This document shows, piece by piece, positions 1 through 64,000 of a DNA stretch of 64,000 nucleotides. The stretch lies in the NCBI RefSeq assembly GCF_014486675.1, contig NZ_JACTAC010000006.1:1-64000 (forward strand). Reading direction: 5' to 3'. The stretch's first letter is position 1. The number at the start of each line of letters is the position of its first letter. The notes beneath the pieces are model-generated. The model worked only from the letters and a program-made list of their open reading frames with translations. It did not search any database and was not told where the DNA came from. This DNA comes from Flavobacterium macrobrachii (GTDB lineage: Bacteria; Bacteroidota; Bacteroidia; Flavobacteriales; Flavobacteriaceae). The position numbers were made by a program, and so were the translations under genes.

Positions 1-138
1 TGAAAATTTAGTTGTTTGATTAATATTTATTTTGGGTTTTAAGAGGTTCAAATTTAGAAAATTTTATGAAAAAAATAAGAATTTTTTAATATTTAACGAA
101 ATTGAGTCTTAAAAAAAGAGTGCAAAGCATAGAATCTT

Positions 139-146
139 TACCTTTG
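139..146 (+). promoter_or_regulatory. -7 promoter box for hflX
   Basis: TACCTTTG is an exact match to the Bacteroidota -7 consensus TAnnTTTG and ends 17 bp before the hflX ATG. No clear TTTG -33 box was found at the usual distance. Confidence 0.6.
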
Positions 147-163
147 CAAGATAAAATTGAAAC

Positions 164-1384
164 ATGTTAGAAAAAGAAATTATCGTTTTTGAAAAAACTG
201 TTCTAGTTGGAATTGTTACTCAAAACCAATCGGAAGAAAAATTAATAGAATACCTAGACGAGCTAGAATTCTTAACATACACTGCTGGAGGACAAGTTGT
301 TAAAAGATTTTTTCAAAAATTGGACCGTCCTAATCCTAAGACATTTCTTGGAACAGGAAAAATGGAAGAAATTCAAGCGTACATTAAAAGTAATGGTGTT
401 TCGACTATTATTTTTGATGATGAACTTTCACCTTCACAACAAAAAAATATTTCTAAAATTTTAGATTGTAAAGTGTTAGACAGAACCAATCTTATATTGG
501 ATATTTTCGCACAAAGAGCTGAAACATCATACGCAAGAACCCAAGTCGAATTAGCCCAATGCCAATATCTTTTACCAAGATTATCGGGAATGTGGACTCA
601 CCTTGAAAGACAAAAAGGAGGAATTGGTCTTCGTGGTCCAGGAGAAACCGAAATCGAAACCGACAGAAGGATTGTTAGAGATAGAATTGCTTTGTTGAAA
701 GAAAAAATTAGAACCATTGATAAACAAATGGCAATTCAAAGAAGCAATCGTGGAGCAATGGTTCGAGTGGCTTTGGTGGGTTATACTAACGTTGGAAAAT
801 CTACCATGATGAATTCCATCAGTAAAAGTGAGGTTTTTGTTGAAAATAAATTATTTGCAACATTAGACACAACGGTTAGAAAAGTGGTTATCAAAAATTT
901 ACCTTTTTTATTATCTGATACGGTTGGATTTATTAGAAAACTTCCAACACAACTTATCGAATCCTTCAAAAGCACATTAGATGAAGTTCGCGAAGCTGAT
1001 TTATTATTACATGTTGTAGATATTTCACATCCCGATTTTGAAGACCATATTGATTCGGTAAATCAAATTTTGCAAGACATAAAAAGTAACGATAAACCAA
1101 CCATCATGGTTTTTAATAAAATCGATGCCTACAAACATTTAGTTATTGATGCTGATGATTTAATAACCGAAAAAACAACCAAACACTATACACTTGAAGA
1201 TTGGAAAGCAACTTGGATGAACAATGTTGGAAAAAATAATGCACTATTCATTTCTGCAGTAAACAAAGAAAACTTCGAAGAATTTAGAGAAAAAGTATAT
1301 AATGCTGTTCGAGAAATTCACATCACGAGATTTCCTTACAACAAATTTTTATACCCAGATTATAACGATGTAATTGAAGAATAA
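164..1384 (+). CDS. hflX: GTPase HflX, ribosome-associated
   Basis: HflX-family GTPase of 406 residues, which in other bacteria binds the 50S subunit and splits stalled or stressed ribosomes. The N-terminal HflX domain spans roughly residues 20-190 and contains the typical VLDRTNLILDIFAQRA and GPGETEIETDRR stretches. The G domain has G1 GYTNVGKST (206-214), G3 DTVG (252-255) and G4 NKID (318-321). Length is normal for the family. The ATG lies 17 bp after a good promoter box. The gene is monocistronic and stops 3 bp from the convergent outer-membrane-type gene. Identification is firm; the cellular role is from family knowledge. Confidence 0.95.
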   Translation: MLEKEIIVFEKTVLVGIVTQNQSEEKLIEYLDELEFLTYTAGGQVVKRFFQKLDRPNPKTFLGTGKMEEIQAYIKSNGVSTIIFDDELSPSQQKNISKILDCKVLDRTNLILDIFAQRAETSYARTQVELAQCQYLLPRLSGMWTHLERQKGGIGLRGPGETEIETDRRIVRDRIALLKEKIRTIDKQMAIQRSNRGAMVRVALVGYTNVGKSTMMNSISKSEVFVENKLFATLDTTVRKVVIKNLPFLLSDTVGFIRKLPTQLIESFKSTLDEVREADLLLHVVDISHPDFEDHIDSVNQILQDIKSNDKPTIMVFNKIDAYKHLVIDADDLITEKTTKHYTLEDWKATWMNNVGKNNALFISAVNKENFEEFREKVYNAVREIHITRFPYNKFLYPDYNDVIEE

Positions 1385-1387
1385 GTA

Positions 1388-2176
1388 CTATTGTAAATAA
1401 TAGATATAACCAAAGTTAAACCAGATATTCCAGTCGTTTGCGCGATTTTCTGTATATACTTTTGGATCAGGATTTAAGCCATCAACCCAGTTTGAAAAAT
1501 AGTATTGAACACGCAAATCAACCATCAAATCGGACAACTCAGTAAGTTTGTATCGTGTTCCAACACTTGAAACAATAGACCAAACGGTTCCACCTTGATT
1601 GGTTGTTGCTCCTAAATATTTAACAGGATAAGCCAAAGGAGAGTCAACTGGCCCAAGCGTAGAATAAGCTTCAGGATCATAAAAACTAAATTGTCCACCA
1701 AGACTAATAAATGGCGCCCAAGAACCAATAGTAGAGGTAAAATCTCTAATACTCAATGGAAAGTATTCTAATTGCATTCCTATATTAGTAACAGAAGTAC
1801 TTCCGCGCATAGCTCTCAATTGATTAGCAATTTGAGAAGTTTTACTTTTGTCAACCCAACGACCAAAATGCTGCAACTCAGTTTTATTGTAAGAAAGCTC
1901 ACTTCTTAATTTGAAGTGGTCATTGAAATAAGTTTCAGGTGTATAACAATTACATTCAGCTTTATATGAAAAATTCAAGTAATGAATTAATCCTATTCCG
2001 TATCCAGTATTTCCTGAGTTGGTTTCAAAATCTCCTCTCACACCATAATCAGATTGAAAAGCCACAGGACCAGCAATAACTCCTACTTCATGTGAAAAAC
2101 CAAACTGGGCATTAGCACTACCTACAAAGGCTAAAAGACATAAAATTAGTAATCTAAAATATTTGGGCTTTTGCAT
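1388..2176 (-). CDS. outer-membrane-type protein, THC0290_0291-like
   Basis: Predicted exported protein of 262 residues. It starts with a signal peptide (MQKPKYFRLLILCLLAFVG to SANA-Q), followed by alternating beta-like segments rich in aromatic and glycine residues, and ends in FGYIYYLQ, consistent with a small outer membrane beta-barrel. It resembles the flavobacterial THC0290_0291 family, as far as I can recall that family. A longer open frame extends upstream to 2302, but the ATG at 2176 places the signal peptide at the N-terminus and lies just downstream of a TAnnTTTG box. No enzymatic motif is visible. Function unknown; it could act in surface-protein handling, but that is only a guess. 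Confidence 0.75.
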   Translation of the reverse strand: MQKPKYFRLLILCLLAFVGSANAQFGFSHEVGVIAGPVAFQSDYGVRGDFETNSGNTGYGIGLIHYLNFSYKAECNCYTPETYFNDHFKLRSELSYNKTELQHFGRWVDKSKTSQIANQLRAMRGSTSVTNIGMQLEYFPLSIRDFTSTIGSWAPFISLGGQFSFYDPEAYSTLGPVDSPLAYPVKYLGATTNQGGTVWSIVSSVGTRYKLTELSDLMVDLRVQYYFSNWVDGLNPDPKVYTENRANDWNIWFNFGYIYYLQ

Positions 2177-2197
2177 AACTTTTAATTCAATTCTCGA

Positions 2198-2205
2198 CAA
2201 ATATA
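2198..2205 (-). promoter_or_regulatory. -7 promoter box for the outer-membrane-type gene
   Basis: Read on the minus strand this is TATATTTG, an exact TAnnTTTG match, 21 bp upstream of the ATG at 2176. It supports that start over the longer frame. Confidence 0.6.
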
Positions 2206-2330
2206 TAAAAACATCATTCAGTTGAAAAAAAAAATAACGATAAGTTACTGTAATTTTTATTTTTAAAGACTTAAACTTCAATTTCAAAAAATATATTTTC
2301 AAAAAAACAATCCTATATTTTAATAAAATG

Positions 2331-2338
2331 TATATTTG
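2331..2338 (+). promoter_or_regulatory. -7 promoter box for gdhA
   Basis: TATATTTG, an exact TAnnTTTG match, lies 49 bp upstream of the gdhA ATG, leaving a leader of about 45 nt. Confidence 0.55.
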
Positions 2339-2366
2339 CGCAAGTTTTACGAAAACGTTTTCATAA

Positions 2367-3731
<1,365 letters not shown>

Positions 3732-3754
3732 AAAACACTAACCAAAACTATTAA

Positions 3755-3788
3755 AATGCCTTCAAATTATTTGGAGGCATTTTTTTTG
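3755..3788 (+). terminator. Rho-independent terminator after gdhA
   Basis: A 12-bp stem (3755-3766 with 3770-3781, one G-T pair), a 3-nt loop and a run of T residues. It starts 23 bp after the gdhA stop codon. Confidence 0.9.
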
Positions 3789-3827
3789 AATACCAAAATA
3801 TTAAAAAACTATTTTTTACGTTTATAC

Positions 3828-3835
3828 TATATTTG
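3828..3835 (+). promoter_or_regulatory. -7 promoter box for porZ
   Basis: TATATTTG, an exact TAnnTTTG match, ends 16 bp before the porZ ATG. Confidence 0.6.
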
Positions 3836-3851
3836 TAACTAAAATTGCCTG

Positions 3852-6143
3852 ATGAGAAAAATTATATACATATTCGCTTTTTTACTATCAACTATTGGGT
3901 TTTCGCAACCCAATCTTCAATGGAAAGGTTATTTCTCTTATAACGAGATTAAAGATATTACTGAATCATCAACAAAGGTAACTGCCGCTGGAGAAAACGC
4001 TCTATTTTCAAAAAACTTAACCACAAACACCATCAAAACCACCAATACCATTGATGGTTTATCCGGAGAAACCATTACAGCAATTTATTTTAGTGAAACT
4101 ACAAAAAAAACAATAATTGGTTATCAAAGTGGATTAATGATTGTTGTTAATGATAATGATGGCAGTGTGATAAACATTGTAGATATTATAAACAAATCGA
4201 TTCCAAATAACATCAAACGAATTAATCATTTCATGGAACATCAAGGAATCATCTATATTTCTTGCGATTTCGGAATAGTTGAATTTAACATCAATACACT
4301 TGAATTTGGCGATACTTTTTTTATTGGTCCAAATGGTCAAGAAATAAAAATTTATCAAACTACAGTTCTTAACAACGAAATTTATGCCGTTACTCAATTT
4401 TATGGAATCAAAAAAGCTTCTCTTAGCAATCCAAACTTAATTGATTTTGCTCAATGGCAAACCTTTGACTCAGGATCATGGAATGGTATTGTAACTTTAA
4501 ATAACCAACTAATTTGTCAAAACCTAAATAATGGTTTGTACAGACATAATGGAACAAATTTTCAAGAAATCATCATTCTTCCGCAAGCTGGAATAGATTT
4601 AAGAGTTTTTAATAACAAAATAATTGTAACATCTCAAAACCATGTTTATGTTTTCAATACAAGTTTTAGTCAAGAAGCTCATATCCAAAGTAACGAGATA
4701 AACATTTCAAATCTATCATTTACATGTGCAACCTATATTAACAACTACATTTACATTGGAACCAACAACACTGGTATTATTAGTATAAACGCTTCTTCAA
4801 CCAGCGATATGGAAATTATAATGCCCGAAGGTCCAAAACGAAATTATATCTTTGCTATTAAAAGTAGCTCAAACAATCTTTGGATTTCTTATGGTGGTTA
4901 TGACCTAGAGTACAATCCATATCTCTTTTTTCAATTTAATTTAACATCATTCGACATAAGTAGGGTGAATTCTACTGAATGGAAACACATTCCGTTTGCA
5001 GATTTATTAAATGCAAGATCAATGTCAAAAATCACTATAGATCCAAATAATGAAAACATTGTCTATTTTCATTCCTATAATGACGGATTACTGAAGATTG
5101 AAAACGATATCCCAACAACAATTTTCAACGAAACCAATAGTACTTTAAATGCAATTATCCCAAATTCCAATACAAATATTAGGATTGGAGACTCTGACTT
5201 TGATCGAAATCAAAATTTATGGGTACTAAACAGCCGTGTTCCAAATGGTTTACATGTCTTAAAAACCAATGGTCAATGGCAACAATACAATATGAGTTCT
5301 ATTCTAACAGCAATAGGCAATAATGACATTTCTGAAATAAAAGTAGATAGAAATGGGACAAAATGGATGGCAACAAGCAGAAATGGCGTTATTGCATTCA
5401 ATGAAAACACCAACGTTTTCAAAAAAATAACAGAAGGTGTTGACACGGGAAATCTGCCTTCAACCGAAGTAAAAGCCTTAGCAATCGACAACAGAAACCA
5501 AGTTTGGATAGGCACAACAAAAGGTCTTCGTGTACTTTCGAGTACAAGTGCTTACAATTCTGAAAACCAAATGAAAGCCAATCCAATCATCATTTTGGAA
5601 GATGAGCTTGCACAAGAATTATTATTTGAACAAGTAATTACCGATATTGTTGTTGATGGTTCCAACCGAAAATGGATTTCCACAGTAGACTCGGGTGTTT
5701 TTCTATTTTCTGCCAACGGTCAAGAAACCATTTATCACTTCACCAAAAACAACTCGCCACTTCCAAGCAATTTGGTTGGCGATGTAGAAATTAATGAAAC
5801 TACAGGCGAAATCTTTTTTGCAACCGATAAAGGAATGGTTTCATTTCAAGGAACAGCAACAAGACCAGCCGATAATTTAGACAATGTTTTTGTGTATCCA
5901 AATCCGGTTCGTCCGGGATTTGTTGGAACTGTAAAAATCGCAGGATTAATATCAAAAGCCAATATAAAAATAACCGACATCGAAGGAAATCTAGTTCACG
6001 AAACCACTTCCGAAGGCGGAACAATCGAATGGGATACAACCGCTTTTGGTAAATACAAAGTAGCTTCAGGCGTTTATATGATTTTTATTTCTGCCGAAGA
6101 TGGTTCAGAAACCACTGTTAAAAAAGTAATGATTGTTAGATAA
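3852..6143 (+). CDS. porZ: type IX secretion system protein PorZ-like
   Basis: Exported protein of 763 residues. A signal peptide (MRKIIYIFAFLLSTIGFSQ) is followed by repeated two-component-regulator-type beta-propeller blades, visible as NLWVLNSR, GTKWMATSRNG, NQVWIGTTKGLRV and RKWISTVDSGV. The last 85 residues or so form a type IX CTD-like domain starting at VYPNPVRPG and ending in TTVKKVMIVR. This propeller, propeller, CTD layout is that of PorZ, which in Porphyromonas works with PorU on the outer membrane to attach LPS to cargo proteins. PorZ keeps its CTD in characterised species. The gene sits directly before recO, a neighbourhood I believe is common in Bacteroidota. Confidence is high for the architecture and good for the PorZ name. 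Confidence 0.85.
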   Translation: MRKIIYIFAFLLSTIGFSQPNLQWKGYFSYNEIKDITESSTKVTAAGENALFSKNLTTNTIKTTNTIDGLSGETITAIYFSETTKKTIIGYQSGLMIVVNDNDGSVINIVDIINKSIPNNIKRINHFMEHQGIIYISCDFGIVEFNINTLEFGDTFFIGPNGQEIKIYQTTVLNNEIYAVTQFYGIKKASLSNPNLIDFAQWQTFDSGSWNGIVTLNNQLICQNLNNGLYRHNGTNFQEIIILPQAGIDLRVFNNKIIVTSQNHVYVFNTSFSQEAHIQSNEINISNLSFTCATYINNYIYIGTNNTGIISINASSTSDMEIIMPEGPKRNYIFAIKSSSNNLWISYGGYDLEYNPYLFFQFNLTSFDISRVNSTEWKHIPFADLLNARSMSKITIDPNNENIVYFHSYNDGLLKIENDIPTTIFNETNSTLNAIIPNSNTNIRIGDSDFDRNQNLWVLNSRVPNGLHVLKTNGQWQQYNMSSILTAIGNNDISEIKVDRNGTKWMATSRNGVIAFNENTNVFKKITEGVDTGNLPSTEVKALAIDNRNQVWIGTTKGLRVLSSTSAYNSENQMKANPIIILEDELAQELLFEQVITDIVVDGSNRKWISTVDSGVFLFSANGQETIYHFTKNNSPLPSNLVGDVEINETTGEIFFATDKGMVSFQGTATRPADNLDNVFVYPNPVRPGFVGTVKIAGLISKANIKITDIEGNLVHETTSEGGTIEWDTTAFGKYKVASGVYMIFISAEDGSETTVKKVMIVR

Positions 6144-6149
6144 CTATTT

Positions 6150-6173
6150 GTCACACTGAGCGCAGTTGAAGTG
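6150..6173 (+). repeat. dispersed intergenic repeat (CACTGAGCGCAGTTGAAGTG type)
   Basis: The porZ-recO gap contains GTCACACTGAGCGCAGTTGAAGTG, with short internal inverted repeats ACTG/CAGT and CACT/AGTG. I recognise this as close to a short repeat scattered through many flavobacterial genomes. Only this copy was seen in the window, so its repeat status rests on memory rather than on internal copies. Confidence 0.45.
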
Positions 6174-6181
6174 CATTTTTT

Positions 6182-6895
6182 ATGTTGATAAAAACCAAAG
6201 CCATAGTCATTTCATCACTTCGATACCAAGAAAAAAGCTTGATAGTGAAATGTTTTACTCAAAGCGATGGTTTGAAAAGTTATTTTGTCCAAAGTGCTTT
6301 TTCTTCCAAAAAATCTTCTCAAAAAATTGCCTATTTTCAACCGTTGACTATCCTTGAAATAGAAGCCAATCACAAGAACAAAGGAACTTTAGAACATTTC
6401 AAAGAAATAAAACTCGCCTCAGCCTATCACTCCATCAATACCGATGTTATTAAAAGTACCATTGCCATTTTTACTTCTGAAATCTTGCATCACAGCATAC
6501 ACGAAGAAGAAAAAAATGAAAACCTTTTTATTTTTCTAGAAACGGCTTTACTTTGGCTCGATACACACGAAGAAACGGCTAATTTCCATCTGATTTTACT
6601 CATTGAAATTACCAAATTCCTCGGTTTTTATCCTGACATTTCCAATATAGATTACCAATTCTTCGATACAAAAGAAGGTAGCTTCACTCCTTTTCTTGGT
6701 ATTAATTGCTTAACAGAATACGAAACTTTTTTGTTCAAAAAACTCATCGGGTTAAAGTTTGATGGAAACCAAAAAGTTTTCAACGCTACCGAACGCCAAT
6801 TATTACTCAAAATCCTGCTAGATTATTATTCTTCACACCTCGACGGATTCAAAAAACCTAAATCTTTAGACGTTTTAAAAGAAGTTTTTTCGTAA
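6182..6895 (+). CDS. recO: DNA repair protein RecO
   Basis: RecO of 237 residues, a RecF-pathway mediator that loads RecA on SSB-coated DNA and anneals strands. The N-terminus (MLIKTKAIVISSLRYQEKS) has the typical OB-fold start of the family, with SLIVKCFTQSDGL next. The C-terminal helical part includes FLGFYPDI, as in Bacteroidota RecO. The zinc-binding cysteines present in some RecO proteins are missing, which is common in this phylum. The gene begins 38 bp after porZ, separated by a short dispersed repeat, and may be co-transcribed with it. No separate TAnnTTTG box is seen. Confidence 0.88.
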   Translation: MLIKTKAIVISSLRYQEKSLIVKCFTQSDGLKSYFVQSAFSSKKSSQKIAYFQPLTILEIEANHKNKGTLEHFKEIKLASAYHSINTDVIKSTIAIFTSEILHHSIHEEEKNENLFIFLETALLWLDTHEETANFHLILLIEITKFLGFYPDISNIDYQFFDTKEGSFTPFLGINCLTEYETFLFKKLIGLKFDGNQKVFNATERQLLLKILLDYYSSHLDGFKKPKSLDVLKEVFS

Positions 6896-6900
6896 AACCT

Positions 6901-6983
6901 AACCACAAAGAACGCAAAGTTTTTACGCAAAGAACACCAAGCTTTGTGAACCTTGTGATTTTTACTTTGTGAACTTTGTGGTT
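6901..6983 (+). repeat. long imperfect hairpin repeat between recO and ileS
   Basis: An 83-bp element begins AACCACAAAG and ends with its exact reverse complement CTTTGTGGTT. The arms extend inward imperfectly (AACGCAAAG against CTTTGTGAA), and CTTTGTG recurs several times. It resembles a hairpin repeat dispersed in Flavobacterium genomes. It may act as a recO terminator or as a mobile hairpin element. Confidence 0.65.
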
Positions 6984-7003
6984 AAATTTCCTAAACGATC
7001 ACA

Positions 7004-7038
7004 AAAACTGAAAACTGAAAACTGAAAACTGAAAACTA
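7004..7038 (+). repeat. heptamer tandem repeat (AAAACTG x5)
   Basis: Four exact copies of AAAACTG followed by AAAACTA, head to tail, directly after the hairpin repeat and 39 bp before the ileS ATG. Confidence 0.9.
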
Positions 7039-7077
7039 TTTACTACTTTCGCAAACTGATTAAAGAAAACGATAAAA

Positions 7078-10000
7078 ATGAGTACTAAATTTACTGAATA
7101 CAAAGGACTTGACCTGCCAACTGTAGCGTCAGAAGTTCTTGATTTTTGGAAAAAAAATAACGTCTTTGAACAATCTGTAACTTCACGTGAAGGCGCAACG
7201 CCATATGTGTTTTTTGAAGGTCCACCAAGTGCAAACGGTTTGCCTGGAATTCACCACGTAATGGCGCGTGCAATCAAAGATATTTTTTGTCGTTATAAAA
7301 CTCAAAAAGGTTTTCAAGTAAAGCGTAAAGCAGGTTGGGATACACACGGTTTACCAGTAGAACTAGGTACTGAGAAAGAATTAGGAATTACCAAAGAAGA
7401 TATCGGAAAAACTATTTCTATCGAAGAATACAACGAAGCGTGTAAAAAAACCGTAATGCGTTACACCGACGTCTGGAACGATCTAACCGAAAAAATGGGT
7501 TATTGGGTTGATATGGAAGATCCATATGTAACTTACAAATCCAAATATATGGAAAGCGTTTGGTGGCTTTTAAAACAAATTTACAACAAAGATTTACTAT
7601 ACAAAGGCTACACCATCCAACCATATTCTCCAAAAGCTGGAACAGGATTATCGTCTCACGAAGTAAACCAACCAGGAAGTTACAGAGATGTCACGGATAC
7701 AACGGTTGTGGCGCAATTCAAAACTAAAAACGAAACATTACCAAGTTTTCTTCAAGGTTTTGGAACGATTCATATCTTGGCTTGGACGACAACACCTTGG
7801 ACATTGCCTTCAAATACTGCGTTAACAGTTGGACCAAAAATCGATTATGTTTTGGTGGAAACTTTCAATCAATACACTTTCGAACCTGTAAAAGTTATTT
7901 TAGCTAAAAATTTAGTTGGAAAACAATTTGGAAAAGGATTTGTTGCAAGCGAAAATTCATCTGATTTTGAAAATTATAAAGCTGGCGACAAAGTAATTCC
8001 ATTTAAAATTTTAACCGAATTTAAAGGTGCTGATTTAGTCGGAATTCGTTACGAACAACTAATGCCATTGGTTTTACCATATCAAAATCCTGAAAATGCG
8101 TTCAGAGTAATTTCTGGTGATTTTGTTACAACTGAAGATGGAACTGGAATTGTTCACACAGCGCCAACTTTTGGTGCCGATGATGCTAAAGTTGCCAAAG
8201 AAGCAACACCAGAAGTGCCACCGATGTTGGTTTTGGACGAAAACGGAAATCCTGTTCCTTTGGTAGATTTACAAGGTAAATTCATTCAAGGTTTAGGAAA
8301 TTATTCTGGAAAATACGTTAAAAACGAATATTACAACGATGGCGAAGCTCCAGAACGCTCTGCCGATGTTGAAATTGCCATCCAATTAAAAGAAGAAAAT
8401 AAGGCTTTCAAAGTCGAAAAATATGTGCACAGTTACCCACATTGTTGGAGAACGGACAAACCAATTTTATATTATCCGTTAGATTCTTGGTTCATCAAAA
8501 TAACCGAAATCAAGGATAGAATGTTCGATTTGAACGAAACCATCAACTGGAAACCAAAAGCAACTGGTGAAGGTCGTTTCGGGAATTGGTTGAAAAATGC
8601 TAACGATTGGAACTTATCACGTTCAAGATATTGGGGAATTCCATTGCCAATTTGGAGAACCGAAGACGGTACCGAAGAAATGTTAATTGGTTCAGTTGAA
8701 GAGTTGTATGCTGAAATTGAAAAATCTATCGCAGCTGGTTTTCAAAAAGAAAATCCATTCAAAGGTTTTGTGGTTGGAAATATGAGCGAAGAAAACTACG
8801 ATTTAGTCGATTTACACAAAAATGTAGTTGATAACATCATATTAGTTTCGCCGTCTGGAAAACCAATGAAACGCGAAAGTGACTTAATTGATGTTTGGTT
8901 TGATTCTGGTGCGATGCCTTATGCACAATGGCATTATCCATTTGAAAACAAAGATTTAATTGACGAAAACAAAGCATTTCCAGCCGATTTTATAGCCGAA
9001 GGTGTCGATCAAACTCGTGGTTGGTTTTATACTTTACACGCAATCGGAGCTTTAGTTTTTGATAAAATTGCTTATAAAAATGTAGTTTCAAACGGATTAG
9101 TTCTAGACAAAAATGGACAAAAAATGTCAAAACGTCTAGGAAATGCTGTTGATCCATTCACGACTTTGGCTGAATATGGTCCAGATGCTACTCGTTGGTA
9201 TATGATTGCGAATGCCAATCCTTGGGATAACTTGAAATTTGATATCGAAGGAGTTGCAGAAGTGCGTAGAAAATTCTTTGGAACATTATATAACACTTAT
9301 TCGTTCTTTAGTTTATATGCAAATATTGATAATTTCAATTATTCAGAAGCTGAAATTCCATTAAACGAAAGACCAGAAATTGACCGTTGGATCTTATCAG
9401 AATTACATACTTTGATAAAAACAGTTGATGAAGCTTATGCTGATTACGAACCAACTAAAGCAGCAAGAGCCATTTCTGACTTTGTTCAAGAAAATTTAAG
9501 TAACTGGTACGTTCGTTTGTGTCGACGTCGTTTTTGGAAAGGCGAATACGGAACCGATAAAATTGCAGCATACCAAACACTTTACACTTGTTTGTTAAAC
9601 GTTGCAAAATTATCTGCGCCAATCGCTCCATTTTTCATGGACAAACTTTACAGAGATTTAACGCAGGCAACACATTCAGAGGAATTTGAGTCTGTACATT
9701 TGGCGAAATTTCCAAATTCGGTTGAAAACTTTGTTGATAAATCACTTGAAAGCAAAATGATGAAAGCACAGACAGTTTCATCACTTGTTTTATCGCTCCG
9801 AAAAAAGGAAATGATAAAGGTACGTCAACCATTGCAAAAGGTAATGATACCAATACTTGACGAGAATCAACGAGCTGAAATCGAAGCGGTTTCTGACCTG
9901 ATAAAAGCCGAAGTAAACGTGAAAGAAATTGAACTTTTAGACGATGCATCGGGTGTTTTAGTAAAGCAAATCAAGCCTAATTTCAAGACACTTGGACCTC

Positions 10001-10479
10001 GTTTTGGTAAAGATATGGGATTGATTTCCAAAGAAATACAAAATTTTTCAGCTGAGCAAATTGCGGAATTAGAAACCAAAGGTTTGCTATCGCTTGTTAT
10101 TTCAGGAAAAAGCATAATTTTAACAACCGAAGACGTTGAGATTTTATCACAAGATATTCCGGGTTGGTTGGTAGCCAATGCAAATGGCATAACAGTTGCA
10201 TTAGACATTACACTAACACCAGCATTGAAAAACGAAGGAATTGCAAGAGAATTAGTCAATAGAATTCAAAACCTTAGAAAAGACAGCGGTTTTGAAGTAA
10301 CGGACAAAATTAAAGTGCAATTACAACATAACGATAGTTTAGCGAAAGCAATAAAAGAAAACGAAAACTATATCAAATCGGAGACATTAACTGAAACTTT
10401 GGTTTTAGAAAATGAAGTGACAAATGGTACTGAAATAGAATTCGACGAGATAAAAACAAGAATATTAATTTCTAAATAA
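7078..10479 (+). CDS. ileS: isoleucyl-tRNA synthetase
   Basis: Class I isoleucyl-tRNA synthetase of 1133 residues, charging tRNA-Ile in the cytoplasm. The HIGH-like motif is PGIHH (56-60, in GPPSANGLPGIHH), and KMSKR is at 682-686. The editing domain lies between them, roughly 200-400, with AWTTTPWTLPSN and EDGTGIVHTAPTFG. The anticodon-binding domain and a long C-terminal extension follow. At 1133 residues it is well above the roughly 940 of the E. coli type, fitting the eukaryote-like IleS2 class often linked to mupirocin tolerance; that phenotype is inference. A weak promoter match, TACTTTCG at 7044-7051 (one mismatch), lies 26 bp upstream. The DksA-like gene follows 12 bp downstream. Confidence 0.96.
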   Translation: MSTKFTEYKGLDLPTVASEVLDFWKKNNVFEQSVTSREGATPYVFFEGPPSANGLPGIHHVMARAIKDIFCRYKTQKGFQVKRKAGWDTHGLPVELGTEKELGITKEDIGKTISIEEYNEACKKTVMRYTDVWNDLTEKMGYWVDMEDPYVTYKSKYMESVWWLLKQIYNKDLLYKGYTIQPYSPKAGTGLSSHEVNQPGSYRDVTDTTVVAQFKTKNETLPSFLQGFGTIHILAWTTTPWTLPSNTALTVGPKIDYVLVETFNQYTFEPVKVILAKNLVGKQFGKGFVASENSSDFENYKAGDKVIPFKILTEFKGADLVGIRYEQLMPLVLPYQNPENAFRVISGDFVTTEDGTGIVHTAPTFGADDAKVAKEATPEVPPMLVLDENGNPVPLVDLQGKFIQGLGNYSGKYVKNEYYNDGEAPERSADVEIAIQLKEENKAFKVEKYVHSYPHCWRTDKPILYYPLDSWFIKITEIKDRMFDLNETINWKPKATGEGRFGNWLKNANDWNLSRSRYWGIPLPIWRTEDGTEEMLIGSVEELYAEIEKSIAAGFQKENPFKGFVVGNMSEENYDLVDLHKNVVDNIILVSPSGKPMKRESDLIDVWFDSGAMPYAQWHYPFENKDLIDENKAFPADFIAEGVDQTRGWFYTLHAIGALVFDKIAYKNVVSNGLVLDKNGQKMSKRLGNAVDPFTTLAEYGPDATRWYMIANANPWDNLKFDIEGVAEVRRKFFGTLYNTYSFFSLYANIDNFNYSEAEIPLNERPEIDRWILSELHTLIKTVDEAYADYEPTKAARAISDFVQENLSNWYVRLCRRRFWKGEYGTDKIAAYQTLYTCLLNVAKLSAPIAPFFMDKLYRDLTQATHSEEFESVHLAKFPNSVENFVDKSLESKMMKAQTVSSLVLSLRKKEMIKVRQPLQKVMIPILDENQRAEIEAVSDLIKAEVNVKEIELLDDASGVLVKQIKPNFKTLGPRFGKDMGLISKEIQNFSAEQIAELETKGLLSLVISGKSIILTTEDVEILSQDIPGWLVANANGITVALDITLTPALKNEGIARELVNRIQNLRKDSGFEVTDKIKVQLQHNDSLAKAIKENENYIKSETLTETLVLENEVTNGTEIEFDEIKTRILISK

Positions 10480-10491
10480 TTACGAACGATT

Positions 10492-10872
10492 ATGATTGAT
10501 GAAAAATTAAGATACTCAGATGCTGATTTAGCAGAGTTCAAAGAAATTATTGTAGCAAAAATTGAAAAAGCAAAAGCCGATTTAGAGCTGATAAAAAGCG
10601 CTTATATGAATGATTTAAATAATGGTACTGATGATACATCGCCGACGTTTAAAGCATTCGAAGAAGGAAGCGAAACCATGTCTAAAGAAGCTAACTCGCA
10701 GTTGGCAATACGTCAAGAAAAGTTTATTCGCGACTTAAAAAATGCTCTTTTCCGTGTAGAAAACAAAACCTATGGTATTTGTAAAGTAACTGGAAAGCTA
10801 ATTGGCAAAGAAAGATTAAAAATCGTTCCTCATGCAACGATGAGTATCGAGGCAAAAAACCTACAACGATAA
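10492..10872 (+). CDS. TraR/DksA-family protein with degenerate zinc finger
   Basis: Small protein of 126 residues with the coiled-coil layout of DksA/TraR regulators, which enter the RNA polymerase secondary channel. The middle part (about 18-90) is highly charged and helical, and the C-terminal motif NKTYGICKVTGKLIGKERL sits where the zinc finger normally lies. Only Cys97 of the usual four cysteines remains, with Thr100 at the CxxC partner position, so zinc binding is unlikely. It follows ileS by 12 bp, probably in one transcript, and ends before a strong terminator. The family call is good; whether it binds RNA polymerase is unknown. Confidence 0.85.
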   Translation: MIDEKLRYSDADLAEFKEIIVAKIEKAKADLELIKSAYMNDLNNGTDDTSPTFKAFEEGSETMSKEANSQLAIRQEKFIRDLKNALFRVENKTYGICKVTGKLIGKERLKIVPHATMSIEAKNLQR

Positions 10873-10893
10873 TCCGTTAAAAATAAATTCTTT

Positions 10894-10922
10894 AACGCTC
10901 CTTTTTGGAGCGTTATTTTTTT
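10894..10922 (+). terminator. Rho-independent terminator after ileS and the DksA-like gene
   Basis: An 8-bp perfect stem, AACGCTCC with GGAGCGTT, a TTTTT loop and then ATTTTTTT. Confidence 0.9.
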
Positions 10923-10934
10923 AGAAAAAAACAC

Positions 10935-10942
10935 TATTTTTG
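10935..10942 (+). promoter_or_regulatory. -7 promoter box for lspA
   Basis: TATTTTTG, an exact TAnnTTTG match, sits 12 bp after the preceding terminator T-run and 19 bp before the lspA ATG at 10962. Confidence 0.6.
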
Positions 10943-10961
10943 CGCCACTAAAAATCAAACA

Positions 10962-11576
10962 ATGTCATTACGAAATTCCGTCTTTTTAATTGCCCTAATT
11001 CTGGTAATAGACCAATTTTCAAAAATATATATCAAAACTAATTTTATTCTTGGTGAAGAAGTAAAAGTTTTTGATTGGTTTAAAATTCTATTTATTGAAA
11101 ATGAAGGAATGGCTTGGGGAACAAAAATTCCTGGACAATACGGAAAATTAATCCTAACCGTTTTCAGAATTGTCGTGGTTTGTGGAATTGCCTATTGGTT
11201 ATACGATTCAAGCAAAAAACATTGCTCAAACTTTTTAATGGTTTCTATTTCATTAATTTTTGCTGGTGCTGTTGGAAACATCATAGATTCAGTATTTTAT
11301 GGACAACTTTTTAGTGATAGTCATTATCAATTAGCCGAAATGTTTACCGACGAACCTTATCAAAAATGGTTTCACGGCGAAGTAGTTGATATGTTATACT
11401 TCCCAATAATTGAAGGTACTTTTCCAGAATGGTTGCCAATTTGGGGCGGCGAACCGTTCAAATTTTTTAACGCTATTTTCAATGTTGCCGATGTGGCTAT
11501 TTCAACTGGAATTGGAATTTTAATTGTGTTCAACAAAAGAGCTTTTGCTAAACCTGAATCTATCAAAAGTTATTAA
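10962..11576 (+). CDS. lspA: lipoprotein signal peptidase
   Basis: Signal peptidase II of 204 residues, an inner-membrane aspartyl protease that cleaves prolipoproteins. The family motifs are in order: DQFSK near the N-terminus, NEGMAWG, the first catalytic Asp in GNIIDS, VVDMLYFP, and the second catalytic Asp in FNVADVAIS. Four hydrophobic segments are visible. A loop between GNIIDS and VVDM (about SDSHYQLAEMFTDEPYQKW) makes it longer than E. coli LspA (164), which I believe is usual in Bacteroidota. An open frame reaches back to 10905, but that runs through the preceding terminator; the ATG at 10962 follows a promoter box. The 3' end overlaps the convergent cyclo-ligase gene by 14 bp. Confidence 0.93.
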   Translation: MSLRNSVFLIALILVIDQFSKIYIKTNFILGEEVKVFDWFKILFIENEGMAWGTKIPGQYGKLILTVFRIVVVCGIAYWLYDSSKKHCSNFLMVSISLIFAGAVGNIIDSVFYGQLFSDSHYQLAEMFTDEPYQKWFHGEVVDMLYFPIIEGTFPEWLPIWGGEPFKFFNAIFNVADVAISTGIGILIVFNKRAFAKPESIKSY

Positions 11577-12126
11577 TTCCAAAAGGCGTTACACAATAAT
11601 CCAATCGAATATCAGTTTTAAAAACATCATCAATAATTTCTTCGGGTTCAAAGAAAGACAATCCTATTTTTATCACGTCTTCACGGCATTTGGCTAAAAA
11701 ATTATCGTAGAAACCTTTCCCATAACCAACTCGATTTCCATTTTTGTCAATTGCTAAAAGCGGTACAAAAACTACATCAATTTTAGAAACAAGAACTTCC
11801 AATCCATCAATTGGCTCAGGAATATTGTATTCGTTTTTCTTGAATTTGGTGTTGTCTGTTAAAAGATAATGCGTCATTTCATGAGTTTTAAAATCACTTT
11901 TAGAAACCACAATTTCTTTATCTTTTCCTGCTAAAATTTGTAAAATAAACTCAGTATCAACTTCTTTCTGTTCTTCTATGTTTAGAAACAAATGAAAATA
12001 GGTTTTCTCCCAAATATTCAACTGCAATAATCGATTAGCTATCGCCAAACTTTTATCTTCGATTTCTTCTGTAGAAAGTTGATTTCGTAATGCTTTGTAT
12101 TTTTGTCTCAGTTCATTTTTATTCAT
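11563..12126 (-). CDS. 5-formyltetrahydrofolate cyclo-ligase
   Basis: Enzyme of 187 residues that uses ATP to convert 5-formyl-THF to 5,10-methenyl-THF, returning folate stored as 5-formyl-THF to one-carbon metabolism. The family shows in the N-terminal KNELRQKYKALRNQLS and the ATP/substrate loop NRVGYGKGFYDNFLA. Length is typical (180-200). It is transcribed toward lspA and overlaps its end by 14 bp, so both stop codons lie within the partner gene. No clear minus-strand TAnnTTTG box is seen upstream. The gene is sometimes called fau or ygfA. Confidence 0.92.
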   Translation of the reverse strand: MNKNELRQKYKALRNQLSTEEIEDKSLAIANRLLQLNIWEKTYFHLFLNIEEQKEVDTEFILQILAGKDKEIVVSKSDFKTHEMTHYLLTDNTKFKKNEYNIPEPIDGLEVLVSKIDVVFVPLLAIDKNGNRVGYGKGFYDNFLAKCREDVIKIGLSFFEPEEIIDDVFKTDIRLDYCVTPFGINNF

Positions 12127-12171
12127 GTAGTAAAAGTAAAAAACGCATTTGCTTTATGAAAGAATTAAAGT

Positions 12172-12179
12172 TAAATTTG
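12172..12179 (+). promoter_or_regulatory. possible -7 promoter box for uvrC
   Basis: TAAATTTG matches TAnnTTTG exactly but lies 118 bp upstream of the uvrC ATG, so the leader would be long. Assignment is tentative. Confidence 0.35.
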
Positions 12180-12297
12180 TTTAAAGAAAGCATAACAAAT
12201 AAACAATCCGAAAAATACGTTTAATCTGTAGCTAATTTTTGCATCAATATCAAGTGCTATAATTCAAAAATCATCAATCGTTAATCTTCAATCATAA

Positions 12298-14097
12298 ATG
12301 CTTCTTCCATCTTTAGAACTTCAAATACAAACACTTCCAGATAATCCTGGAGTATATCAGTATTATGATAAAGAAGGTAAAATTCTTTACGTTGGAAAAG
12401 CAAAAAATCTTAAGAAAAGAGTTTCATCTTATTTCAATAAAATTCACGATAACGGAAAAACAAATGTACTAGTTCGCAAAATTGTAACAATAAAACATAT
12501 TATAGTTTCATCCGAACAAGATGCGCTTTTGTTGGAAAATAATTTAATTAAAAAACTCCAGCCACGTTACAATGTCTTATTACGAGATGATAAAACCTAT
12601 CCTTGGATTTGTATTAAAAAAGAACCTTTTTCTAGAATATTTCCAACGCGTAGAATGATAAAAGACGGTTCAGAATATTTTGGACCTTATACCAATTTTA
12701 AAACGGTAAACACCATTTTAGATTTAATAAAAGAGTTATATCCATTACGAACGTGTAACTACGATTTAACCGAAAATAACATTGAAAAAGGGAAATATAA
12801 AGTTTGTTTAGAATTTCATATCGGTAATTGTAAAGGCGGATGTGAAGGCTATGAGTTATTGGAGAATTACCAAAAACAAGTCGATGCAATTCGCGAAATA
12901 TTGAAAGGAAATTTCAAAGAAAGTTTGAAAGATTTCAAAACCAAAATGCACGAATTTGCTGCCAATATGCAATTTGAAGAAGCCCAAAAAATCAAAGAAA
13001 AAATAGAAGTTCTCGAAAATTATCAATCGCGTTCAACGGTTTTAAACCCAAAGATATCCAACATCGATGTACTTTCTATTGTTTCCGACGAAACTATGGC
13101 TTATGTTAATTTTCTGCAAATTGCTCATGGCGCAATCATTCGTTCTCATACTTTAGAATTAAAGAAAAAATTAGACGAAACCAACGAAGAACTATTAGAA
13201 TTGGCAGTTGTAGAACTTCGAGAGCGTTTTCATTTGACTACAAAAGAAATAATATTGCCGTTTCCACTCGATTTTGGTGATAAAATTAAAGTTACCGTTC
13301 CACAACTAGGAGACAAAAAACAAATTTTAGAATTATCCGAACGAAATGCCAAATATTATCGACTAGAACAATTAAAACAAATTCAAATTGTCGATCCTGA
13401 ACGTCACACCAATCGAATTATGGCGCAAATGCAAAAAGATTTACGCCTTTCCGTCGAGCCTCGATATATAGAATGTTTTGACAACTCCAATATTCAAGGA
13501 ACCAATCCTGTAGCAGCTTGCGTAGTTTTTAAAGACGGAAAACCATCTAAAAAAGACTATCGCCATTTCAATATAAAAACCGTTGAAGGTCCAAACGATT
13601 TTGCCTCAATGGAAGAAGTGGTTTACCGAAGGTACAAAAGATTATTAGACGAAAACCAACCTTTGCCACAACTAATCATCATCGATGGTGGAAAAGGACA
13701 ACTTTCATCTGCCTTAAAAAGCATCGATGACTTAGGTTTGCGAGGAAAAATAGCCATCATTGGCATTGCAAAACGACTAGAAGAACTTTTTTATCCAGGC
13801 GATTCAGCACCATTATATCTTGATAAAAAATCGGAAACCTTAAAAGTCATCCAATATCTTCGAAACGAAGCTCACCGATTTGGAATAACTTTTCATCGTG
13901 ATAAAAGAAGTAAATCGGCATTAAATTCGTCTATTGAAACCATTCCAGGAATCGGCGAAAAAACCATGCTCACGTTAATAAAACATTTCAAAAGTGTTAA
14001 AAGATTAAAATTAGCCACCGAAAAAGAAATTTCTGAAGTAGTTGGAGCATCAAAAGCAAAAAAAATTTCCGACTTTTACAAAGACATTAAACCATAA
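12298..14097 (+). CDS. uvrC: UvrABC system protein C
   Basis: Excinuclease subnuclease of 599 residues, which makes both incisions in nucleotide excision repair. The N-terminal GIY-YIG nuclease (about 15-93) has PGVYQYYDKEGKILYVGKAK. A UVR motif around 205-240 (FAANMQFEEAQKIKEKIEVL) contacts UvrB. The RNase H-like C-terminal nuclease has YIECFDNSNIQGTNPVAACV, and tandem helix-hairpin-helix motifs end the protein (SIETIPGIGEKTMLTLIKHF). Length matches the family. The patatin-type gene follows, its 5' region occupied by repeats. Confidence 0.96.
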   Translation: MLLPSLELQIQTLPDNPGVYQYYDKEGKILYVGKAKNLKKRVSSYFNKIHDNGKTNVLVRKIVTIKHIIVSSEQDALLLENNLIKKLQPRYNVLLRDDKTYPWICIKKEPFSRIFPTRRMIKDGSEYFGPYTNFKTVNTILDLIKELYPLRTCNYDLTENNIEKGKYKVCLEFHIGNCKGGCEGYELLENYQKQVDAIREILKGNFKESLKDFKTKMHEFAANMQFEEAQKIKEKIEVLENYQSRSTVLNPKISNIDVLSIVSDETMAYVNFLQIAHGAIIRSHTLELKKKLDETNEELLELAVVELRERFHLTTKEIILPFPLDFGDKIKVTVPQLGDKKQILELSERNAKYYRLEQLKQIQIVDPERHTNRIMAQMQKDLRLSVEPRYIECFDNSNIQGTNPVAACVVFKDGKPSKKDYRHFNIKTVEGPNDFASMEEVVYRRYKRLLDENQPLPQLIIIDGGKGQLSSALKSIDDLGLRGKIAIIGIAKRLEELFYPGDSAPLYLDKKSETLKVIQYLRNEAHRFGITFHRDKRSKSALNSSIETIPGIGEKTMLTLIKHFKSVKRLKLATEKEISEVVGASKAKKISDFYKDIKP

Positions 14098-14130
14098 ATT
14101 TTTTGAGCGAATGTTAATATTCTGTCTGTT

Positions 14131-14196
14131 AGCCATTATCCTGCTTTTCACTCTATCTTTTTTTTACAAAAAAAGGATGCCGTTTCAATCAGGGCT
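14131..14196 (+). repeat. dispersed hairpin repeat, copy 1
   Basis: The element runs from AGCCATTATCCTGC to ATCAGGGCT, with a T-run/A-run hairpin (TTTTTTTTACAAAAAAA) at its centre. It aligns with the element at 19424-19506: an AGC(T/C)A-TCC(C/T)GCT start, CAATC or CTATC before the T-run, GGAT after the A-run, and ATC(G/A)GGGCT at the end. It lies between uvrC and the patatin signal peptide. Confidence 0.7.
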
Positions 14197-16468
14197 GGTT
14201 AGCATTCGTCTTTTGAAAAATTCAATTTCCATAACTCGAAACCCGAAACCCGCACCTCGCAACTCGCAACTCGCAATTTTTTTAATAATAACTTCCGCCT
14301 TGCTTCTTCCATCTTCCATCTTTTCACAAGACACAATTCCACGAAAAAAAATCGGATTAGTACTTTCTGGCGGCGGCGCAAAAGGATTTGCACACATTGG
14401 CGTTCTAAAAGTTTTGGAGCAAGCAGGCGTAAAAATAGATTACATTGGCGGAACAAGTATGGGCGCAGTTGTTGGCGGATTATATGCTTCAGGCTATAGC
14501 GCAACCCAAATAGATTCTATTTTCCACAACACCAATTTTGATGAATTGCTTCAAGACTACATTCCGCGTTCGTCCAAAAGTTTTTATGAAAAACTAAACG
14601 ACGAAAAATATGCCATTTCTTTGCCGTTCAACAAATTCAAAATTGGAATTCCAGTAGCACTTTCAAAAGGAATGTACAACTATAATATGCTAGCAAAACT
14701 AACCCATAATGTTAGACATATTCGAAACTTCAACCAATTACCTATTCCATTTATTTGTGTCGCTACCGATATTGAAACTGGTAAAGAAGTATTGCTTCGT
14801 AAAGGTTACCTTGCACAAGCCATGATGGCAAGTTCTGCATTTCCATCTTTGTTTTCACCTGTAGAAATCGATGGAAAAATACTTATCGATGGTGGCGTTA
14901 CCAATAATTATCCAGCAGAAGAGCTTCGTAAAATGGGCGCAGAAATAATCATTGGTGTTGATGTTCAAGACGATTTAAAAGACAGAGAATCGCTAAAAGA
15001 TGCCACTCGAATTTTGGTTCAAATCACCAATTTAGAGATGATTAACAAGATGAAAGAAAAAACCAAAATCACCGATATCTACATTAAACCGGATATTTCA
15101 AACTATGGTGTAATTTCATTTGACGAAGGAAAAGAAATCATCAAAAAAGGCGAAGAAGCTGCATTTGCAGTTTATGACCAAATAAAAAAACTGGGTACAG
15201 AAAATGAAGCTCAACATTTAGAAAAAGTAGATGAATGTCTCGATGTTCAAGGAATAACAATTTCAAAAATGGACAATTATACTCGCTCATATGTTGTTGG
15301 AAAACTTCGTTTTAAAGCTCCAAAAGAAATCAATTATGACGATTTAAAAACGGGTATTAACAACTTAAACGCTACTCAAAACTTTAGCCGAATTAGCTAT
15401 TCATTGGAACCAAAAGACAATGGCGACGAACTAAAAATCAATTTATCTGAAAATGAAAATAAAACCTTACTCAAATTTGGTTTGCATTATGACGGATTAT
15501 ACAAAAGTGCTATTTTGGTTAATGTAACTCATAAAAAATCAGTATTTAAAAACGATGTTTTATCGATAGATTTAGCACTTGGCGATAATATTCGATATAA
15601 TCTTGATTACTACATAGACAATGGTTTTTACTGGAGTTTTGGAATAAAATCACGATTTAATAAATTCAATCGAAACGTCAAAACCGATTTCAACGACGGA
15701 GCATTATTTGAACAAACAGGACTAAATTCGCTAAATATGGATTTTTCTGACTTGACCAATCAAATCTATGTTCAAAGTGTTTTTATTCAAAAATACTTGA
15801 TTGGCGCAGGTTTAGAACACAAATATCTTAGAATTGAAACCGAAAATTTAGATGATACCGATCGAATTTTTGAAAACAGCACCTACATTAGTGCATTTGG
15901 ATATTTAAAATACGACTCCTTTGACAACCGATATTTTCCAAAAAATGGGTTACTTTTTTCGGGAGATATTCAAACTTTTCTTTATTCGTCTGATTATACA
16001 AAAGAATTTAAGCGATTTTCAATTGCAAAAGGTGAAATTGGTTTTGCCAAAAACTTTGCCAAAAAATGGACTTTAAAAATTCAATCAGAAGTTGGATTTA
16101 AAATTGGCAACGAAAGTGTGGATTTCTTCGACTTTGTTCTTGGCGGTTATGGAAATTTAACAATTAATAATTTCAAACATTTTTTTGGCTATGATTTTTT
16201 GAGTATTTCTGCCGATAGCTACATAAAATCATGTTTTACAGTTGATTATGAAATATACAAACGCAATCATTTCAACTTTTCTGCCAATTATGCCAATTTA
16301 GAAAACAATCTTTTTGAAACAGGAAATTGGTTTTCAAGACCTAAATTTAGCGGATATGCTATTGGATATGGCTACGAATCAGTGGTAGGTCCAATCGAAA
16401 TAAAATATACTTGGTCGCCTGAATTACCCAAAGGCTACACCATGATTAACGTTGGTTTTTGGTTTTAA
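14177..16468 (+). CDS. patatin-like phospholipase with C-terminal outer-membrane barrel
   Basis: Two-part protein of about 763 residues from this start. The patatin domain has the oxyanion loop SGGGAKGFAHIG, nucleophile motif GTSMG (Ser139 counted from an upstream ATG at 14042) and catalytic DGG in LIDGGVTNNYP. The C-terminal half is an Omp85/BamA-like barrel ending in MINVGFWF with a terminal aromatic residue. This is the layout of PlpD-type secreted lipases (type Vd secretion). The start is unclear: ATGs at 14042 (inside uvrC), 14111 and 14177 are in frame, and the last two lie in or beside repeats. The signal peptide core (LAIFLIITSALLLPSSIFSQ) has no close Met. Start 14177 gives the most plausible signal peptide, with an unusually long n-region. 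Confidence 0.88.
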   Translation: MPFQSGLVSIRLLKNSISITRNPKPAPRNSQLAIFLIITSALLLPSSIFSQDTIPRKKIGLVLSGGGAKGFAHIGVLKVLEQAGVKIDYIGGTSMGAVVGGLYASGYSATQIDSIFHNTNFDELLQDYIPRSSKSFYEKLNDEKYAISLPFNKFKIGIPVALSKGMYNYNMLAKLTHNVRHIRNFNQLPIPFICVATDIETGKEVLLRKGYLAQAMMASSAFPSLFSPVEIDGKILIDGGVTNNYPAEELRKMGAEIIIGVDVQDDLKDRESLKDATRILVQITNLEMINKMKEKTKITDIYIKPDISNYGVISFDEGKEIIKKGEEAAFAVYDQIKKLGTENEAQHLEKVDECLDVQGITISKMDNYTRSYVVGKLRFKAPKEINYDDLKTGINNLNATQNFSRISYSLEPKDNGDELKINLSENENKTLLKFGLHYDGLYKSAILVNVTHKKSVFKNDVLSIDLALGDNIRYNLDYYIDNGFYWSFGIKSRFNKFNRNVKTDFNDGALFEQTGLNSLNMDFSDLTNQIYVQSVFIQKYLIGAGLEHKYLRIETENLDDTDRIFENSTYISAFGYLKYDSFDNRYFPKNGLLFSGDIQTFLYSSDYTKEFKRFSIAKGEIGFAKNFAKKWTLKIQSEVGFKIGNESVDFFDFVLGGYGNLTINNFKHFFGYDFLSISADSYIKSCFTVDYEIYKRNHFNFSANYANLENNLFETGNWFSRPKFSGYAIGYGYESVVGPIEIKYTWSPELPKGYTMINVGFWF
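14233..14274 (+). repeat. heptamer tandem repeat (AACTCGC type, 6 units)
   Basis: Six consecutive 7-bp units: AACTCGA, AACCCGA, AACCCGC, ACCTCGC, AACTCGC, AACTCGC. The 42-bp array keeps frame and is translated as part of the n-region of the patatin-barrel signal peptide. Confidence 0.88.
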
Positions 16469-16513
16469 TTTCCACAAAAAACTGCATTTTTTTATAAATT
16501 GAACATAAAAAAC

Positions 16514-16521
16514 TATATTTG
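16514..16521 (+). promoter_or_regulatory. -7 promoter box for the amino acid permease
   Basis: TATATTTG, an exact TAnnTTTG match, 32 bp before the permease ATG. Confidence 0.6.
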
Positions 16522-16553
16522 AAACCTAAACATTAACTAAAAAAACCAAAAAT

Positions 16554-17990
16554 ATGTCTATTTGGAAAAGAAAATCATTAGATGTTCTATTAAACGAAGC
16601 CGACGAATCTGAAAAAGGTTTAAAAAGAACATTATCTTCAAGAGCTTTAGTTGCGTTAGGAATTGGAGCTATTATTGGCGCAGGATTATTTTCATTAACA
16701 GGTATTGCAGCTGCTGATCATGCTGGTCCAGCCGTAACACTTTCTTTCGTTTTAGCTGCAGTTGGTTGTGCCTTTGCTGGTTTATGCTATGCAGAATTTG
16801 CATCCATGATTCCTGTTGCTGGAAGTGCTTACACCTATTCTTATGCAACCATGGGTGAATTTGTAGCTTGGATAATTGGTTGGGATTTAGTTTTAGAATA
16901 TGCACTTGGAGCAGCAACAGTCGGAGTAAGTTGGGGTTCATATCTAAATAAATTATTGGCCCAATTTGGAATGTCTATTCCACCAGAGTTTTCAAGCGCA
17001 CCTGCCGAAGGCGGAATTATCAATTTGCCTGCTATTTTTATTGTTTGTGTACTCTCAATGTTATTGATTAGAGGAACAAAAGAGTCAGCATTTGTGAACA
17101 ATATTTTGGTGGTAATGAAGTTGATTGTGGTAATTATTTTCATCGTTTTAGGATGGCAATACATCAACCCAGATTTTCACGTTCCTTACATTCCTGAATA
17201 TGTTCCAGCTCACGTAACTGAAACTGGTGAAAAAGTAGGCGAATTTGGAGGAATGTCTGGTATTGCTGCAGGAGCAGGTTTAGTATTCTTTGCATTCATT
17301 GGATTTGATGCCGTTTCAACCGCAGCACAAGAAGCTAAAAATCCCCAAAAAGGAATGCCAATCGGAATTCTTGGTTCATTAGCAATTTGTACTATTCTTT
17401 ATGTTTTGTTTTCTTATGTAATGACTGGATTAGTACCTTATGCAGAATTTAAAGGCGATGCTTCTCCAGCAGCAACTGCATTTGCTGTAACAGGATATAC
17501 TTTTTTACAAACCGGACTTATCGTAGCCATTCTTGCTGGATATACTTCTGTAATTTTAGTAATGTTGATGGGGCAAAGTCGTGTTTTCTACTCTATGAGT
17601 AACGATGGACTTTTACCAAAATTCTTTGGAGATATTCACAAAAAATTTAGAACACCATGGAAAACTAATATTTTCTTCATGGTCTTTGTAAGTATATTTG
17701 CAGGATTTGTTCCTATCAAAGATTTAGGTCACATGGTAAGTATCGGAACGCTCTTTGCATTTTCTTTAGTATGCCTAGGAATTTTAATCATGCGTAAAAA
17801 AATGCCCGATGCACCACGTTCATTTAAAGTGCCATTAGTTCCGTTTGTTCCGATTGCTGGAATCGTAGTTTGTTTCTACCTAATGTATGCTTTACCTGGA
17901 GAAAGTTGGTTACGACTTTTAATTTGGATGGCATTAGGCGTTTCTTTGTACTTTATATATGGAAAGAAAAACAGCAAATTAAACAACTAG
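16554..17990 (+). CDS. APC-superfamily amino acid permease
   Basis: Inner-membrane permease of 478 residues with about 12 hydrophobic segments. Hallmarks of the cationic amino acid transporter branch are present: LGIGAIIGAGLFSLTGIAA in TM1, YAEFASMIPVAGSAYTYSY in TM3, and the FFAFIGFDAVSTAAQEAKNP stretch. The family moves amino acids by proton coupling or exchange; the substrate cannot be read from the sequence. It is a single-gene unit with its own promoter and terminator, and lies upstream of tyrosine catabolism genes, so a role in amino acid uptake for catabolism is possible but unproven. Confidence 0.9.
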   Translation: MSIWKRKSLDVLLNEADESEKGLKRTLSSRALVALGIGAIIGAGLFSLTGIAAADHAGPAVTLSFVLAAVGCAFAGLCYAEFASMIPVAGSAYTYSYATMGEFVAWIIGWDLVLEYALGAATVGVSWGSYLNKLLAQFGMSIPPEFSSAPAEGGIINLPAIFIVCVLSMLLIRGTKESAFVNNILVVMKLIVVIIFIVLGWQYINPDFHVPYIPEYVPAHVTETGEKVGEFGGMSGIAAGAGLVFFAFIGFDAVSTAAQEAKNPQKGMPIGILGSLAICTILYVLFSYVMTGLVPYAEFKGDASPAATAFAVTGYTFLQTGLIVAILAGYTSVILVMLMGQSRVFYSMSNDGLLPKFFGDIHKKFRTPWKTNIFFMVFVSIFAGFVPIKDLGHMVSIGTLFAFSLVCLGILIMRKKMPDAPRSFKVPLVPFVPIAGIVVCFYLMYALPGESWLRLLIWMALGVSLYFIYGKKNSKLNN

Positions 17991-18008
17991 TTTAGTCACA
18001 AAATAAAT

Positions 18009-18048
18009 AAAAAGGATTAATGATTTATAAAATTGTTAATCCTTTTTT
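18009..18048 (+). terminator. Rho-independent terminator after the permease
   Basis: A perfect 12-bp stem (18009-18020 with 18036-18047, AAAAAGGATTAA/TTAATCCTTTTT) with a 15-nt loop. The T-run forms the end of the 3' arm. Confidence 0.8.
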
Positions 18049-18112
18049 GCTTTTTATAAAAATTTGATAATTATCATTTCAAAAAAATATATTTTTACGA
18101 TATTTGTATGGT

Positions 18113-18178
18113 ATGAAAACACCTTGGGAAAATTTATTGTCTCATTTGAAATTCCTCATCAAGAGAAATCCTGAATGA
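18113..18178 (+). CDS. possible 21-residue small ORF upstream of hmgA
   Basis: ATG to TGA encodes MKTPWENLLSHLKFLIKRNPE, starting 80 bp before the end of the hmgA leader. A near-consensus -7 box (GATATTTG) sits about 6 bp upstream, so the ATG would be almost at the 5' end of a transcript. There is no run of Tyr or Phe codons that would suggest attenuation by tyrosine. It may be a leader peptide, a real microprotein or chance. Confidence 0.2.
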   Translation: MKTPWENLLSHLKFLIKRNPE

Positions 18179-18258
18179 GTTGTACTTGTTATTTTTAACT
18201 TCTAAGTTTTTAAAAAACTCTAAACCTTATTATTGTTAAACTTTAAACAAAAAAACAA

Positions 18259-19416
18259 ATGCCAATATACCATAAACTCGGTAACTTTCCTCAAAAAAGA
18301 CACACACTGTTTGAAAAACCAACAGGTGGTTTCTATTACGAACAACTGTTTGGAACGGAAGGTTTTCATGGACATTCGTCACTTTTATACCATGTTCACA
18401 GACCAACGCAAGTAAAAGAAATTACAAAATCTTATTCTGTTGAGCCTAAAATTGCAATCGACAAAAACATAAAATCATTACTATTAAAAGGTTTTGAAAT
18501 AAAACCAGAAAACGATTTTATAGACAGCCGAAAAGCAATGCTAGTCAATAAAGATTGTATTATTGGATTAGCAGCACCAAAAGAGTCGTTGCGTAACTAT
18601 TTCTATAAAAATGCCGATGCCGACGAAATGATTTTCATCCACAAAGGTTCAGGAACACTACGAACAATGATGGGAAATATCCCTTTCGAATATGGAGATT
18701 ATCTTATTATTCCACGTGGAATTATTTACCAAATAGATTTCGAAACTTCCGAAAATCGCTTGTTCTACGTAGAATCTTTTGCGCCATTTTATACACCAAA
18801 ACGCTATAAAAACGAATCTGGACAACACCTTGAACATTCTCCATTTTGTGAACGTGATTTTAAATTACCTTCTGAATTAGAAACTTACGATGAAAAAGGA
18901 GATTTTCTAATCAAAATCAAAAAAGAAGGAATGATGCACGAAGTAGTTTATGCTACACATCCTTTTGACGTTATAGGTTGGGATGGCTATAATTTCCCGT
19001 ATGGATTTTCAATTCATAATTTCGAACCAATAACTGGACGTGTACATTTGCCACCGCCAATTCACCAAACATTTGAGACATCAACTTTTGTAGTTTGTTC
19101 ATTTTGCCCAAGATTATACGATTATCATCCAAAAGCAATTCCTGCACCATATAACCATAGCAATATCGATTCTGATGAAGTTCTATACTATGTCGATGGC
19201 GATTTTATGTCAAGAAATAACATCGAACAAGGACACATCACTTTACATCCAAAAGGAATTCCTCATGGTCCAGCACCAGGAGCAATGGAACGAAGCATCG
19301 GTCACAAAGAAACCCTAGAACTTGCCGTTATGGTGGACACTTTCCGCCCATTAATGGTTACAGAAGAAGCCATGGGAATCGATGATGGAAAATATTATAA
19401 ATCTTGGATCGAGTAA
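18259..19416 (+). CDS. hmgA: homogentisate 1,2-dioxygenase
   Basis: Cupin-fold Fe(II) dioxygenase of 385 residues that opens the ring of homogentisate to maleylacetoacetate in tyrosine and phenylalanine catabolism. Family signatures include HGHSSLLYHVHRPTQV near the N-terminus, MIFIHKGSGTLRTMMG in the cupin core, and the C-terminal metal region with PAPYNHSNIDSDEVLYYVDG and HPKGIPHGPAPG, whose histidines and glutamate match the expected iron-ligand zone. It is shorter than the human enzyme (445), as in other Bacteroidota. An alternative frame at 18233 is a shadow. It lies directly upstream of hppD, whose product supplies the substrate. Confidence 0.93.
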   Translation: MPIYHKLGNFPQKRHTLFEKPTGGFYYEQLFGTEGFHGHSSLLYHVHRPTQVKEITKSYSVEPKIAIDKNIKSLLLKGFEIKPENDFIDSRKAMLVNKDCIIGLAAPKESLRNYFYKNADADEMIFIHKGSGTLRTMMGNIPFEYGDYLIIPRGIIYQIDFETSENRLFYVESFAPFYTPKRYKNESGQHLEHSPFCERDFKLPSELETYDEKGDFLIKIKKEGMMHEVVYATHPFDVIGWDGYNFPYGFSIHNFEPITGRVHLPPPIHQTFETSTFVVCSFCPRLYDYHPKAIPAPYNHSNIDSDEVLYYVDGDFMSRNNIEQGHITLHPKGIPHGPAPGAMERSIGHKETLELAVMVDTFRPLMVTEEAMGIDDGKYYKSWIE

Positions 19417-19423
19417 TTTTTTC

Positions 19424-19506
19424 AGGAGCTAATCCCGCTATCCGTTGCAATCTTTTGTTTTTTTTAAAAGAAAAAAACAAAAGGATTTCCACTACTATCG
19501 GGGCTA
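19424..19506 (+). repeat. dispersed hairpin repeat, copy 2
   Basis: The element begins AGGAGCTAATCCCGCTATCC and ends TATCGGGGCTA. Its centre is a perfect 13-bp hairpin, CTTTTGTTTTTTT (19452-19464) with AAAAAAACAAAAG (19471-19483), and outer AGC/CCCG segments can pair with CGGGGCT. It resembles a roughly 100-bp hairpin repeat I associate with Flavobacterium genomes and aligns with the copy at 14131-14196. It separates hmgA from hppD. Confidence 0.75.
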
Positions 19507-19572
19507 AAAATTCAGTAAACAACAAACTTTTGGTTAAAAAAATATCCTTTTTAACCAAACAAAAAAAACACA

Positions 19573-20733
19573 ATGAGTAAAGAAATAAAATCAGTCGAAT
19601 ACGGCTTAGAGAAAATATTTGAAGGTGCGCAAGATTTCCTTCCGCTTTTAGGAACAGACTACGTAGAATTCTATGTTGGTAATGCTAAACAAGCCGCACA
19701 TTATTACAAAACAGCATTCGGATTTCAATCTTATGCCTACGCTGGATTAGAAACCGGATTGAAAGACCGAGCTTCTTATGTATTAAAACAAGACAAAATC
19801 CGTTTAGTTTTAACAACAGCATTAAAAGGCGACTCACCAATTGGCGAACACGTAAAAAGACATGGCGATGGCGTAAAAATTGTAGCACTTTGGGTAGAAG
19901 ATGCACGTTCAGCATTTGAAGAAACTACAAAACGCGGTGCAAAAGTTTATATGGAACCAACTGTAGAAACCGATGAACACGGCGAAGTGGTTCGCGCAGG
20001 AATTTATACTTATGGAGAAACCGTTCACATGTTTATAGAAAGAAAAAACTACAACGGAGCATTTTTACCAGGTTATAATGAATGGAAATCAGATTATAAT
20101 CCTTCACCAACAGGATTAAAATATGTTGACCACATGGTTGGAAACGTAGGTTGGAACGAAATGAATACTTGGGTAAAATTCTACGAAGACGTTATGGGTT
20201 TCGTGAATTTCCTTTCCTTTGACGACAAACAAATCACAACTGAATATTCAGCTTTGATGAGTAAAGTAATGAGCAACGGAAACGGAAGAATTAAATTTCC
20301 AATTAACGAACCAGCCGAAGGAAAGAAAAAATCACAAATCGAAGAATATTTAGATTTCTACGATGGTCCTGGCGTTCAACACATTGCTATTGCAACAGAT
20401 GATATTATCAAAACCGTTGCAGATTTAAAATCGCGAGGAATTGAATTTTTATCAACGCCACCACAAGCCTATTATGATGCCATTCCAGAACGATTGAAAG
20501 ATCACATGCACAAATTCAAAGAAGACATCAAAGAACTTCAAAAATTAGGAATCATGATTGATGCCGATGAAGAAGGTTATTTATTACAAATTTTTACTAA
20601 GCCTGTAGAAGACAGACCAACTTTATTCTATGAAATTATTCAAAGAATGGGCGCAAGAGGTTTTGGTGCAGGTAATTTCAAAGCATTGTTTGAGTCTATA
20701 GAAAGAGAACAAGCACTGAGAGGAACGTTATAA
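19573..20733 (+). CDS. hppD: 4-hydroxyphenylpyruvate dioxygenase
   Basis: Enzyme of 386 residues that converts 4-hydroxyphenylpyruvate to homogentisate with Fe(II) and O2. Two VOC domains are visible, about 28-160 and 182-360. The iron ligands are His187 (DHMVGNVGW), His270 (GPGVQHIAIAT) and Glu354 (TLFYEIIQRMG). The C-terminal gate helix GFGAGNFKALFESIEREQ is present. It follows hmgA with 156 bp between them occupied by a hairpin repeat; with hmgA it covers two successive steps of tyrosine breakdown. No regulator of the pathway is next to the pair. Confidence 0.95.
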   Translation: MSKEIKSVEYGLEKIFEGAQDFLPLLGTDYVEFYVGNAKQAAHYYKTAFGFQSYAYAGLETGLKDRASYVLKQDKIRLVLTTALKGDSPIGEHVKRHGDGVKIVALWVEDARSAFEETTKRGAKVYMEPTVETDEHGEVVRAGIYTYGETVHMFIERKNYNGAFLPGYNEWKSDYNPSPTGLKYVDHMVGNVGWNEMNTWVKFYEDVMGFVNFLSFDDKQITTEYSALMSKVMSNGNGRIKFPINEPAEGKKKSQIEEYLDFYDGPGVQHIAIATDDIIKTVADLKSRGIEFLSTPPQAYYDAIPERLKDHMHKFKEDIKELQKLGIMIDADEEGYLLQIFTKPVEDRPTLFYEIIQRMGARGFGAGNFKALFESIEREQALRGTL

Positions 20734-20844
20734 AAAATTTGATTTTTATTAACATATTCTCAAAATACAACGTTGTAGTAACCTTACTATTGATAAAAAT
20801 ATGTTAAAATTGACATTTGACTAAATATAATTCAAAAAACGTAC

Positions 20845-20852
20845 TATCTTTG
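20845..20852 (+). promoter_or_regulatory. -7 promoter box for candidate small RNA
   Basis: TATCTTTG, an exact TAnnTTTG match, with the terminator of the same unit ending about 119 bp downstream and no ORF between. Confidence 0.55.
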
Positions 20853-20856
20853 TACT

Positions 20857-20971
20857 ATCAAAAATCGAAGGAGTGGTTTCCTTCAAACTTTTTGGATAAA
20901 TTTTCATAATTTATAGTTTTTTGGTTGGTTAATAGCATAAAAGCTCAGTCGTTTCTCGGCTGGGCTTTTTT
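20857..20971 (+). ncRNA. candidate small RNA between hppD and the CHAT gene
   Basis: About 115 nt bounded by an exact TAnnTTTG box and a strong terminator. Three hairpins can be drawn: GAAGGA/TCCTTC (20867-20872 with 20879-20884), ATAAAT/ATTTAT (20896-20901 with 20909-20914) and the terminator stem. No start codon followed by a plausible ORF is seen. It does not resemble 6S, SRP, tmRNA or RNase P RNA. It could also be the 5' leader of a transcript attenuated before the CHAT gene, but 182 bp separate the terminator from that ATG. The interval 20972-21153 shows no clear promoter or repeat. Confidence 0.55.
20939..20971 (+). terminator. Rho-independent terminator of candidate small RNA
   Basis: A 13-bp stem, AAAAGCTCAGTCG with CGGCTGGGCTTTT (two G-T pairs), a 5-nt loop TTTCT and a T-run. 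Confidence 0.88.
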
Positions 20972-21153
20972 GTTTTTGGTTTATCCTCTTAAAATGCAAT
21001 CTATTATCTTTTCATTTTTTTTATTTCTCGTTAAAAATTAGTTACTTTGGTATGATGTGAAACTATCTTAAACCTCAATACCGTTTTGTTTAAAAACTAT
21101 TCGCATCATGTTTACTTTATTTGATTTTTTACATTAATAAGTTAAAATAGATT

Positions 21154-24100
21154 ATGAAAAAGATTGTATTTGTTTTATTCAGTGTTTTACTAAGTTTATC
21201 ATTATTTTCCCAAAAGAATGAAAAAGAAATGCTTATCAAGAAGGCAGATTCTTTAGATAAAATCAAAAATTACAAATCTTCTTTACCGCTTTGGGAAAGT
21301 CTTAAAAATAAGTACAAAAATGATGACTTTCTATACTATTCTGCCAGATATTTATACGCAAAAGGAGGAATTGAAATTGAAAAAAATAATATTGTTGGGG
21401 CTGTTTCCTTTTTTGAACAAGCAATTCCATTTGTTTCAAAAATAAAAGTATCAAATAATAATAAAAAGTTTATAAGCGAATTCTACAGTGACTTGTACCT
21501 TTCAAGCGGATTTTCTGGAAATTGGATTAAAGCACTAAAATATGCTGATATAGGATATAACTTCACTTTTAAAAACCTTCCTAAAGACAAAGAGATAATT
21601 AATTTTATTCAAGACAAAGGATATATACTAAAACAGCTTCGTAAATATGAAGAATCAATTATTGCTTATGAAAAATCATTAAAACTAGCCTATAAATTTT
21701 ATGCGAATGATTATTTTCGATTAGGAATAATTCACAACGGCTTAGCTACAGCGTATTCAGACTTACACTTCCACAATCAATCATTATATCATTACACTAA
21801 AGGTCTTGAATTTCACAAAAAAGCGAATGATATTGACAAAAGCTATATTGTATCCTCTTCCAACAATACTATTTGGGAAAATTTGAGTTATGGTGATGAA
21901 AAACAAGCAAAACAAGTTTTAGATAATTTGAATTTAAATTTTAATAAATGGTATAATGAAGAGGGTTTTGCTTCAAAAACAAAAAGTGGTGATAAAATCG
22001 AAAAACAACACTACAAGATGCTAAAATATCTTTCAAACCTAAGATATAATAACAAAAAGAATAAAAATGAATTAGCCAAAAAATACTTGGATTCAGTAAC
22101 TTTAATTTTTGAAAAGTTACCTAATAGTTATAAACCAAAATTATATGAATCATTGATATTAGCAAGGTTTGACTATGAAGATGTTTTCAATAAAAAGAAT
22201 GTAACAGACGATAATCAAATCAATCAACATATTTCTTTTAACAAAAAAACACTTGAAATGGCTAGAGCTTATAATTCAAAACATGATGAATTAGTGGCTT
22301 GTTTAAAATTAGCTAAGACATACAACAAATACAAAAAATTTGATGAAGCCTTAAATGTAATAGAAGAAGGAAAAAAAATCTCTGAAAATTTTTTTAATGC
22401 TTCTCGTTTTACTATCGAAATACTTGAAGCAACGATTTTAAATTCGTTGAACAAAACAAGTCAATCTAAAACAAAACTTTTGAATGCATATCAAAATTTA
22501 TTGAAGGATGAAACCAAAATTTCTACATTAAAAAATATAGAATATAAAAATTTCAAAAAATTTAATAGCGATACATTTATTAGAAATATAATAAACTCGG
22601 CAACACTTTATTATTTGATTTATGAAAAAGAAAAGAAGAAAGAAGATTTGGTGATTGCCCATAATCTTTACTCGATTGTTTCTGACATGTTTAATGAATT
22701 TTATCTAAAAGGAAAATACAATTATAGTCTAAATAATTTTAATAAAGAAATTACCGCTGGTCTTCTAAAGACTCAATTGTTAATCGATCCAAACGATGAT
22801 GTAAAAATTAAAGCCATTTTAAACAGAATAGAAAACAATTCCTCACAACATTTATGGAATGTTTTTGAAATAAAAAATAGTCAAAACCTTAAAATACCTG
22901 CAGCTTTGATAAGAAATTTAAATGAATTGGTCTTTGAGAAAAATGCTATTGAAGCACAAATAGAGTCTACCAAAGAAGTAAATGATTTGAACCTTAAATT
23001 GGCTGAATTAAATAAAAAAATTAATGAAATAAAATCGCAAATCAATCAAAAAGACAAATCCTATGAAACCTTTAAATCAGGCAATTTTTCAATTGAAGAC
23101 ATTCAGAAAAAAACATCTAATAATCAATTGATGATTAAATATATAGTAACAGATAAAACCGTTTATGCCTTTGCAATCAAAAATTCATCTGTAGAATTGC
23201 TAGAAATTGGTGAAACTGAACCTATAAAAAAATTAGTAAATCAATATCAAAAACATATTAATTCCATTAATCAAAATTATACCAAAACAAGTAAACTACT
23301 ATATGAAAAAATTGTTCATCCAATAGTAAAAAACCAGTCGATAGATGACATTATTTTTATTCCCGAAGACTTTTTAATAGCGGTTTCTTTTGAAAGTCTT
23401 ATTGATAAAAATGGTAAAATGCTAGTCCAAAAATATCATACTAGTTATTCCTATTCCATTAAATTATGGGATATTTTACAAAAAAATAATAGCACAGTTA
23501 ATAATAATCGATTTGTTTCATTTGCTCCAAACTATTCAAAAATACCAACAGAAAATCAAAATAGAGGATTGAGAAGAGCTGATTTGTACGACTTAAAAGA
23601 GGCAAAAACAGAAGCTCAAAAAATCAGTGAATTATTTAGTGGTAAACTTTACTTGAACGAAAGTGCTAATCGTAAAAACTTTATTGAAGCTACAACTTCA
23701 TTTTCGCTCCATCATTTAGCGATGCATTCGCTACTTGAAAATGATTATTCAAAATCTTCTTTAGTTTTTTCAGGAGGACAAAAAGTTTATTTTGACGAAC
23801 TTTATCAATTAAACTTTCCGTCAGATCTAGTTGTTCTTAGTGCTTGTAATACTGGTATAGGAACAATGGAAAGTGGTGAAGGAATGATGAGTTTATCTCG
23901 TGCATTAACCTATTCTGGAGTAAAATCATCAGTATATAGTCTTTGGCAAGTTCCAGATAAAGAAACTTCGGAAATAATGATTTCATTCTATGAAAATCTG
24001 AAAAATGGACAACCAAAAGACGAAGCTTTAGCAAACGCTAAAAAACAATTTTTGGCAAACAATCCAATGAAACAACATCCGTTTTATTGGGCTGGATTTG

Positions 24101-24219
24101 TAGTAAATGGCGATGTTTCACCAATAGTAAATCCAATAAGTAATTGGGTTTGGATTGCACTTGCTGGAGGAATACTAATCCTAATTTTTGGATTTGTTTT
24201 CAGAAAAAAATTATTCTAA
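21154..24219 (+). CDS. exported TPR-CHAT (caspase-like) protease, membrane anchored
   Basis: Protein of 1021 residues. A signal peptide (MKKIVFVLFSVLLSLSLFSQ) is followed by a long helical region with TPR-like units (for example ALKYADIGYNFTFKNLP, IIAYEKSLKLAYKFY, FDEALNVIEEGKKI), a coiled coil near 585-640, and a CHAT domain from about 650 to 985. The presumed catalytic pair is His858 (HHLAMHS) and Cys898 (VVLSACNTG). A transmembrane helix (about 998-1015) and the short basic tail RKKLF end the protein, so the protease should face the periplasm. CHAT domains are caspase/separase-like peptidases. The stop overlaps by 9 bp the convergent operon for a sigma factor and membrane TPR protein. Substrate unknown. 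Confidence 0.88.
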   Translation: MKKIVFVLFSVLLSLSLFSQKNEKEMLIKKADSLDKIKNYKSSLPLWESLKNKYKNDDFLYYSARYLYAKGGIEIEKNNIVGAVSFFEQAIPFVSKIKVSNNNKKFISEFYSDLYLSSGFSGNWIKALKYADIGYNFTFKNLPKDKEIINFIQDKGYILKQLRKYEESIIAYEKSLKLAYKFYANDYFRLGIIHNGLATAYSDLHFHNQSLYHYTKGLEFHKKANDIDKSYIVSSSNNTIWENLSYGDEKQAKQVLDNLNLNFNKWYNEEGFASKTKSGDKIEKQHYKMLKYLSNLRYNNKKNKNELAKKYLDSVTLIFEKLPNSYKPKLYESLILARFDYEDVFNKKNVTDDNQINQHISFNKKTLEMARAYNSKHDELVACLKLAKTYNKYKKFDEALNVIEEGKKISENFFNASRFTIEILEATILNSLNKTSQSKTKLLNAYQNLLKDETKISTLKNIEYKNFKKFNSDTFIRNIINSATLYYLIYEKEKKKEDLVIAHNLYSIVSDMFNEFYLKGKYNYSLNNFNKEITAGLLKTQLLIDPNDDVKIKAILNRIENNSSQHLWNVFEIKNSQNLKIPAALIRNLNELVFEKNAIEAQIESTKEVNDLNLKLAELNKKINEIKSQINQKDKSYETFKSGNFSIEDIQKKTSNNQLMIKYIVTDKTVYAFAIKNSSVELLEIGETEPIKKLVNQYQKHINSINQNYTKTSKLLYEKIVHPIVKNQSIDDIIFIPEDFLIAVSFESLIDKNGKMLVQKYHTSYSYSIKLWDILQKNNSTVNNNRFVSFAPNYSKIPTENQNRGLRRADLYDLKEAKTEAQKISELFSGKLYLNESANRKNFIEATTSFSLHHLAMHSLLENDYSKSSLVFSGGQKVYFDELYQLNFPSDLVVLSACNTGIGTMESGEGMMSLSRALTYSGVKSSVYSLWQVPDKETSEIMISFYENLKNGQPKDEALANAKKQFLANNPMKQHPFYWAGFVVNGDVSPIVNPISNWVWIALAGGILILIFGFVFRKKLF

Positions 24220-24918
24220 TTCGGTTACCAATTCTTTTGCCATTTTTTGCATCGGATTTGTAGAATTAGCTAATTCCTGCAATAAAACTAAAGCCTTTTC
24301 TTCTTGTTTCAATTTAACCAAAGTCAACGCTTTATACCATTTGACGTAAGGCGTAAATCCGTTGTTTTTTTGCAAATCAAATTGTTCGAAGGAAGTCAAT
24401 GCTTCCTCATAACGTTTTAATTCCATCAGCGACAACGATTTGTAAAACAAAGAATAATCTTCTTTCTCAGTGTCGTATAGTTTAGAAAAAAGCGTCAATG
24501 CTTTCGCATAATCGCCACTATCATAAGAATAAAACGCTTCCGATTTTATGTCAGTTGAATTTTCACCTCTAACCGTTGGAGCTACAACATTAGGATAAGA
24601 TTGATAATATTCTTCATAAACCGCATTGGTGTCAACATGATTAGAAAATGTCCAAAAACCAATTCCCAACATAATTGCAAACGATGCAGCAACATACCAA
24701 ACTGTATAATTGCGCTTCGTCTTTTTTGTTTCAAACGATTGAAGCTTCTTCTTCAATGCTTGGCGTTCGTTCAACCTAATGGCTTTTTGCACTTCTTCTT
24801 CATAAACCACTTCTTCACGAAAAGTCTGGTTGGTTTGCATCAATTGGTCAAACATTGATTGTTCATCGTTGTTCAAGCTATTGGCAAAATATTTTTCTAT
24901 TAATTCTTCGTGATCCAT
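24211..24918 (-). CDS. membrane TPR protein, probable anti-sigma factor
   Basis: Protein of 235 residues with three parts. An N-terminal cytoplasmic stretch (1-70) has the EELIEKYFANSLNNDEQSMF pattern seen at the start of Bacteroidota anti-sigma factors. A single transmembrane helix (about 73-92, WYVAASFAIMLGIGFW) follows the basic KKTKRN, giving N-inside topology. The periplasmic C-terminal part (about 120-235) has TPR-like units YDSGDYAKALTLFSKLYD, LMELKRYEEALTSFEQF and VKLKQEEKALVLLQEL. It starts 3 bp after the sigma factor gene and is surely co-transcribed. The anti-sigma role is inferred from topology and gene order. It converges on the TPR-CHAT gene, overlapping it by 9 bp. Confidence 0.78.
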   Translation of the reverse strand: MDHEELIEKYFANSLNNDEQSMFDQLMQTNQTFREEVVYEEEVQKAIRLNERQALKKKLQSFETKKTKRNYTVWYVAASFAIMLGIGFWTFSNHVDTNAVYEEYYQSYPNVVAPTVRGENSTDIKSEAFYSYDSGDYAKALTLFSKLYDTEKEDYSLFYKSLSLMELKRYEEALTSFEQFDLQKNNGFTPYVKWYKALTLVKLKQEEKALVLLQELANSTNPMQKMAKELVTELE

Positions 24919-24921
24919 ATT

Positions 24922-25458
24922 CTATTTGTTTATCAAATCTTTCAGCTGTTTTAAGCATCTCGATTTCTGACTTTTTAACACATCTTTGTTGGTATATCCC
25001 AATAATTCCTGAATTTCATCCAACTTTTTTTCTTCATAATAAAAAAGCGTCAACACCTTTTTGCATTGTTCACCAAGCTGGGAAAAATAGTTTCTAACTA
25101 AGGTTAACTTTGAATTTTGTTCCTCTTCGTCATACAATTCATATTCCATTTCAACGTGTTCAAAATCGGTTACAGTAACTTGTTTCCCTATTTTTTTCAT
25201 CCGATGATAGATCATAAACTTACCAATACTGAACAAATAAGTCGAAATAGAACTTTGTAAATCATCCAACTTTCCTTTTCGGGCATTTTCACATAAAGCG
25301 ATGATGGCATCTTGATAAATATCCAAAACCTCATCATCACCTAACGAATATCGTTTGGCAAACAATAAAAATCCATTGCGATGTTCTTCATAAACGGTGC
25401 GAATGGCTTTCTCATTTCCGGCTTTTAAAAGCTCTGTCAACTTTGGGGCGTTTTCCAT
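24922..25458 (-). CDS. ECF-type sigma-70 family factor
   Basis: RNA polymerase sigma factor of 178 residues. Region 2 (about 20-95) includes FAKRYSLGDDEVLDIYQDAI and the helical TYLFSIGKFMIYHRMKK. Region 4 (about 120-175) has the helix-turn-helix around LDEIQELLGYTNKDVLKSQK. There is no region 3, as in ECF factors. The open frame extends to 25542, but the ATG at 25458 lies 26 bp after an exact promoter box and begins the conserved fold. It forms an operon with the membrane TPR protein. The target promoters are unknown; its own promoter resembles the housekeeping class. Confidence 0.88.
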   Translation of the reverse strand: MENAPKLTELLKAGNEKAIRTVYEEHRNGFLLFAKRYSLGDDEVLDIYQDAIIALCENARKGKLDDLQSSISTYLFSIGKFMIYHRMKKIGKQVTVTDFEHVEMEYELYDEEEQNSKLTLVRNYFSQLGEQCKKVLTLFYYEEKKLDEIQELLGYTNKDVLKSQKSRCLKQLKDLINK

Positions 25459-25484
25459 TAGTGGATGAATTTCTAGAAAGTAAA

Positions 25485-25492
25485 CAAAGCTA
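25485..25492 (-). promoter_or_regulatory. promoter box for the sigma factor operon
   Basis: On the minus strand this is TAGCTTTG, an exact TAnnTTTG match, with TTTG 16 bp further upstream (25509-25512). It supports the sigma factor start at 25458. Confidence 0.6.
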
Positions 25493-25588
25493 ATCAAAAA
25501 TATTTTTTCAAACCGATGTTTACCTTTTGATTTCCATTTCACTAATGCTAAAACGAAATAACCATTTGTTTAACCAAAATTGAAAAAA

Positions 25589-26875
25589 ATGAAAAAACTA
25601 TTAACTGTATTATTATTTTTATTTAGCATCCAATGCATCACTGCCCAAGAAACCGTTGGCGGAAAAGTTTTAAAAAATGCTAAAGACAAAACCTATCAGC
25701 GTGGCGAACAAAAAGGCGATGAAGGCGTTGAAACGGTTCTGAACAAAGCCGAAGAAAAAATAAAAAACATCTTCAAAAAGAAAGACAAAAAGAAAAAATC
25801 CGATGCACCTCAACCCAACGAAGAAAGTCAAGAGCAATCTCAAGAAAACAATGACGAAAACACAAGTAAACCAACAAAATCAAATTCAAAATTCGATTTC
25901 GTTGCTGGTGAAAAAGAATTGTATTTCGACAATTTTGAACGATTGGCTGTTGGCGATTTCCCAGCAGAATTCAACACCAATGCGAGTGGCGAAATAGTGA
26001 ATGTCGATGGACAATCTGGAAAATGGCTATCTATGACCAAAAATGGTGCTTTCATTCCCGATAATATGAAAAAACTTCCCGAAAATTTCACCTTAGAATT
26101 TGAAGTAGGAATAAATACCGATCCAACAAATAACTATCCTGGTTTTGGACTAAATTTCACAACAAACTCAGATAATTTAATGCTGGAACGCTTCTTTTCT
26201 CCTGGTGTTTCTATTGTTTATCTTCATCCTGGAGCATCAACTTGTAATGTTCAAATTATTCCAACAAACGGAAGCGAAATCAACAACGAAATACCAATGC
26301 CGCAATGGAATGTAAAGAAAAACAAATTTGTTAAAGTTTCGGTTTGGAGACAACAAGGCAGATTACGATTGTATGTTAACGAAAATAAGTTAGTAGATAT
26401 TCCTCGATTTTTTACTGAAAAAACAACCTATGATTTTGCTTTTTTTAGAAGTTTTTTTGAAGAATGTGAAGTGTATTTAACCAATATTCGCTTTGCAGTT
26501 GCTGGTGCAGATACTCGAAATAAACTTATCACCGAAGGAAGATTTGTAACCAACGGAATTCTATTTGATGTGAACAGTGACAATATCAAGCCCGAAAGCG
26601 GAACTGTGCTAAAAGAAATGGCAACAACATTACAAGAAAATCCAACGGTTAGAGTAAAAATAATTGGTCATACTGATAATGATGGTGCCGATGCTGCCAA
26701 TTTAGCCTTGTCTCAAAAAAGAGCTGCAGCAGTAAAAACAGCTTTATCTAGCTTCTATGGTATTGAAGGTTCAAGAATAGAAACCGACGGAAAAGGCGAA
26801 AGCCAACCGCTCAACAAAAACGCAACTCCAGCCGAAAAAGCTCAAAACAGACGTGTAGAATTTATAAAATTATAA
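25589..26875 (+). CDS. OmpA-family exported protein
   Basis: Protein of 428 residues. A signal peptide (MKKLLTVLLFLFSIQCITAQ) is followed by a Lys/Glu-rich segment (about 40-105), a beta-rich middle domain (about 105-310) that resembles a lectin-like fold, and a C-terminal OmpA peptidoglycan-binding domain (about 315-428) with GHTDNDGADAANLALSQKRA and NRRVEFIKL. It likely tethers the middle domain to the cell wall. A TTG start at 25580 is possible, but the ATG at 25589 gives a standard signal peptide. It opens a run of seven tightly spaced genes for exported proteins. Confidence 0.88.
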   Translation: MKKLLTVLLFLFSIQCITAQETVGGKVLKNAKDKTYQRGEQKGDEGVETVLNKAEEKIKNIFKKKDKKKKSDAPQPNEESQEQSQENNDENTSKPTKSNSKFDFVAGEKELYFDNFERLAVGDFPAEFNTNASGEIVNVDGQSGKWLSMTKNGAFIPDNMKKLPENFTLEFEVGINTDPTNNYPGFGLNFTTNSDNLMLERFFSPGVSIVYLHPGASTCNVQIIPTNGSEINNEIPMPQWNVKKNKFVKVSVWRQQGRLRLYVNENKLVDIPRFFTEKTTYDFAFFRSFFEECEVYLTNIRFAVAGADTRNKLITEGRFVTNGILFDVNSDNIKPESGTVLKEMATTLQENPTVRVKIIGHTDNDGADAANLALSQKRAAAVKTALSSFYGIEGSRIETDGKGESQPLNKNATPAEKAQNRRVEFIKL

Positions 26876-26893
26876 CAAATCAAAATCTTAAAA

Positions 26894-28132
26894 ATGAAAA
26901 AAAAGTATATCTCATTCGTTCTTATTTTTTTAACGCAACTCTGCGTATTTGCACAAGAATGGACAGGAACATTTAACACAAAATATGGTGATTTAAAACT
27001 AGTTACCGAAAATGGAATTATTTATGGCGATTATGCTAATGGTGGAACAATCCTGGCTGTCGAAAAAAAATTCAATGGTGGTTCACGTCTTTGTGGATTG
27101 TTTCATAATGGCGCGGATAGAGGTAAGTTTTATTTTGAAAAGACAACTAGTAGCAAAAACATTAGAGGTCATTTTAATTACGATAATAACATCACTTTAA
27201 ATGACATTACTAATGATGCTATTTTTCAAATGAAGTTTGATTTTGATGCCAAATGGCTTTGGGATGGAACAAAAGCGAATAATACTTCGCCAACAGATAC
27301 TAAAACCGCCGTTTTTAATGGTTTATGGAATACTACTGATGGCAATTTAATACTACAGCAAGTAGGAAATAAAGTAACCGGAACCTATAAAAATGTTGGC
27401 ACAGTTGATGGCATTTACAATCCACAAACTAGAAAGTTAAAAGGAACTTTCTATAACAATAATACCAAAAAAACAGGTCATTTTGAATTTGATTTTGAAG
27501 GAAATAGTTTTAAAGGAAAATGGGGTTGGACTGCTGCAATGACTGATGGAAATTGGAATGGGACAAAAAACATAAAGAATAATAAGGTTGTAGTTACTAC
27601 AACTATAGCTAGTCCTTCAAATTCACAAAGCACAAATAATACTTCTTCAAGTAAATACAGTATAAGACTTTTGGCAATGTCAACTGCAAGCAAAATAGCT
27701 TATGTTCCTGGAAACGAAATGTATGGGTTTGCTGGATTACGTGTTTTTAGAGTTACAAATTCTGGAAGAGAAGAAATCAGAAGTTTTGGAAATAAAAATT
27801 CAAATTATTTTGATCGAACTGAAAATAATTCATTCCCAAATTCGAAATCCAATTATGATTTTCCAAACACACCTGAATTTATAAGAGAATTTACAATTAA
27901 TGATGCTGATTTAAACAATCCAAATGTTGATATTGAAGTTGAAATATGGCATCATTTAAAATTAAAAACATTTGGGAAAAATGATGATTATAAATACGTA
28001 AAACAAGTGCTTACAATGGAGAGAATGATCGAACTTAAAGATGTTAGCATAGGTAAGAGTTGTAATAATGGCGTTGCAAAAGATTATCAAAATTCTGATA
28101 TAAAATTAAATGTAAAGAAGGTTAACGAATGA
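26894..28132 (+). CDS. exported protein with duplicated beta-repeat, function unknown
   Basis: Protein of 412 residues with a signal peptide (MKKKYISFVLIFLTQLCVFAQ). Two similar segments, about 22-95 and 140-215, share the pattern G-DLKL or GNLIL, then GxY, GT, L-G-F, and G-F-F, ending in G-W or G-F (for example TDGNLILQQVGNKVTGTYKN and GHFEFDFEGNSFKGKWGW), implying an internal duplication. A Ser/Asn/Thr-rich linker (about 235-255) leads to a C-terminal domain of about 150 residues with no recognised motif. The stop overlaps the next start by 4 bp (ATGA), showing translational coupling. I do not recognise the function. Confidence 0.8.
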   Translation: MKKKYISFVLIFLTQLCVFAQEWTGTFNTKYGDLKLVTENGIIYGDYANGGTILAVEKKFNGGSRLCGLFHNGADRGKFYFEKTTSSKNIRGHFNYDNNITLNDITNDAIFQMKFDFDAKWLWDGTKANNTSPTDTKTAVFNGLWNTTDGNLILQQVGNKVTGTYKNVGTVDGIYNPQTRKLKGTFYNNNTKKTGHFEFDFEGNSFKGKWGWTAAMTDGNWNGTKNIKNNKVVVTTTIASPSNSQSTNNTSSSKYSIRLLAMSTASKIAYVPGNEMYGFAGLRVFRVTNSGREEIRSFGNKNSNYFDRTENNSFPNSKSNYDFPNTPEFIREFTINDADLNNPNVDIEVEIWHHLKLKTFGKNDDYKYVKQVLTMERMIELKDVSIGKSCNNGVAKDYQNSDIKLNVKKVNE

Positions 28133-28839
28133 AAACAACACTCCTATCCGTAATCAGCCTTTTCCTATTCGCATTTACTTGTTCTGGCGATAAAAAAGAA
28201 AATCTTGAAAGTCAAGCCAATGAAGCTATTGATGAAGTTGTTGGCAAATCTGCCGATGAATTTAATGGAAAATTAGATCAATTGTTAACCTTAGAAATGG
28301 CTTCCGAAATTTCGGGTTATGCCGCAGCAGAAGCTGAAAAAGACTATAATCAAGTATTAAAAAGTCCTGTTACACATTCGGTTTCCTATCAATGGGAAAA
28401 AGGAAGAAACAAGCAAATCAAAAATCCTATAAATGGTAAAATGATGGATATTCCAGCAAAGGATTTCATTCAACTTTCTTGGGTAAAAAACACCAATTTG
28501 AAAGAATTCAAATTCAATTATCATACACCAACGACCGAAGAACTTGCCAATGCCGATAAAGCGATGAATGAAAAAGCAAATGAAATGCAACAACAAGGAA
28601 AAGTAAATGCTACGCAAGCCGAAATGGCGAAAGGAATGGCAAGCGAAATGGCAAAAGGTCTTTCGTTTGACGAAATTAAAGGCGTTGGCGAGTATGCCGT
28701 TTGGAACAACAAACACAAAGAACTCATAGTGTTTTACAAAGGAATTCAATTTCAAATTACAGCCGAACTTTCAGATGACGAGAAGATTAACAAGCAAAAA
28801 AGCATTGAAACTTCAAAATTAATTATTAACAAACTTTAA
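28129..28839 (+). CDS. lipoprotein of unknown function
   Basis: Protein of 236 residues with a lipoprotein-type signal (MKTTLLSVISLFLFAFTC), where Cys18 would be lipidated and is followed by SGDKKE. The mature part is charged, with an acidic helical start (ESQANEAIDEVVGKSADEF) and a Met/Ala-rich helical stretch around 150-175 (KANEMQQQGKVNATQAEMAK). No enzymatic motif is seen. It is coupled to the upstream gene by an ATGA overlap and followed 11 bp later by another exported protein, so it is probably part of the same transcript. It may be a subunit of an envelope complex, but nothing in the sequence proves this. Confidence 0.78.
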   Translation: MKTTLLSVISLFLFAFTCSGDKKENLESQANEAIDEVVGKSADEFNGKLDQLLTLEMASEISGYAAAEAEKDYNQVLKSPVTHSVSYQWEKGRNKQIKNPINGKMMDIPAKDFIQLSWVKNTNLKEFKFNYHTPTTEELANADKAMNEKANEMQQQGKVNATQAEMAKGMASEMAKGLSFDEIKGVGEYAVWNNKHKELIVFYKGIQFQITAELSDDEKINKQKSIETSKLIINKL

Positions 28840-28850
28840 ATTTTAAAAAA

Positions 28851-29468
28851 ATGAAAACATTAAAATTATCAGTACTTATTCTAGTTTTCGCTATCGCAAA
28901 CTCATTTGCACAATCATTACCCGAGATGGTAAAATACGATTTCAAATTTGATTGGTTGGCTGCACATACCATCAATCAAAACATAAACGTTGGAACAGAA
29001 AGTGTTCACGGAATTGGCTATTGCCGTTTGTTTGTAAAAAATAAAACTACTGGAAATGAAGATCAAATTCAACCAACTGGTTTTAAATACATCGGAAATT
29101 ATGGACGCGTTTTTGAAGTGCCAAGAAATGGCGGAATGAAAGTAAGCAACGGAAACATCAAATCATTAATGAATACTAAAGTTCGCTTCCAGTTTGAACC
29201 TGCAAAATATGGCTACAAAACGATGAAAGAACTGGAAGACAATGCCTATTTCAAAATAGTTTATGAAATCAAAGTGTACAAGCCAATAAATGACGAAATT
29301 GTTGGAAAACAGGAAGTTATTGTTTTCTTAAAAGATGCCAAAGTGCCAGCAGTTACGTTAAATCAGGCTAAAAACACGACCAATATTCCAACGCGACCTG
29401 GATACATGCGTTTCAATAAAGCGAAATATAATTTAGGAATTGTGTACAGTATCGTTCCTGTAAATTAA
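28851..29468 (+). CDS. exported protein of unknown function (205 aa)
   Basis: A signal peptide (MKTLKLSVLILVFAIANSFAQ) precedes a beta-rich mature domain with no recognised motif. It has one cysteine (GIGYCRLFVKN), several Gly/Pro turns and a hydrophobic C-terminus (LGIVYSIVPVN). It starts 11 bp after the lipoprotein gene and ends 5 bp before the next, so it is part of the same run. Codon and base use are like its neighbours, with no sign of recent transfer. Confidence 0.75.
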   Translation: MKTLKLSVLILVFAIANSFAQSLPEMVKYDFKFDWLAAHTINQNINVGTESVHGIGYCRLFVKNKTTGNEDQIQPTGFKYIGNYGRVFEVPRNGGMKVSNGNIKSLMNTKVRFQFEPAKYGYKTMKELEDNAYFKIVYEIKVYKPINDEIVGKQEVIVFLKDAKVPAVTLNQAKNTTNIPTRPGYMRFNKAKYNLGIVYSIVPVN

Positions 29469-29473
29469 AAACA

Positions 29474-29863
29474 ATGAAAAAAATAATTCTACTACTGTTT
29501 ATTTGTCTTAAATCACAAGCCCAAATCCAGTTTTGGAATACAAATGCATCTTCCAAAATGCCTTTGTTTGAAGTAGAATGGAATAAAAAAACAACCATCT
29601 ATACAAAAGTTGGAAAAGAAACCAAACCCATGTATGTATTCAATAAAACGGCGGTACAAACTTTTAACGACCATGGCAAAACCAAATACCAAATGACAGT
29701 AGAAAACTCGGATAAAATTGCCAAACGCATTTTCGAAATCAGTTATACGCATTACCGACAAACGAATATTTATTTGGGCTATATCAAAACAACCTTTGTC
29801 TATCACGACAAAAGACCAACTAAAATAGTGGAAGAAAAATTTGAAACATTAAAAAATTCTTAG
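29474..29863 (+). CDS. small exported protein of unknown function (129 aa)
   Basis: A short signal peptide (MKKIILLLFICLKSQAQ) precedes about 112 mature residues rich in Lys, Thr and aromatics (for example FEVEWNKKTTIYTKVG and YTHYRQTNIYLGYIKTTF). No family is recognised. It begins 5 bp after the preceding stop and ends 10 bp before the next start, consistent with an operon. It is too short for a classical outer membrane barrel; a small periplasmic partner of the neighbouring gene products is one possibility. Confidence 0.7.
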   Translation: MKKIILLLFICLKSQAQIQFWNTNASSKMPLFEVEWNKKTTIYTKVGKETKPMYVFNKTAVQTFNDHGKTKYQMTVENSDKIAKRIFEISYTHYRQTNIYLGYIKTTFVYHDKRPTKIVEEKFETLKNS

Positions 29864-29873
29864 ACTAAAAATC

Positions 29874-30362
29874 ATGAAAAAAATCATAACCTTAGCCATG
29901 CTTTTAGTAGCATTTAGTGGTTTCGCTCAAATAGTTCAGGGCGAAATCACCATCAAAGAACAATCAAAAATGGAGCTTACCGCAAAATCAAACAAAGCAG
30001 TAAATCTTTTTGCCGATTTTAGAGAAAACAAATATCCAATTCATTTTGTGTTCACCGCATCGGATGTTCCATTGAATAGCGACAAAAAAGAAGTCGTTCA
30101 ATTTGTGTTTTCAACTACAGTAAAAAAAGACGGAAAAACTATTGGAACTATAAAACGCAGTCCAATGCCTTTCTTTCCCGGCAATATGTTCATGCCAATA
30201 GAAACATTTGATGTAATTTCTGTTCTATCCAACATTCAAACCAATACACCTGAAACCGTTTCTGAAATCCCAAAAGGCAATTATGAAATCATCTTGGAAG
30301 CAAAACCAATTGGCGTAAAAGGACAAATCACTTCAACAACTTTATTTTTAAAAGTCAGCTAA
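29874..30362 (+). CDS. exported protein of unknown function (162 aa)
   Basis: A signal peptide (MKKIITLAMLLVAFSGFAQ) precedes a beta-rich domain, with segments such as IHFVFTASDVPLNSDKKEVV and FVFSTTVKKDGKTIG, ending in TSTTLFLKVS. The sheet-like alternation suggests an immunoglobulin-like or similar beta-sandwich, but no family is recognised. It lies in the same tightly packed run of exported proteins, 10 bp from the upstream gene and 3 bp from the downstream gene. Confidence 0.7.
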   Translation: MKKIITLAMLLVAFSGFAQIVQGEITIKEQSKMELTAKSNKAVNLFADFRENKYPIHFVFTASDVPLNSDKKEVVQFVFSTTVKKDGKTIGTIKRSPMPFFPGNMFMPIETFDVISVLSNIQTNTPETVSEIPKGNYEIILEAKPIGVKGQITSTTLFLKVS

Positions 30363-30365
30363 ATC

Positions 30366-31598
30366 ATGAAAAAAATAATACTATTGATTTTATGTTTGAG
30401 TGTTTCGGGTTTTGCCCAACAAAAAATCAAAGCAAAGCCAAAAAGCAACATTCCGTTGATTAAAGACCAACCAAAGACAAATGTTCCAATACTAACGGAT
30501 GCCGATGAATTATTGGTCATAAAAAGTAATGAACCCAATCCTGATGATTTGTTGGACATCACGGTTGCAATTCCAAAGCCAAAAACACCAAATGCGGGTC
30601 AATCGATTACTAACGAAATTGGTTTGAATGGTGAGTTTACTTTCAATAAAAAAATTGGCTTTTCGGTAAATGCGCCCGAAGGTGTTTTGGTTTCCTATTT
30701 CTATTTCAATACCAAAAATGGATACGCCATGCAAGATTGGAAAGGCATTAAAGCCATGCTTACCGAAAATCCAGAAGGCGAAATGACACAAATTAAAAAT
30801 GCCAACAACGATTTTTATCAATACATCAAAAGCTCAGAAGGCAATTTTGTAATGAAAGCAGGAAGCGGACAATCAATGGTTGTACATGATATCCAAACAG
30901 AAATGTTGAGCAAAGAACTCTTTAAAACCTTCAAAAAAACAGGGAATAAAATGGGTAAAGTAGGCGGAAACAAATACCCAAGAGTAGAGTATTCAGGAAC
31001 ATTTGAAGGCAAAAAAATGTCTATTTGGTTGTCCAATTCGCAAGATGTTCTGTTAGATACAAAGTTCACTCACAGCCTTTCTGGTTATTGGGGTTTAGGT
31101 TTTATAGCAAGTCCAACAGGAACAACCTATATGATTACCGGAATTGTTGGTGATGGCGTTTCCATTTTTATGAATTATATTGAAAATGCCAACGTTAGCT
31201 TTTCAGGAAAAGGATACAAACCAATAGGTGAAATGACTGGTGGAAATGCAGGCGCTTTTTCTCAAACCAGCGACATTCAAGATTTACCATTTGCAAATCA
31301 AGTTAATAATGCCGATGCCACTGCTAATTATTATGACATGATGATTAGTCTTGTAAATCAATCGATTGCCGAACACCAATCAGGTTTAAAAGAAGCGCAA
31401 AAAAACAATGATGCAACTGCTATAAAAAGACACAACTGCTTAATTACTTGTACAAAAAATGAAAAAACCAGATTAGAAAAAGTAAAAGAAGAACACATCA
31501 AAATTATAAATCAATATAAAAATGATGATGAAAAACGCGATGAAAAAATAAATCAATTAATGGAAACACAAGGAATGCCAAAACCTTGTAGTTGTTAA
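30366..31598 (+). CDS. exported protein of unknown function (410 aa), last of the run
   Basis: A signal peptide (MKKIILLILCLSVSGFAQ) is followed by a Pro/Lys-rich stretch (about 20-70), a central beta-rich domain (about 80-300, including SGYWGLGFIASPTGTTYMIT), and a helical, charged C-terminus (about 325-395, including KNEKTRLEKVKEEHIKII) that may form a coiled coil. It ends PKPCSC, with two terminal cysteines. No known family is recognised. It is followed by a good terminator, which defines the end of the seven-gene unit begun at 25589. Confidence 0.75.
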   Translation: MKKIILLILCLSVSGFAQQKIKAKPKSNIPLIKDQPKTNVPILTDADELLVIKSNEPNPDDLLDITVAIPKPKTPNAGQSITNEIGLNGEFTFNKKIGFSVNAPEGVLVSYFYFNTKNGYAMQDWKGIKAMLTENPEGEMTQIKNANNDFYQYIKSSEGNFVMKAGSGQSMVVHDIQTEMLSKELFKTFKKTGNKMGKVGGNKYPRVEYSGTFEGKKMSIWLSNSQDVLLDTKFTHSLSGYWGLGFIASPTGTTYMITGIVGDGVSIFMNYIENANVSFSGKGYKPIGEMTGGNAGAFSQTSDIQDLPFANQVNNADATANYYDMMISLVNQSIAEHQSGLKEAQKNNDATAIKRHNCLITCTKNEKTRLEKVKEEHIKIINQYKNDDEKRDEKINQLMETQGMPKPCSC

Positions 31599-31622
31599 AT
31601 AAGTAGGTTAGTTTTTTGAGAG

Positions 31623-31657
31623 AACCGTTTCAATTTTTTTGAAGCGGTTTTTTTTGA
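31623..31657 (+). terminator. Rho-independent terminator closing the exported-protein operon
   Basis: An 11-bp stem, AACCGTTTCAA with TTGAAGCGGTT (one G-T pair), a T5 loop and a long T-run. Confidence 0.88.
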
Positions 31658-31711
31658 TGTTTACCTTTTTGACAACAATACACTAACGGTAAACTAAACA
31701 CATTATTTACC

Positions 31712-33286
31712 ATGAAAAAAATTACTTTACTTATTCTATTCATTTCATCGGCTGTATTTTCTCAGACGGAACAAACCCTAAACTATGCTTGGGCTTTTCC
31801 AACCAAAGTAAACAACAAAATTGTTTTTGTAAGAACGGAACCCAACTTTGGAACCGAACTTTGGGTAAGCGATGGAACCGAAGCAGGAACAACCATCTTA
31901 ATGGACATCATTCCTGGAAACGCAAGTAGTAATCCATTCAATCTAACAGCAATTGACAATGTTATTTATTTTACTGTTAATGATCATCAAATATGGCGAA
32001 CTGATGGAACAACTGTTGGAACTTACAATATGATAACTAACCCAAACATAACCAATGTAGGCGGATTTATAAAAGCTAATAATTTCATCTTTTTTCATGA
32101 AGGAACAACAGGTTCTAGTGGTATTCGAAATATTTGGCGAATGCAAACCACACCAAATTCAGCTGTAGAAGTACTGCAAGCAACAAACCAATCATTTCAA
32201 AATGTAGATAGAGGATTTTATAATCTTGATGATGATAATTTGCTTATTAATGTTAGAACTTTAGCGCATGGTTGGTCAATTTGGAGAACAAATGGCTTGG
32301 TAAGTGAACTTGTAAAAGATTTAAACCCAAACAATGTTTCAGACAGAGTTCAAATGAGTAGCGCAAAAAAAATTGACAATACCATTTATTTTTCTGGTTT
32401 CACAACTGAATATGGACACGAACCATTTACAACAAATGGAACAACTCCAGAAACTATCTTACTAAAAGATATTTTTGTTAGCAATAATTATTTTGACACT
32501 TCAGGAGCAACCAATTTTTATAAAGTTGGCAACATTATTTATTTTACAGCAAAAGACAACACTAATGGTTTAGAGCTTTGGAAAACCAATGGAACTGCTG
32601 CTGGAACCGAAATGATAAAAGATATTACTCCAGGAAATAATTCAAACAGTTGGTCGCCAAATTCATTTATTGAGTTCAACAATCAACTCTATTTTTCCAA
32701 AAATGATGAAATAAATGGTTCTCAAATCTGGAAATCAGACGGTACTAATGATGGAACAGTAATGGTAACTTCCAATCCACAAACCACATTTTATGGAAAC
32801 CAATTAATTAAGTATAATAACTTACTATTCTACAGCGCATACAATCAAACAAATGGTGTCGAATTGTGGATGCTCGATTCAGATGATAATGCAACATTAG
32901 TTCAAGATATTACTCCTGGAAATGAAGGTTCAGATCCAGGTGACTTCATTGAATTAAATGGATATTTATATTTTATGGCGTCAACTAACGGAAATGCAAC
33001 AGGGAGAAAAATATTTAGATTAAATTCACAAACGTTAGAAACAAACAGTTCAAAAAACAATACGATTTCAGTGTATCCAAACCCAGCAAATGGAATTTTT
33101 CACATTGAAAACACAGTTGAAAATCAATTAGAATATACAGTTTATGACCAAAATGGAAAAAAAATAAATCATTCTCAAAATGGAGATTCTATCGACATCA
33201 CTAACCAAGCATCGGGAATTTACTTTTTAAAGATTTTCAATGCAACTCAAAATATAGTATCAATAAAAAAAATAATCAAACACTAA
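31712..33286 (+). CDS. T9SS-exported protein with ELWxSDGT repeats
   Basis: Protein of 524 residues. A signal peptide (MKKITLLILFISSAVFSQ) precedes repeated ELWxSDGT-type units: ELWVSDGTEAGTTILMDI, QIWRTDGTTVGTYN, LELWKTNGTAAGTEMIKDI, QIWKSDGTNDGTVMV and VELWMLDSDDNATLV. They probably form a propeller-like fold. The C-terminal 75 residues or so form a type A sorting domain beginning SVYPNPANGIFHIEN and ending SIKKIIKH. The family is exported across the outer membrane by the type IX system and anchored or released. Own terminator downstream; single-gene unit. Its ligand or substrate cannot be told. Confidence 0.9.
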   Translation: MKKITLLILFISSAVFSQTEQTLNYAWAFPTKVNNKIVFVRTEPNFGTELWVSDGTEAGTTILMDIIPGNASSNPFNLTAIDNVIYFTVNDHQIWRTDGTTVGTYNMITNPNITNVGGFIKANNFIFFHEGTTGSSGIRNIWRMQTTPNSAVEVLQATNQSFQNVDRGFYNLDDDNLLINVRTLAHGWSIWRTNGLVSELVKDLNPNNVSDRVQMSSAKKIDNTIYFSGFTTEYGHEPFTTNGTTPETILLKDIFVSNNYFDTSGATNFYKVGNIIYFTAKDNTNGLELWKTNGTAAGTEMIKDITPGNNSNSWSPNSFIEFNNQLYFSKNDEINGSQIWKSDGTNDGTVMVTSNPQTTFYGNQLIKYNNLLFYSAYNQTNGVELWMLDSDDNATLVQDITPGNEGSDPGDFIELNGYLYFMASTNGNATGRKIFRLNSQTLETNSSKNNTISVYPNPANGIFHIENTVENQLEYTVYDQNGKKINHSQNGDSIDITNQASGIYFLKIFNATQNIVSIKKIIKH

Positions 33287-33307
33287 TTTTCACTTTTAAT
33301 TCAAGCT

Positions 33308-33339
33308 AAAACCGTCACAAAATGAGACGGTTTTTTTTT
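33308..33339 (+). terminator. Rho-independent terminator after the T9SS cargo gene
   Basis: Stem AAACCGTC with GACGGTTT and a 9-nt loop, followed by a T-run. Confidence 0.85.
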
Positions 33340-33389
33340 ATTTACAAAATCGGTTTTGATTACTTTATCTACAAAAAAACGCTCAATCT

Positions 33390-33420
33390 TTTGATACCTT
33401 TTTTTGTTTTTTTACATTTG
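33390..33420 (+). promoter_or_regulatory. full TTTG-N19-TAnnTTTG promoter for the DUF3108/tdo unit
   Basis: A -33 TTTG (33390-33393) and the -7 box TACATTTG (33413-33420) are separated by 19 bp, as in the Bacteroidota consensus. The ATG at 33461 is 40 bp downstream. Confidence 0.7.
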
Positions 33421-33460
33421 GAACAATAATTGTACTTACCAAAGAAAAATTACAAAATCA

Positions 33461-34240
33461 ATGAAAAAAGTTATCGTTTTACTGTTGTTTTTTATTGCTG
33501 TAAGTTTCAACACCCAAAAACCAGTTGCCTATGATGTTGGCGAATGGTTCAAATTCCGAATTCATTATGGTTTTATCAATGCTGGATATGCAACTCTTGA
33601 GGTTAAAGAAGCTGTAAAAGACAATAAAAAAGTATATCATACTATCGGGAAAGGCTATACCGTTGGAATGTCACGCTTTTTTTTCAAAGTAGATGATACT
33701 TATGAAAGCTATTTTGACAAAATCACAAATAAACCTTATCAATTTGTTAGAAAAATTGACGAAGGCGGTTATACTAAAAATCAAGAAGGCTTTTTCAATC
33801 AAGACAATAACAAAGTCCTAGTAAAAGATCATAAAAAGAAAACAGAAAAAACATTTCCAGTTACAGAAAATGTTCAAGACATATTGTCAACCTTTTATTT
33901 TCTTAGAAATCATCCTAATATTGACAAACTAAAAGTTGGAGAATCTGTTATTGTTGATATGTTTTTTGATGATGAAGTTTTTAAGTTTAAGTTAAAATTT
34001 ATCGGTAGAGAAGATTTAAAAACTAAATTTGGAACCGTTCCAACAATGATTTTTAGACCTTTAGTACAAACTGGTAGAGTTTTTAAAGAAGAAGAAAGTC
34101 TAACCGTTTGGATTTCAGATGATGAAAACAAATTACCATTAAGAATAAAAGCTAGCCTAGCGGTAGGTTCAATAAAAGCTGATTTAGATGGTTTTAAAGG
34201 ATTAAAAAATCCTTTTATGATTAAAGTAAAAAAGAAATGA
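33461..34240 (+). CDS. DUF3108-family exported protein
   Basis: Protein of 259 residues with an N-terminal signal peptide (MKKVIVLLLFFIAVSFNTQ) and a beta-rich mature part with the DUF3108 pattern: the start VGEWFKFRIHYGFINAGYA, central YESYFDKITNKPYQFVRKI, and the end WISDDENKLPLRIKASLAVG. The family is periplasmic or outer-membrane associated and of unknown role. An upstream TTG frame from 33404 is excluded because the promoter lies over it. The stop overlaps the tdo start by 4 bp (ATGA), giving an odd coupling between an envelope protein and a tryptophan-degrading enzyme. Confidence 0.85.
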   Translation: MKKVIVLLLFFIAVSFNTQKPVAYDVGEWFKFRIHYGFINAGYATLEVKEAVKDNKKVYHTIGKGYTVGMSRFFFKVDDTYESYFDKITNKPYQFVRKIDEGGYTKNQEGFFNQDNNKVLVKDHKKKTEKTFPVTENVQDILSTFYFLRNHPNIDKLKVGESVIVDMFFDDEVFKFKLKFIGREDLKTKFGTVPTMIFRPLVQTGRVFKEEESLTVWISDDENKLPLRIKASLAVGSIKADLDGFKGLKNPFMIKVKKK

Positions 34241-35172
34241 GCAACCTAACCAACCAAAACGAAACCATATTAGAAGCTTTAGAACAAAAATTTGAAGCCA
34301 TAAACCAAAAAACCGAAACGCATCTCGAAGGATTACTTTGGTCAAAACCAATCACCTATTGGGATTATATTCAAACGGATGCGTTACTAAATCTTCAAAT
34401 CCAAAGAACCGTTTTGCCCGACGAAATGGTTTTTATTATGTATCATCAAGTCAACGAATTATTGTTCAAAATGATACTTTGGGAAATCGACCAATTGTGT
34501 CATACCGATAAACCTGAAACTGGATATTTTACTGAAAAACTAAGAAGAATTAGTCGCTATTTTGATATGTTGACTACTTCATTTGACATCATGCGCGACG
34601 GAATGGAAGTGGAACAATACATGAAATTCCGAAATACTTTAACTCCAGCGAGTGGTTTTCAAAGTGCGCAATATAGAATGATTGAATTCTCGTCAACTGA
34701 TTTAATTAACCTAATCGACTACCGATTTAGAGCATCAATTGACAGAAACACACCCTATTCTCATGCATTTGAACACCTTTATTGGCAAGCTGCAGGAAAA
34801 GATTATCACACAGGCAAAAAAAGCACATTATTAGTAAACTTTGAGAAAAAATACCGCCAAGAATTTCTTCGCTATATGGAAGAATACAATACGATAAACA
34901 TTTGGCAAAAATTCAAACAACTTCCTTTAGAAGACCAAAAAGATTTAGAATTAGTAAAAGCAATGCGCCATTATGATTATACGGTTAACGTAACCTGGGT
35001 TATGGGACATTTGAACGCTGCCAAAAAATATATTGAAAGCGGTCAAGGTTCAGGCGAAGCAACTGGCGGAAGCGATTGGAAAAAATACATGCATCCAAAA
35101 TACCAACGAAGAATATTCTTCCCTGAACTTTGGAGTGAAGACGAATTAAAAAATTGGGGCGAAGGACTATAA
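34237..35172 (+). CDS. tryptophan 2,3-dioxygenase
   Basis: Heme enzyme of 311 residues that oxidises L-tryptophan to N-formylkynurenine, the first step of kynurenine breakdown. Family signatures include MVFIMYHQVNELLFKMILWE (active-site histidine region), RFRNTLTPASGFQSAQYR-like FRNTLTPASGFQSAQYRMIE, the heme-ligand region TVNVTWVMGHLNAA, and the C-terminal GEATGGSDWKKYMHPKYQRR. Length is close to Xanthomonas TDO (298). It overlaps the DUF3108 gene by 4 bp and precedes the M23 gene by 9 bp. No kynureninase or formamidase is adjacent. Often called kynA. Confidence 0.94.
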   Translation: MSNLTNQNETILEALEQKFEAINQKTETHLEGLLWSKPITYWDYIQTDALLNLQIQRTVLPDEMVFIMYHQVNELLFKMILWEIDQLCHTDKPETGYFTEKLRRISRYFDMLTTSFDIMRDGMEVEQYMKFRNTLTPASGFQSAQYRMIEFSSTDLINLIDYRFRASIDRNTPYSHAFEHLYWQAAGKDYHTGKKSTLLVNFEKKYRQEFLRYMEEYNTINIWQKFKQLPLEDQKDLELVKAMRHYDYTVNVTWVMGHLNAAKKYIESGQGSGEATGGSDWKKYMHPKYQRRIFFPELWSEDELKNWGEGL

Positions 35173-35181
35173 AATCAAAAA

Positions 35182-36420
35182 ATGTCAAAATTTTTTCAAA
35201 AAATACTACTGCTTTTACCACTACTCTTTTTTGTAATTTCTTGCGAAAAAACAAAAGAAGAAGAATACGTTATTGAAAATCCAAAAGCTAAAGTCATTGA
35301 TTTTGGCTTCAACCTCAACGAATTCAATGTAGTTAACGACACCATAGAATCAGGCGATACATTTGGAAGTATTATTGACAAACAAAATCTTAACGGCAAT
35401 CAGGTTTATGATGTAGTGGCAAAAGTTAAAGATACTTTTGACGTTCGTTCCATCAGAAAAGGAAAACCTTATACCATTCTGAGAACCAAAGACAGAAAAC
35501 ATAAAATTCAATATTTCATTTATCAACCCGATAAATTGAGTTATTACATAGTTGATTTTAGAGATTCTATTCAAGCTCATAAAAAAACCCGACCTGTAAC
35601 ATTCAAAACAAGAACTATTGCAGGAAAACTAAACGGTTCATTATCAGAAACGCTGCAAAACTTAAAAGTTGATCCTTCGTTAGCACCAAGAATTGCCAAA
35701 ATTTATGCATGGTCAATCGACTTTTTCAAACTTCAGAAAGGAGATGAATTTGCACTAAAATTCACCGAAAGATACATCAATGACACTGTTTACGATGGTG
35801 TAGACAGTTTAAAAGCTTCCTTTTTTGAATACAAAGGAAAAAAAATCTATGCTTTTCCGTTCAAACCTGATGAAAATGCTCAAAAACAAGAATACTATGA
35901 TGAAGAAGGAAAAACACTAAAAAATTTTTTCCTAAAAGCACCATTAAAATTCATCAACATTACATCACGTTACACTAAAAATCGCTTTCATCCAGTGCAA
36001 AAAAGATGGAAAGCGCATAACGGAACCGATTATGCCGCGCCAACCGGAACGCCAATTATGTCAACCGCTGCTGGCGTTGTAGAACAAGCTGGTTTTACAA
36101 CTGGAAACGGAAATTTTGTTAAAGTAAAACATGACAGAACCTACGCAACGCAATACCTTCACATGTCGAAAATATTGGTAAAACGCGGACAAAGAGTTAC
36201 ACAAGGACAAGTAATTGGAAAAGTTGGAAGTACTGGTTTGGCAACTGGACCACACGTTTGTTATCGTTTTTGGAAAAATGGTGTTCAAGTAGATGCTTTA
36301 AAATTAAAATTACCAAATTCTACTCCAATGGATTCTCGCTACAAGCAAAAATACATAGAATACATGACGCCTTTAAAACGTGAATTGGATAGCGTTGCAA
36401 CAGCCAATTCCAAAAAATAA
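35182..36420 (+). CDS. M23-family (LytM) peptidase lipoprotein with altered HxH motif
   Basis: Protein of 412 residues with a lipoprotein signal (MSKFFQKILLLLPLLFFVISC), where Cys21 would be lipidated. The LytM domain occupies about residues 265-385. Zinc motif HxxxD is intact (His279, Asp283 in HNGTDYAAPTGTPI) and YLHMSKI is present, but the usual HxH near GPHLH is GPHVC (His358, Cys360). Cys could still bind zinc, so activity is possible but not assured. The middle region (about 45-200) contains two-domain linkers seen in envelope M23 proteins. It is the third gene of the DUF3108-tdo-M23 run. Expected role: cleavage of peptidoglycan cross-links or activation of an amidase. Confidence 0.88.
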   Translation: MSKFFQKILLLLPLLFFVISCEKTKEEEYVIENPKAKVIDFGFNLNEFNVVNDTIESGDTFGSIIDKQNLNGNQVYDVVAKVKDTFDVRSIRKGKPYTILRTKDRKHKIQYFIYQPDKLSYYIVDFRDSIQAHKKTRPVTFKTRTIAGKLNGSLSETLQNLKVDPSLAPRIAKIYAWSIDFFKLQKGDEFALKFTERYINDTVYDGVDSLKASFFEYKGKKIYAFPFKPDENAQKQEYYDEEGKTLKNFFLKAPLKFINITSRYTKNRFHPVQKRWKAHNGTDYAAPTGTPIMSTAAGVVEQAGFTTGNGNFVKVKHDRTYATQYLHMSKILVKRGQRVTQGQVIGKVGSTGLATGPHVCYRFWKNGVQVDALKLKLPNSTPMDSRYKQKYIEYMTPLKRELDSVATANSKK

Positions 36421-36486
36421 CGTAATTTTTTCTCAACTACAACGTTAGCGTAAAATTAGCATGATATTATTTCCCAATGATATTTG

Positions 36487-36494
36487 TAAATTTG
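36487..36494 (+). promoter_or_regulatory. -7 promoter box for pgi
   Basis: TAAATTTG, an exact TAnnTTTG match, 19 bp before the pgi ATG. Confidence 0.6.
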
Positions 36495-36513
36495 GCACTC
36501 AAATTGTGAAAAA

Positions 36514-38157
36514 ATGACATTACCAAATACTAATCCAACGGCAACAGCGGTTTGGGAAAAATTAAATCAGCATTACCAAAACATAAAAAACGTTTCCATG
36601 CAGGAAATGTTTCGTAACGATACTTCAAGAGCCGAAAAATTCCACATCCAATGGAATGATTTTTTAATCGATTATTCCAAAAACAGAATTTCTTCTGAAA
36701 CGATGGAATTATTACAACAATTGGCCAAAGAAGTAAACTTAAGACAAGCCATTTCGAGCTATTTTGAAGGCGATGCAATCAATCAAACCGAAAATAGAGC
36801 TGTACTTCACACCGCTTTGCGTTCGCCAGAAACAGCAACGGTTTTAGTGGATGGAAAAAATGTAATTCCAGATGTTTTTGAAGTAAAAAATAACATCAAA
36901 AAATTCACTGAAGAAATAATTTCAGGAACAAGAAAAGGGTTTACTGGGAAAACATTTACTGATGTGGTAAATATTGGAATTGGTGGTTCAGACCTTGGTC
37001 CAGCTATGGTTGTGGAAGCGTTACAATTTTATAAAAACCACTTAACCGTTCATTTTGTATCTAATGTGGATGGCGATCACGTGAACGAAATAATCAAAAA
37101 ACTAAACCCAGAAACGACGCTTTTTGTAGTGGCTTCGAAAACGTTTACCACACAAGAAACGTTATCTAACGCTGAAACTATTCGTGCTTGGTTCTTACAA
37201 TCGGCATCCCAAGATGATGTAGCCAAACACTTTGTTGCTGTTTCTACGAATATTCAAAAAGTAACCGAATTTGGCATAAATCCAGCCAATGTTTTTCCAA
37301 TGTGGGATTGGGTTGGTGGACGATTTTCACTTTGGAGTGCCGTTGGTTTATCCATTGCGTTAGCGGTTGGTTTTGATAACTTTGATGAATTATTAAAAGG
37401 TGCAAATGAAATGGACAATCATTTCAAAACAGCCGAATTTGAAGAAAATATTCCTGTCGTTTTAGCATTACTTAGCATTTGGTACAACAACTTTTTTGGA
37501 GCTGAAAGCGAAGCTTTAATTCCTTACACTCAATATTTACAAAAGTTAGCACCATATCTTCAACAAGGAATTATGGAAAGCAATGGAAAAAGTATTGGTC
37601 GCGATGGAAAACCAGTAAATTATCAAACGGGAACGATTATTTGGGGTGAACCTGGAACGAATTCGCAACACGCTTTTTTCCAATTAATTCATCAAGGAAC
37701 AAAACTTATTCCTACCGATTTTATTGGATTTGTAAAACCTTTGTACGGCAATAAAGATCATCACGACAAACTAATGTCTAACTTTTTTGCACAAACCGAA
37801 GCGTTGCTAAACGGAAAAACCGAAGCGCAAGTAAAAGCCGAATTTGAAAAACAAAAAGTTACTGGCGAAAAAGCAGCTTTTCTTTTGCCTTTCAAAGTTT
37901 TCAGCGGAAATAAACCAACCAATACATTTCTAATTGACAAGCTTACGCCAAAATCATTAGGTTCATTAGTGGCTTTATACGAACACAAAATCTTTGTTCA
38001 AGGTGTAATTTGGAACATTTTTAGTTATGATCAATGGGGAGTCGAATTAGGAAAACAATTAGCCAATTCTATTTTGGACGAAATCAATTCAAAATCAGTA
38101 AATCAACATGATTCTTCTACAGAATTTTTGCTCAAACATTTTTTAAAAAATTCATAA
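36514..38157 (+). CDS. pgi: glucose-6-phosphate isomerase
   Basis: Glycolytic enzyme of 547 residues that interconverts glucose 6-phosphate and fructose 6-phosphate. Signatures: [52 protein letters not shown], and the conserved [19 protein letters not shown] around the catalytic Glu/His region. C-terminal [20 protein letters not shown] is the second PGI signature. Length matches the long bacterial/eukaryotic-type PGI (E. coli 549). It is a single-gene unit with its own promoter and terminator. Confidence 0.96.
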
Positions 38158-38164
38158 ATCCAAA

Positions 38165-38194
38165 AAAACGGCAACTAAGTTTGTCGTTTTTTTA
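38165..38194 (+). terminator. Rho-independent terminator after pgi
   Basis: A 10-bp stem, AAAACGGCAA with TTGTCGTTTT (one G-T pair), a 6-nt loop and a T-run. Confidence 0.82.
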
Positions 38195-38205
38195 TGCCTT
38201 TTCGT

Positions 38206-38213
38206 TATATTTG
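38206..38213 (+). promoter_or_regulatory. -7 promoter box for the small membrane protein gene
   Basis: TATATTTG, an exact TAnnTTTG match, 20 bp before the ATG at 38234. Confidence 0.6.
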
Positions 38214-38233
38214 TTAATCTTAAAAAATAATTT

Positions 38234-38659
38234 ATGTATACATTCGTTCAAAAATTCCATTCAGGCTGGGCATATTTAGCACTACTTTTATTAATTTTAG
38301 CAGTAATAAATTCATTCTTAGGAATGACTTCAAAAAAAGATTTTACAGCAAAAGACAGAAAAATTGCTCTTTTCGGACTAATTGCAACTCATATTCAACT
38401 TTTGGTTGGATTTATTTTATACTTCATTTCTCCACTTGGACTGTACTCTTTCGGGCAAATGAAAGATGCAGCTCTAAGGTTAACTTCGTTAGAACATCCG
38501 CTAATCAATATTATTGCGATTGTTTTAATCACAATTGGTTGGTCAAAACATAAAAAAGCCGAAAATAGTACAACAAAATTCAAATCAATTGCTATTTTTT
38601 ACGGTTTTGGTTTACTCTTGATTTTAAGTCGATTGCCTTGGAATTTATGGTTAAAATAA
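38234..38659 (+). CDS. small four-helix membrane protein
   Basis: Protein of 141 residues with four hydrophobic helices, about 10-30, 46-68, 87-105 and 118-138. Histidines occur at or near helix ends (KFHSGWAYL, ATHIQLLVG, LEHPLINII), which recalls heme-binding cytochrome b-type four-helix proteins. Similar flavobacterial proteins are, as far as I recall, labelled cytochrome b or hypothetical. Heme binding is inference; no CxxCH motif is present. Single-gene unit with its own promoter and terminator. Confidence 0.75.
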   Translation: MYTFVQKFHSGWAYLALLLLILAVINSFLGMTSKKDFTAKDRKIALFGLIATHIQLLVGFILYFISPLGLYSFGQMKDAALRLTSLEHPLINIIAIVLITIGWSKHKKAENSTTKFKSIAIFYGFGLLLILSRLPWNLWLK

Positions 38660-38668
38660 CAAATTTTT

Positions 38669-38692
38669 AAAGTCCTGAAAAGGACTTTTTTT
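38669..38692 (+). terminator. Rho-independent terminator after the small membrane protein gene
   Basis: A 7-bp stem, AAAGTCC with GGACTTT, a 6-nt loop and a T-run. Confidence 0.82.
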
Positions 38693-38743
38693 ATCTAAGG
38701 TACAGTTTTTGTAAAGTATCTTTTCACTTTAAAAAAATGATTT

Positions 38744-39307
38744 ATGACACCAAAAAATTTAATCATACTACTCTCTTGCCTTTCATTCTTGACCATTTCT
38801 GCTCAGGAAAAAAAAGCGCAAACAAAAGAGAAAGCTAAAGAACATACAACAAAAACAGTTGACAATAAAGAGATCAAAGAAAACAAAGACCAACTAAAAA
38901 CAGTTTCTTCTACAAAGGTTGATACTTCAAAAATTAAATTAAAAAATATTGTAAAGGAAATTGACAGCACAAGCAATGCTTTATTAGATGTTAATTTTAA
39001 ACTGTTGAAGAAAAAAGCTCATGCATCTTATTATCATCAAAAATTTCACGGTAAAAGAACGGCAAGCGGCAAAAAATTTGACAACAATGGTTACACTGCA
39101 GCACACAAAAAACTACCTTTTGGAACAAAAGTTAAAGTAACCAATGAAGTCAACGGGAAATTTGTCATTGTTGAAATAACCGATCGCGGACCGTTTTCAA
39201 AAGCTCGTGAAATTGATTTGACTAAAAAGGCTTTTATGGAAATTGCCGATAATAAAAAATCAGGAGTTGTTTTTGTAACGCTAGAAGTTGTCGAAGAAAA
39301 AAAGTAA
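38744..39307 (+). CDS. rlpA: RlpA-family septal-ring-type lytic transglycosylase
   Basis: Exported protein of 187 residues. A signal peptide (MTPKNLIILLSCLSFLTISAQ) is followed by a Lys/Glu/Thr-rich linker (about 22-85) and a double-psi beta-barrel domain (about 88-185) with ASYYHQKFHGKRTASGKKFD, YTAAHKKLPFGTKVKVTN and the catalytic-type Asp in EITDRGPFSKAREIDLT. RlpA cuts peptidoglycan glycan strands lacking stem peptides. There is no SPOR domain, so septal targeting is not supported. The stop codon directly abuts that of the convergent CYTH gene with no spacer. Confidence 0.9.
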   Translation: MTPKNLIILLSCLSFLTISAQEKKAQTKEKAKEHTTKTVDNKEIKENKDQLKTVSSTKVDTSKIKLKNIVKEIDSTSNALLDVNFKLLKKKAHASYYHQKFHGKRTASGKKFDNNGYTAAHKKLPFGTKVKVTNEVNGKFVIVEITDRGPFSKAREIDLTKKAFMEIADNKKSGVVFVTLEVVEEKK

Positions 39308-39775
39308 TTACCAAGTTTTAAAAGGTTTTTTACTCAAATAAGCATTGTAAAATCGTTCATCATTGGTAACTTCTTCGCCCAGCCAAGTCGGTTTTTGAAA
39401 GATTTCGTTTTCGGACTGAAGTTCGATTTCGGCTAAGATTAAACCTTCGTTTTCTTTCGAAAAAACATCAACTTCAATAACGTGGTTTCCAACCTTTACT
39501 TCGTAACGAACTTTATCAATCATCCCGCTTTCGCAAATAGACAAAAGGGAATCGGCTTCGGGTAAACTAATTTCTTTTTCCCATTCCAGTCGCGTCGTTC
39601 CGCTATCGTTACTTTTGCCTTTAATGGTAATAAAACCTTTGTCTGCTTTAATTCTAATGCGAACTGTTCTTTCGGGAACCGAACTCAAATAGGCTTGAAC
39701 AATTCTTTTTTGGGCAAAAGATTCGTCAATAAATACATCCGAAATCACTAAAAACTTGCGTTCAATTTCTACCAT
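39308..39775 (-). CDS. CYTH-domain triphosphatase-like protein
   Basis: Protein of 155 residues forming a single CYTH domain. The N-terminal EIERKFLV supplies the ExExK metal/phosphate motif (Glu3, Glu5, Lys7), followed by RTVRIRIKADKGFITIKGK and RLEWEKEIS, and acidic strands IEVDVFSKENEGLILAEIEL. It resembles NeuTTM-type bacterial inorganic triphosphatases rather than class IV adenylate cyclases; substrate is not fixed by sequence. It is convergent with rlpA, the stop codons touching. Confidence 0.9.
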   Translation of the reverse strand: MVEIERKFLVISDVFIDESFAQKRIVQAYLSSVPERTVRIRIKADKGFITIKGKSNDSGTTRLEWEKEISLPEADSLLSICESGMIDKVRYEVKVGNHVIEVDVFSKENEGLILAEIELQSENEIFQKPTWLGEEVTNDERFYNAYLSKKPFKTW

Positions 39776-39863
39776 AATTTTTTTTGATAATTAGGAGCAA
39801 GTTAAGAAAATATATTTTGAAAAATTGTATTTTTACAACAATCACAGCAGCAAAAACTTCTAA

Positions 39864-41891
39864 ATGAACATACGCAATCATAAAAAAAAGTTTTCTTCAA
39901 TAGAAGCTTTGTTCCAACATTTCTTTACTGAAAATGGATATCAATCAAGCGACCAACTACTTTTTCTTATTGTTTTGGTTGATTTTTTTCGACCAAAAAA
40001 TCCAAAAGAAAAAACAACTGTTTCTATTGAACCATTACTTCATTATTTAGCAGAAAACAAAGAACATAAAGAAATTTTAAAAAATTATCTTGCAGATGTG
40101 TTGCAAAAAAGAAAATTCAGCCGAATGCTTTCGGATAGCGGAATTTTGAGAGATTCAGATTTTATGTATGAAGTAAAAAAACGAATTTCAGACAAATTAC
40201 TTCCGTTTCAACCCGAAAAAGATACGCTTGAATTTGTACTCAATCAAGTATTTTTCAAAAGCTCCGATCCTATTTGGATAACCAAAATTCCATTTGAAGA
40301 ATTGCAAAAATTCTTTGACGTTGTTGAATTTGAAACGATATACAACACAGTTTCAGAAAAATCTGTTTTATCCGAAGTGATGAACGCTATGAGTTTAATT
40401 TCACAGCGAATGAGCGGTCGAGCAATGGAAAACGATGTCATAAAAATGGTACCCGAATATGACGATTTAGAAAGTCCATTTGTAGCATTTGAAAACGAAT
40501 TTCATAGCGTCAAAAAGAAAATTAAAGAAGGCGAAAATCACTTTGTAGCTTCGGATGATTTGAATTACAAACAACTACTTATTCTACATAAACAATGTGA
40601 AGAATATGTAGACAAAGCGTTTGGCAACAGTTCAAAATTTGGAATTTCGTTAAAAGTAAATCAAAGTTTACTTCGCATTAGACAACAATTACACCGAATT
40701 AAAGTCTTACTTTCTTCGCTAGTAATCAACTCCGAAATTGACAAAAAAAACAACACCATTCATCTGGCTTTACGACTTATTAAATACAATTGTCATAAAA
40801 ATAATGTTCGCCAATTGATTAATGAAAGTACGCAACTAATTTCGTATGAAATCACACAACATACTGCAAAAACAGGCGAACATTACATCACGGAAAGCAA
40901 ATCGGAATATTTTTCGATGTTGAAAGCTGCCGTTGGTGGCGGTTTTATCGTAGGACTGCTTTGTATCATTAAAACATTGCTTTCAAAAATTGATACCAGT
41001 GCTTTTGGTCATGCACTTTATTACAGTTTAAATTATTCGATAGGTTTTATTACGATTTATTTACTGGGTTATACTTTGGCTACTAAACAACCCGCAATGA
41101 CTGCAGCAACGTTGATTAAAGCCTTGGAAAGTGGCTTGAAAAAACAAAGCAAAAACGAAAACAAACACAGCTCGTTTGCCCAACTTTTTGCCCGATTATT
41201 TCGTTCGCAGTTTATTGCTTTTGTAGGCAATGTTTTCATGGCTTTTCCTGTTTCATTACTTGGTATTTGGCTAATTGATTATGTTTTCGATTATAATATT
41301 GCATTTGAAAAATCGGCAAAATTGCTCAATGATTTGTCGCCAATTAGTTCGGCAGCTGTTTTTCACGCAGCAATTGCAGGCGTTTTTCTTTTTCTATCGG
41401 GAATTATTTCCGGGAATGTTTCCAATAAAAACAAACACAATCAAGTGTATTTTCGTATTAAAGAACATCCGCTTTTGAAGCAAAATTTTGGTAAAAAGAA
41501 AACCGAAAAAATCGCGAATTGGTTTGAAAATAATTGGGCAGGATTTGTTTCTAATGGTTGGTTTGGCGTTTTTCTTGGCAGCACAGCTTCGATTGGAATT
41601 TTCTTAGGATTAAATATTGATATTCGCCACATTACTTTTGCCAGTGGAAACTTTGCGCTTGGTTTATATGGTGCCAATTTCTTTGTGGATTTTTGGACCA
41701 TATTTTGGAGTATTATTGGTATTGGCATAATTGGTTTTATGAATTTTATCGTTAGTTTTTTACTTTCACTAGGATTGGCTTTTCGCTCAAGAAACATTCC
41801 ACTTTCGGAATTGGGATTACTACGTAAATCGACTTGGGCATATTTTAAAACACGTCCATCGGCATTCTTTTTTCCAGTGAAAGACAAATAA
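39864..41891 (+). CDS. Gcr-like 'site-specific recombinase' family membrane protein
   Basis: Protein of 675 residues. The first half (1-340) is soluble and helical; the second half has about seven hydrophobic segments (for example VGGGFIVGLLCIIKTLL, YSIGFITIYLLGYTLA, FIAFVGNVFMAFPVSLLG and ASIGIFLGLNI). It fits the family named after the gonococcal gcr gene and labelled site-specific recombinase. The multi-pass membrane character makes a DNA recombinase role doubtful. No recombinase catalytic motif (Tyr or Ser type) is visible. It precedes dinB by 2 bp, so the two are co-transcribed. Confidence 0.82.
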   Translation: MNIRNHKKKFSSIEALFQHFFTENGYQSSDQLLFLIVLVDFFRPKNPKEKTTVSIEPLLHYLAENKEHKEILKNYLADVLQKRKFSRMLSDSGILRDSDFMYEVKKRISDKLLPFQPEKDTLEFVLNQVFFKSSDPIWITKIPFEELQKFFDVVEFETIYNTVSEKSVLSEVMNAMSLISQRMSGRAMENDVIKMVPEYDDLESPFVAFENEFHSVKKKIKEGENHFVASDDLNYKQLLILHKQCEEYVDKAFGNSSKFGISLKVNQSLLRIRQQLHRIKVLLSSLVINSEIDKKNNTIHLALRLIKYNCHKNNVRQLINESTQLISYEITQHTAKTGEHYITESKSEYFSMLKAAVGGGFIVGLLCIIKTLLSKIDTSAFGHALYYSLNYSIGFITIYLLGYTLATKQPAMTAATLIKALESGLKKQSKNENKHSSFAQLFARLFRSQFIAFVGNVFMAFPVSLLGIWLIDYVFDYNIAFEKSAKLLNDLSPISSAAVFHAAIAGVFLFLSGIISGNVSNKNKHNQVYFRIKEHPLLKQNFGKKKTEKIANWFENNWAGFVSNGWFGVFLGSTASIGIFLGLNIDIRHITFASGNFALGLYGANFFVDFWTIFWSIIGIGIIGFMNFIVSFLLSLGLAFRSRNIPLSELGLLRKSTWAYFKTRPSAFFFPVKDK

Positions 41892-41893
41892 TT

Positions 41894-42976
41894 ATGGAAA
41901 CCGAAGTTGTTCTAAGAAAAATAATACACGTCGATATGGATGCTTTTTATGCTTCTGTAGAACAAATGGATAATCCAGAATTGAAAGGAAAACCATTGGC
42001 CGTTGGCGGAAGCGAAACACGTGGCGTAGTTTCGGCAGCGAGTTATGAAGCACGAAAATTTGGCGTTCGTTCCGCTATGAGTGGCATTCAAGCCAAGCGA
42101 AATTGTCCCGATTTGATTTTCGTTCGTCCACGATTTGACCGCTATAAAGAAATTTCGAAAAAAATTAGAAAAATTTTTCACGATTATACCGATTTGGTCG
42201 AACCACTTTCGCTAGATGAAGCTTATCTTGATGTTACCCAGAACAAAAAAGGAAATCCAAGTGCCACTTTAATTGCGCAAGAAATTAGAAAACGAATATT
42301 TGAAGAAGTTGGTCTAACAGCTTCGGCAGGAATTTCGGTGAATAAATTTGTAGCCAAAATTGCCAGCGATTACAACAAACCTAATGGTCAAAAAACAGTA
42401 AATCCTGAGGAAGTTGAAGCTTTTCTTGAAAATCTTGATATTAAGAAATTCTATGGAGTTGGTAAAGTTACCGCTGAGCGAATGTATCAATTGGGAATTT
42501 TTACTGGAAAAGATTTAAAATCAAAATCGGCTGCTTTTCTCGAAGAACATTTCAGCAAAAGCGGTTTACATTACTATAATATAGTTCGCGGTATTCACAA
42601 CAGCGCTGTAAAACCCAACCGAATAGCCAAATCAGTCGCAGCAGAACATACATTTAATGAAAATTTAACTTCGGAGATTTTCATGGAAGAAAAACTACAA
42701 CGCATTGCAAATGAACTCGAAAAACGACTAAAACGCTATAACATTTCAGGAAAAACAATTACCTTAAAGATAAAATACAGCGATTTTACCCTACAAACCC
42801 GAAGCAAAACACTTCCCTATTTCATTGCGGACAAAGGTTTACTATTTGAAACCGCAAAAGAATTATTGTACCAACACAAAATGAAAGAATCCGTTCGATT
42901 ACTAGGAATTTCGTTAAACAACTTAAACACCGAAGAAAAGAAAACGGTTGTGGTACAGTTGAAATTTGAGTTTTGA
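41894..42976 (+). CDS. dinB: DNA polymerase IV (Y family)
   Basis: Translesion polymerase of 360 residues. Catalytic carboxylates: Asp14 (HVDMDAFYASVEQ), Asp108 and Glu109 (PLSLDEAYLDVT). SAGISVNKFVAKIASDYNKP in the palm and a helix-hairpin-helix segment (FYGVGKVTAERMYQLGI) follow, then the little finger. Length is typical (E. coli 351). It lacks a recognisable beta-clamp motif in the final residues (VVQLKFEF is a candidate). It follows the Gcr-like gene with a 2-bp gap. No LexA box was identified. Confidence 0.95.
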   Translation: METEVVLRKIIHVDMDAFYASVEQMDNPELKGKPLAVGGSETRGVVSAASYEARKFGVRSAMSGIQAKRNCPDLIFVRPRFDRYKEISKKIRKIFHDYTDLVEPLSLDEAYLDVTQNKKGNPSATLIAQEIRKRIFEEVGLTASAGISVNKFVAKIASDYNKPNGQKTVNPEEVEAFLENLDIKKFYGVGKVTAERMYQLGIFTGKDLKSKSAAFLEEHFSKSGLHYYNIVRGIHNSAVKPNRIAKSVAAEHTFNENLTSEIFMEEKLQRIANELEKRLKRYNISGKTITLKIKYSDFTLQTRSKTLPYFIADKGLLFETAKELLYQHKMKESVRLLGISLNNLNTEEKKTVVVQLKFEF

Positions 42977-43034
42977 TAAAAAGTTGAACAAAGGTTAAAC
43001 TTTGATTTTAATTCATATTTTTAAAATATCCTTT

Positions 43035-43042
43035 TAATTTTG
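43035..43042 (+). promoter_or_regulatory. -7 promoter box for the PAS protein gene
   Basis: TAATTTTG, an exact TAnnTTTG match, 16 bp before the ATG. Confidence 0.55.
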
Positions 43043-43058
43043 TAAAAAATCAAAAATT

Positions 43059-43577
43059 ATGATTGAATTTAAGGAATATGAATTGGCTTTTGATAAATAT
43101 CAAAACAGTCTATCCGCAAAACAGTTCCCATTAATTAGTTGGGATTTCTACTTAATGTTTTTTGATTCACTTAAATCAATATTTCCCGATGTTGCAAATT
43201 TGAATGAAATTGCTAAAAAAAATGACTGGAATATCAACTGGAATTTTCAACAAGAATTGTCAAATGACACTGTAATAGTTGTAACAGATAACCATTTAAA
43301 AATTGTTTTTGCCTCTAAAAACATAGAGGAAATGAATGGCTACAAGCCAAACGAAGTAATAGGTAAAAACCCAAAAATGTTCCAAGGTAAACTGACAAAT
43401 TCAGATACATCAAAAGAAATAAGTATAGCAATTAAAGAACAACGTTCATTTAATAAAACGATTATTAATTACTGTAAAGACGGATCTTTATATAAATGTC
43501 ACATAAAAGGTTATCCAATTTTTGACAAAACTGGTAAATTAAAAAACTTTATAGCTTTTGAAAAAATTGCAGCTTAA
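43059..43577 (+). CDS. single-PAS-domain protein
   Basis: Protein of 172 residues. An N-terminal helical segment (1-64) precedes a PAS domain (about 65-170) with VIVVTDNHLKIVFASKNIEE, MNGYKPNEVIGKNPKMFQGK and a C-terminal IFDKTGKLKNFIAFEK. The GKNPKMFQ stretch aligns with the GRNCRFLQ motif of LOV photoreceptors but lacks the reactive cysteine, so light sensing through flavin is unlikely. There is no output domain; it may be a stand-alone sensor or partner. Single-gene unit, sharing a bidirectional terminator with the BI-1 gene. Confidence 0.88.
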   Translation: MIEFKEYELAFDKYQNSLSAKQFPLISWDFYLMFFDSLKSIFPDVANLNEIAKKNDWNINWNFQQELSNDTVIVVTDNHLKIVFASKNIEEMNGYKPNEVIGKNPKMFQGKLTNSDTSKEISIAIKEQRSFNKTIINYCKDGSLYKCHIKGYPIFDKTGKLKNFIAFEKIAA

Positions 43578-43582
43578 CGACA

Positions 43583-43618
43583 AAAAAAAACGTTTCAAAA
43601 ATTTGAAACGTTTTTTTT
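43583..43618. terminator. bidirectional terminator between the PAS and BI-1 genes
   Basis: A near-perfect palindrome, AAACGTTTCAAA with TTTGAAACGTTT, flanked by an A-run and a T-run. It can serve both convergent genes. Confidence 0.9.
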
Positions 43619-43626
43619 ATCTAAAA

Positions 43627-44391
43627 TTAATCTCTGCTAGATATTTTTGATAATAATCTTAGGAATTCGATATACAACCAAACTAGTGTAATCATTAATC
43701 CCATTGCGCCAAACCATTCCATATATTTTGGTAGTTTTTGTTCAGCTCCTTTTTCAATTTGATCAAAATCTAAAAATAAATTTAGTGCAGCAATTACAAT
43801 TACAAAAACACTAATTCCAATGCTAATTAATGAATTACCGTGATGAACAGGAACAAAGCTTGTAAACATTGATAACAACCACGAAATCAAATAGTAAGTT
43901 GCAATAGCCAAAGTAGCCGCAACAACTACGGAACGAAAACGCTCATTTACTTTTACAACTCCATATTTATATAATCCAAAACAAACTATAAAAGTTACAA
44001 AGGTACAACTCACGGCTTGGATTACAATTCCTGGATACATTACTTCGAAAATAGCGGAAATTCCACCAATAAATAATCCTTCAAAAACGGCATAACCTGG
44101 AGCTAAATAAGGCGAATATTGTGGTTTAAAAACTGAAATTAATACCAAAACAAATCCAACAATTGCTCCGCCAATAGTCAAAACAATTGGATTGTATCCA
44201 TTAAATGTCATCATCCAAGTAATGGCTGCGCTTGCAATCAAAAGTAACAACATTATGAAACTTTTATTGATGGTTCCTGATACAGACATTGTATCATTAT
44301 AATCAATTACAGTAGCTTGGTGAACAGCTTCATCAGCACGAGAAGTGTTGTTAAAAGCTTTGCTCTTAAAAAATGGATTGTTTGAATTCAT
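43627..44391 (-). CDS. Bax inhibitor-1 / YccA-family membrane protein
   Basis: Integral membrane protein of 254 residues with about seven hydrophobic helices (for example FIMLLLLIASAAITWMMTF, IVLTIGGAIVGFVLVLIS and LISIGISVFVIVIAALNLFL). It has the family DFDQIEKGAEQKLPKYMEW segment and preceding AALNLFLD. BI-1 proteins are Ca2+-leak-type channels or modulators of membrane proteases; bacterial function is not settled. It starts 21 bp after a promoter box, 36 bp beyond the pyk stop, so it is probably transcribed separately. The short cytosolic N-terminus (1-45) is polar. Confidence 0.9.
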   Translation of the reverse strand: MNSNNPFFKSKAFNNTSRADEAVHQATVIDYNDTMSVSGTINKSFIMLLLLIASAAITWMMTFNGYNPIVLTIGGAIVGFVLVLISVFKPQYSPYLAPGYAVFEGLFIGGISAIFEVMYPGIVIQAVSCTFVTFIVCFGLYKYGVVKVNERFRSVVVAATLAIATYYLISWLLSMFTSFVPVHHGNSLISIGISVFVIVIAALNLFLDFDQIEKGAEQKLPKYMEWFGAMGLMITLVWLYIEFLRLLSKISSRD

Positions 44392-44412
44392 AGTTTTATG
44401 TTTTTAGCATTT

Positions 44413-44420
44413 CAAAAATA
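44413..44420 (-). promoter_or_regulatory. -7 promoter box for the BI-1 gene
   Basis: On the minus strand this is TATTTTTG, an exact TAnnTTTG match, 21 bp before the ATG at 44391. Confidence 0.55.
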
Positions 44421-44427
44421 GTTTTTT

Positions 44428-45858
44428 TTATTCAATTTCCGAAATTCTTAACGTATTAACCATTCCTTTGTCAACTACTGGCATTGCAGCAAGGTTAACA
44501 AGCATATCGCCTTTTTGAACAAATCCGTTTTCTTTGGCAATATGATTGATATCATCAACAGTATCGTCAGTACTTACAAATTTATCGTAATAAAAAGCAT
44601 TAACACCCCAAAGTAAATTCAACTGAGTTAGAATTCGTTTGTTTGAAGTATAAACCAAAACGTGTGCTTGTGGTCGCCAAGCCGAAATTTGGAACGCTGT
44701 ATAACCACTATTTGTTAATGTAGAAATAGCTTTTGCTTTAATTTCATTTGCCATCAAGGCGGCATGGTAACAAATAGATTTTGTGATAAAACGTTTTGTT
44801 CTTACGTTTGGAGGTGTTTGTGGCACTTGAATAAGCGGTGAGTCTTCAACAGCTTCAATGATTTGTGTCATTTTTTCAATAACCTGAACCGGATAATTTC
44901 CAACCGATGTTTCTCCCGAGAGCATTACCGCATCAGCACCATCCATAACGGAGTTAGCAACGTCATTTACTTCTGCACGTGTTGGCGTTAAGCTGGTAAT
45001 CATCGTTTCCATCATTTGCGTAGCAACAATTACTGGAATTCTTGCCGTTTTTGCTCTGTGGATTAATTTCTTTTGAATTAACGGAACTTCATGCGCTGGA
45101 ATTTCAACTCCTAAATCGCCACGAGCAACCATCAATCCGTCGCAAAAAGCAACGATTTTATCAATATTTTCTACGGCTTCTGGTTTTTCGATTTTGGCTA
45201 CAATTGGAATTTTATGGTCAGAATGTTTTGCAATTAAATCTTGAAGTTCTTCTAAGTCTTTTGGAGTTCTAACAAATGAAAGCGCAATCCAATCTACTTT
45301 TTGTTCAATAGCAAAAAGTGCATCTTTAATGTCTTTTTTGGTCAAAGCTGGAAGTGAAACTTTAGTTTGAGGTAAGTTAACACCTTTTTTAGATTTTAAT
45401 GGTCCGCCTTGAATTACTTTACAAACTACTTCGGTTGAACCGTTGGTTTCTATCGCTTCAAAAATAAGTTTTCCATCATCTAATAAAATTCGTTCTCCAG
45501 GATTTACATCTTTTGGAAACGACAAATAGTTCATGTAGACACGTTCTTTGGTTCCGGGAACATCTTCGGCAGTTTGAAACGTAATGATATCGCCTGGATT
45601 AACAACTACATCTTCTTTCATAACGCCAACACGAAGTTTTGGACCTTGTAAATCGGCTAATATTGCTGTATTATATCCAAATTCATCGTTCAATTCTCGG
45701 ATGATATCTATTCTTTCTTTAACATCGGTATAATCGGCATGCGAAAAATTAATACGAAACACATTTACTCCTGCATCAATCATGTCTTTAATGACTTCTT
45801 TTGAACTACAAGCCGGACCAAGTGTGGCTACTATTTTTGTTTTTTTTCTAGTCGGCAT
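44428..45858 (-). CDS. pyk: pyruvate kinase
   Basis: Glycolytic enzyme of 476 residues making ATP and pyruvate from phosphoenolpyruvate. Signatures: RKTKIVATLGPACSSKEVIKDM at the N-terminus, FRINFSHADYTDV, metal/substrate region KIEKPEAVENIDKIVA, LMVARGDLGVEIP, and ATQMMETMITSLTPTRAEV. The B domain (about 70-165) and the C-terminal domain (about 350-476) are present. It starts 3 bp after the IPExxxVDY gene and is co-transcribed with it. Effector control is not evident from sequence. Confidence 0.96.
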   Translation of the reverse strand: MPTRKKTKIVATLGPACSSKEVIKDMIDAGVNVFRINFSHADYTDVKERIDIIRELNDEFGYNTAILADLQGPKLRVGVMKEDVVVNPGDIITFQTAEDVPGTKERVYMNYLSFPKDVNPGERILLDDGKLIFEAIETNGSTEVVCKVIQGGPLKSKKGVNLPQTKVSLPALTKKDIKDALFAIEQKVDWIALSFVRTPKDLEELQDLIAKHSDHKIPIVAKIEKPEAVENIDKIVAFCDGLMVARGDLGVEIPAHEVPLIQKKLIHRAKTARIPVIVATQMMETMITSLTPTRAEVNDVANSVMDGADAVMLSGETSVGNYPVQVIEKMTQIIEAVEDSPLIQVPQTPPNVRTKRFITKSICYHAALMANEIKAKAISTLTNSGYTAFQISAWRPQAHVLVYTSNKRILTQLNLLWGVNAFYYDKFVSTDDTVDDINHIAKENGFVQKGDMLVNLAAMPVVDKGMVNTLRISEIE

Positions 45859-45861
45859 TTT

Positions 45862-46350
45862 TTAAAAAATTAAATTATCTTTTGATTTTATATTGTCAAC
45901 AGAAACGGTATAAACCGTACTGATTTTGTTTATTTTTTTTAAGACTGAAATCGTATTTTCAATTTCAGAAGTAGATAAATTATTTTCAATTTTCAAAAAA
46001 TAATCTACTTTTTTATATTCGGGAATGAGATAAATTTTGGTTGAAATTTTAGTTTTACTATCGGTAAATAAACCTGTATTTATGGCAAAATCTTCCTGAG
46101 AATAGTCGTTTTTATTTTGAACTAAGTTCCAAGTAACATCTTTGTTTTCATCTTCATATACAAACCTTGAAAACTGTGTTTCAATAGCATTGCTTTTTAT
46201 ACTTACATCGTTTTTGCTTTTAGAAAACAAAACGGGTAAATTTTTATTGATAAAATAGGCCAATCGATAGTCTTCTAAAGTAGTATGTATAGCTATCAAT
46301 TGATAATCTATTTCATCATATTCTTCGCTAAGCAATTTATAAACGGCCAT
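45862..46350 (-). CDS. IPExxxVDY-family protein
   Basis: Protein of 162 residues carrying the family motif as IPEYKKVDY (Ile109 to Tyr117). The rest is a mix of charged and aromatic residues with no known enzyme motif, and there is no signal peptide. The family is restricted to Bacteroidota and lies between rnc and pyk in many of them; its role is unknown. A near-consensus minus-strand box (TATATTTA, 46370-46377, one mismatch) lies 20 bp upstream. Spacing to pyk is 3 bp. Confidence 0.88.
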   Translation of the reverse strand: MAVYKLLSEEYDEIDYQLIAIHTTLEDYRLAYFINKNLPVLFSKSKNDVSIKSNAIETQFSRFVYEDENKDVTWNLVQNKNDYSQEDFAINTGLFTDSKTKISTKIYLIPEYKKVDYFLKIENNLSTSEIENTISVLKKINKISTVYTVSVDNIKSKDNLIF

Positions 46351-46464
46351 TTCAGTCTCGAATAAGTTGTAAATATACTATTTCTGAAGATAGGTTTTGC
46401 CACTAGAATTGATGATTAACGTAATTTTATGAACGAAAACGATATAGTTTTTAAAGAATTCTGA

Positions 46465-47208
46465 TTATTTTGTGTTAATTTTTTCTTGAAATGCAAAATA
46501 AGCTCTTTTGGAAGCTATTTCTTCGGCTTTTTTCTTTGATGTTGCTCGTGCTTTTGCTACAACTTTGTCGTCAATAGATAATTTTACACCAAAAAATCGT
46601 TGTCCATCATTTCCGTTATCATCAAATACTTCGTAATGAAACGTTCGTTTTTCTTTTTGACACCATTCTATTAAAAGACTTTTGTAACTTATTACTTTGC
46701 CTTCAAGTTTTGCAATGTCAACATAAGGAATTATCACTTTTTTATTGATGAATTTTTCGCAAAAAACATAACCTTTGTCTAAGAAAATAGCGCCAACCAA
46801 GGCTTCAAAAATATTTCCGTGAATGTTTTCTCCAAAATTACTAACGGGAACTTTACTATCAACCATAGCAACTAAATTCAAATCTCTTCCTAGTTCGTTT
46901 AAATGTTCACGACTGACGATTTTTGAGCGCATTTTGGTTAAATAACCTTCATCGCCTGCTGGTACTTTGTTGTATAGATGTGCAGCAATTACAGAACTTA
47001 ACATGGCATCGCCAAGAAATTCTAATCGCTCATAGTTTAATGGATTCCCACTGTCATCAGATCGATTGGCAGAACGATGCGTAAACGCTTTTTGATAATA
47101 AAGTAAGGTTACAGGTTTAAAACCTATGATTTTTTCAATTTTTCCAAAAAAAATCCCGTCCTCATTTGAACGGGATTTAGGAAATATTTTTTTGATAATT
47201 CTTTTCAT
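46465..47208 (-). CDS. rnc: ribonuclease III
   Basis: Double-strand RNA endonuclease of 247 residues for rRNA and mRNA processing. The catalytic signature NYERLEFLGDAMLSSVIAAH and the second acidic site NIFEALVGAIFLDKG are present. A dsRNA-binding domain follows (about 178-240: YKSLLIEWCQKEKRTFHYEV ... KAEEIASKRAYFAF). The open frame extends to 47268, inside fabF; the ATG at 47208, 7 bp after the fabF stop, is the natural start. It follows acpP and fabF, a widely conserved order. Confidence 0.95.
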   Translation of the reverse strand: MKRIIKKIFPKSRSNEDGIFFGKIEKIIGFKPVTLLYYQKAFTHRSANRSDDSGNPLNYERLEFLGDAMLSSVIAAHLYNKVPAGDEGYLTKMRSKIVSREHLNELGRDLNLVAMVDSKVPVSNFGENIHGNIFEALVGAIFLDKGYVFCEKFINKKVIIPYVDIAKLEGKVISYKSLLIEWCQKEKRTFHYEVFDDNGNDGQRFFGVKLSIDDKVVAKARATSKKKAEEIASKRAYFAFQEKINTK

Positions 47209-47215
47209 CTGAAGA

Positions 47216-48469
47216 TTAGGCTTCCAATTTTTTGAAAAGTACACATGCGTTGTGTCCGCCAAAACCAAAAGTATTGCTCATAGCAACTTTTACGTCTCTC
47301 TTTTGTGCTTTATTCAAAGTCAAATTCAAATTTGGATCAATGTTTTCATCAACCACTTCGTGATTGATGGTTGGTGGAACAATTCCGTGTTTCATGGCTA
47401 AAATTGAAGCAATCGCTTCAATTGCACCAGCAGCACCAAGTAAATGTCCTGTCATTGATTTGGTAGAATTGATGTTTAGTGTTTTAGCGTGATGGCCAAA
47501 AACTGCGCTAATTGCTTTCAATTCGGCAACATCGCCAAGTGGTGTTGAAGTTCCATGTGTATTGATGTGATCAACATCTTCTGGTTTCATTCCAGCATCG
47601 TTTAAACAATTTTGCATCACTGCAATTACACCAATTCCTTCTGGATGTGGTGCTGTTAAATGATATGCATCCGATGACATTCCGCCACCGCCAACTTCGC
47701 AATATATTTTTGCTCCACGCGCTTTTGCATGTTCATATTCTTCCAAAACTAATGCGCCAGCACCTTCGCCAAGAACAAATCCATCACGAGTAGCATCAAA
47801 TGGTCTTGAAGCAGTTTCTGGACTTTCGTTTCTTGTTGACAAGGCTTGCATTGAGTTAAATCCGCCCATTCCTGCAATGGTAACAGCAGCTTCTGAGCCA
47901 CCAGAAATAATAACGTCACACATTCCTAATCGGATGTAATTGAATGCATCGATTAAAGCATTAGCTGATGAAGCACATGCGGAAACGGTTGTATAATTTG
48001 GCCCCATAAATCCGTTTCTCATCGAAATATGAGCAGGAGCAATATCGGCAATCATTTTTGGAATAAAGAAAGGGTTGAAGCGTGGTGTTCCATCGCCTTT
48101 AGCATAGCTCATTACTTCATCTTGGAAAGTTTCTAATCCGCCAATTCCTGCACCCCAAATAACACCTACGCGTTGTTTGTTGACATTGGTTTCAGTAATT
48201 CCAGCGTCTTTAATGGCTTCTTCGCTAGCTGCTATTGCATATTGAGCAAATTTGTCCATTCGGCGAGCTTCTTTGCGATCAATGTAATCTTCAATATTGA
48301 AGTTTTTAACTTCACAGGCAAATTTTGTTTTATGTTTTTCAGTATCGTAATAAGTTATTGGTGCAGCACCACTTCTTCCATTTACTAGTCCATCCCAATA
48401 TTCTTCAATAGAATTTCCTATTGGTGTTAATGCACCTAAACCTGTGACAACAACTCGCTTTAATGCCAT
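47216..48469 (-). CDS. fabF: 3-oxoacyl-ACP synthase II
   Basis: Condensing enzyme of fatty acid elongation, 417 residues. The catalytic triad is Cys165 (TVSACASSANALID), His305 (HINTHGTSTPLGD) and His342 (MTGHLLGAAGA). Length and motifs match FabF. It lies between acpP (164 bp upstream) and rnc (7 bp downstream). The acpP-fabF spacer holds two hairpins, so fabF expression may be tuned relative to acpP. Confidence 0.96.
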   Translation of the reverse strand: MALKRVVVTGLGALTPIGNSIEEYWDGLVNGRSGAAPITYYDTEKHKTKFACEVKNFNIEDYIDRKEARRMDKFAQYAIAASEEAIKDAGITETNVNKQRVGVIWGAGIGGLETFQDEVMSYAKGDGTPRFNPFFIPKMIADIAPAHISMRNGFMGPNYTTVSACASSANALIDAFNYIRLGMCDVIISGGSEAAVTIAGMGGFNSMQALSTRNESPETASRPFDATRDGFVLGEGAGALVLEEYEHAKARGAKIYCEVGGGGMSSDAYHLTAPHPEGIGVIAVMQNCLNDAGMKPEDVDHINTHGTSTPLGDVAELKAISAVFGHHAKTLNINSTKSMTGHLLGAAGAIEAIASILAMKHGIVPPTINHEVVDENIDPNLNLTLNKAQKRDVKVAMSNTFGFGGHNACVLFKKLEA

Positions 48470-48501
48470 ATTCTTTTTTTTAGTAATCTTTTTTTACAAA
48501 C

Positions 48502-48547
48502 AAACCCATGAATTCTTCAAATTTAAGCATTAAAGAGACATGGGTTT
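48502..48547. other. hairpin in the fabF leader
   Basis: A 9-bp perfect inverted repeat, AAACCCATG (48502-48510) with CATGGGTTT (48539-48547), 28-nt loop, lies 33 bp before the fabF start on the minus strand. With the weaker hairpin at 48596-48624 it fills most of the acpP-fabF spacer. A T/A-rich tail downstream of the stem on the minus strand makes an attenuator possible. Confidence 0.4.
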
Positions 48548-48595
48548 TTATATTTTAGATTGAAATCAATCTTTTTTTGATTCTTTAAAATAATA

Positions 48596-48624
48596 AATAC
48601 CCGCAAATAAAATTTACGGGTATT
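48596..48624 (-). terminator. weak terminator-like hairpin after acpP
   Basis: An 8-bp stem, AATACCCG with CGGGTATT, 10 bp after the acpP stop, followed on the minus strand by the A/T-rich TATTATTTT rather than a clean T-run. Partial read-through into fabF is plausible. Confidence 0.5.
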
Positions 48625-48633
48625 GTAGAATTA

Positions 48634-48870
48634 TTATTTTTTTGCTTCTTCGATGTAAGAAATAGCTTGACCTACTGTAGCGATATTTTCTGCTTGGTCG
48701 TCTGGAATTTGAATATCAAATTCTTTTTCGAACTCCATGATAAGCTCAACAGTGTCTAATGAATCTGCTCCTAAATCGTTTGTGAAGCTTGCTTCTGTTA
48801 CAACTTCGTTTTCGTCAACGCCTAATTTGTCTACGATAATCGCTTTAACTCTTGATGCAATGTCTGACAT
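48634..48870 (-). CDS. acpP: acyl carrier protein
   Basis: Acidic 78-residue protein carrying acyl chains on 4'-phosphopantetheine in fatty acid synthesis. The attachment serine is Ser37 in [10 protein letters not shown]. The three-helix pattern with [20 protein letters not shown] is standard. The open frame extends upstream to 48903, but the ATG at 48870 gives the family N-terminus [12 protein letters not shown] and is 30 bp after a promoter box. It heads the acpP-fabF-rnc cluster and is divergent from purN. Confidence 0.97.
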
Positions 48871-48900
48871 AATTTCTAAATTTTTAATTTTAATTGTTGG

Positions 48901-48908
48901 CAAAAATA
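48901..48908 (-). promoter_or_regulatory. -7 promoter box for acpP
   Basis: On the minus strand this is TATTTTTG, an exact TAnnTTTG match, 30 bp before the ATG at 48870. Confidence 0.6.
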
Positions 48909-49045
48909 AAAAACTTTATTTGATGACAACCTTTTTGTTATTAAATATGACTACGAAAGTAAAAAATTAATTTTAAAATCTTACACTATTATGATTTAAA
49001 ATCTATTAAATATTCTTTTTTTTGTGCTGTAAAAACAATGAACAA

Positions 49046-49606
49046 ATGAAAAAAATAGTTCTGTTTGCCTCTGGAAACGGTTCCAATGTTGAGAATATCA
49101 TTCAGTATTTCAAAAACAACGATACTATAAGCGTAGTCGGTATCTTTACTAACAATCTACATGCCAAAGTTTTAGACAGAGCAAAAAAACACAACATTTT
49201 TTCAGTTATCTTCAACAAATCCGAACTTAATGAAGGATTAGTTCTTGAAAAAATAAATTCGCTTCAACCTGATCTAATTGTTTTAGCAGGTTTTTTACTT
49301 AAATTTCCGGAACACATTATAAAAAAATATCCAAATAAAATAATCAATATCCATCCTGCACTTCTACCCAACTATGGCGGAAAAGGTATGTATGGAATGA
49401 ATGTTCACAACGCAGTTTTGGAAAATAACGAGAAAGAAACCGGAATTACCATCCATTTTGTAAACGAAGACTATGACGAAGGTGAATTTATTTCCCAACA
49501 CAAAGTGAATATTCAAAACTGTACAACAGCTGAGGAAATAGCTAGTGAAATTCATAAATTAGAATATCTTTACTTTCCACAAATCATAAATCAATTATTA
49601 TCATGA
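49046..49606 (+). CDS. purN: phosphoribosylglycinamide formyltransferase
   Basis: Purine synthesis enzyme of 186 residues that transfers a formyl group from 10-formyl-THF to GAR. The N-terminal IVLFASGNGSNVENII binds the phosphoribosyl group, and the catalytic Asn/His/Asp region appears in NIINIHPALLPNYGGKGMYG and HFVNEDYDEGEFISQ. A TTG at 49022 could extend it by 8 residues, but the ATG at 49046 gives the usual start. It overlaps the next gene by 4 bp (ATGA) and is divergent from acpP, an arrangement I believe common in this phylum. Confidence 0.94.
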   Translation: MKKIVLFASGNGSNVENIIQYFKNNDTISVVGIFTNNLHAKVLDRAKKHNIFSVIFNKSELNEGLVLEKINSLQPDLIVLAGFLLKFPEHIIKKYPNKIINIHPALLPNYGGKGMYGMNVHNAVLENNEKETGITIHFVNEDYDEGEFISQHKVNIQNCTTAEEIASEIHKLEYLYFPQIINQLLS

Positions 49607-50196
49607 AAAAAATACTGTTAATTTGTATGTTTTTGTCTTTCTGTAAAGCAATATGTCAAGAAAGATTTGAGTTGACTAAAATGGGTTTTTCAATGAACTC
49701 TCCTGAAGGATGGTATGAAATGAAAAATGAAGAAATATTAAAAAATTTAGAAGAATATGATTTAACCGATGAGCAATTACAAGAATTGCTAAAAACCAAT
49801 TCAAAACAGCTTGTCACTTATACTAAGTATAATCCAAAAAAAGTCGCGGGAATTATTCCGACAATCAAGGTTAGAACTATGGTAACACAAAGTAAAACCA
49901 TTGAAAGTTTTAAGAAAGAAACTGAGTTGTCTACAAAAGATGCTATGAAAGTATTAGATAATTTTAGATTTATCGAAAAACCGATCGCAGGAAAAGTTTC
50001 AGGAAAAGATGCTTTGAAATTTGCAGTGCAATTCACTATGAAAAATAATGGTAATGAATACGAAATTGTTAGTAACAGTTATTACATACTCCTAAATGGT
50101 TATTACGTTTCACTAAATTTTATTGAACAAGTTGGAAAAGAAGACAATTCAAAACTCTTTGATGAAATTTTTCAAAGTATACACTTTACCAAATAA
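49603..50196 (+). CDS. exported protein of unknown function after purN
   Basis: Protein of 197 residues with a signal peptide (MKKILLICMFLSFCKAICQ). The mature part starts with FELTKMGFSMNSPEGWYEMK, a beta-hairpin-like opening also seen in PsbP/MOG1-like proteins (SxPxGW), and ends FDEIFQSIHF, which fits that fold. The fold suggestion is tentative. The start overlaps the purN stop by 4 bp and the end lies 3 bp before rnhA, so the three form one transcript. Confidence 0.75.
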   Translation: MKKILLICMFLSFCKAICQERFELTKMGFSMNSPEGWYEMKNEEILKNLEEYDLTDEQLQELLKTNSKQLVTYTKYNPKKVAGIIPTIKVRTMVTQSKTIESFKKETELSTKDAMKVLDNFRFIEKPIAGKVSGKDALKFAVQFTMKNNGNEYEIVSNSYYILLNGYYVSLNFIEQVGKEDNSKLFDEIFQSIHFTK

Positions 50197-50199
50197 CGA

Positions 50200-50679
50200 A
50201 TGCCCCATCAAATCCACATTTATACAGACGGCGCAGCCAAAGGAAATCCCGGAAACGGCGGTTATGGCGTGGTTATGGAATTAGTTGGAACAAATTATAA
50301 AAAAGAATTCTACGAAGGTTTCAGACATACAACTAATAATAGGATGGAATTATTAGCTGTAATTGTTGGTTTAGAAAAAATAAAAAATCCAAAAATGAAA
50401 GTTTTGGTTATTTCGGACTCTAAGTATGTTGTTGATGCTGTTGAAAAAAAATGGGTTTTTGGCTGGGAAAAGAAAAATTTTAATGGTAAAAAAAATCCCG
50501 ATTTATGGATGAGATTTCTTAAAATATACCGCAAACACCAAGTTGATTTTAAATGGATTAAAGGACATAACAATCATCCGCAAAACGAACGCTGTGACCA
50601 GTTGGCAGTTATGGCTTCGGGATTACCTAATTTATCGGTGGATGCTTTTTATGAAAAAGAAGATCAAAAGTTACTGTAG
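50200..50679 (+). CDS. rnhA: ribonuclease HI
   Basis: Endonuclease of 159 residues that removes RNA from RNA-DNA hybrids. The metal-binding carboxylates are Asp10 (IYTDGAAKGNPGNGGYG), Glu50 (NNRMELLAV), Asp73 (VISDSKYVVDA) and Asp133 (NERCDQLAVM), with His123 in KGHNNHP. The basic protrusion (WVFGWEKKNFNGKKNPDLW) is present, as in E. coli RNase HI. It ends the purN-orf-rnhA unit and is convergent with recX. Confidence 0.95.
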   Translation: MPHQIHIYTDGAAKGNPGNGGYGVVMELVGTNYKKEFYEGFRHTTNNRMELLAVIVGLEKIKNPKMKVLVISDSKYVVDAVEKKWVFGWEKKNFNGKKNPDLWMRFLKIYRKHQVDFKWIKGHNNHPQNERCDQLAVMASGLPNLSVDAFYEKEDQKLL

Positions 50680-50713
50680 ATTTTGTTAAACTATTAAGTA
50701 AAAAACATTTTAT

Positions 50714-51187
50714 TTATTTTAAATTTTCAAATTCTCTCATTTTCTGATAAATCATTTCGCTTTCCCAACCTTTTCGTAGTAAGTAATCGCAAAATTTTTT
50801 ACGCTTTTTCAAAACATTTCGTTCTAAAATGGAATTCCAAATTCGTTCAGCAATGGTTTCAAATGTAGCTTGATATTCTTCACTACTAATTTCTGCTAAA
50901 CCTAATTTAATGTTAGCCGAAGAAATATTTCGAGCCCTCAATTCGTTTTTAATTCGTTTCAAACCCCAAAACTTGATGCGATGTTTACCTCTTGCAAAAC
51001 TTCGAGCAAAACGTTCTTCGTTAAGAAAATTATGCTCAATCAAATGCACCACAATCAAATCCATGTCACTTGAATTAACACCAAGTTCAAACAACTTTTG
51101 CTTTACTTCTTGATGACATCTGTCCTGATAAACACAATAGTATTCTAGCTTTTTTTGAATTTCGGCTAACGATGAAAGATTAGACAT
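50714..51187 (-). CDS. recX: RecX-family regulatory protein
   Basis: Helical protein of 157 residues that in other species inhibits RecA filaments. Typical repeats of three-helix units: YCVYQDRCHQEVKQKLFELG, FLNEERFARSFARGKHRIKFWG and KKFCDYLLRKGWESEMI. An alternative ATG at 51208 adds seven residues (MKSKEIK). No recA is in the window. It is convergent with rnhA. Confidence 0.88.
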   Translation of the reverse strand: MSNLSSLAEIQKKLEYYCVYQDRCHQEVKQKLFELGVNSSDMDLIVVHLIEHNFLNEERFARSFARGKHRIKFWGLKRIKNELRARNISSANIKLGLAEISSEEYQATFETIAERIWNSILERNVLKKRKKFCDYLLRKGWESEMIYQKMREFENLK

Positions 51188-51228
51188 TTTAATTTCTTTG
51201 GATTTCAAATCTAATAAATTCCTTTTAA

Positions 51229-51268
51229 AAACTTTTAAACCTATAAACTTTTAAACTTCTAAACTAAA
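51229..51268 (+). repeat. octamer tandem repeat (AAACnnnT)
   Basis: Consecutive 8-bp units AAACTTTT, AAACCTAT, AAACTTTT, AAACTTCT and a partial AAACTAAA, forming a 16-bp direct repeat as well, in the recX-sugar kinase gap. Confidence 0.8.
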
Positions 51269-51271
51269 GTT

Positions 51272-51279
51272 TATCTTTG
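51272..51279 (+). promoter_or_regulatory. -7 promoter box for the PfkB-family kinase
   Basis: TATCTTTG, an exact TAnnTTTG match, 24 bp before the ATG, directly after the octamer array. Confidence 0.58.
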
Positions 51280-51303
51280 CACCTTTAATTTGAAACGCAA
51301 ATA

Positions 51304-52230
51304 ATGAACAAACTATTAATAGTCGGAACAGTAGCTTTTGACGCTATTGAAACACCTTTCGGAAAGACTGATAAAATTCTTGGCGGCGCAGGAACATTCA
51401 TTGGATTATCTGCTTCCCATTTCAATCTGCAATCCGCAATTGTTTCTGTAGTTGGAGATGATTTTCCTCAAGAATATATTGATTTATTAACCGCAAGAAA
51501 TATTGATGTTTCTGGTTTGGAAATCGTAAAAGGCGGAAAAACTTTCTTTTGGAGTGGACGTTACCATAACGATATGAATTCGAGAGATACTTTAGCCACT
51601 GAGCTAAACGTATTGGCAGATTTCAACCCAATTGTTCCAGAAAACTTCAAAAATGCCGATGTTGTAATGTTAGGAAATCTTCATCCTATTGTTCAAACGG
51701 GTGTTTTAAACCAAATGACACAAAAACCAAAGCTTGTTGTATTGGATACTATGAACTTTTGGATGGATTGTGCATTACCTGAATTATTAGAAGTAATCCA
51801 ACGTGTTGATGTAATCACCATTAACGATGAAGAAGCGCGCCAACTTTCTGGAGAATATTCATTGGTGAAAGCAGCAGCTAAAATCCACTCGATGGGACCA
51901 AAATATGTTGTAATCAAAAAAGGTGAACACGGTGCATTGATTTTCCACAACGAACATATTTTCTTCGCTCCAGCATTACCTTTGGCCGATGTATTCGATC
52001 CAACTGGTGCAGGTGATACATTTGCTGGTGGATTTGCAGGTTTCATCACCCAACAAGGAGATATTTCTTTTGAGACAATGAAAACCGCAATTATACAAGG
52101 TTCTAACTTAGCTTCTTTTTGTGTAGAGAAATTCGGAACCGAAAGAATGCTGTCGCTAACCAAAGAAGAAGTGAACGAGCGTTTGAAACAATTCAAAGCT
52201 TTAACACAATTTGAAATAGAATTACAATAA
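51304..52230 (+). CDS. PfkB-family sugar or nucleoside kinase
   Basis: Kinase of 308 residues with the ribokinase fold. It opens MNKLLIVGTVAFDAIETPFG, has the first PfkB signature region LGGAGTFIGLSASHF, and the second signature DPTGAGDTFAGGFAG (GAGD 235-238; Asp238 the catalytic base). The substrate is not evident: the usual lid strands of ribokinase are replaced by IDVSGLEIVKGGKTFFWSGR. Single-gene unit with promoter and terminator, next to a purine gene, which may hint at a nucleoside substrate. Confidence 0.88.
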   Translation: MNKLLIVGTVAFDAIETPFGKTDKILGGAGTFIGLSASHFNLQSAIVSVVGDDFPQEYIDLLTARNIDVSGLEIVKGGKTFFWSGRYHNDMNSRDTLATELNVLADFNPIVPENFKNADVVMLGNLHPIVQTGVLNQMTQKPKLVVLDTMNFWMDCALPELLEVIQRVDVITINDEEARQLSGEYSLVKAAAKIHSMGPKYVVIKKGEHGALIFHNEHIFFAPALPLADVFDPTGAGDTFAGGFAGFITQQGDISFETMKTAIIQGSNLASFCVEKFGTERMLSLTKEEVNERLKQFKALTQFEIELQ

Positions 52231-52234
52231 CTTT

Positions 52235-52262
52235 ATGCCTCGATATTTCGGGGCATTTTTGT
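52235..52262 (+). terminator. Rho-independent terminator after the PfkB-family kinase
   Basis: A 9-bp stem, ATGCCTCGA with TCGGGGCAT (one T-G pair), TATT loop and a T-run. Confidence 0.88.
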
Positions 52263-52305
52263 TTTAAAATATAACATACAAACTACTTACAACAACACAA
52301 CAACT

Positions 52306-54204
52306 ATGAGCGACGCAATTAAACACGAATGTGGCATTGCACTACTTCGATTAAAGAAACCATTAGAATTCTACAAAGAAAAATATGGTTCGGCTTTCTA
52401 TGGCATACAAAAAATGTATTTACTCATGGAAAAGCAGCACAACCGTGGTCAAGATGGCGCTGGTTTTGCTTCTATAAAATTTGATGTTGAACCAGGCGAA
52501 AGATACATCAGTCGAGTTCGTTCTAACAAATCACAACCCATTCAAGATATTTTTGCCCAAATAAACGAACGCATTAACGAAGAACTAACTTTACATCCCG
52601 AATACAACGACAATGTAAAACTTCAAAAAGACAACATTCCTTATATTGGCGAGTTATTTCTTGGACACGTTCGTTATGGAACTTTTGGCAAAAATAATAT
52701 TGAAAGTGTTCATCCATTTCTGCGTCAAAATAATTGGATGCACCGAAACCTCATCGTAGCTGGGAATTTTAATATGACCAACGTAACGGAGCTTTTCAAT
52801 AGTTTAGTAGAATTAGGTCAACATCCAAAAGAAATGGCCGATACCGTTACCGTAATGGAAAAAATTGGACATTTCCTTGACGACGAAGTAACCGATTTGT
52901 ACCAAGAATGCAAAAACAAGGGTTTATCTAAGAGAGACGCTTCGCCAGTTATTGCCGAAAAACTCAATCTAGTTCGAGTATTAAAACGTGCTTCTCGCGG
53001 TTGGGATGGCGGTTATGCTATGGCAGGATTGTTAGGTCATGGCGACTCATTTGTGCTTCGTGATCCAGCAGGAATTCGACCAACCTATTTTTATGAAGAT
53101 GACGAAGTAGTTGTTGTAGCTTCAGAAAGACCAGTTATTCAAACCGTTTTTAATGTCTCTTTTGAAAAAATTCAAGAATTAAAACCTGGAAATGCGTTAA
53201 TCATCAAGAAAAATGCGACAGTTTCCGAAGAAGAAATCAATACGCCAACAGAAAAAAAAGCATGCTCATTTGAACGAATTTATTTTTCTCGCGGTAGCGA
53301 TGCTGAAATTTATCAGGAACGAAAGAAACTAGGAAAACTAATTCTTCCAGCGGTTCTCCATGCTATTGAAAGCGATACGGATAATACTGTTTTCTCATAC
53401 ATTCCAAATACAGCCGAAACTTCTTTCTACGGAATGATTGAAGCTGCCAATGATTTTCTAAACCAAAGAAAAAACAAATTCATTTTGGATAACCGAAAAA
53501 CATTAACCAAAGAAAAATTAGAAGAAATTCTTTCAGTAAAAATAAGAACCGAAAAAATAGCCATCAAAGATGCAAAATTGAGAACTTTTATTACCGATGA
53601 TGCCAACCGTGATGATTTAGTTGCTCATGTTTATGACGTTACATATGGTGTAATTCAACCGTCAGATAATTTGGTTATCATTGATGATAGTATCGTTCGT
53701 GGAACTACGTTAAAGAAAAGTATCCTTAGAATGATGGACAGATTAAATCCAAAACGTATCGTAGTCGTTTCTTCTGCACCACAAATTCGTTATCCTGATT
53801 GTTATGGTATTGATATGTCAACCTTGGAAGGTTTTATTGCTTTTCAGGCAGCAATCGAGCTTTTAAAGGAGCGAAAAATGACCAACATTATCGATGATGT
53901 TTACAAAAAATGTAAATCACAAGAAAATCTGAAAGATACAGAAGTAATTAACTTCGTCAAGGAAATATACAACCCTTTCACCGATACCGAAATTTCGAAT
54001 AAAATTGCCGAAATGCTTCATCCAGATGATATTAAAGCTGAAGTAAAAATTATCTTCCAAACAGTTGATGATTTGCATCTAGCATGTCCTAAGAATTTAG
54101 GCGATTGGTACTTTACTGGAAATTATCCTACATCTGGTGGAAACCGAGTTGTTAACAAGGCTTTTATTAATTTTTATGAAGGCAAAAACACTCGTTCCTA
54201 TTAA
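52306..54204 (+). CDS. long amidophosphoribosyltransferase (PurF-like)
   Basis: Protein of 632 residues, much longer than typical PurF (about 470-505). The class II glutamine amidotransferase domain begins at Cys9 after a short propeptide (IKHECGIALLRL), with HNRGQDGAGFASI, GHVRYGTFGKNN and a region LVRVLKRASRGWDGGYAMAG. The phosphoribosyltransferase domain has the PRPP loop VIIDDSIVRGTTL (Asp460, Asp461). Extra sequence lies between (about 180-230) and at the C-terminus (about 560-632, including CPKNLGDWYFTGNYPTSGG). PurF makes phosphoribosylamine from PRPP and glutamine. Whether this long form is the main enzyme or a paralogue cannot be told from this window. Confidence 0.85.
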   Translation: MSDAIKHECGIALLRLKKPLEFYKEKYGSAFYGIQKMYLLMEKQHNRGQDGAGFASIKFDVEPGERYISRVRSNKSQPIQDIFAQINERINEELTLHPEYNDNVKLQKDNIPYIGELFLGHVRYGTFGKNNIESVHPFLRQNNWMHRNLIVAGNFNMTNVTELFNSLVELGQHPKEMADTVTVMEKIGHFLDDEVTDLYQECKNKGLSKRDASPVIAEKLNLVRVLKRASRGWDGGYAMAGLLGHGDSFVLRDPAGIRPTYFYEDDEVVVVASERPVIQTVFNVSFEKIQELKPGNALIIKKNATVSEEEINTPTEKKACSFERIYFSRGSDAEIYQERKKLGKLILPAVLHAIESDTDNTVFSYIPNTAETSFYGMIEAANDFLNQRKNKFILDNRKTLTKEKLEEILSVKIRTEKIAIKDAKLRTFITDDANRDDLVAHVYDVTYGVIQPSDNLVIIDDSIVRGTTLKKSILRMMDRLNPKRIVVVSSAPQIRYPDCYGIDMSTLEGFIAFQAAIELLKERKMTNIIDDVYKKCKSQENLKDTEVINFVKEIYNPFTDTEISNKIAEMLHPDDIKAEVKIIFQTVDDLHLACPKNLGDWYFTGNYPTSGGNRVVNKAFINFYEGKNTRSY

Positions 54205-54282
54205 AGATTTAACATATCTTGAACTTAAACGATTTTTGATGCATTTGGTCTAAATTATTTGTTATTAGAAATCTAGACACTA

Positions 54283-54290
54283 TATATTTG
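54283..54290 (+). promoter_or_regulatory. -7 promoter box of small RNA copy A
   Basis: TATATTTG, an exact TAnnTTTG match, with a TTTG 21 bp further upstream (54258-54261). The 5' hairpin of the RNA begins 4 nt after this box. Confidence 0.65.
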
Positions 54291-54294
54291 TTGA

Positions 54295-54370
54295 ACCATA
54301 GCATTAGTAGGTTAAGTTTATGGTAGATTTGGGGCAAAAAAGGAGAAAGTAAAATTTCTCCTTTTTTATT
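54295..54370 (+). ncRNA. small RNA candidate, copy A of a twin pair
   Basis: Short unit with its own promoter and terminator and no ORF. It begins with the stem ACCATA/TATGGT (54295-54300 with 54319-54324) whose loop carries GTAGGTTAAG. A single-stranded linker AGATTTGGGGCAAA (54325-54338) follows, then the terminator. The 32 nt at 54307-54338 are identical to copy B at 54500-54531. Length is about 75 nt. It sits between the amidotransferase and sod genes. No tRNA, 6S or riboswitch architecture is recognised. A relation to the Rfam Flavo-1 motif should be considered but I cannot confirm it. Confidence 0.72.
54339..54370 (+). terminator. terminator of small RNA copy A
   Basis: A 10-bp stem, AAAGGAGAAA with TTTCTCCTTT, a 6-nt loop GTAAAA and a T-run. 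Confidence 0.88.
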
Positions 54371-54472
54371 TTTTCACCCTTACAAAAAAACTAAATTCCA
54401 TGGTTTTTTATAATTTTTCCTATTTTTTTTTATTTTTTTCAAAAAATATGATGAAATTCAATAAGTTGTTAT

Positions 54473-54480
54473 TAGATTTG
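54473..54480 (+). promoter_or_regulatory. -7 promoter box of small RNA copy B
   Basis: TAGATTTG, an exact TAnnTTTG match. As in copy A, the 5' hairpin begins 4 nt downstream. Confidence 0.65.
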
Positions 54481-54484
54481 CCAT

Positions 54485-54562
54485 ACCATAGTATTTAGTG
54501 TAGGTTAAGTTTATGGTAGATTTGGGGCAAACAGGTGGAAGCAATTCCGCCTGTTTCATTTT
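54485..54562 (+). ncRNA. small RNA candidate, copy B of a twin pair
   Basis: Second copy, 190 bp from copy A. The stem ACCATA/TATGGT (54485-54490 with 54512-54517, extendable by one T-A pair) surrounds a 21-nt loop with GTAGGTTAAG. The same linker AGATTTGGGGCAAA (54518-54531) is followed by a terminator of unrelated sequence. The conserved core, stem and linker with divergent terminators and spacers argue for selection on the core, not recent duplication of a random segment. Length is about 78 nt. Confidence 0.74.
54530..54562 (+). terminator. terminator of small RNA copy B
   Basis: An 11-bp stem, AACAGGTGGAA with TTCCGCCTGTT (one T-G pair), closed by a GCAA tetraloop, then TTTCATTTT. Confidence 0.85.
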
Positions 54563-54573
54563 ATACCAATCAC

Positions 54574-54605
54574 AAAAAAACCGACTGCTTTCACAATCGG
54601 TTTTT
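54574..54605. terminator. terminator shared by the small RNA side and sod
   Basis: An 8-bp stem, AAAACCGA with TCGGTTTT, with flanking A- and T-runs, so it can act on both strands. On the minus strand it follows the sod stop by about 20 bp. Confidence 0.75.
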
Positions 54606-54625
54606 GAAAAAGAAAAAAATCTCTC

Positions 54626-55234
54626 TTATTTTTCAGTAGCATATAACCTTGCAACTTCTGTCCAGTTAATTACATTAAAGAATGCTTCTATATAATCAGG
54701 ACGACGGTTTTGATAGTTTAGATAGTAAGCATGTTCCCAAACATCCATTCCTAAAATTGGAAAACCACCACAAGCCGTATCTGGCATTAATGGATTGTCT
54801 TGATTTGCTGTTGAACAAACTTCTAGTTTTCCACCTTTGTGAACACATAGCCAAGCCCAACCTGAACCAAAACGAGTTGCACCAGCTTTAGCAAACTGCG
54901 CTTTAAATTCGTCAAACGATTTGAAGTCTCTTTCAATCGCTTCCAATAATTCGCCTGTTGGTAATCCGCCACCGTTTGGTGCCATCACTCTCCAAAATAA
55001 ATTGTGATTGTAAAAACCACCACCATTATTTCTAACCGCAGCGTTTTTCATATCCAAATTGATTAAGATGTTTTCAATGGTTAATCCTTCCAAATCAGTT
55101 CCAGCAATCGCTGCATTTAGATTGGTTGTATAAGCATTATGATGTTTTGAATGATGAATTTCCATCGTTCTTGCATCAATATGTGGTTCTAATGCATCGT
55201 ATGCATAAGGTAATTGTGGTAATTCAAAAGCCAT
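54626..55234 (-). CDS. sod: superoxide dismutase, Mn/Fe family
   Basis: Enzyme of 202 residues that dismutates superoxide. Metal ligands: His27 ([11 protein letters not shown]), His77 (FYNHNLFW), Asp164 and His168 ([11 protein letters not shown]). Gln145 in ANQDNPL with Gly in GGGFYNH is the pattern usually seen in Mn-type enzymes, but a cambialistic form cannot be excluded. There is no signal peptide, so it is cytoplasmic. Own promoter and terminator. Confidence 0.95.
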
Positions 55235-55268
55235 AATTAGTATTTTTTTAAAATTAATATTCGATTTT

Positions 55269-55276
55269 CAAATTTA
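55269..55276 (-). promoter_or_regulatory. -7 promoter box for sod
   Basis: On the minus strand this is TAAATTTG, an exact TAnnTTTG match, 34 bp before the ATG at 55234. Confidence 0.58.
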
Positions 55277-55318
55277 AGAATTATAAATTGTTTTAAGTTA
55301 TAAAATTATTAAAGTATC

Positions 55319-56524
55319 TTATATTTCTATTTGCTGCAATTTTCGCTCTAATCGATAAGAAATCATTACGCAGGAAAGTATCAATACAACGCTGATATAT
55401 CCCAAATAATTGTAATTATGAATCGCAAACTTGGCATCACTATACGTAATCCAACCACTCAACAACGAAGCAAATCCGGTTCCGAGCGATTGTACGCAAG
55501 AATTCAAACTCATAAAACTTCCACGTGTTTGACTTGTTACCGCTTGTGTAATCATGGCTTGTCCTGGAACCGTTCTTCCAGTTGAGGAACTAAACCAAAA
55601 TCCAAAAATTCCTAATACAATAAACAATTGCCAATGTGGCATATTTGTTATCAAAACCACAAATACTATAGAAATTAAAGCTGCCCAAACAAAAACTATT
55701 CGTTTGCCAAAACTATCTGCTAATTTGCCAATAATTTGTGCCGAAATCAGCGAACAAATTCCACCAACCAAATAAATTAACGGTGTATATTCTTGAGGTA
55801 CGCCAACATTATAAACTAAATAGGGATTAATCAACGGAACGATAATAAAATGTCCGGTTATCAATGAAAAACTAAAAATCAACGCTGTAACTTGAGCTTT
55901 ATTACTGAAAATATCATAAAAATTGGAAATTCGTTCTTTTAATTTTATCGGATTTTCCAAATGCGAATTGACATTCGGAACAAATTTGAATAAAAATGGC
56001 AACAACAATACGCCGAAAATAGCAACTACCAAAAACGGATAATGCCAATCATACGTATTGGCTAAATACAATCCAAACGGAACACCAATAACCGAAGCCA
56101 ACGCAAATCCGCCCATCAACAATCCCATTGCTCGACCTCGACGTTCATACGGAATAACATCGGCAATGATGCTCAAAATCTGAGCGCTAATCAATCCACC
56201 GAAAATTCCGGTTACAATTCGTGCCACTATCATCGAATAAGTTCCAAAAGCAAAAGCACAGGCAAACGTTCCTAGCAAAAATCCAGAGTAAGCAAACAAT
56301 AAAAGTTTTTTTCTATCAAATTTATCAGCAAAGAAAATGGCACAAAAACTACTCACAAAAGCCGACAACGAATAACTCGAAACAATAACAGCAAACTCTG
56401 ACGTGGTTAAACTCCATTTGGGCATCAAAATATTTCCCAATGGCATCATAATCATAAAATCGAGAATATGGGTAAAATTCAGTAACGCCATTAACGCCAC
56501 TATTATAATTTCATTTCTTTTCAA
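55319..56524 (-). CDS. MFS transporter, possible drug efflux type
   Basis: Inner-membrane protein of 401 residues with about 12 hydrophobic helices. MFS motif A is present between TM2 and TM3 as FFADKFDRKKLLLFAYSGF. ARIVTGIFGGLISAQILSII and the start IIIVALMALLNFTHILDFM fit the AraJ/Bcr-type branch of sugar or drug exporters. Length is near 400, typical of 12-TM MFS. The substrate cannot be told. It is divergent from the GNAT gene; 84 bp separate its stop from sod. Confidence 0.88.
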   Translation of the reverse strand: MKRNEIIIVALMALLNFTHILDFMIMMPLGNILMPKWSLTTSEFAVIVSSYSLSAFVSSFCAIFFADKFDRKKLLLFAYSGFLLGTFACAFAFGTYSMIVARIVTGIFGGLISAQILSIIADVIPYERRGRAMGLLMGGFALASVIGVPFGLYLANTYDWHYPFLVVAIFGVLLLPFLFKFVPNVNSHLENPIKLKERISNFYDIFSNKAQVTALIFSFSLITGHFIIVPLINPYLVYNVGVPQEYTPLIYLVGGICSLISAQIIGKLADSFGKRIVFVWAALISIVFVVLITNMPHWQLFIVLGIFGFWFSSSTGRTVPGQAMITQAVTSQTRGSFMSLNSCVQSLGTGFASLLSGWITYSDAKFAIHNYNYLGYISVVLILSCVMISYRLERKLQQIEI

Positions 56525-56543
56525 AAAGCATTTTTTTATCGCA

Positions 56544-56551
56544 CAAAACTA
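56544..56551 (-). promoter_or_regulatory. -7 promoter box for the MFS transporter
   Basis: On the minus strand this is TAGTTTTG, an exact TAnnTTTG match, 19 bp before the ATG at 56524. Confidence 0.58.
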
Positions 56552-56626
56552 CGCATAGAAAAATTCCTTTTTCTTAATAAAGGATTAAATACTTACTTTA
56601 GTAGCATAAATAAAAACTATCGCAGA

Positions 56627-57160
56627 ATGTTTGATTTGCAGCCCAATCATCTGAAAAACAATTTAATTTCACTTTTCCCTTTGCAGGAAAATGATTTTGA
56701 AGAATTATATGCTGTTGCCAATGATGAACTACTTTGGGAACAACATCCAAACAAACTGCGTTATCAACGTGCTGTTTTTCAGAATTTTTTTGAAGGAGCA
56801 ATGCTTTCTGGTGGCGCTTTTTTAATTCGTGACAGTAAAACCAACGAAGTTGTTGGAAGCAGTCGTTTTTATGATTACAATGAAGATGAAAATTCTACCG
56901 AGACTTCGGTATTAATTGGTTATACATTCATCGGACGAAAATTTTGGGGAAATGATTACAACAAATCATTGAAGAAACTAATGTTAGATCATGCTTTTGA
57001 ATATGTGGACAAAGTTTATTTTCACATTGGTGCATTTAACATTCGTTCCCAAAAAGCCATCGAAAAAATTGGCGCCGTCAAAGTTGATGAATTTGAAGTA
57101 GAATATTATGGCGAAGACAGTAAATTGAATTTTGTTTACATGATAACAAAACCCAGTTAG
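56627..57160 (+). CDS. GNAT-family N-acetyltransferase (RimJ/RimL type)
   Basis: Acetyltransferase of 177 residues. The start LFPLQENDFEELYAVANDE and C-terminal segment GRKFWGNDYNKSLKKLMLDH, then HIGAFNIRSQKAIEKIGAVK, match the acetyl-CoA-binding and C-terminal motifs of the RimJ/RimL group. The acceptor is unknown. A weak promoter match (TACTTTAG, about 56594) is upstream. Its 3' end overlaps a 33-bp palindrome. The divergent MFS gene may be co-regulated but nothing shows it. Confidence 0.86.
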   Translation: MFDLQPNHLKNNLISLFPLQENDFEELYAVANDELLWEQHPNKLRYQRAVFQNFFEGAMLSGGAFLIRDSKTNEVVGSSRFYDYNEDENSTETSVLIGYTFIGRKFWGNDYNKSLKKLMLDHAFEYVDKVYFHIGAFNIRSQKAIEKIGAVKVDEFEVEYYGEDSKLNFVYMITKPS

Positions 57161-57182
57161 GGTTTCGAACCCTAACAGGGTT
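57150..57182. repeat. 33-bp palindromic repeat at the GNAT/AddA-like boundary
   Basis: AACCC-A-GTTAGGGTT, TCG, AACCCTAAC-A-GGGTT: two 15-bp arms around a 3-nt loop with a single A-A mismatch. It spans the GNAT stop codon. It resembles a Flavobacterium dispersed GTTAGGGTT repeat. It has no T-run, so it is not a standard terminator. Confidence 0.75.
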
Positions 57183-57198
57183 AAAATAAAAATAAATA

Positions 57199-60100
57199 AT
57201 GCAAAAAACCGCTTTCTCCATCTACGACGCATCTGCAGGTTCTGGAAAAACCTATACTTTGGTAAAAGAATACCTCAAAATTATTCTCTTGTCCAAAAAA
57301 CCCGATGCCTATCGAAACATTCTCGCCATTACGTTTACCAACAAAGCGGTTCACGAAATGAAAAGTCGCGTGGTAGAAAGTCTTTCGGAATTTGCCAAAG
57401 AAAATCCTTCGGAAAAAGCAGTTCAATTGATGCAAAATATTCAATTGGAAACTGGTTTAAGTTTGGCAACAATAACTGAAAAAGCCAAAAATATCATCAA
57501 AAACTTGATACATAATTATGCGTCATTTGACATTTCGACCATTGATAAATTTACGCATAAAGTTATTCGCGCATTTGCACACGATTTGAATTTACCAATA
57601 ACTTTTGATGTTTCGCTCGACACCGAAAACCTTCTAAATGAAGCTGTAGATGCGATTATTGCCGAAGCTGGAAACGATGAAACGCTGACCAATTTACTAG
57701 TAGATTTCACAATGGAAAAAACGGATGACGACAAATCTTGGGATGTTTCTCGAGAAATTATGGAAACTGGAAAGTTGATTTTAAACGAAAACAATCGTGA
57801 AGAAATCACGCATTTTCAAAATAAAAAAATTGAAGATTTTACAATTATCAAAAACAAATTAAATGCATTATCTGATGAAATTGAAAATGAATGCGTCAAT
57901 TTAGCCATCGAAGCCTTAGCTTTAATTGAAAGCAATGGCATTGATATGAAATCGTTTTCTGGTGGTTATTTTCCAAAACATTTGATCAGCATTCAAGAAA
58001 AAAAGTTCAATCCAAATAATAAAACTTATCACGAAGCCGAAGACATCAAAATCAACAAAACGGCTAAAGATAGTGCTCAAATTGAAAGCATAGTTCCTAA
58101 TTTGTTAGCGATTTTGGCAACGATTTACGCGAAATTTGAGAAGAAAAATTTCTACGAAGCTTTTCTAAAAAATATTACGCCACTTTCGTTGTTGAACACC
58201 TTGAGCAACGAATTAACCAAAATTCAAAAAGAACAAAATATTCTTTCAATTTCAGAATTCAATAAATTAATCAACGAACAAATTCAAAATCAGCCTGCGC
58301 CATTTATTTATGAACGTTTGGGTGAAAAATACCGTCATTTTTTCATTGACGAATTTCAAGATACGTCGGAAATGCAATGGCAAAATTTAATTCCACTTAT
58401 TGACAATGCTCTTTCAAGCGAAGATTTAAACGGCGAACGAGGTTCGTTGCTTCTAGTTGGCGATCCAAAACAGTCGATTTATCGTTGGCGTGGCGGAAAA
58501 GCAGAACAGTTTATCGAACTCAGCAAAGACAAAAATCCATTTGCAAATCCAGATAAAAAGCTGTTTTCTCTGGAACGAAATTACCGAAGTTATTCGCAAA
58601 TCATCGAATTCAATAACGATTTTTTTAAATTTTTATCCAATGAATTTGAAAACGAAGACTACAAAGATTTGTATGCCAATCACAGTCATCAAAAAACGAA
58701 CGACAAAAATGGTGGTTATGTTTCGATTTCTTTTTTGCCAAAAAACGAAAAAAACACTGATAATTGGGAAGATGAAAAAGTCGAGAAAGAAGATTTATTC
58801 CTCGAAGCCACTTTAAAAACCATTGAAGAAGTAAAATCCAACGGTTTTGCCAATAAAGACATTGTCATTCTTACTAGAAAGAAAAATCAAGGAACTGCGA
58901 TTGCTAATTTTTTAACGGAAAATGACATTCCGATTTTATCTTCTGAAAGTTTGCTGCTCGGTTCATCGTCAGAAGTTCAGTTTATCGTTCATTTTCTTAA
59001 TTATCTAAAAAATAAAAGCGATTTAGAAGCCAAAGCGCATTTTTTGTATTATTTGGCAAAAAAACACACATCAAAAATTGCCGTTCACGACTTTATTTCG
59101 AGCGGAATGGAACAAAAAGAAGAAGCCGATTTTCAAAAATGGCTTTTTGATTATGATTTCGAAATTTCATTTGCCAACATTCGAAAAAAATCATTGTATG
59201 AAGCCGTTGAGTTGATTATTTCCAAAGCCATTTCTATCGAAAAAAGAAACGCTTATGTTCAATATTTCTTGGATGTTGTTTTGGAACGCGATTTAAAAAA
59301 CCAAGCTGGAATTTCGGATTTTCTGAATTATTGGGAAACCCAAAAAGAAAAACTCAGCATTCCTTCGCCCGAAGGTAACGATGCTATTCGAATTATGACT
59401 ATTCATAAATCAAAAGGATTGGAATTCCCAGTGGTAATTTTTCCTTTTGCCGAAGAAGATTACAGCAAAGGTCCAAAAGAAAAAATATGGATAAACGCCG
59501 ATGAAAAAACCATTGGTTTGCCCAAAGTTTTGGTCGATAAAAGTAGTAAAGTAGAAGGTTTTGGTAAAGATGCATCAAAGGTTTATAATCAAAAAAAACA
59601 AGAAGATTTATTAGACGATATTAATATTTTATATGTTGCGCTAACTAGAGCTGAGGAGCAATTGCATGTGATTTCGCAAATGCAAAACATCAGTAAATCG
59701 ACTGGTGAATATCCAAAAAATATGGCGTCGTTTTTTATTACTTTTTTGAGTAGCCAAAACCTATTTGACGAAAATAAACTGGACTACGAATTTGGAAACA
59801 GTACAAAATTATCTTCTAAAAAAGCAAGTACAGAAACACCAAAAACAATTCCTCAATTAACCGAGATTTTAAATCCAAAAAATATCAAAATTGCCCAACG
59901 CGAGAGCTTAATGTGGAACACAACCCAACAAAAAGCCATTGAATATGGAACTATTTTGCACGAAATTCTGTCGTTTGTAAAAACCAAAAACGATGTAGAT
60001 TTAGCATTAACTAAAGCCATTGAAAACGGATTGATTATCGCTTCGCAGCGAGAAACTGTAGAAAAAACCATTATCGCCATAATAAGTCATCCCGATTTGA

Positions 60101-60360
60101 TTGATTTTTTTGCCGAAGAAAATATAGTTCTAAACGAAAAAACCATCATTCAAAAAGAAGGAAATTTGATAAAACCCGACCGAATGGTTTTAACAACAAC
60201 CAAAGAAATTTATTTATTAGATTATAAAACTGGTTCACATCAAGCGAAATATACCAAACAATTGGAGAATTATCTAAATGCTATCGAAAAAATGAACTAT
60301 CGTGTGACGAAAAAAGCGTTGGTTTATATTGGCGAAACGTTGGAAGTGGTAAATTTGTAA
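57199..60360 (+). CDS. AddA/RecB-like UvrD-family helicase-nuclease
   Basis: Helicase-nuclease of 1053 residues for double-strand break end processing. Walker A ASAGSGKTYT (11-20), DEFQDTSEMQWQNLIPLID for Walker B, GDPKQSIYRWRGGKAEQF for motif III-IV, and IRIMTIHKSKGLEFPVVIF and LLYVALTRAEEQLHV-like ILYVALTRAEEQL for the later helicase motifs. The C-terminal PD-(D/E)xK nuclease has Asp994 (LIKPDRMV), Asp1008 and Lys1010 (LLDYKTGSH). Together with the AddB-like gene at 63134 it fits an AddAB-type system, but two unrelated genes separate them. No Chi-recognition site can be predicted. Confidence 0.88.
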   Translation: MQKTAFSIYDASAGSGKTYTLVKEYLKIILLSKKPDAYRNILAITFTNKAVHEMKSRVVESLSEFAKENPSEKAVQLMQNIQLETGLSLATITEKAKNIIKNLIHNYASFDISTIDKFTHKVIRAFAHDLNLPITFDVSLDTENLLNEAVDAIIAEAGNDETLTNLLVDFTMEKTDDDKSWDVSREIMETGKLILNENNREEITHFQNKKIEDFTIIKNKLNALSDEIENECVNLAIEALALIESNGIDMKSFSGGYFPKHLISIQEKKFNPNNKTYHEAEDIKINKTAKDSAQIESIVPNLLAILATIYAKFEKKNFYEAFLKNITPLSLLNTLSNELTKIQKEQNILSISEFNKLINEQIQNQPAPFIYERLGEKYRHFFIDEFQDTSEMQWQNLIPLIDNALSSEDLNGERGSLLLVGDPKQSIYRWRGGKAEQFIELSKDKNPFANPDKKLFSLERNYRSYSQIIEFNNDFFKFLSNEFENEDYKDLYANHSHQKTNDKNGGYVSISFLPKNEKNTDNWEDEKVEKEDLFLEATLKTIEEVKSNGFANKDIVILTRKKNQGTAIANFLTENDIPILSSESLLLGSSSEVQFIVHFLNYLKNKSDLEAKAHFLYYLAKKHTSKIAVHDFISSGMEQKEEADFQKWLFDYDFEISFANIRKKSLYEAVELIISKAISIEKRNAYVQYFLDVVLERDLKNQAGISDFLNYWETQKEKLSIPSPEGNDAIRIMTIHKSKGLEFPVVIFPFAEEDYSKGPKEKIWINADEKTIGLPKVLVDKSSKVEGFGKDASKVYNQKKQEDLLDDINILYVALTRAEEQLHVISQMQNISKSTGEYPKNMASFFITFLSSQNLFDENKLDYEFGNSTKLSSKKASTETPKTIPQLTEILNPKNIKIAQRESLMWNTTQQKAIEYGTILHEILSFVKTKNDVDLALTKAIENGLIIASQRETVEKTIIAIISHPDLIDFFAEENIVLNEKTIIQKEGNLIKPDRMVLTTTKEIYLLDYKTGSHQAKYTKQLENYLNAIEKMNYRVTKKALVYIGETLEVVNL
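60350..60357 (+). promoter_or_regulatory. -7 promoter box for kbl, inside the AddA-like gene end
   Basis: TAAATTTG, an exact TAnnTTTG match, lies in the last codons of the upstream gene, 30 bp before the kbl ATG, with TTG 18 bp further upstream (60329-60331). Confidence 0.5.
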
Positions 60361-60387
60361 ACTGAAACTAAACTACAAACAAAAAAT

Positions 60388-61578
60388 ATGTACGGAAAAA
60401 TTCAACAACACCTACAAAACGAATTAAAAACCATTGAAAACAATGGTATTTTCAAAAAAGAACGCGTTATCAATTCGCCTCAAGGTGCAGAAATAACAGT
60501 TAATGGCGAAACGGTTTTAAACTTTTGTGCCAATAATTATTTAGGATTATCATCACATCCCGAAGTGGTTCAAGCCGCAAAAGATGCTTTGGATTCGCAT
60601 GGTTTTGGCATGTCGTCGGTGCGATTCATTTGTGGAACGCAAGACATTCACAAAACTTTAGAACAAAAAATCGCAGATTTCTATGGAACAGAAGATACAA
60701 TTCTATACGCAGCAGCATTTGATGCCAATGGTGGTGTTTTTGAACCATTACTGAGCGAAGAAGATTGCATTATTTCAGATAGTTTGAATCACGCTTCTAT
60801 TATTGACGGCGTTCGTTTGTGTAAAGCAGCACGTTATCGTTATGAAAACAACAACATGGACGATTTGGAAAATCAATTGAAAAAAGCCGTTGAAGCTGGA
60901 CATCGTTTTAAACTTATCGTAACTGATGGTGTTTTTTCAATGGATGGTTTGGTTGCGCCATTGGACAAAATTTGCGATTTAGCCGATAAGTATGATGCTT
61001 TAGTTATGGTTGACGAATGTCACGCTGCAGGATTTATTGGTGCCACAGGAAAAGGAACTTTGGAAGCCAAAAACGTAATGGGAAGAGTTGACATTATCAC
61101 TGGAACATTAGGAAAAGCACTTGGCGGCGCAATGGGCGGATATACTACAGCAAAAAAAGAAATCATCGAAATTTTGCGTCAGCGTTCGAGACCTTATTTG
61201 TTTTCAAATTCGTTAGCTCCAGCCATTGTTGGTGCTTCAATCAAAGTTTTTGAATTATTAGAAAAAGACACATCACTTCGCGACAAGCTAGAATGGAATA
61301 CTAATTATTTTAAAGAAGGCATGAAAAAAGCTGGTTTTGACATCATTGATGGTGATTCTGCAATCGTTCCAGTAATGTTATACGATGCCAAATTATCACA
61401 AATAATGGCGGATGAATTACTGAAAAAAGGAATTTATGTAATTGGATTCTTTTTCCCAGTGGTTCCAAAAGAGAAAGCAAGAATTAGAGTTCAATTATCA
61501 GCTGGTCATTCAAAAGAGCATTTAGATAAGGCAATTAATTCATTTACAGAAGTTGGAAAATCACTTAATATCATCTAA
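60388..61578 (+). CDS. kbl: glycine C-acetyltransferase (2-amino-3-ketobutyrate CoA ligase)
   Basis: PLP enzyme of 396 residues that cleaves 2-amino-3-oxobutyrate with CoA to glycine and acetyl-CoA in threonine breakdown. PLP-Lys243 sits in [53 protein letters not shown] and the start [20 protein letters not shown] are typical. Length matches E. coli Kbl (398). No threonine dehydrogenase is next to it. It interrupts the AddA-like and AddB-like genes. Confidence 0.93.
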
Positions 61579-61602
61579 TTAAGCATATTTTAACAATATC
61601 AT

Positions 61603-61633
61603 TTTGATATTATGTTATAAGGTATTACTTTTG
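61603..61633 (+). promoter_or_regulatory. full TTTG-N19-TAnnTTTG promoter of the ompA-like gene
   Basis: TTTG (61603-61606) and TACTTTTG (61626-61633) are separated by 19 bp, the best promoter match in the window and fitting for an abundant porin. The ATG at 61670 is 36 bp downstream. Confidence 0.75.
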
Positions 61634-61669
61634 CATCATTATAATTATTATAATCTAATCAAATTAAGT

Positions 61670-63070
61670 ATGAAACATCTTAACAAATTATTTGTTGCTG
61701 TGGCATTGTTAGCTGGACTAAGTTCTCAAGCTCAAGATAGCAACAACCCATGGGCAATCTCATTTGGTGTGAACGGAGTTGACACTAGGTTTAGTGCTGC
61801 TACTAAATTAGAAGACCAGTTCTCTGAATTTTTTAACGCTAAAGATCACTGGAACATTCTTCCATCTGTATCTTATATTAACGTATCTAAATACGTAGGA
61901 AGTAATTTCTCTTTTGGTGTTACAGGATCTATCAACAAAATAAAAAAGTTTGTTCTTCCTAGAGTTGGAGATGCAGATTATACAGTAGTTAATCCTGGAG
62001 ATTTAAGCTACTATGGTGTTGATGGAGTTATCAACTATAGCTTTATGAACCTAATTGGTTCAAAAGTTATTGATCCATCTGCTCACATTGGTGGAGGTTA
62101 CACTTGGATGGGCGATGCATCAGCTGGTACTGTTAATGGTGGTTTAGGTTTAACCTTTTGGTTTGCTGAAAACGTAGGTTTATCTTACCGTGCAACTTAC
62201 AAACATTCATTCGATGACACAAGAACTCCAGATGTGGATATTGCTTCTCACGTACAACACTTTGCAGGTCTTACTTTCAAATTTGGCGGTAAAGATACTG
62301 ATGGTGACGGAATTTATGACAAAGATGATGCTTGTCCAGAAGTTGCTGGTTTAAAGCAATTCAACGGTTGTCCTGATACTGACGGTGACGGAATCGAGGA
62401 TAGTAAAGATTCTTGTCCAGATGTTGCTGGTTCAGTTGAAATGAACGGTTGTCCTGATACAGACGGTGACGGAATTGCTGATAAAGATGATGCTTGTCCA
62501 GAAGTTGCTGGTCCAAAATCATTGAACGGTTGTCCAGATGCTGACGGTGATGGAATTGCTGACAAAAACGATAAATGTCCAGAAGTTAAAGGTCCAAAAG
62601 AAAACGGAGGATGTCCATGGCCAGATAGAGACAGTGATGGTGTTCTTGATAAAGACGACAAATGTCCAGATGTTAAAGGTACAGCAGCAAACAATGGTTG
62701 TCCAGAAGTATCTGACGAAGTTGTTAAAAGATTAAACGATTATGCTAAAACTATCTTGTTTGACTCTGGTAAAGCTTCTTTCCAACAACAAACTTACCCA
62801 GTTTTAGAAGCTATTACAGCTATCTTGAAAGAATATCCAAATTCTAATTTCTCTATCGAAGGTCACACTGATAGCGATGGTAAAGATGCTACTAACCAAA
62901 CTTTGTCTGAAAACAGAGCTGCTGCAGTTAAAAATTACTTAATCGAAAAAGGAATTGCTTCTTCAAGATTAACTTCAGCTGGTTTCGGTGAATCTAAACC
63001 AATTGATACAAACAAAACAAAAGCTGGTAAAGCTAATAACAGAAGAGTTGAAGTGAAATTAGTAAAATAA
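61670..63070 (+). CDS. OmpA-family porin with thrombospondin type 3 repeats (P60-like)
   Basis: Outer membrane protein of 466 residues, similar in layout to the major flavobacterial porin P60. A signal peptide ([22 protein letters not shown]) precedes a beta-barrel (about 22-205), five Ca2+-binding thrombospondin type 3 repeats (about 209-345), and an OmpA peptidoglycan-binding domain (about 350-466) with [39 protein letters not shown] and [10 protein letters not shown]. An upstream frame from 61604 covers the promoter and is not used. Own promoter and terminator indicate high, independent expression. Confidence 0.93.
62294..62704 (+). repeat. 81-bp tandem coding repeats (TSP3 units)
   Basis: Five in-frame units, each opening DxDxDGD or similar and ending NGCP, at about 81 bp, such as [17 protein letters not shown]. 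The first three or four are near-identical at DNA level and could change copy number by slippage or recombination. This is coding repetition, not a mobile element. Confidence 0.9.
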
Positions 63071-63090
63071 TTTCTTCCAAAATATTTTGT

Positions 63091-63121
63091 AAAAACGCCT
63101 CGAAATTCGAGGCGTTTTTTT
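63091..63121 (+). terminator. Rho-independent terminator after the P60-like gene
   Basis: A GC-rich stem, CGCCTCG with CGAGGCG, extended by A/T pairs to about 12 bp, with a short loop and a T-run. Confidence 0.9.
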
Positions 63122-63133
63122 TATTTTTATACA

Positions 63134-64000
63134 ATGTCAAAACCAACCTTTCTTTTTCAATTAGCACAAGAGGTTTTAAAAAACTATTCCGAAAAACTTT
63201 CGGAGGTAACTATCATTTTACCAAACAAAAGAGCCAAAGTCTTTTTATTGGATGAATTGAAAAAACAAGTTTCAACCAACGTTTTTGCTCCAGAAATTAT
63301 AAGCATTGAAGAATTTGTTCAAGATATTGCAGGAATTCGGAGTATTGACTCAGTGGAAGTATTATTTGAATTCTATGAAGTTTATCTTTCCATTACAGAA
63401 AAAAACAAGCAAGAACCTTTTGAAACTTTTGCCAACTGGGCAAAAACACTTTTACAAGATTTTAATGAAATCGATAGGTATTTACTCGAACCTAATAAAA
63501 TTTTGAAATATCTTGAAAACATCAAAGAAATCGAACATTGGTCGGTTGACATTAATAAAAGAACTGAACTGATTGACAATTATCTAGCCTTTTGGAAAAA
63601 ATTACCCGAATATTACCATTCACTTTATATCTATTTGTCAAATAAAGGAATTGGTTACCAAGGATTAATTTATCGTGAAGCAGTTGAAAATCTCAATCAT
63701 TTCTCTGAAAAAAATTCTAACCACTTTATTTTCGCTGGTTTTAATGCACTCAATCAAGCCGAAGAAAAGATTATTCAACATTTGCTCGCTTTAGGAAAAG
63801 CCAAAATTTATTGGGATATCGACGAAACTTTGCTTCACGACACATTTCATGATGCAGGTTTATTTCAAAGACGTTTTAAATCGAGTTGGAGTTACTATAA
63901 AACCAATCCGTATGAATGGATTTCTAATGAGTATTCAGCAGAAAAAAACATCCAAGTCATTGGAACTTCAAAATCGATCGGTCAAGCAAAAATTGCTGGC
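63134..64000 (+). CDS. AddB-like PD-(D/E)xK nuclease, 5' part
   Basis: The reading frame is open from the ATG at 63134 to the window end (289 codons, no stop). The start MSKPTFLFQLAQEVL and VTIILPNKRAKVFLLDELKK resemble the N-terminus of Bacteroidota AddB-type exonuclease subunits, with an early PNKRAKVFL helicase-like element and ISIEEFVQDIAGI. HFIFAGFNALNQAEEKIIQH is the typical UvrD-like (inactive helicase) stretch. The C-terminal nuclease and iron-sulfur cysteines lie outside the window. It belongs functionally with the AddA-like gene at 57199. Confidence 0.85.
   Translation, partial: MSKPTFLFQLAQEVLKNYSEKLSEVTIILPNKRAKVFLLDELKKQVSTNVFAPEIISIEEFVQDIAGIRSIDSVEVLFEFYEVYLSITEKNKQEPFETFANWAKTLLQDFNEIDRYLLEPNKILKYLENIKEIEHWSVDINKRTELIDNYLAFWKKLPEYYHSLYIYLSNKGIGYQGLIYREAVENLNHFSEKNSNHFIFAGFNALNQAEEKIIQHLLALGKAKIYWDIDETLLHDTFHDAGLFQRRFKSSWSYYKTNPYEWISNEYSAEKNIQVIGTSKSIGQAKIAG

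Follow-up and report, generated by a model that had tools for sequence, protein, structure and literature searches.

Two short units lying in tandem between purF and sodA in the window (the whole 64,000-nt stretch of Flavobacterium macrobrachii DNA that was analyzed) resemble small RNA (sRNA) genes. The reading that we favor, with a probability of about 0.8, is that they encode a multicopy trans-acting antisense sRNA that represses translation initiation, expression and the sign of the effect being inferred. The computations established the units themselves, their conservation, their complementarity to mRNAs, the position of this complementarity, its excess over controls, the co-occurrence of the sRNA with a CAP-domain lipoprotein gene, and one matched insertion. 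The unit coordinates were re-read by script from the window sequence, and the names purF and sodA rest on reading of the sequence and on tblastn of these proteins against other loci. The features are as follows.

52306-54204, forward strand: purF, upstream of both units
54283-54290, forward strand: unit 1, -7 promoter box TATATTTG, fitting TAnnTTTG
54295-54373, forward strand: unit 1, predicted sRNA of ~75 nt; the start site near 54295 is inferred and unmapped
54295-54324, forward strand: unit 1, 5' hairpin with GTAGGTTAAG in its loop (from fold and alignment)
54295-54300 and 54319-54324, forward strand: unit 1, stem arms ACCATA and TATGGT, beginning after a 4-nt gap from the box
54307-54338, forward strand: unit 1, 32-nt core, the reverse complement of which matches target start regions in relatives
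54325-54338, forward strand: unit 1, G-rich single-stranded linker AGATTTGGGGCAAA, putative seed (mean unpaired probability 0.78)
54336-54373, forward strand: unit 1, intrinsic terminator, hairpin and T-run (from fold)
54473-54480, forward strand: unit 2, -7 promoter box TAGATTTG (from sequence)
54485-54562, forward strand: unit 2, predicted sRNA; start site near 54485 inferred
54485-54517, forward strand: unit 2, 5' hairpin (from fold), its loop end longer than in unit 1
54485-54490 and 54512-54517, forward strand: unit 2, stem arms ACCATA and TATGGT, again after a 4-nt gap
54500-54531, forward strand: unit 2, 32-nt core, identical to that of unit 1
54518-54531, forward strand: unit 2, G-rich linker, putative seed (mean unpaired probability 0.73)
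54529-54562, forward strand: unit 2, intrinsic terminator (from fold)
54626-55234, reverse strand: sodA, convergent with the units

TAnnTTTG is the -7 consensus of Bacteroidota sigma-A promoters (PMC9723704). The re-reading and the folds confirmed the architecture of box, 4-nt gap, hairpin, linker and terminator that an earlier note had described for both units, and also the identity of the two 32-nt cores. Each unit thus has its own promoter and intrinsic terminator, as expected of a trans-acting sRNA gene, judging from sequence and predicted fold alone. Fold stability gave z = -3.40 for unit 1 and -4.45 for unit 2, none of 200 shuffles being equally stable. When the 3.45-Mb genome was searched with the 32-nt core at up to three mismatches, the only two matches were the units, and the reversed-pattern control gave none. 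The 14-nt linker alone (up to two mismatches) also had two matches, a number reached by 22 of 100 shuffles. By this sequence evidence, it is the 32-nt identity together with its conservation in other genomes that is remarkable, and not the linker on its own. The mean unpaired probability for linker and loop was 0.78 and 0.61 in unit 1, and 0.73 and 0.51 in unit 2; since both regions are largely unpaired in the predicted fold, they appear fit for a two-point contact. The identical cores suggest that the two putative sRNAs share their targets.

The earlier note had proposed a search for the core in relatives and a covariance model, and both were run. The 32-mer was found at up to three mismatches in 88 of 121 Flavobacterium genomes, and the reversed controls had no match in the 121 rows shown. 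This search misses diverged copies, as four genomes (G002, G012, G032, and G039) do carry one. A covariance model was built from 59 units, those of the window included, and was run on 299 Flavobacteriaceae genomes only. At E ≤ 1e-3, it matched 257 of the 299 genomes and 176 of 203 genera, with one to seven matches per genome; unit 1 was matched at 54294-54369 with E 7.6e-21, the window units being among the training rows. The 17-mer core TGGTAGATTTGGGGCAA occurred in at least 118 stretches in named genomes. Among the 118 stretches listed, 103 adjoin purF and/or sod (75 both genes, 19 purF only, and 9 sod only) and 15 lie elsewhere. The latter comprise six loci of a small-protein gene (see below), two chance matches without the appearance of a unit (L095 and L126), and, among the matches listed, seven full units found apart from purF and sod or at the end of a contig or locus (L033, L039, L072, L079, L091, L110, and L142). 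In one genome (G126), two units are 18 kb apart.

The promoter boxes, the terminators, and the position next to purF and sod are conserved across relatives, and the core is nearly unchanged while the terminators vary. In the 59-unit alignment, the terminator stem covaries and the 5' stem is almost invariant, with a single change on both sides (C-G to U-A) in the 59 rows. The covariation therefore supports the terminator, and the signal in the core is mainly one of primary-sequence conservation. The occurrence in 257 of 299 genomes, the frozen core beside varying terminators, and the conserved boxes and location support the proposal that selection acts on an RNA and that the two units are putative sibling sRNA genes. 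A further sRNA-like unit, TAGTTTTAGTTAGTTTAGTTAATTATTGGGGAAAA followed by a terminator, was seen at L198 and L199; its build is alike and its sequence different.

With Rfam 15 at gathering thresholds, no family was found at the sRNA locus, and at E ≤ 10 the best sub-threshold match there scored 22.4 bits against a cut-off of 70. The suggestion that the RNA might be Flavo-1 was wrong for this locus, as RF01705 gave no match to it even at E ≤ 10, although Flavo-1 is likewise a short structured RNA of Flavobacteriaceae. The open-licence PMC literature, as far as it was available, contained no paper on this RNA; prior detection, for example among Rfp1-89 (PMC9723704) or the F. columnare candidates (PMC5395568), is not excluded. 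The only Rfam matches of the window are two Flavo-1 RNAs that lie away from the locus and are unrelated to the finding:

14133-14200, reverse strand: Flavo-1 RNA (RF01705, 63.3 bits)
19427-19509, reverse strand: Flavo-1 RNA (RF01705, 82.7 bits)

Target sites were searched for with R3, a sequence profile made from the reverse complement of 14 sRNA cores; no target sequence entered it. The exact bipartite pattern AGCCCCAA-gap-AACTTAACCTA, which R3 replaced, had occurred in none of 150 genomes because the target sites start with TTTGCCCC. In 40 Flavobacterium genomes, the sRNA loci themselves ranked first (31 genomes), and 16 of the 19 non-sRNA sites at E ≤ 0.02 lay at the start of one gene family. 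These 16 sites begin 37-42 nt before the ATG and end within 4 nt of it (-4 to +4), a typical leader being TTTGCCCCACAATCTACTTTAAACTTAAACTACTA-ATG. The gene encodes a CAP-domain lipoprotein of ~167 amino acids (PF00188 in all four members tested), and an alignment of the 16 proteins has 48 invariant columns. The three exceptions were the start of a 71-aa ORF (G040), a non-coding site (G047), and a coding site in a genome without the sRNA (G024). Sites away from start codons (G047:C33, non-coding; G024:C29, coding; and one in G033) are not claimed as targets.

As an independent check, CAP genes were chosen by a protein profile, and those found by R3 were kept apart. The profile matched 72 of 101 Flavobacterium genomes, and the start could be assigned in 88 of 90 CAP loci, paralogues of one genome being counted separately. 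The duplex energy between each start region and the sRNA core was scored against dinucleotide shuffles with a cut-off of z < -3. This was passed by 12 of 12 R3-found CAP genes, as expected, by 52 of 61 close CAP homologues (E < 1e-70) outside the R3 set, by 2 of 15 remote homologues (E ≥ 1e-70), and by none of 101 sodA start regions from sRNA loci, which served as the control. The remaining nine of the 61 close CAP genes have no complementary site. Among the 40 Flavobacterium genomes, the CAP gene is present in 28 of the 31 that bear the sRNA and in none of the nine that lack it, without correction for phylogeny. The results support the proposal that the G-rich linker is a seed: the start codons of relatives carry a bipartite complementary site, of which one end matches this linker and the other the hairpin loop GTAGGTTAAG, which had not been named as a seed.

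Six of the 118 stretches listed looked at first like short arrays of the core, and all six genomes also carry an ordinary sRNA. The opposite strand of these stretches proved to be an mRNA with a leader containing GATTTGCCCCAAATCTACCATGAATTTAACTT, an ATG, and the start of a coding region, in which the codons for N-L-P-E-P-T match the complement of the sRNA a second time. Examination of 36 loci yielded the encoded small protein, ~41 aa long and unannotated, from 32 of them, with 31 distinct sequences. It ends in KK[IVL]FML in most rows, its conserved pattern being NLPE...KKIFML (loci include L216-L245, L049, L080, L117, L119, and L133), and all indels in the alignment are whole codons. None of the three members tested had a match in Pfam or NCBIfam. 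The protein is predicted to form a single helix (residues 11-40, mean pLDDT 78.7), and in the loci read its gene adjoins oppDF-like ABC-transporter and 3-oxoacid CoA-transferase-like genes. R2, a sequence model of the small protein, had matches at E ≤ 1.2e-8 in 77 of 299 genomes by a manual count, each of them sRNA-positive by the covariance model; its weaker matches (191 of 299 genomes at E ≤ 1e-3) were left out of the count, and among them is the sRNA's own antisense strand. The start regions of 31 of 32 small-protein genes had z < -3 with the sRNA core, a statistic that is partly circular because the loci were first noticed through that complementarity. The small-protein profile gave no match in 150 Flavobacterium genomes, without a positive control.

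Applied to 39 other genera at E ≤ 0.05, R3 found 37 non-sRNA sites, of which 23 could be assigned to the small-protein locus from their coordinates and from reading, and 14 lie elsewhere. Only two of these 14, L360 and L365, abut a start codon. The gene that starts at L365 again encodes a CAP lipoprotein (PF00188), and that at L360 a different secreted protein; a site found earlier, L200, is the start of a third. Sites in 3'UTRs or non-coding DNA (L356-L359, L361, L362, and L366) and those in or opposite genes (L368 and L369) are not claimed as targets. At L356 and L362, the complementary 3'UTR site lies right before a terminator-like hairpin. L357 (G149:C1:1455538 and 1455845) consists of two tandem non-coding stretches, each with a -7-like box, a complementary site, and a terminator; on this build they are candidate sponge RNAs. 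L358, L359, and L361 (in G126 and G148) are copies of a repeated non-coding element in which GCCCCAAATCTACCATAACTTACC precedes a long hairpin with GGGCGC at its end.

One genome contains matched changes in the sRNA and a putative target. Of the two sRNA copies of Aequorivita aquimaris (L088 = G144, same contig), one, GGTAAGATTTGGGG, has an extra A that the second lacks; the leader of a 29-aa small-protein-like ORF in this genome, CCCAAATCTTACC, has an extra T. Pairing with this leader was -41.3 kcal/mol for the sRNA with the insertion vs -36.6 for that without it, and with a Gaetbulibacter target the order was reversed (-46.7 vs -50.5). A whole clade (G149, G136, G121, G130, G143, and G139) shares the insertion, and the sites of G149 do not discriminate between the two forms (-41.7 vs -41.2). 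The matched insertion is one clear case in one genome and not a statistic.

Conserved complementarity to mRNAs encoded elsewhere, beyond the controls, was found in relatives and not in the window's own genome. The CAP protein profile had no match there at E ≤ 1e-15, and two other sRNA-bearing genomes (G032 and G039) likewise had none; the small-protein profile, again without a positive control, had no match in the window's genome either. Thus, the frozen core must serve something else in this genome. The best of its weak candidates is a 7TMR-DISM sensor gene (PF07695/PF07696; L371, G000:C172:2763-2776), in which codons 4-9, just past the start codon, contain a 14-nt complement of the sRNA. The duplex had -27.8 kcal/mol with z between -3.1 and -3.6, but the site was picked among a few weak matches and its E of 0.57 makes chance a fair explanation. 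A short core pattern (up to three mismatches) had 41 matches in this genome vs 18 for the reversed control, and those inspected lay inside genes. The complement of the loop, at the same stringency, had six matches, two of them the units, against ten in the control, so that this pattern yields no target in the genome. Elsewhere in it, on the other strand of a downstream stretch at L263/L213 (G000:C152, ~31759-31788), AATAGGTTAAGTTTAAGTTAGGTTTTGGGG stands before a terminator-like hairpin, in an sRNA-like order of elements.

We propose that each unit would be an independent gene of a short (~75 nt) non-coding RNA in which the loop GTAGGTTAAG and the linker AGATTTGGGGCAAA form one interrupted antisense seed of ~35 nt, followed by the terminator. 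The sRNA would mask the start region of its target and keep the ribosome off, and the tandem duplication would raise the dose; transcription, pairing in the cell, and dose as the reason for the copies are all inferred. Since binding at the start region would keep the ribosome off, the RNA most likely represses translation. This sign is itself an inference from the position of the sites, from the lack of Shine-Dalgarno-led initiation in flavobacteria (PMC9723704), and from the behavior of FopS in Bacteroides.

The possibility exists that pairing with the same target mRNAs has the opposite effect and activates or stabilizes them, by opening a structure or protecting the 5' end. When Rfp18, a candidate base-pairing sRNA from F. 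psychrophilum, was deleted, the levels of two target mRNAs fell (PMC9723704), which would agree with such a role; the CAP sites, however, abut or overlap the start codon, and FopS represses when it pairs at start codons in Bacteroides (PMC11697453), so we consider activation unlikely. It is also conceivable that the sRNA is the antitoxin of a type I toxin-antitoxin pair with the helical ~41-aa protein as the toxin. A long antisense match does run across the start codon of a tiny, predicted single-helix protein, and all 77 counted genomes with the small-protein model are sRNA-positive, but the two genes are not neighbors, and in many genomes the sRNA occurs without a match to the small protein; those of Flavobacterium are among them, with their sites at the CAP lipoprotein. 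The small gene also stands at one place in the loci read, more like a vertically kept gene, and we regard this pairing of roles as very unlikely.

A decoy similar to CsrB, in which the tandem copies titrate a protein that recognizes the frozen core, is a highly improbable reading. It would account for the long invariant primary sequence, the several copies, and a GGG in a short potential loop, and some loci did look like arrays of the motif. These arrays turned out to be the opposite strand of the small-protein mRNA with its complementary sites, so that for those loci neither a CsrB-like nor a pure-sponge reading was retained, and it is the complement, not the motif itself, that recurs at start codons. 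Least probable is a cis element, which could serve purF as a regulated terminator or another 3' element, or act on sodA as a leader. The position after purF is conserved, but a -7 box and a terminator belong to each unit separately, sodA is read from the other strand, and neither the seven full units that lie apart from the two genes or at contig ends nor the widely spaced units of G126 fit it.

The proposed antisense repression has counterparts elsewhere. FopS/GibS of Bacteroides thetaiotaomicron is also a multicopy Bacteroidota sRNA with sigma-ABfr-type promoters that pairs near start codons of outer-membrane-protein mRNAs, and it has been shown to repress translation (PMC11697453). FopS has 14 dispersed copies, a seed at its 5' end, and SusC-like transporter targets (PMC11697453), whereas here the copies are mostly in tandem at one locus, the putative seed of ~35 nt comprises hairpin loop and linker, and the predicted targets are the CAP lipoprotein and the small protein. 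The Rfp RNAs of F. psychrophilum, Rfp18 among them, are likewise flavobacterial, conserved in the genus, and thought to pair with mRNAs; in Rfp18 pairing is placed in a third stem-loop, while the unit here has two, and its predicted targets are metalloproteases and an adhesin (PMC9723704). LhrC of Listeria has several near-identical copies, its motifs are redundant, and it hinders translation of the surface-protein mRNA to which it binds, but its motifs are CU-rich, its host is Gram-positive, and its sequence is unrelated (PMC4132741). If our reading is true, most Flavobacteriaceae share a single core sRNA whose targets are readable; few sRNAs have been characterized in this group, which lacks Shine-Dalgarno-led initiation. 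The finding would then provide an sRNA-mRNA pair open to direct testing, a new family of small proteins, and a regulon of conserved CAP lipoproteins with no known function, and would offer a clean system for studying start-codon occlusion in Bacteroidota and why tandem copies persist.

The targets may also be connected at the level of transcription. The motif TTTCATCGAT (up to two mismatches) lies upstream of all 16 R3-found CAP leaders (L246-L261) and of 30 of 32 small-protein leaders, as compared with 215 of 2000 random windows, and a common transcription regulator of the two genes is possible on this pattern. The sRNA promoters do not share the motif (19 of 239 units vs 215 of 2000 random windows). 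We tentatively suggest, as a doubtful extension, an ancient flavobacterial circuit in which a multicopy sRNA with a loop-plus-linker seed controls a few envelope genes sharing TTTCATCGAT and its second half ~21 bp further along, and in which, in some lineages, target mRNAs with two to three sites (one of them in the coding sequence) or the non-coding L357 RNAs would act as sponges that set the level of free sRNA. In the CAP set, the second half-site, TTTAACGAT, is found 20-21 bp past TTTCATCGAT, a spacing that we take to recall the sites of LytTR-type regulators.
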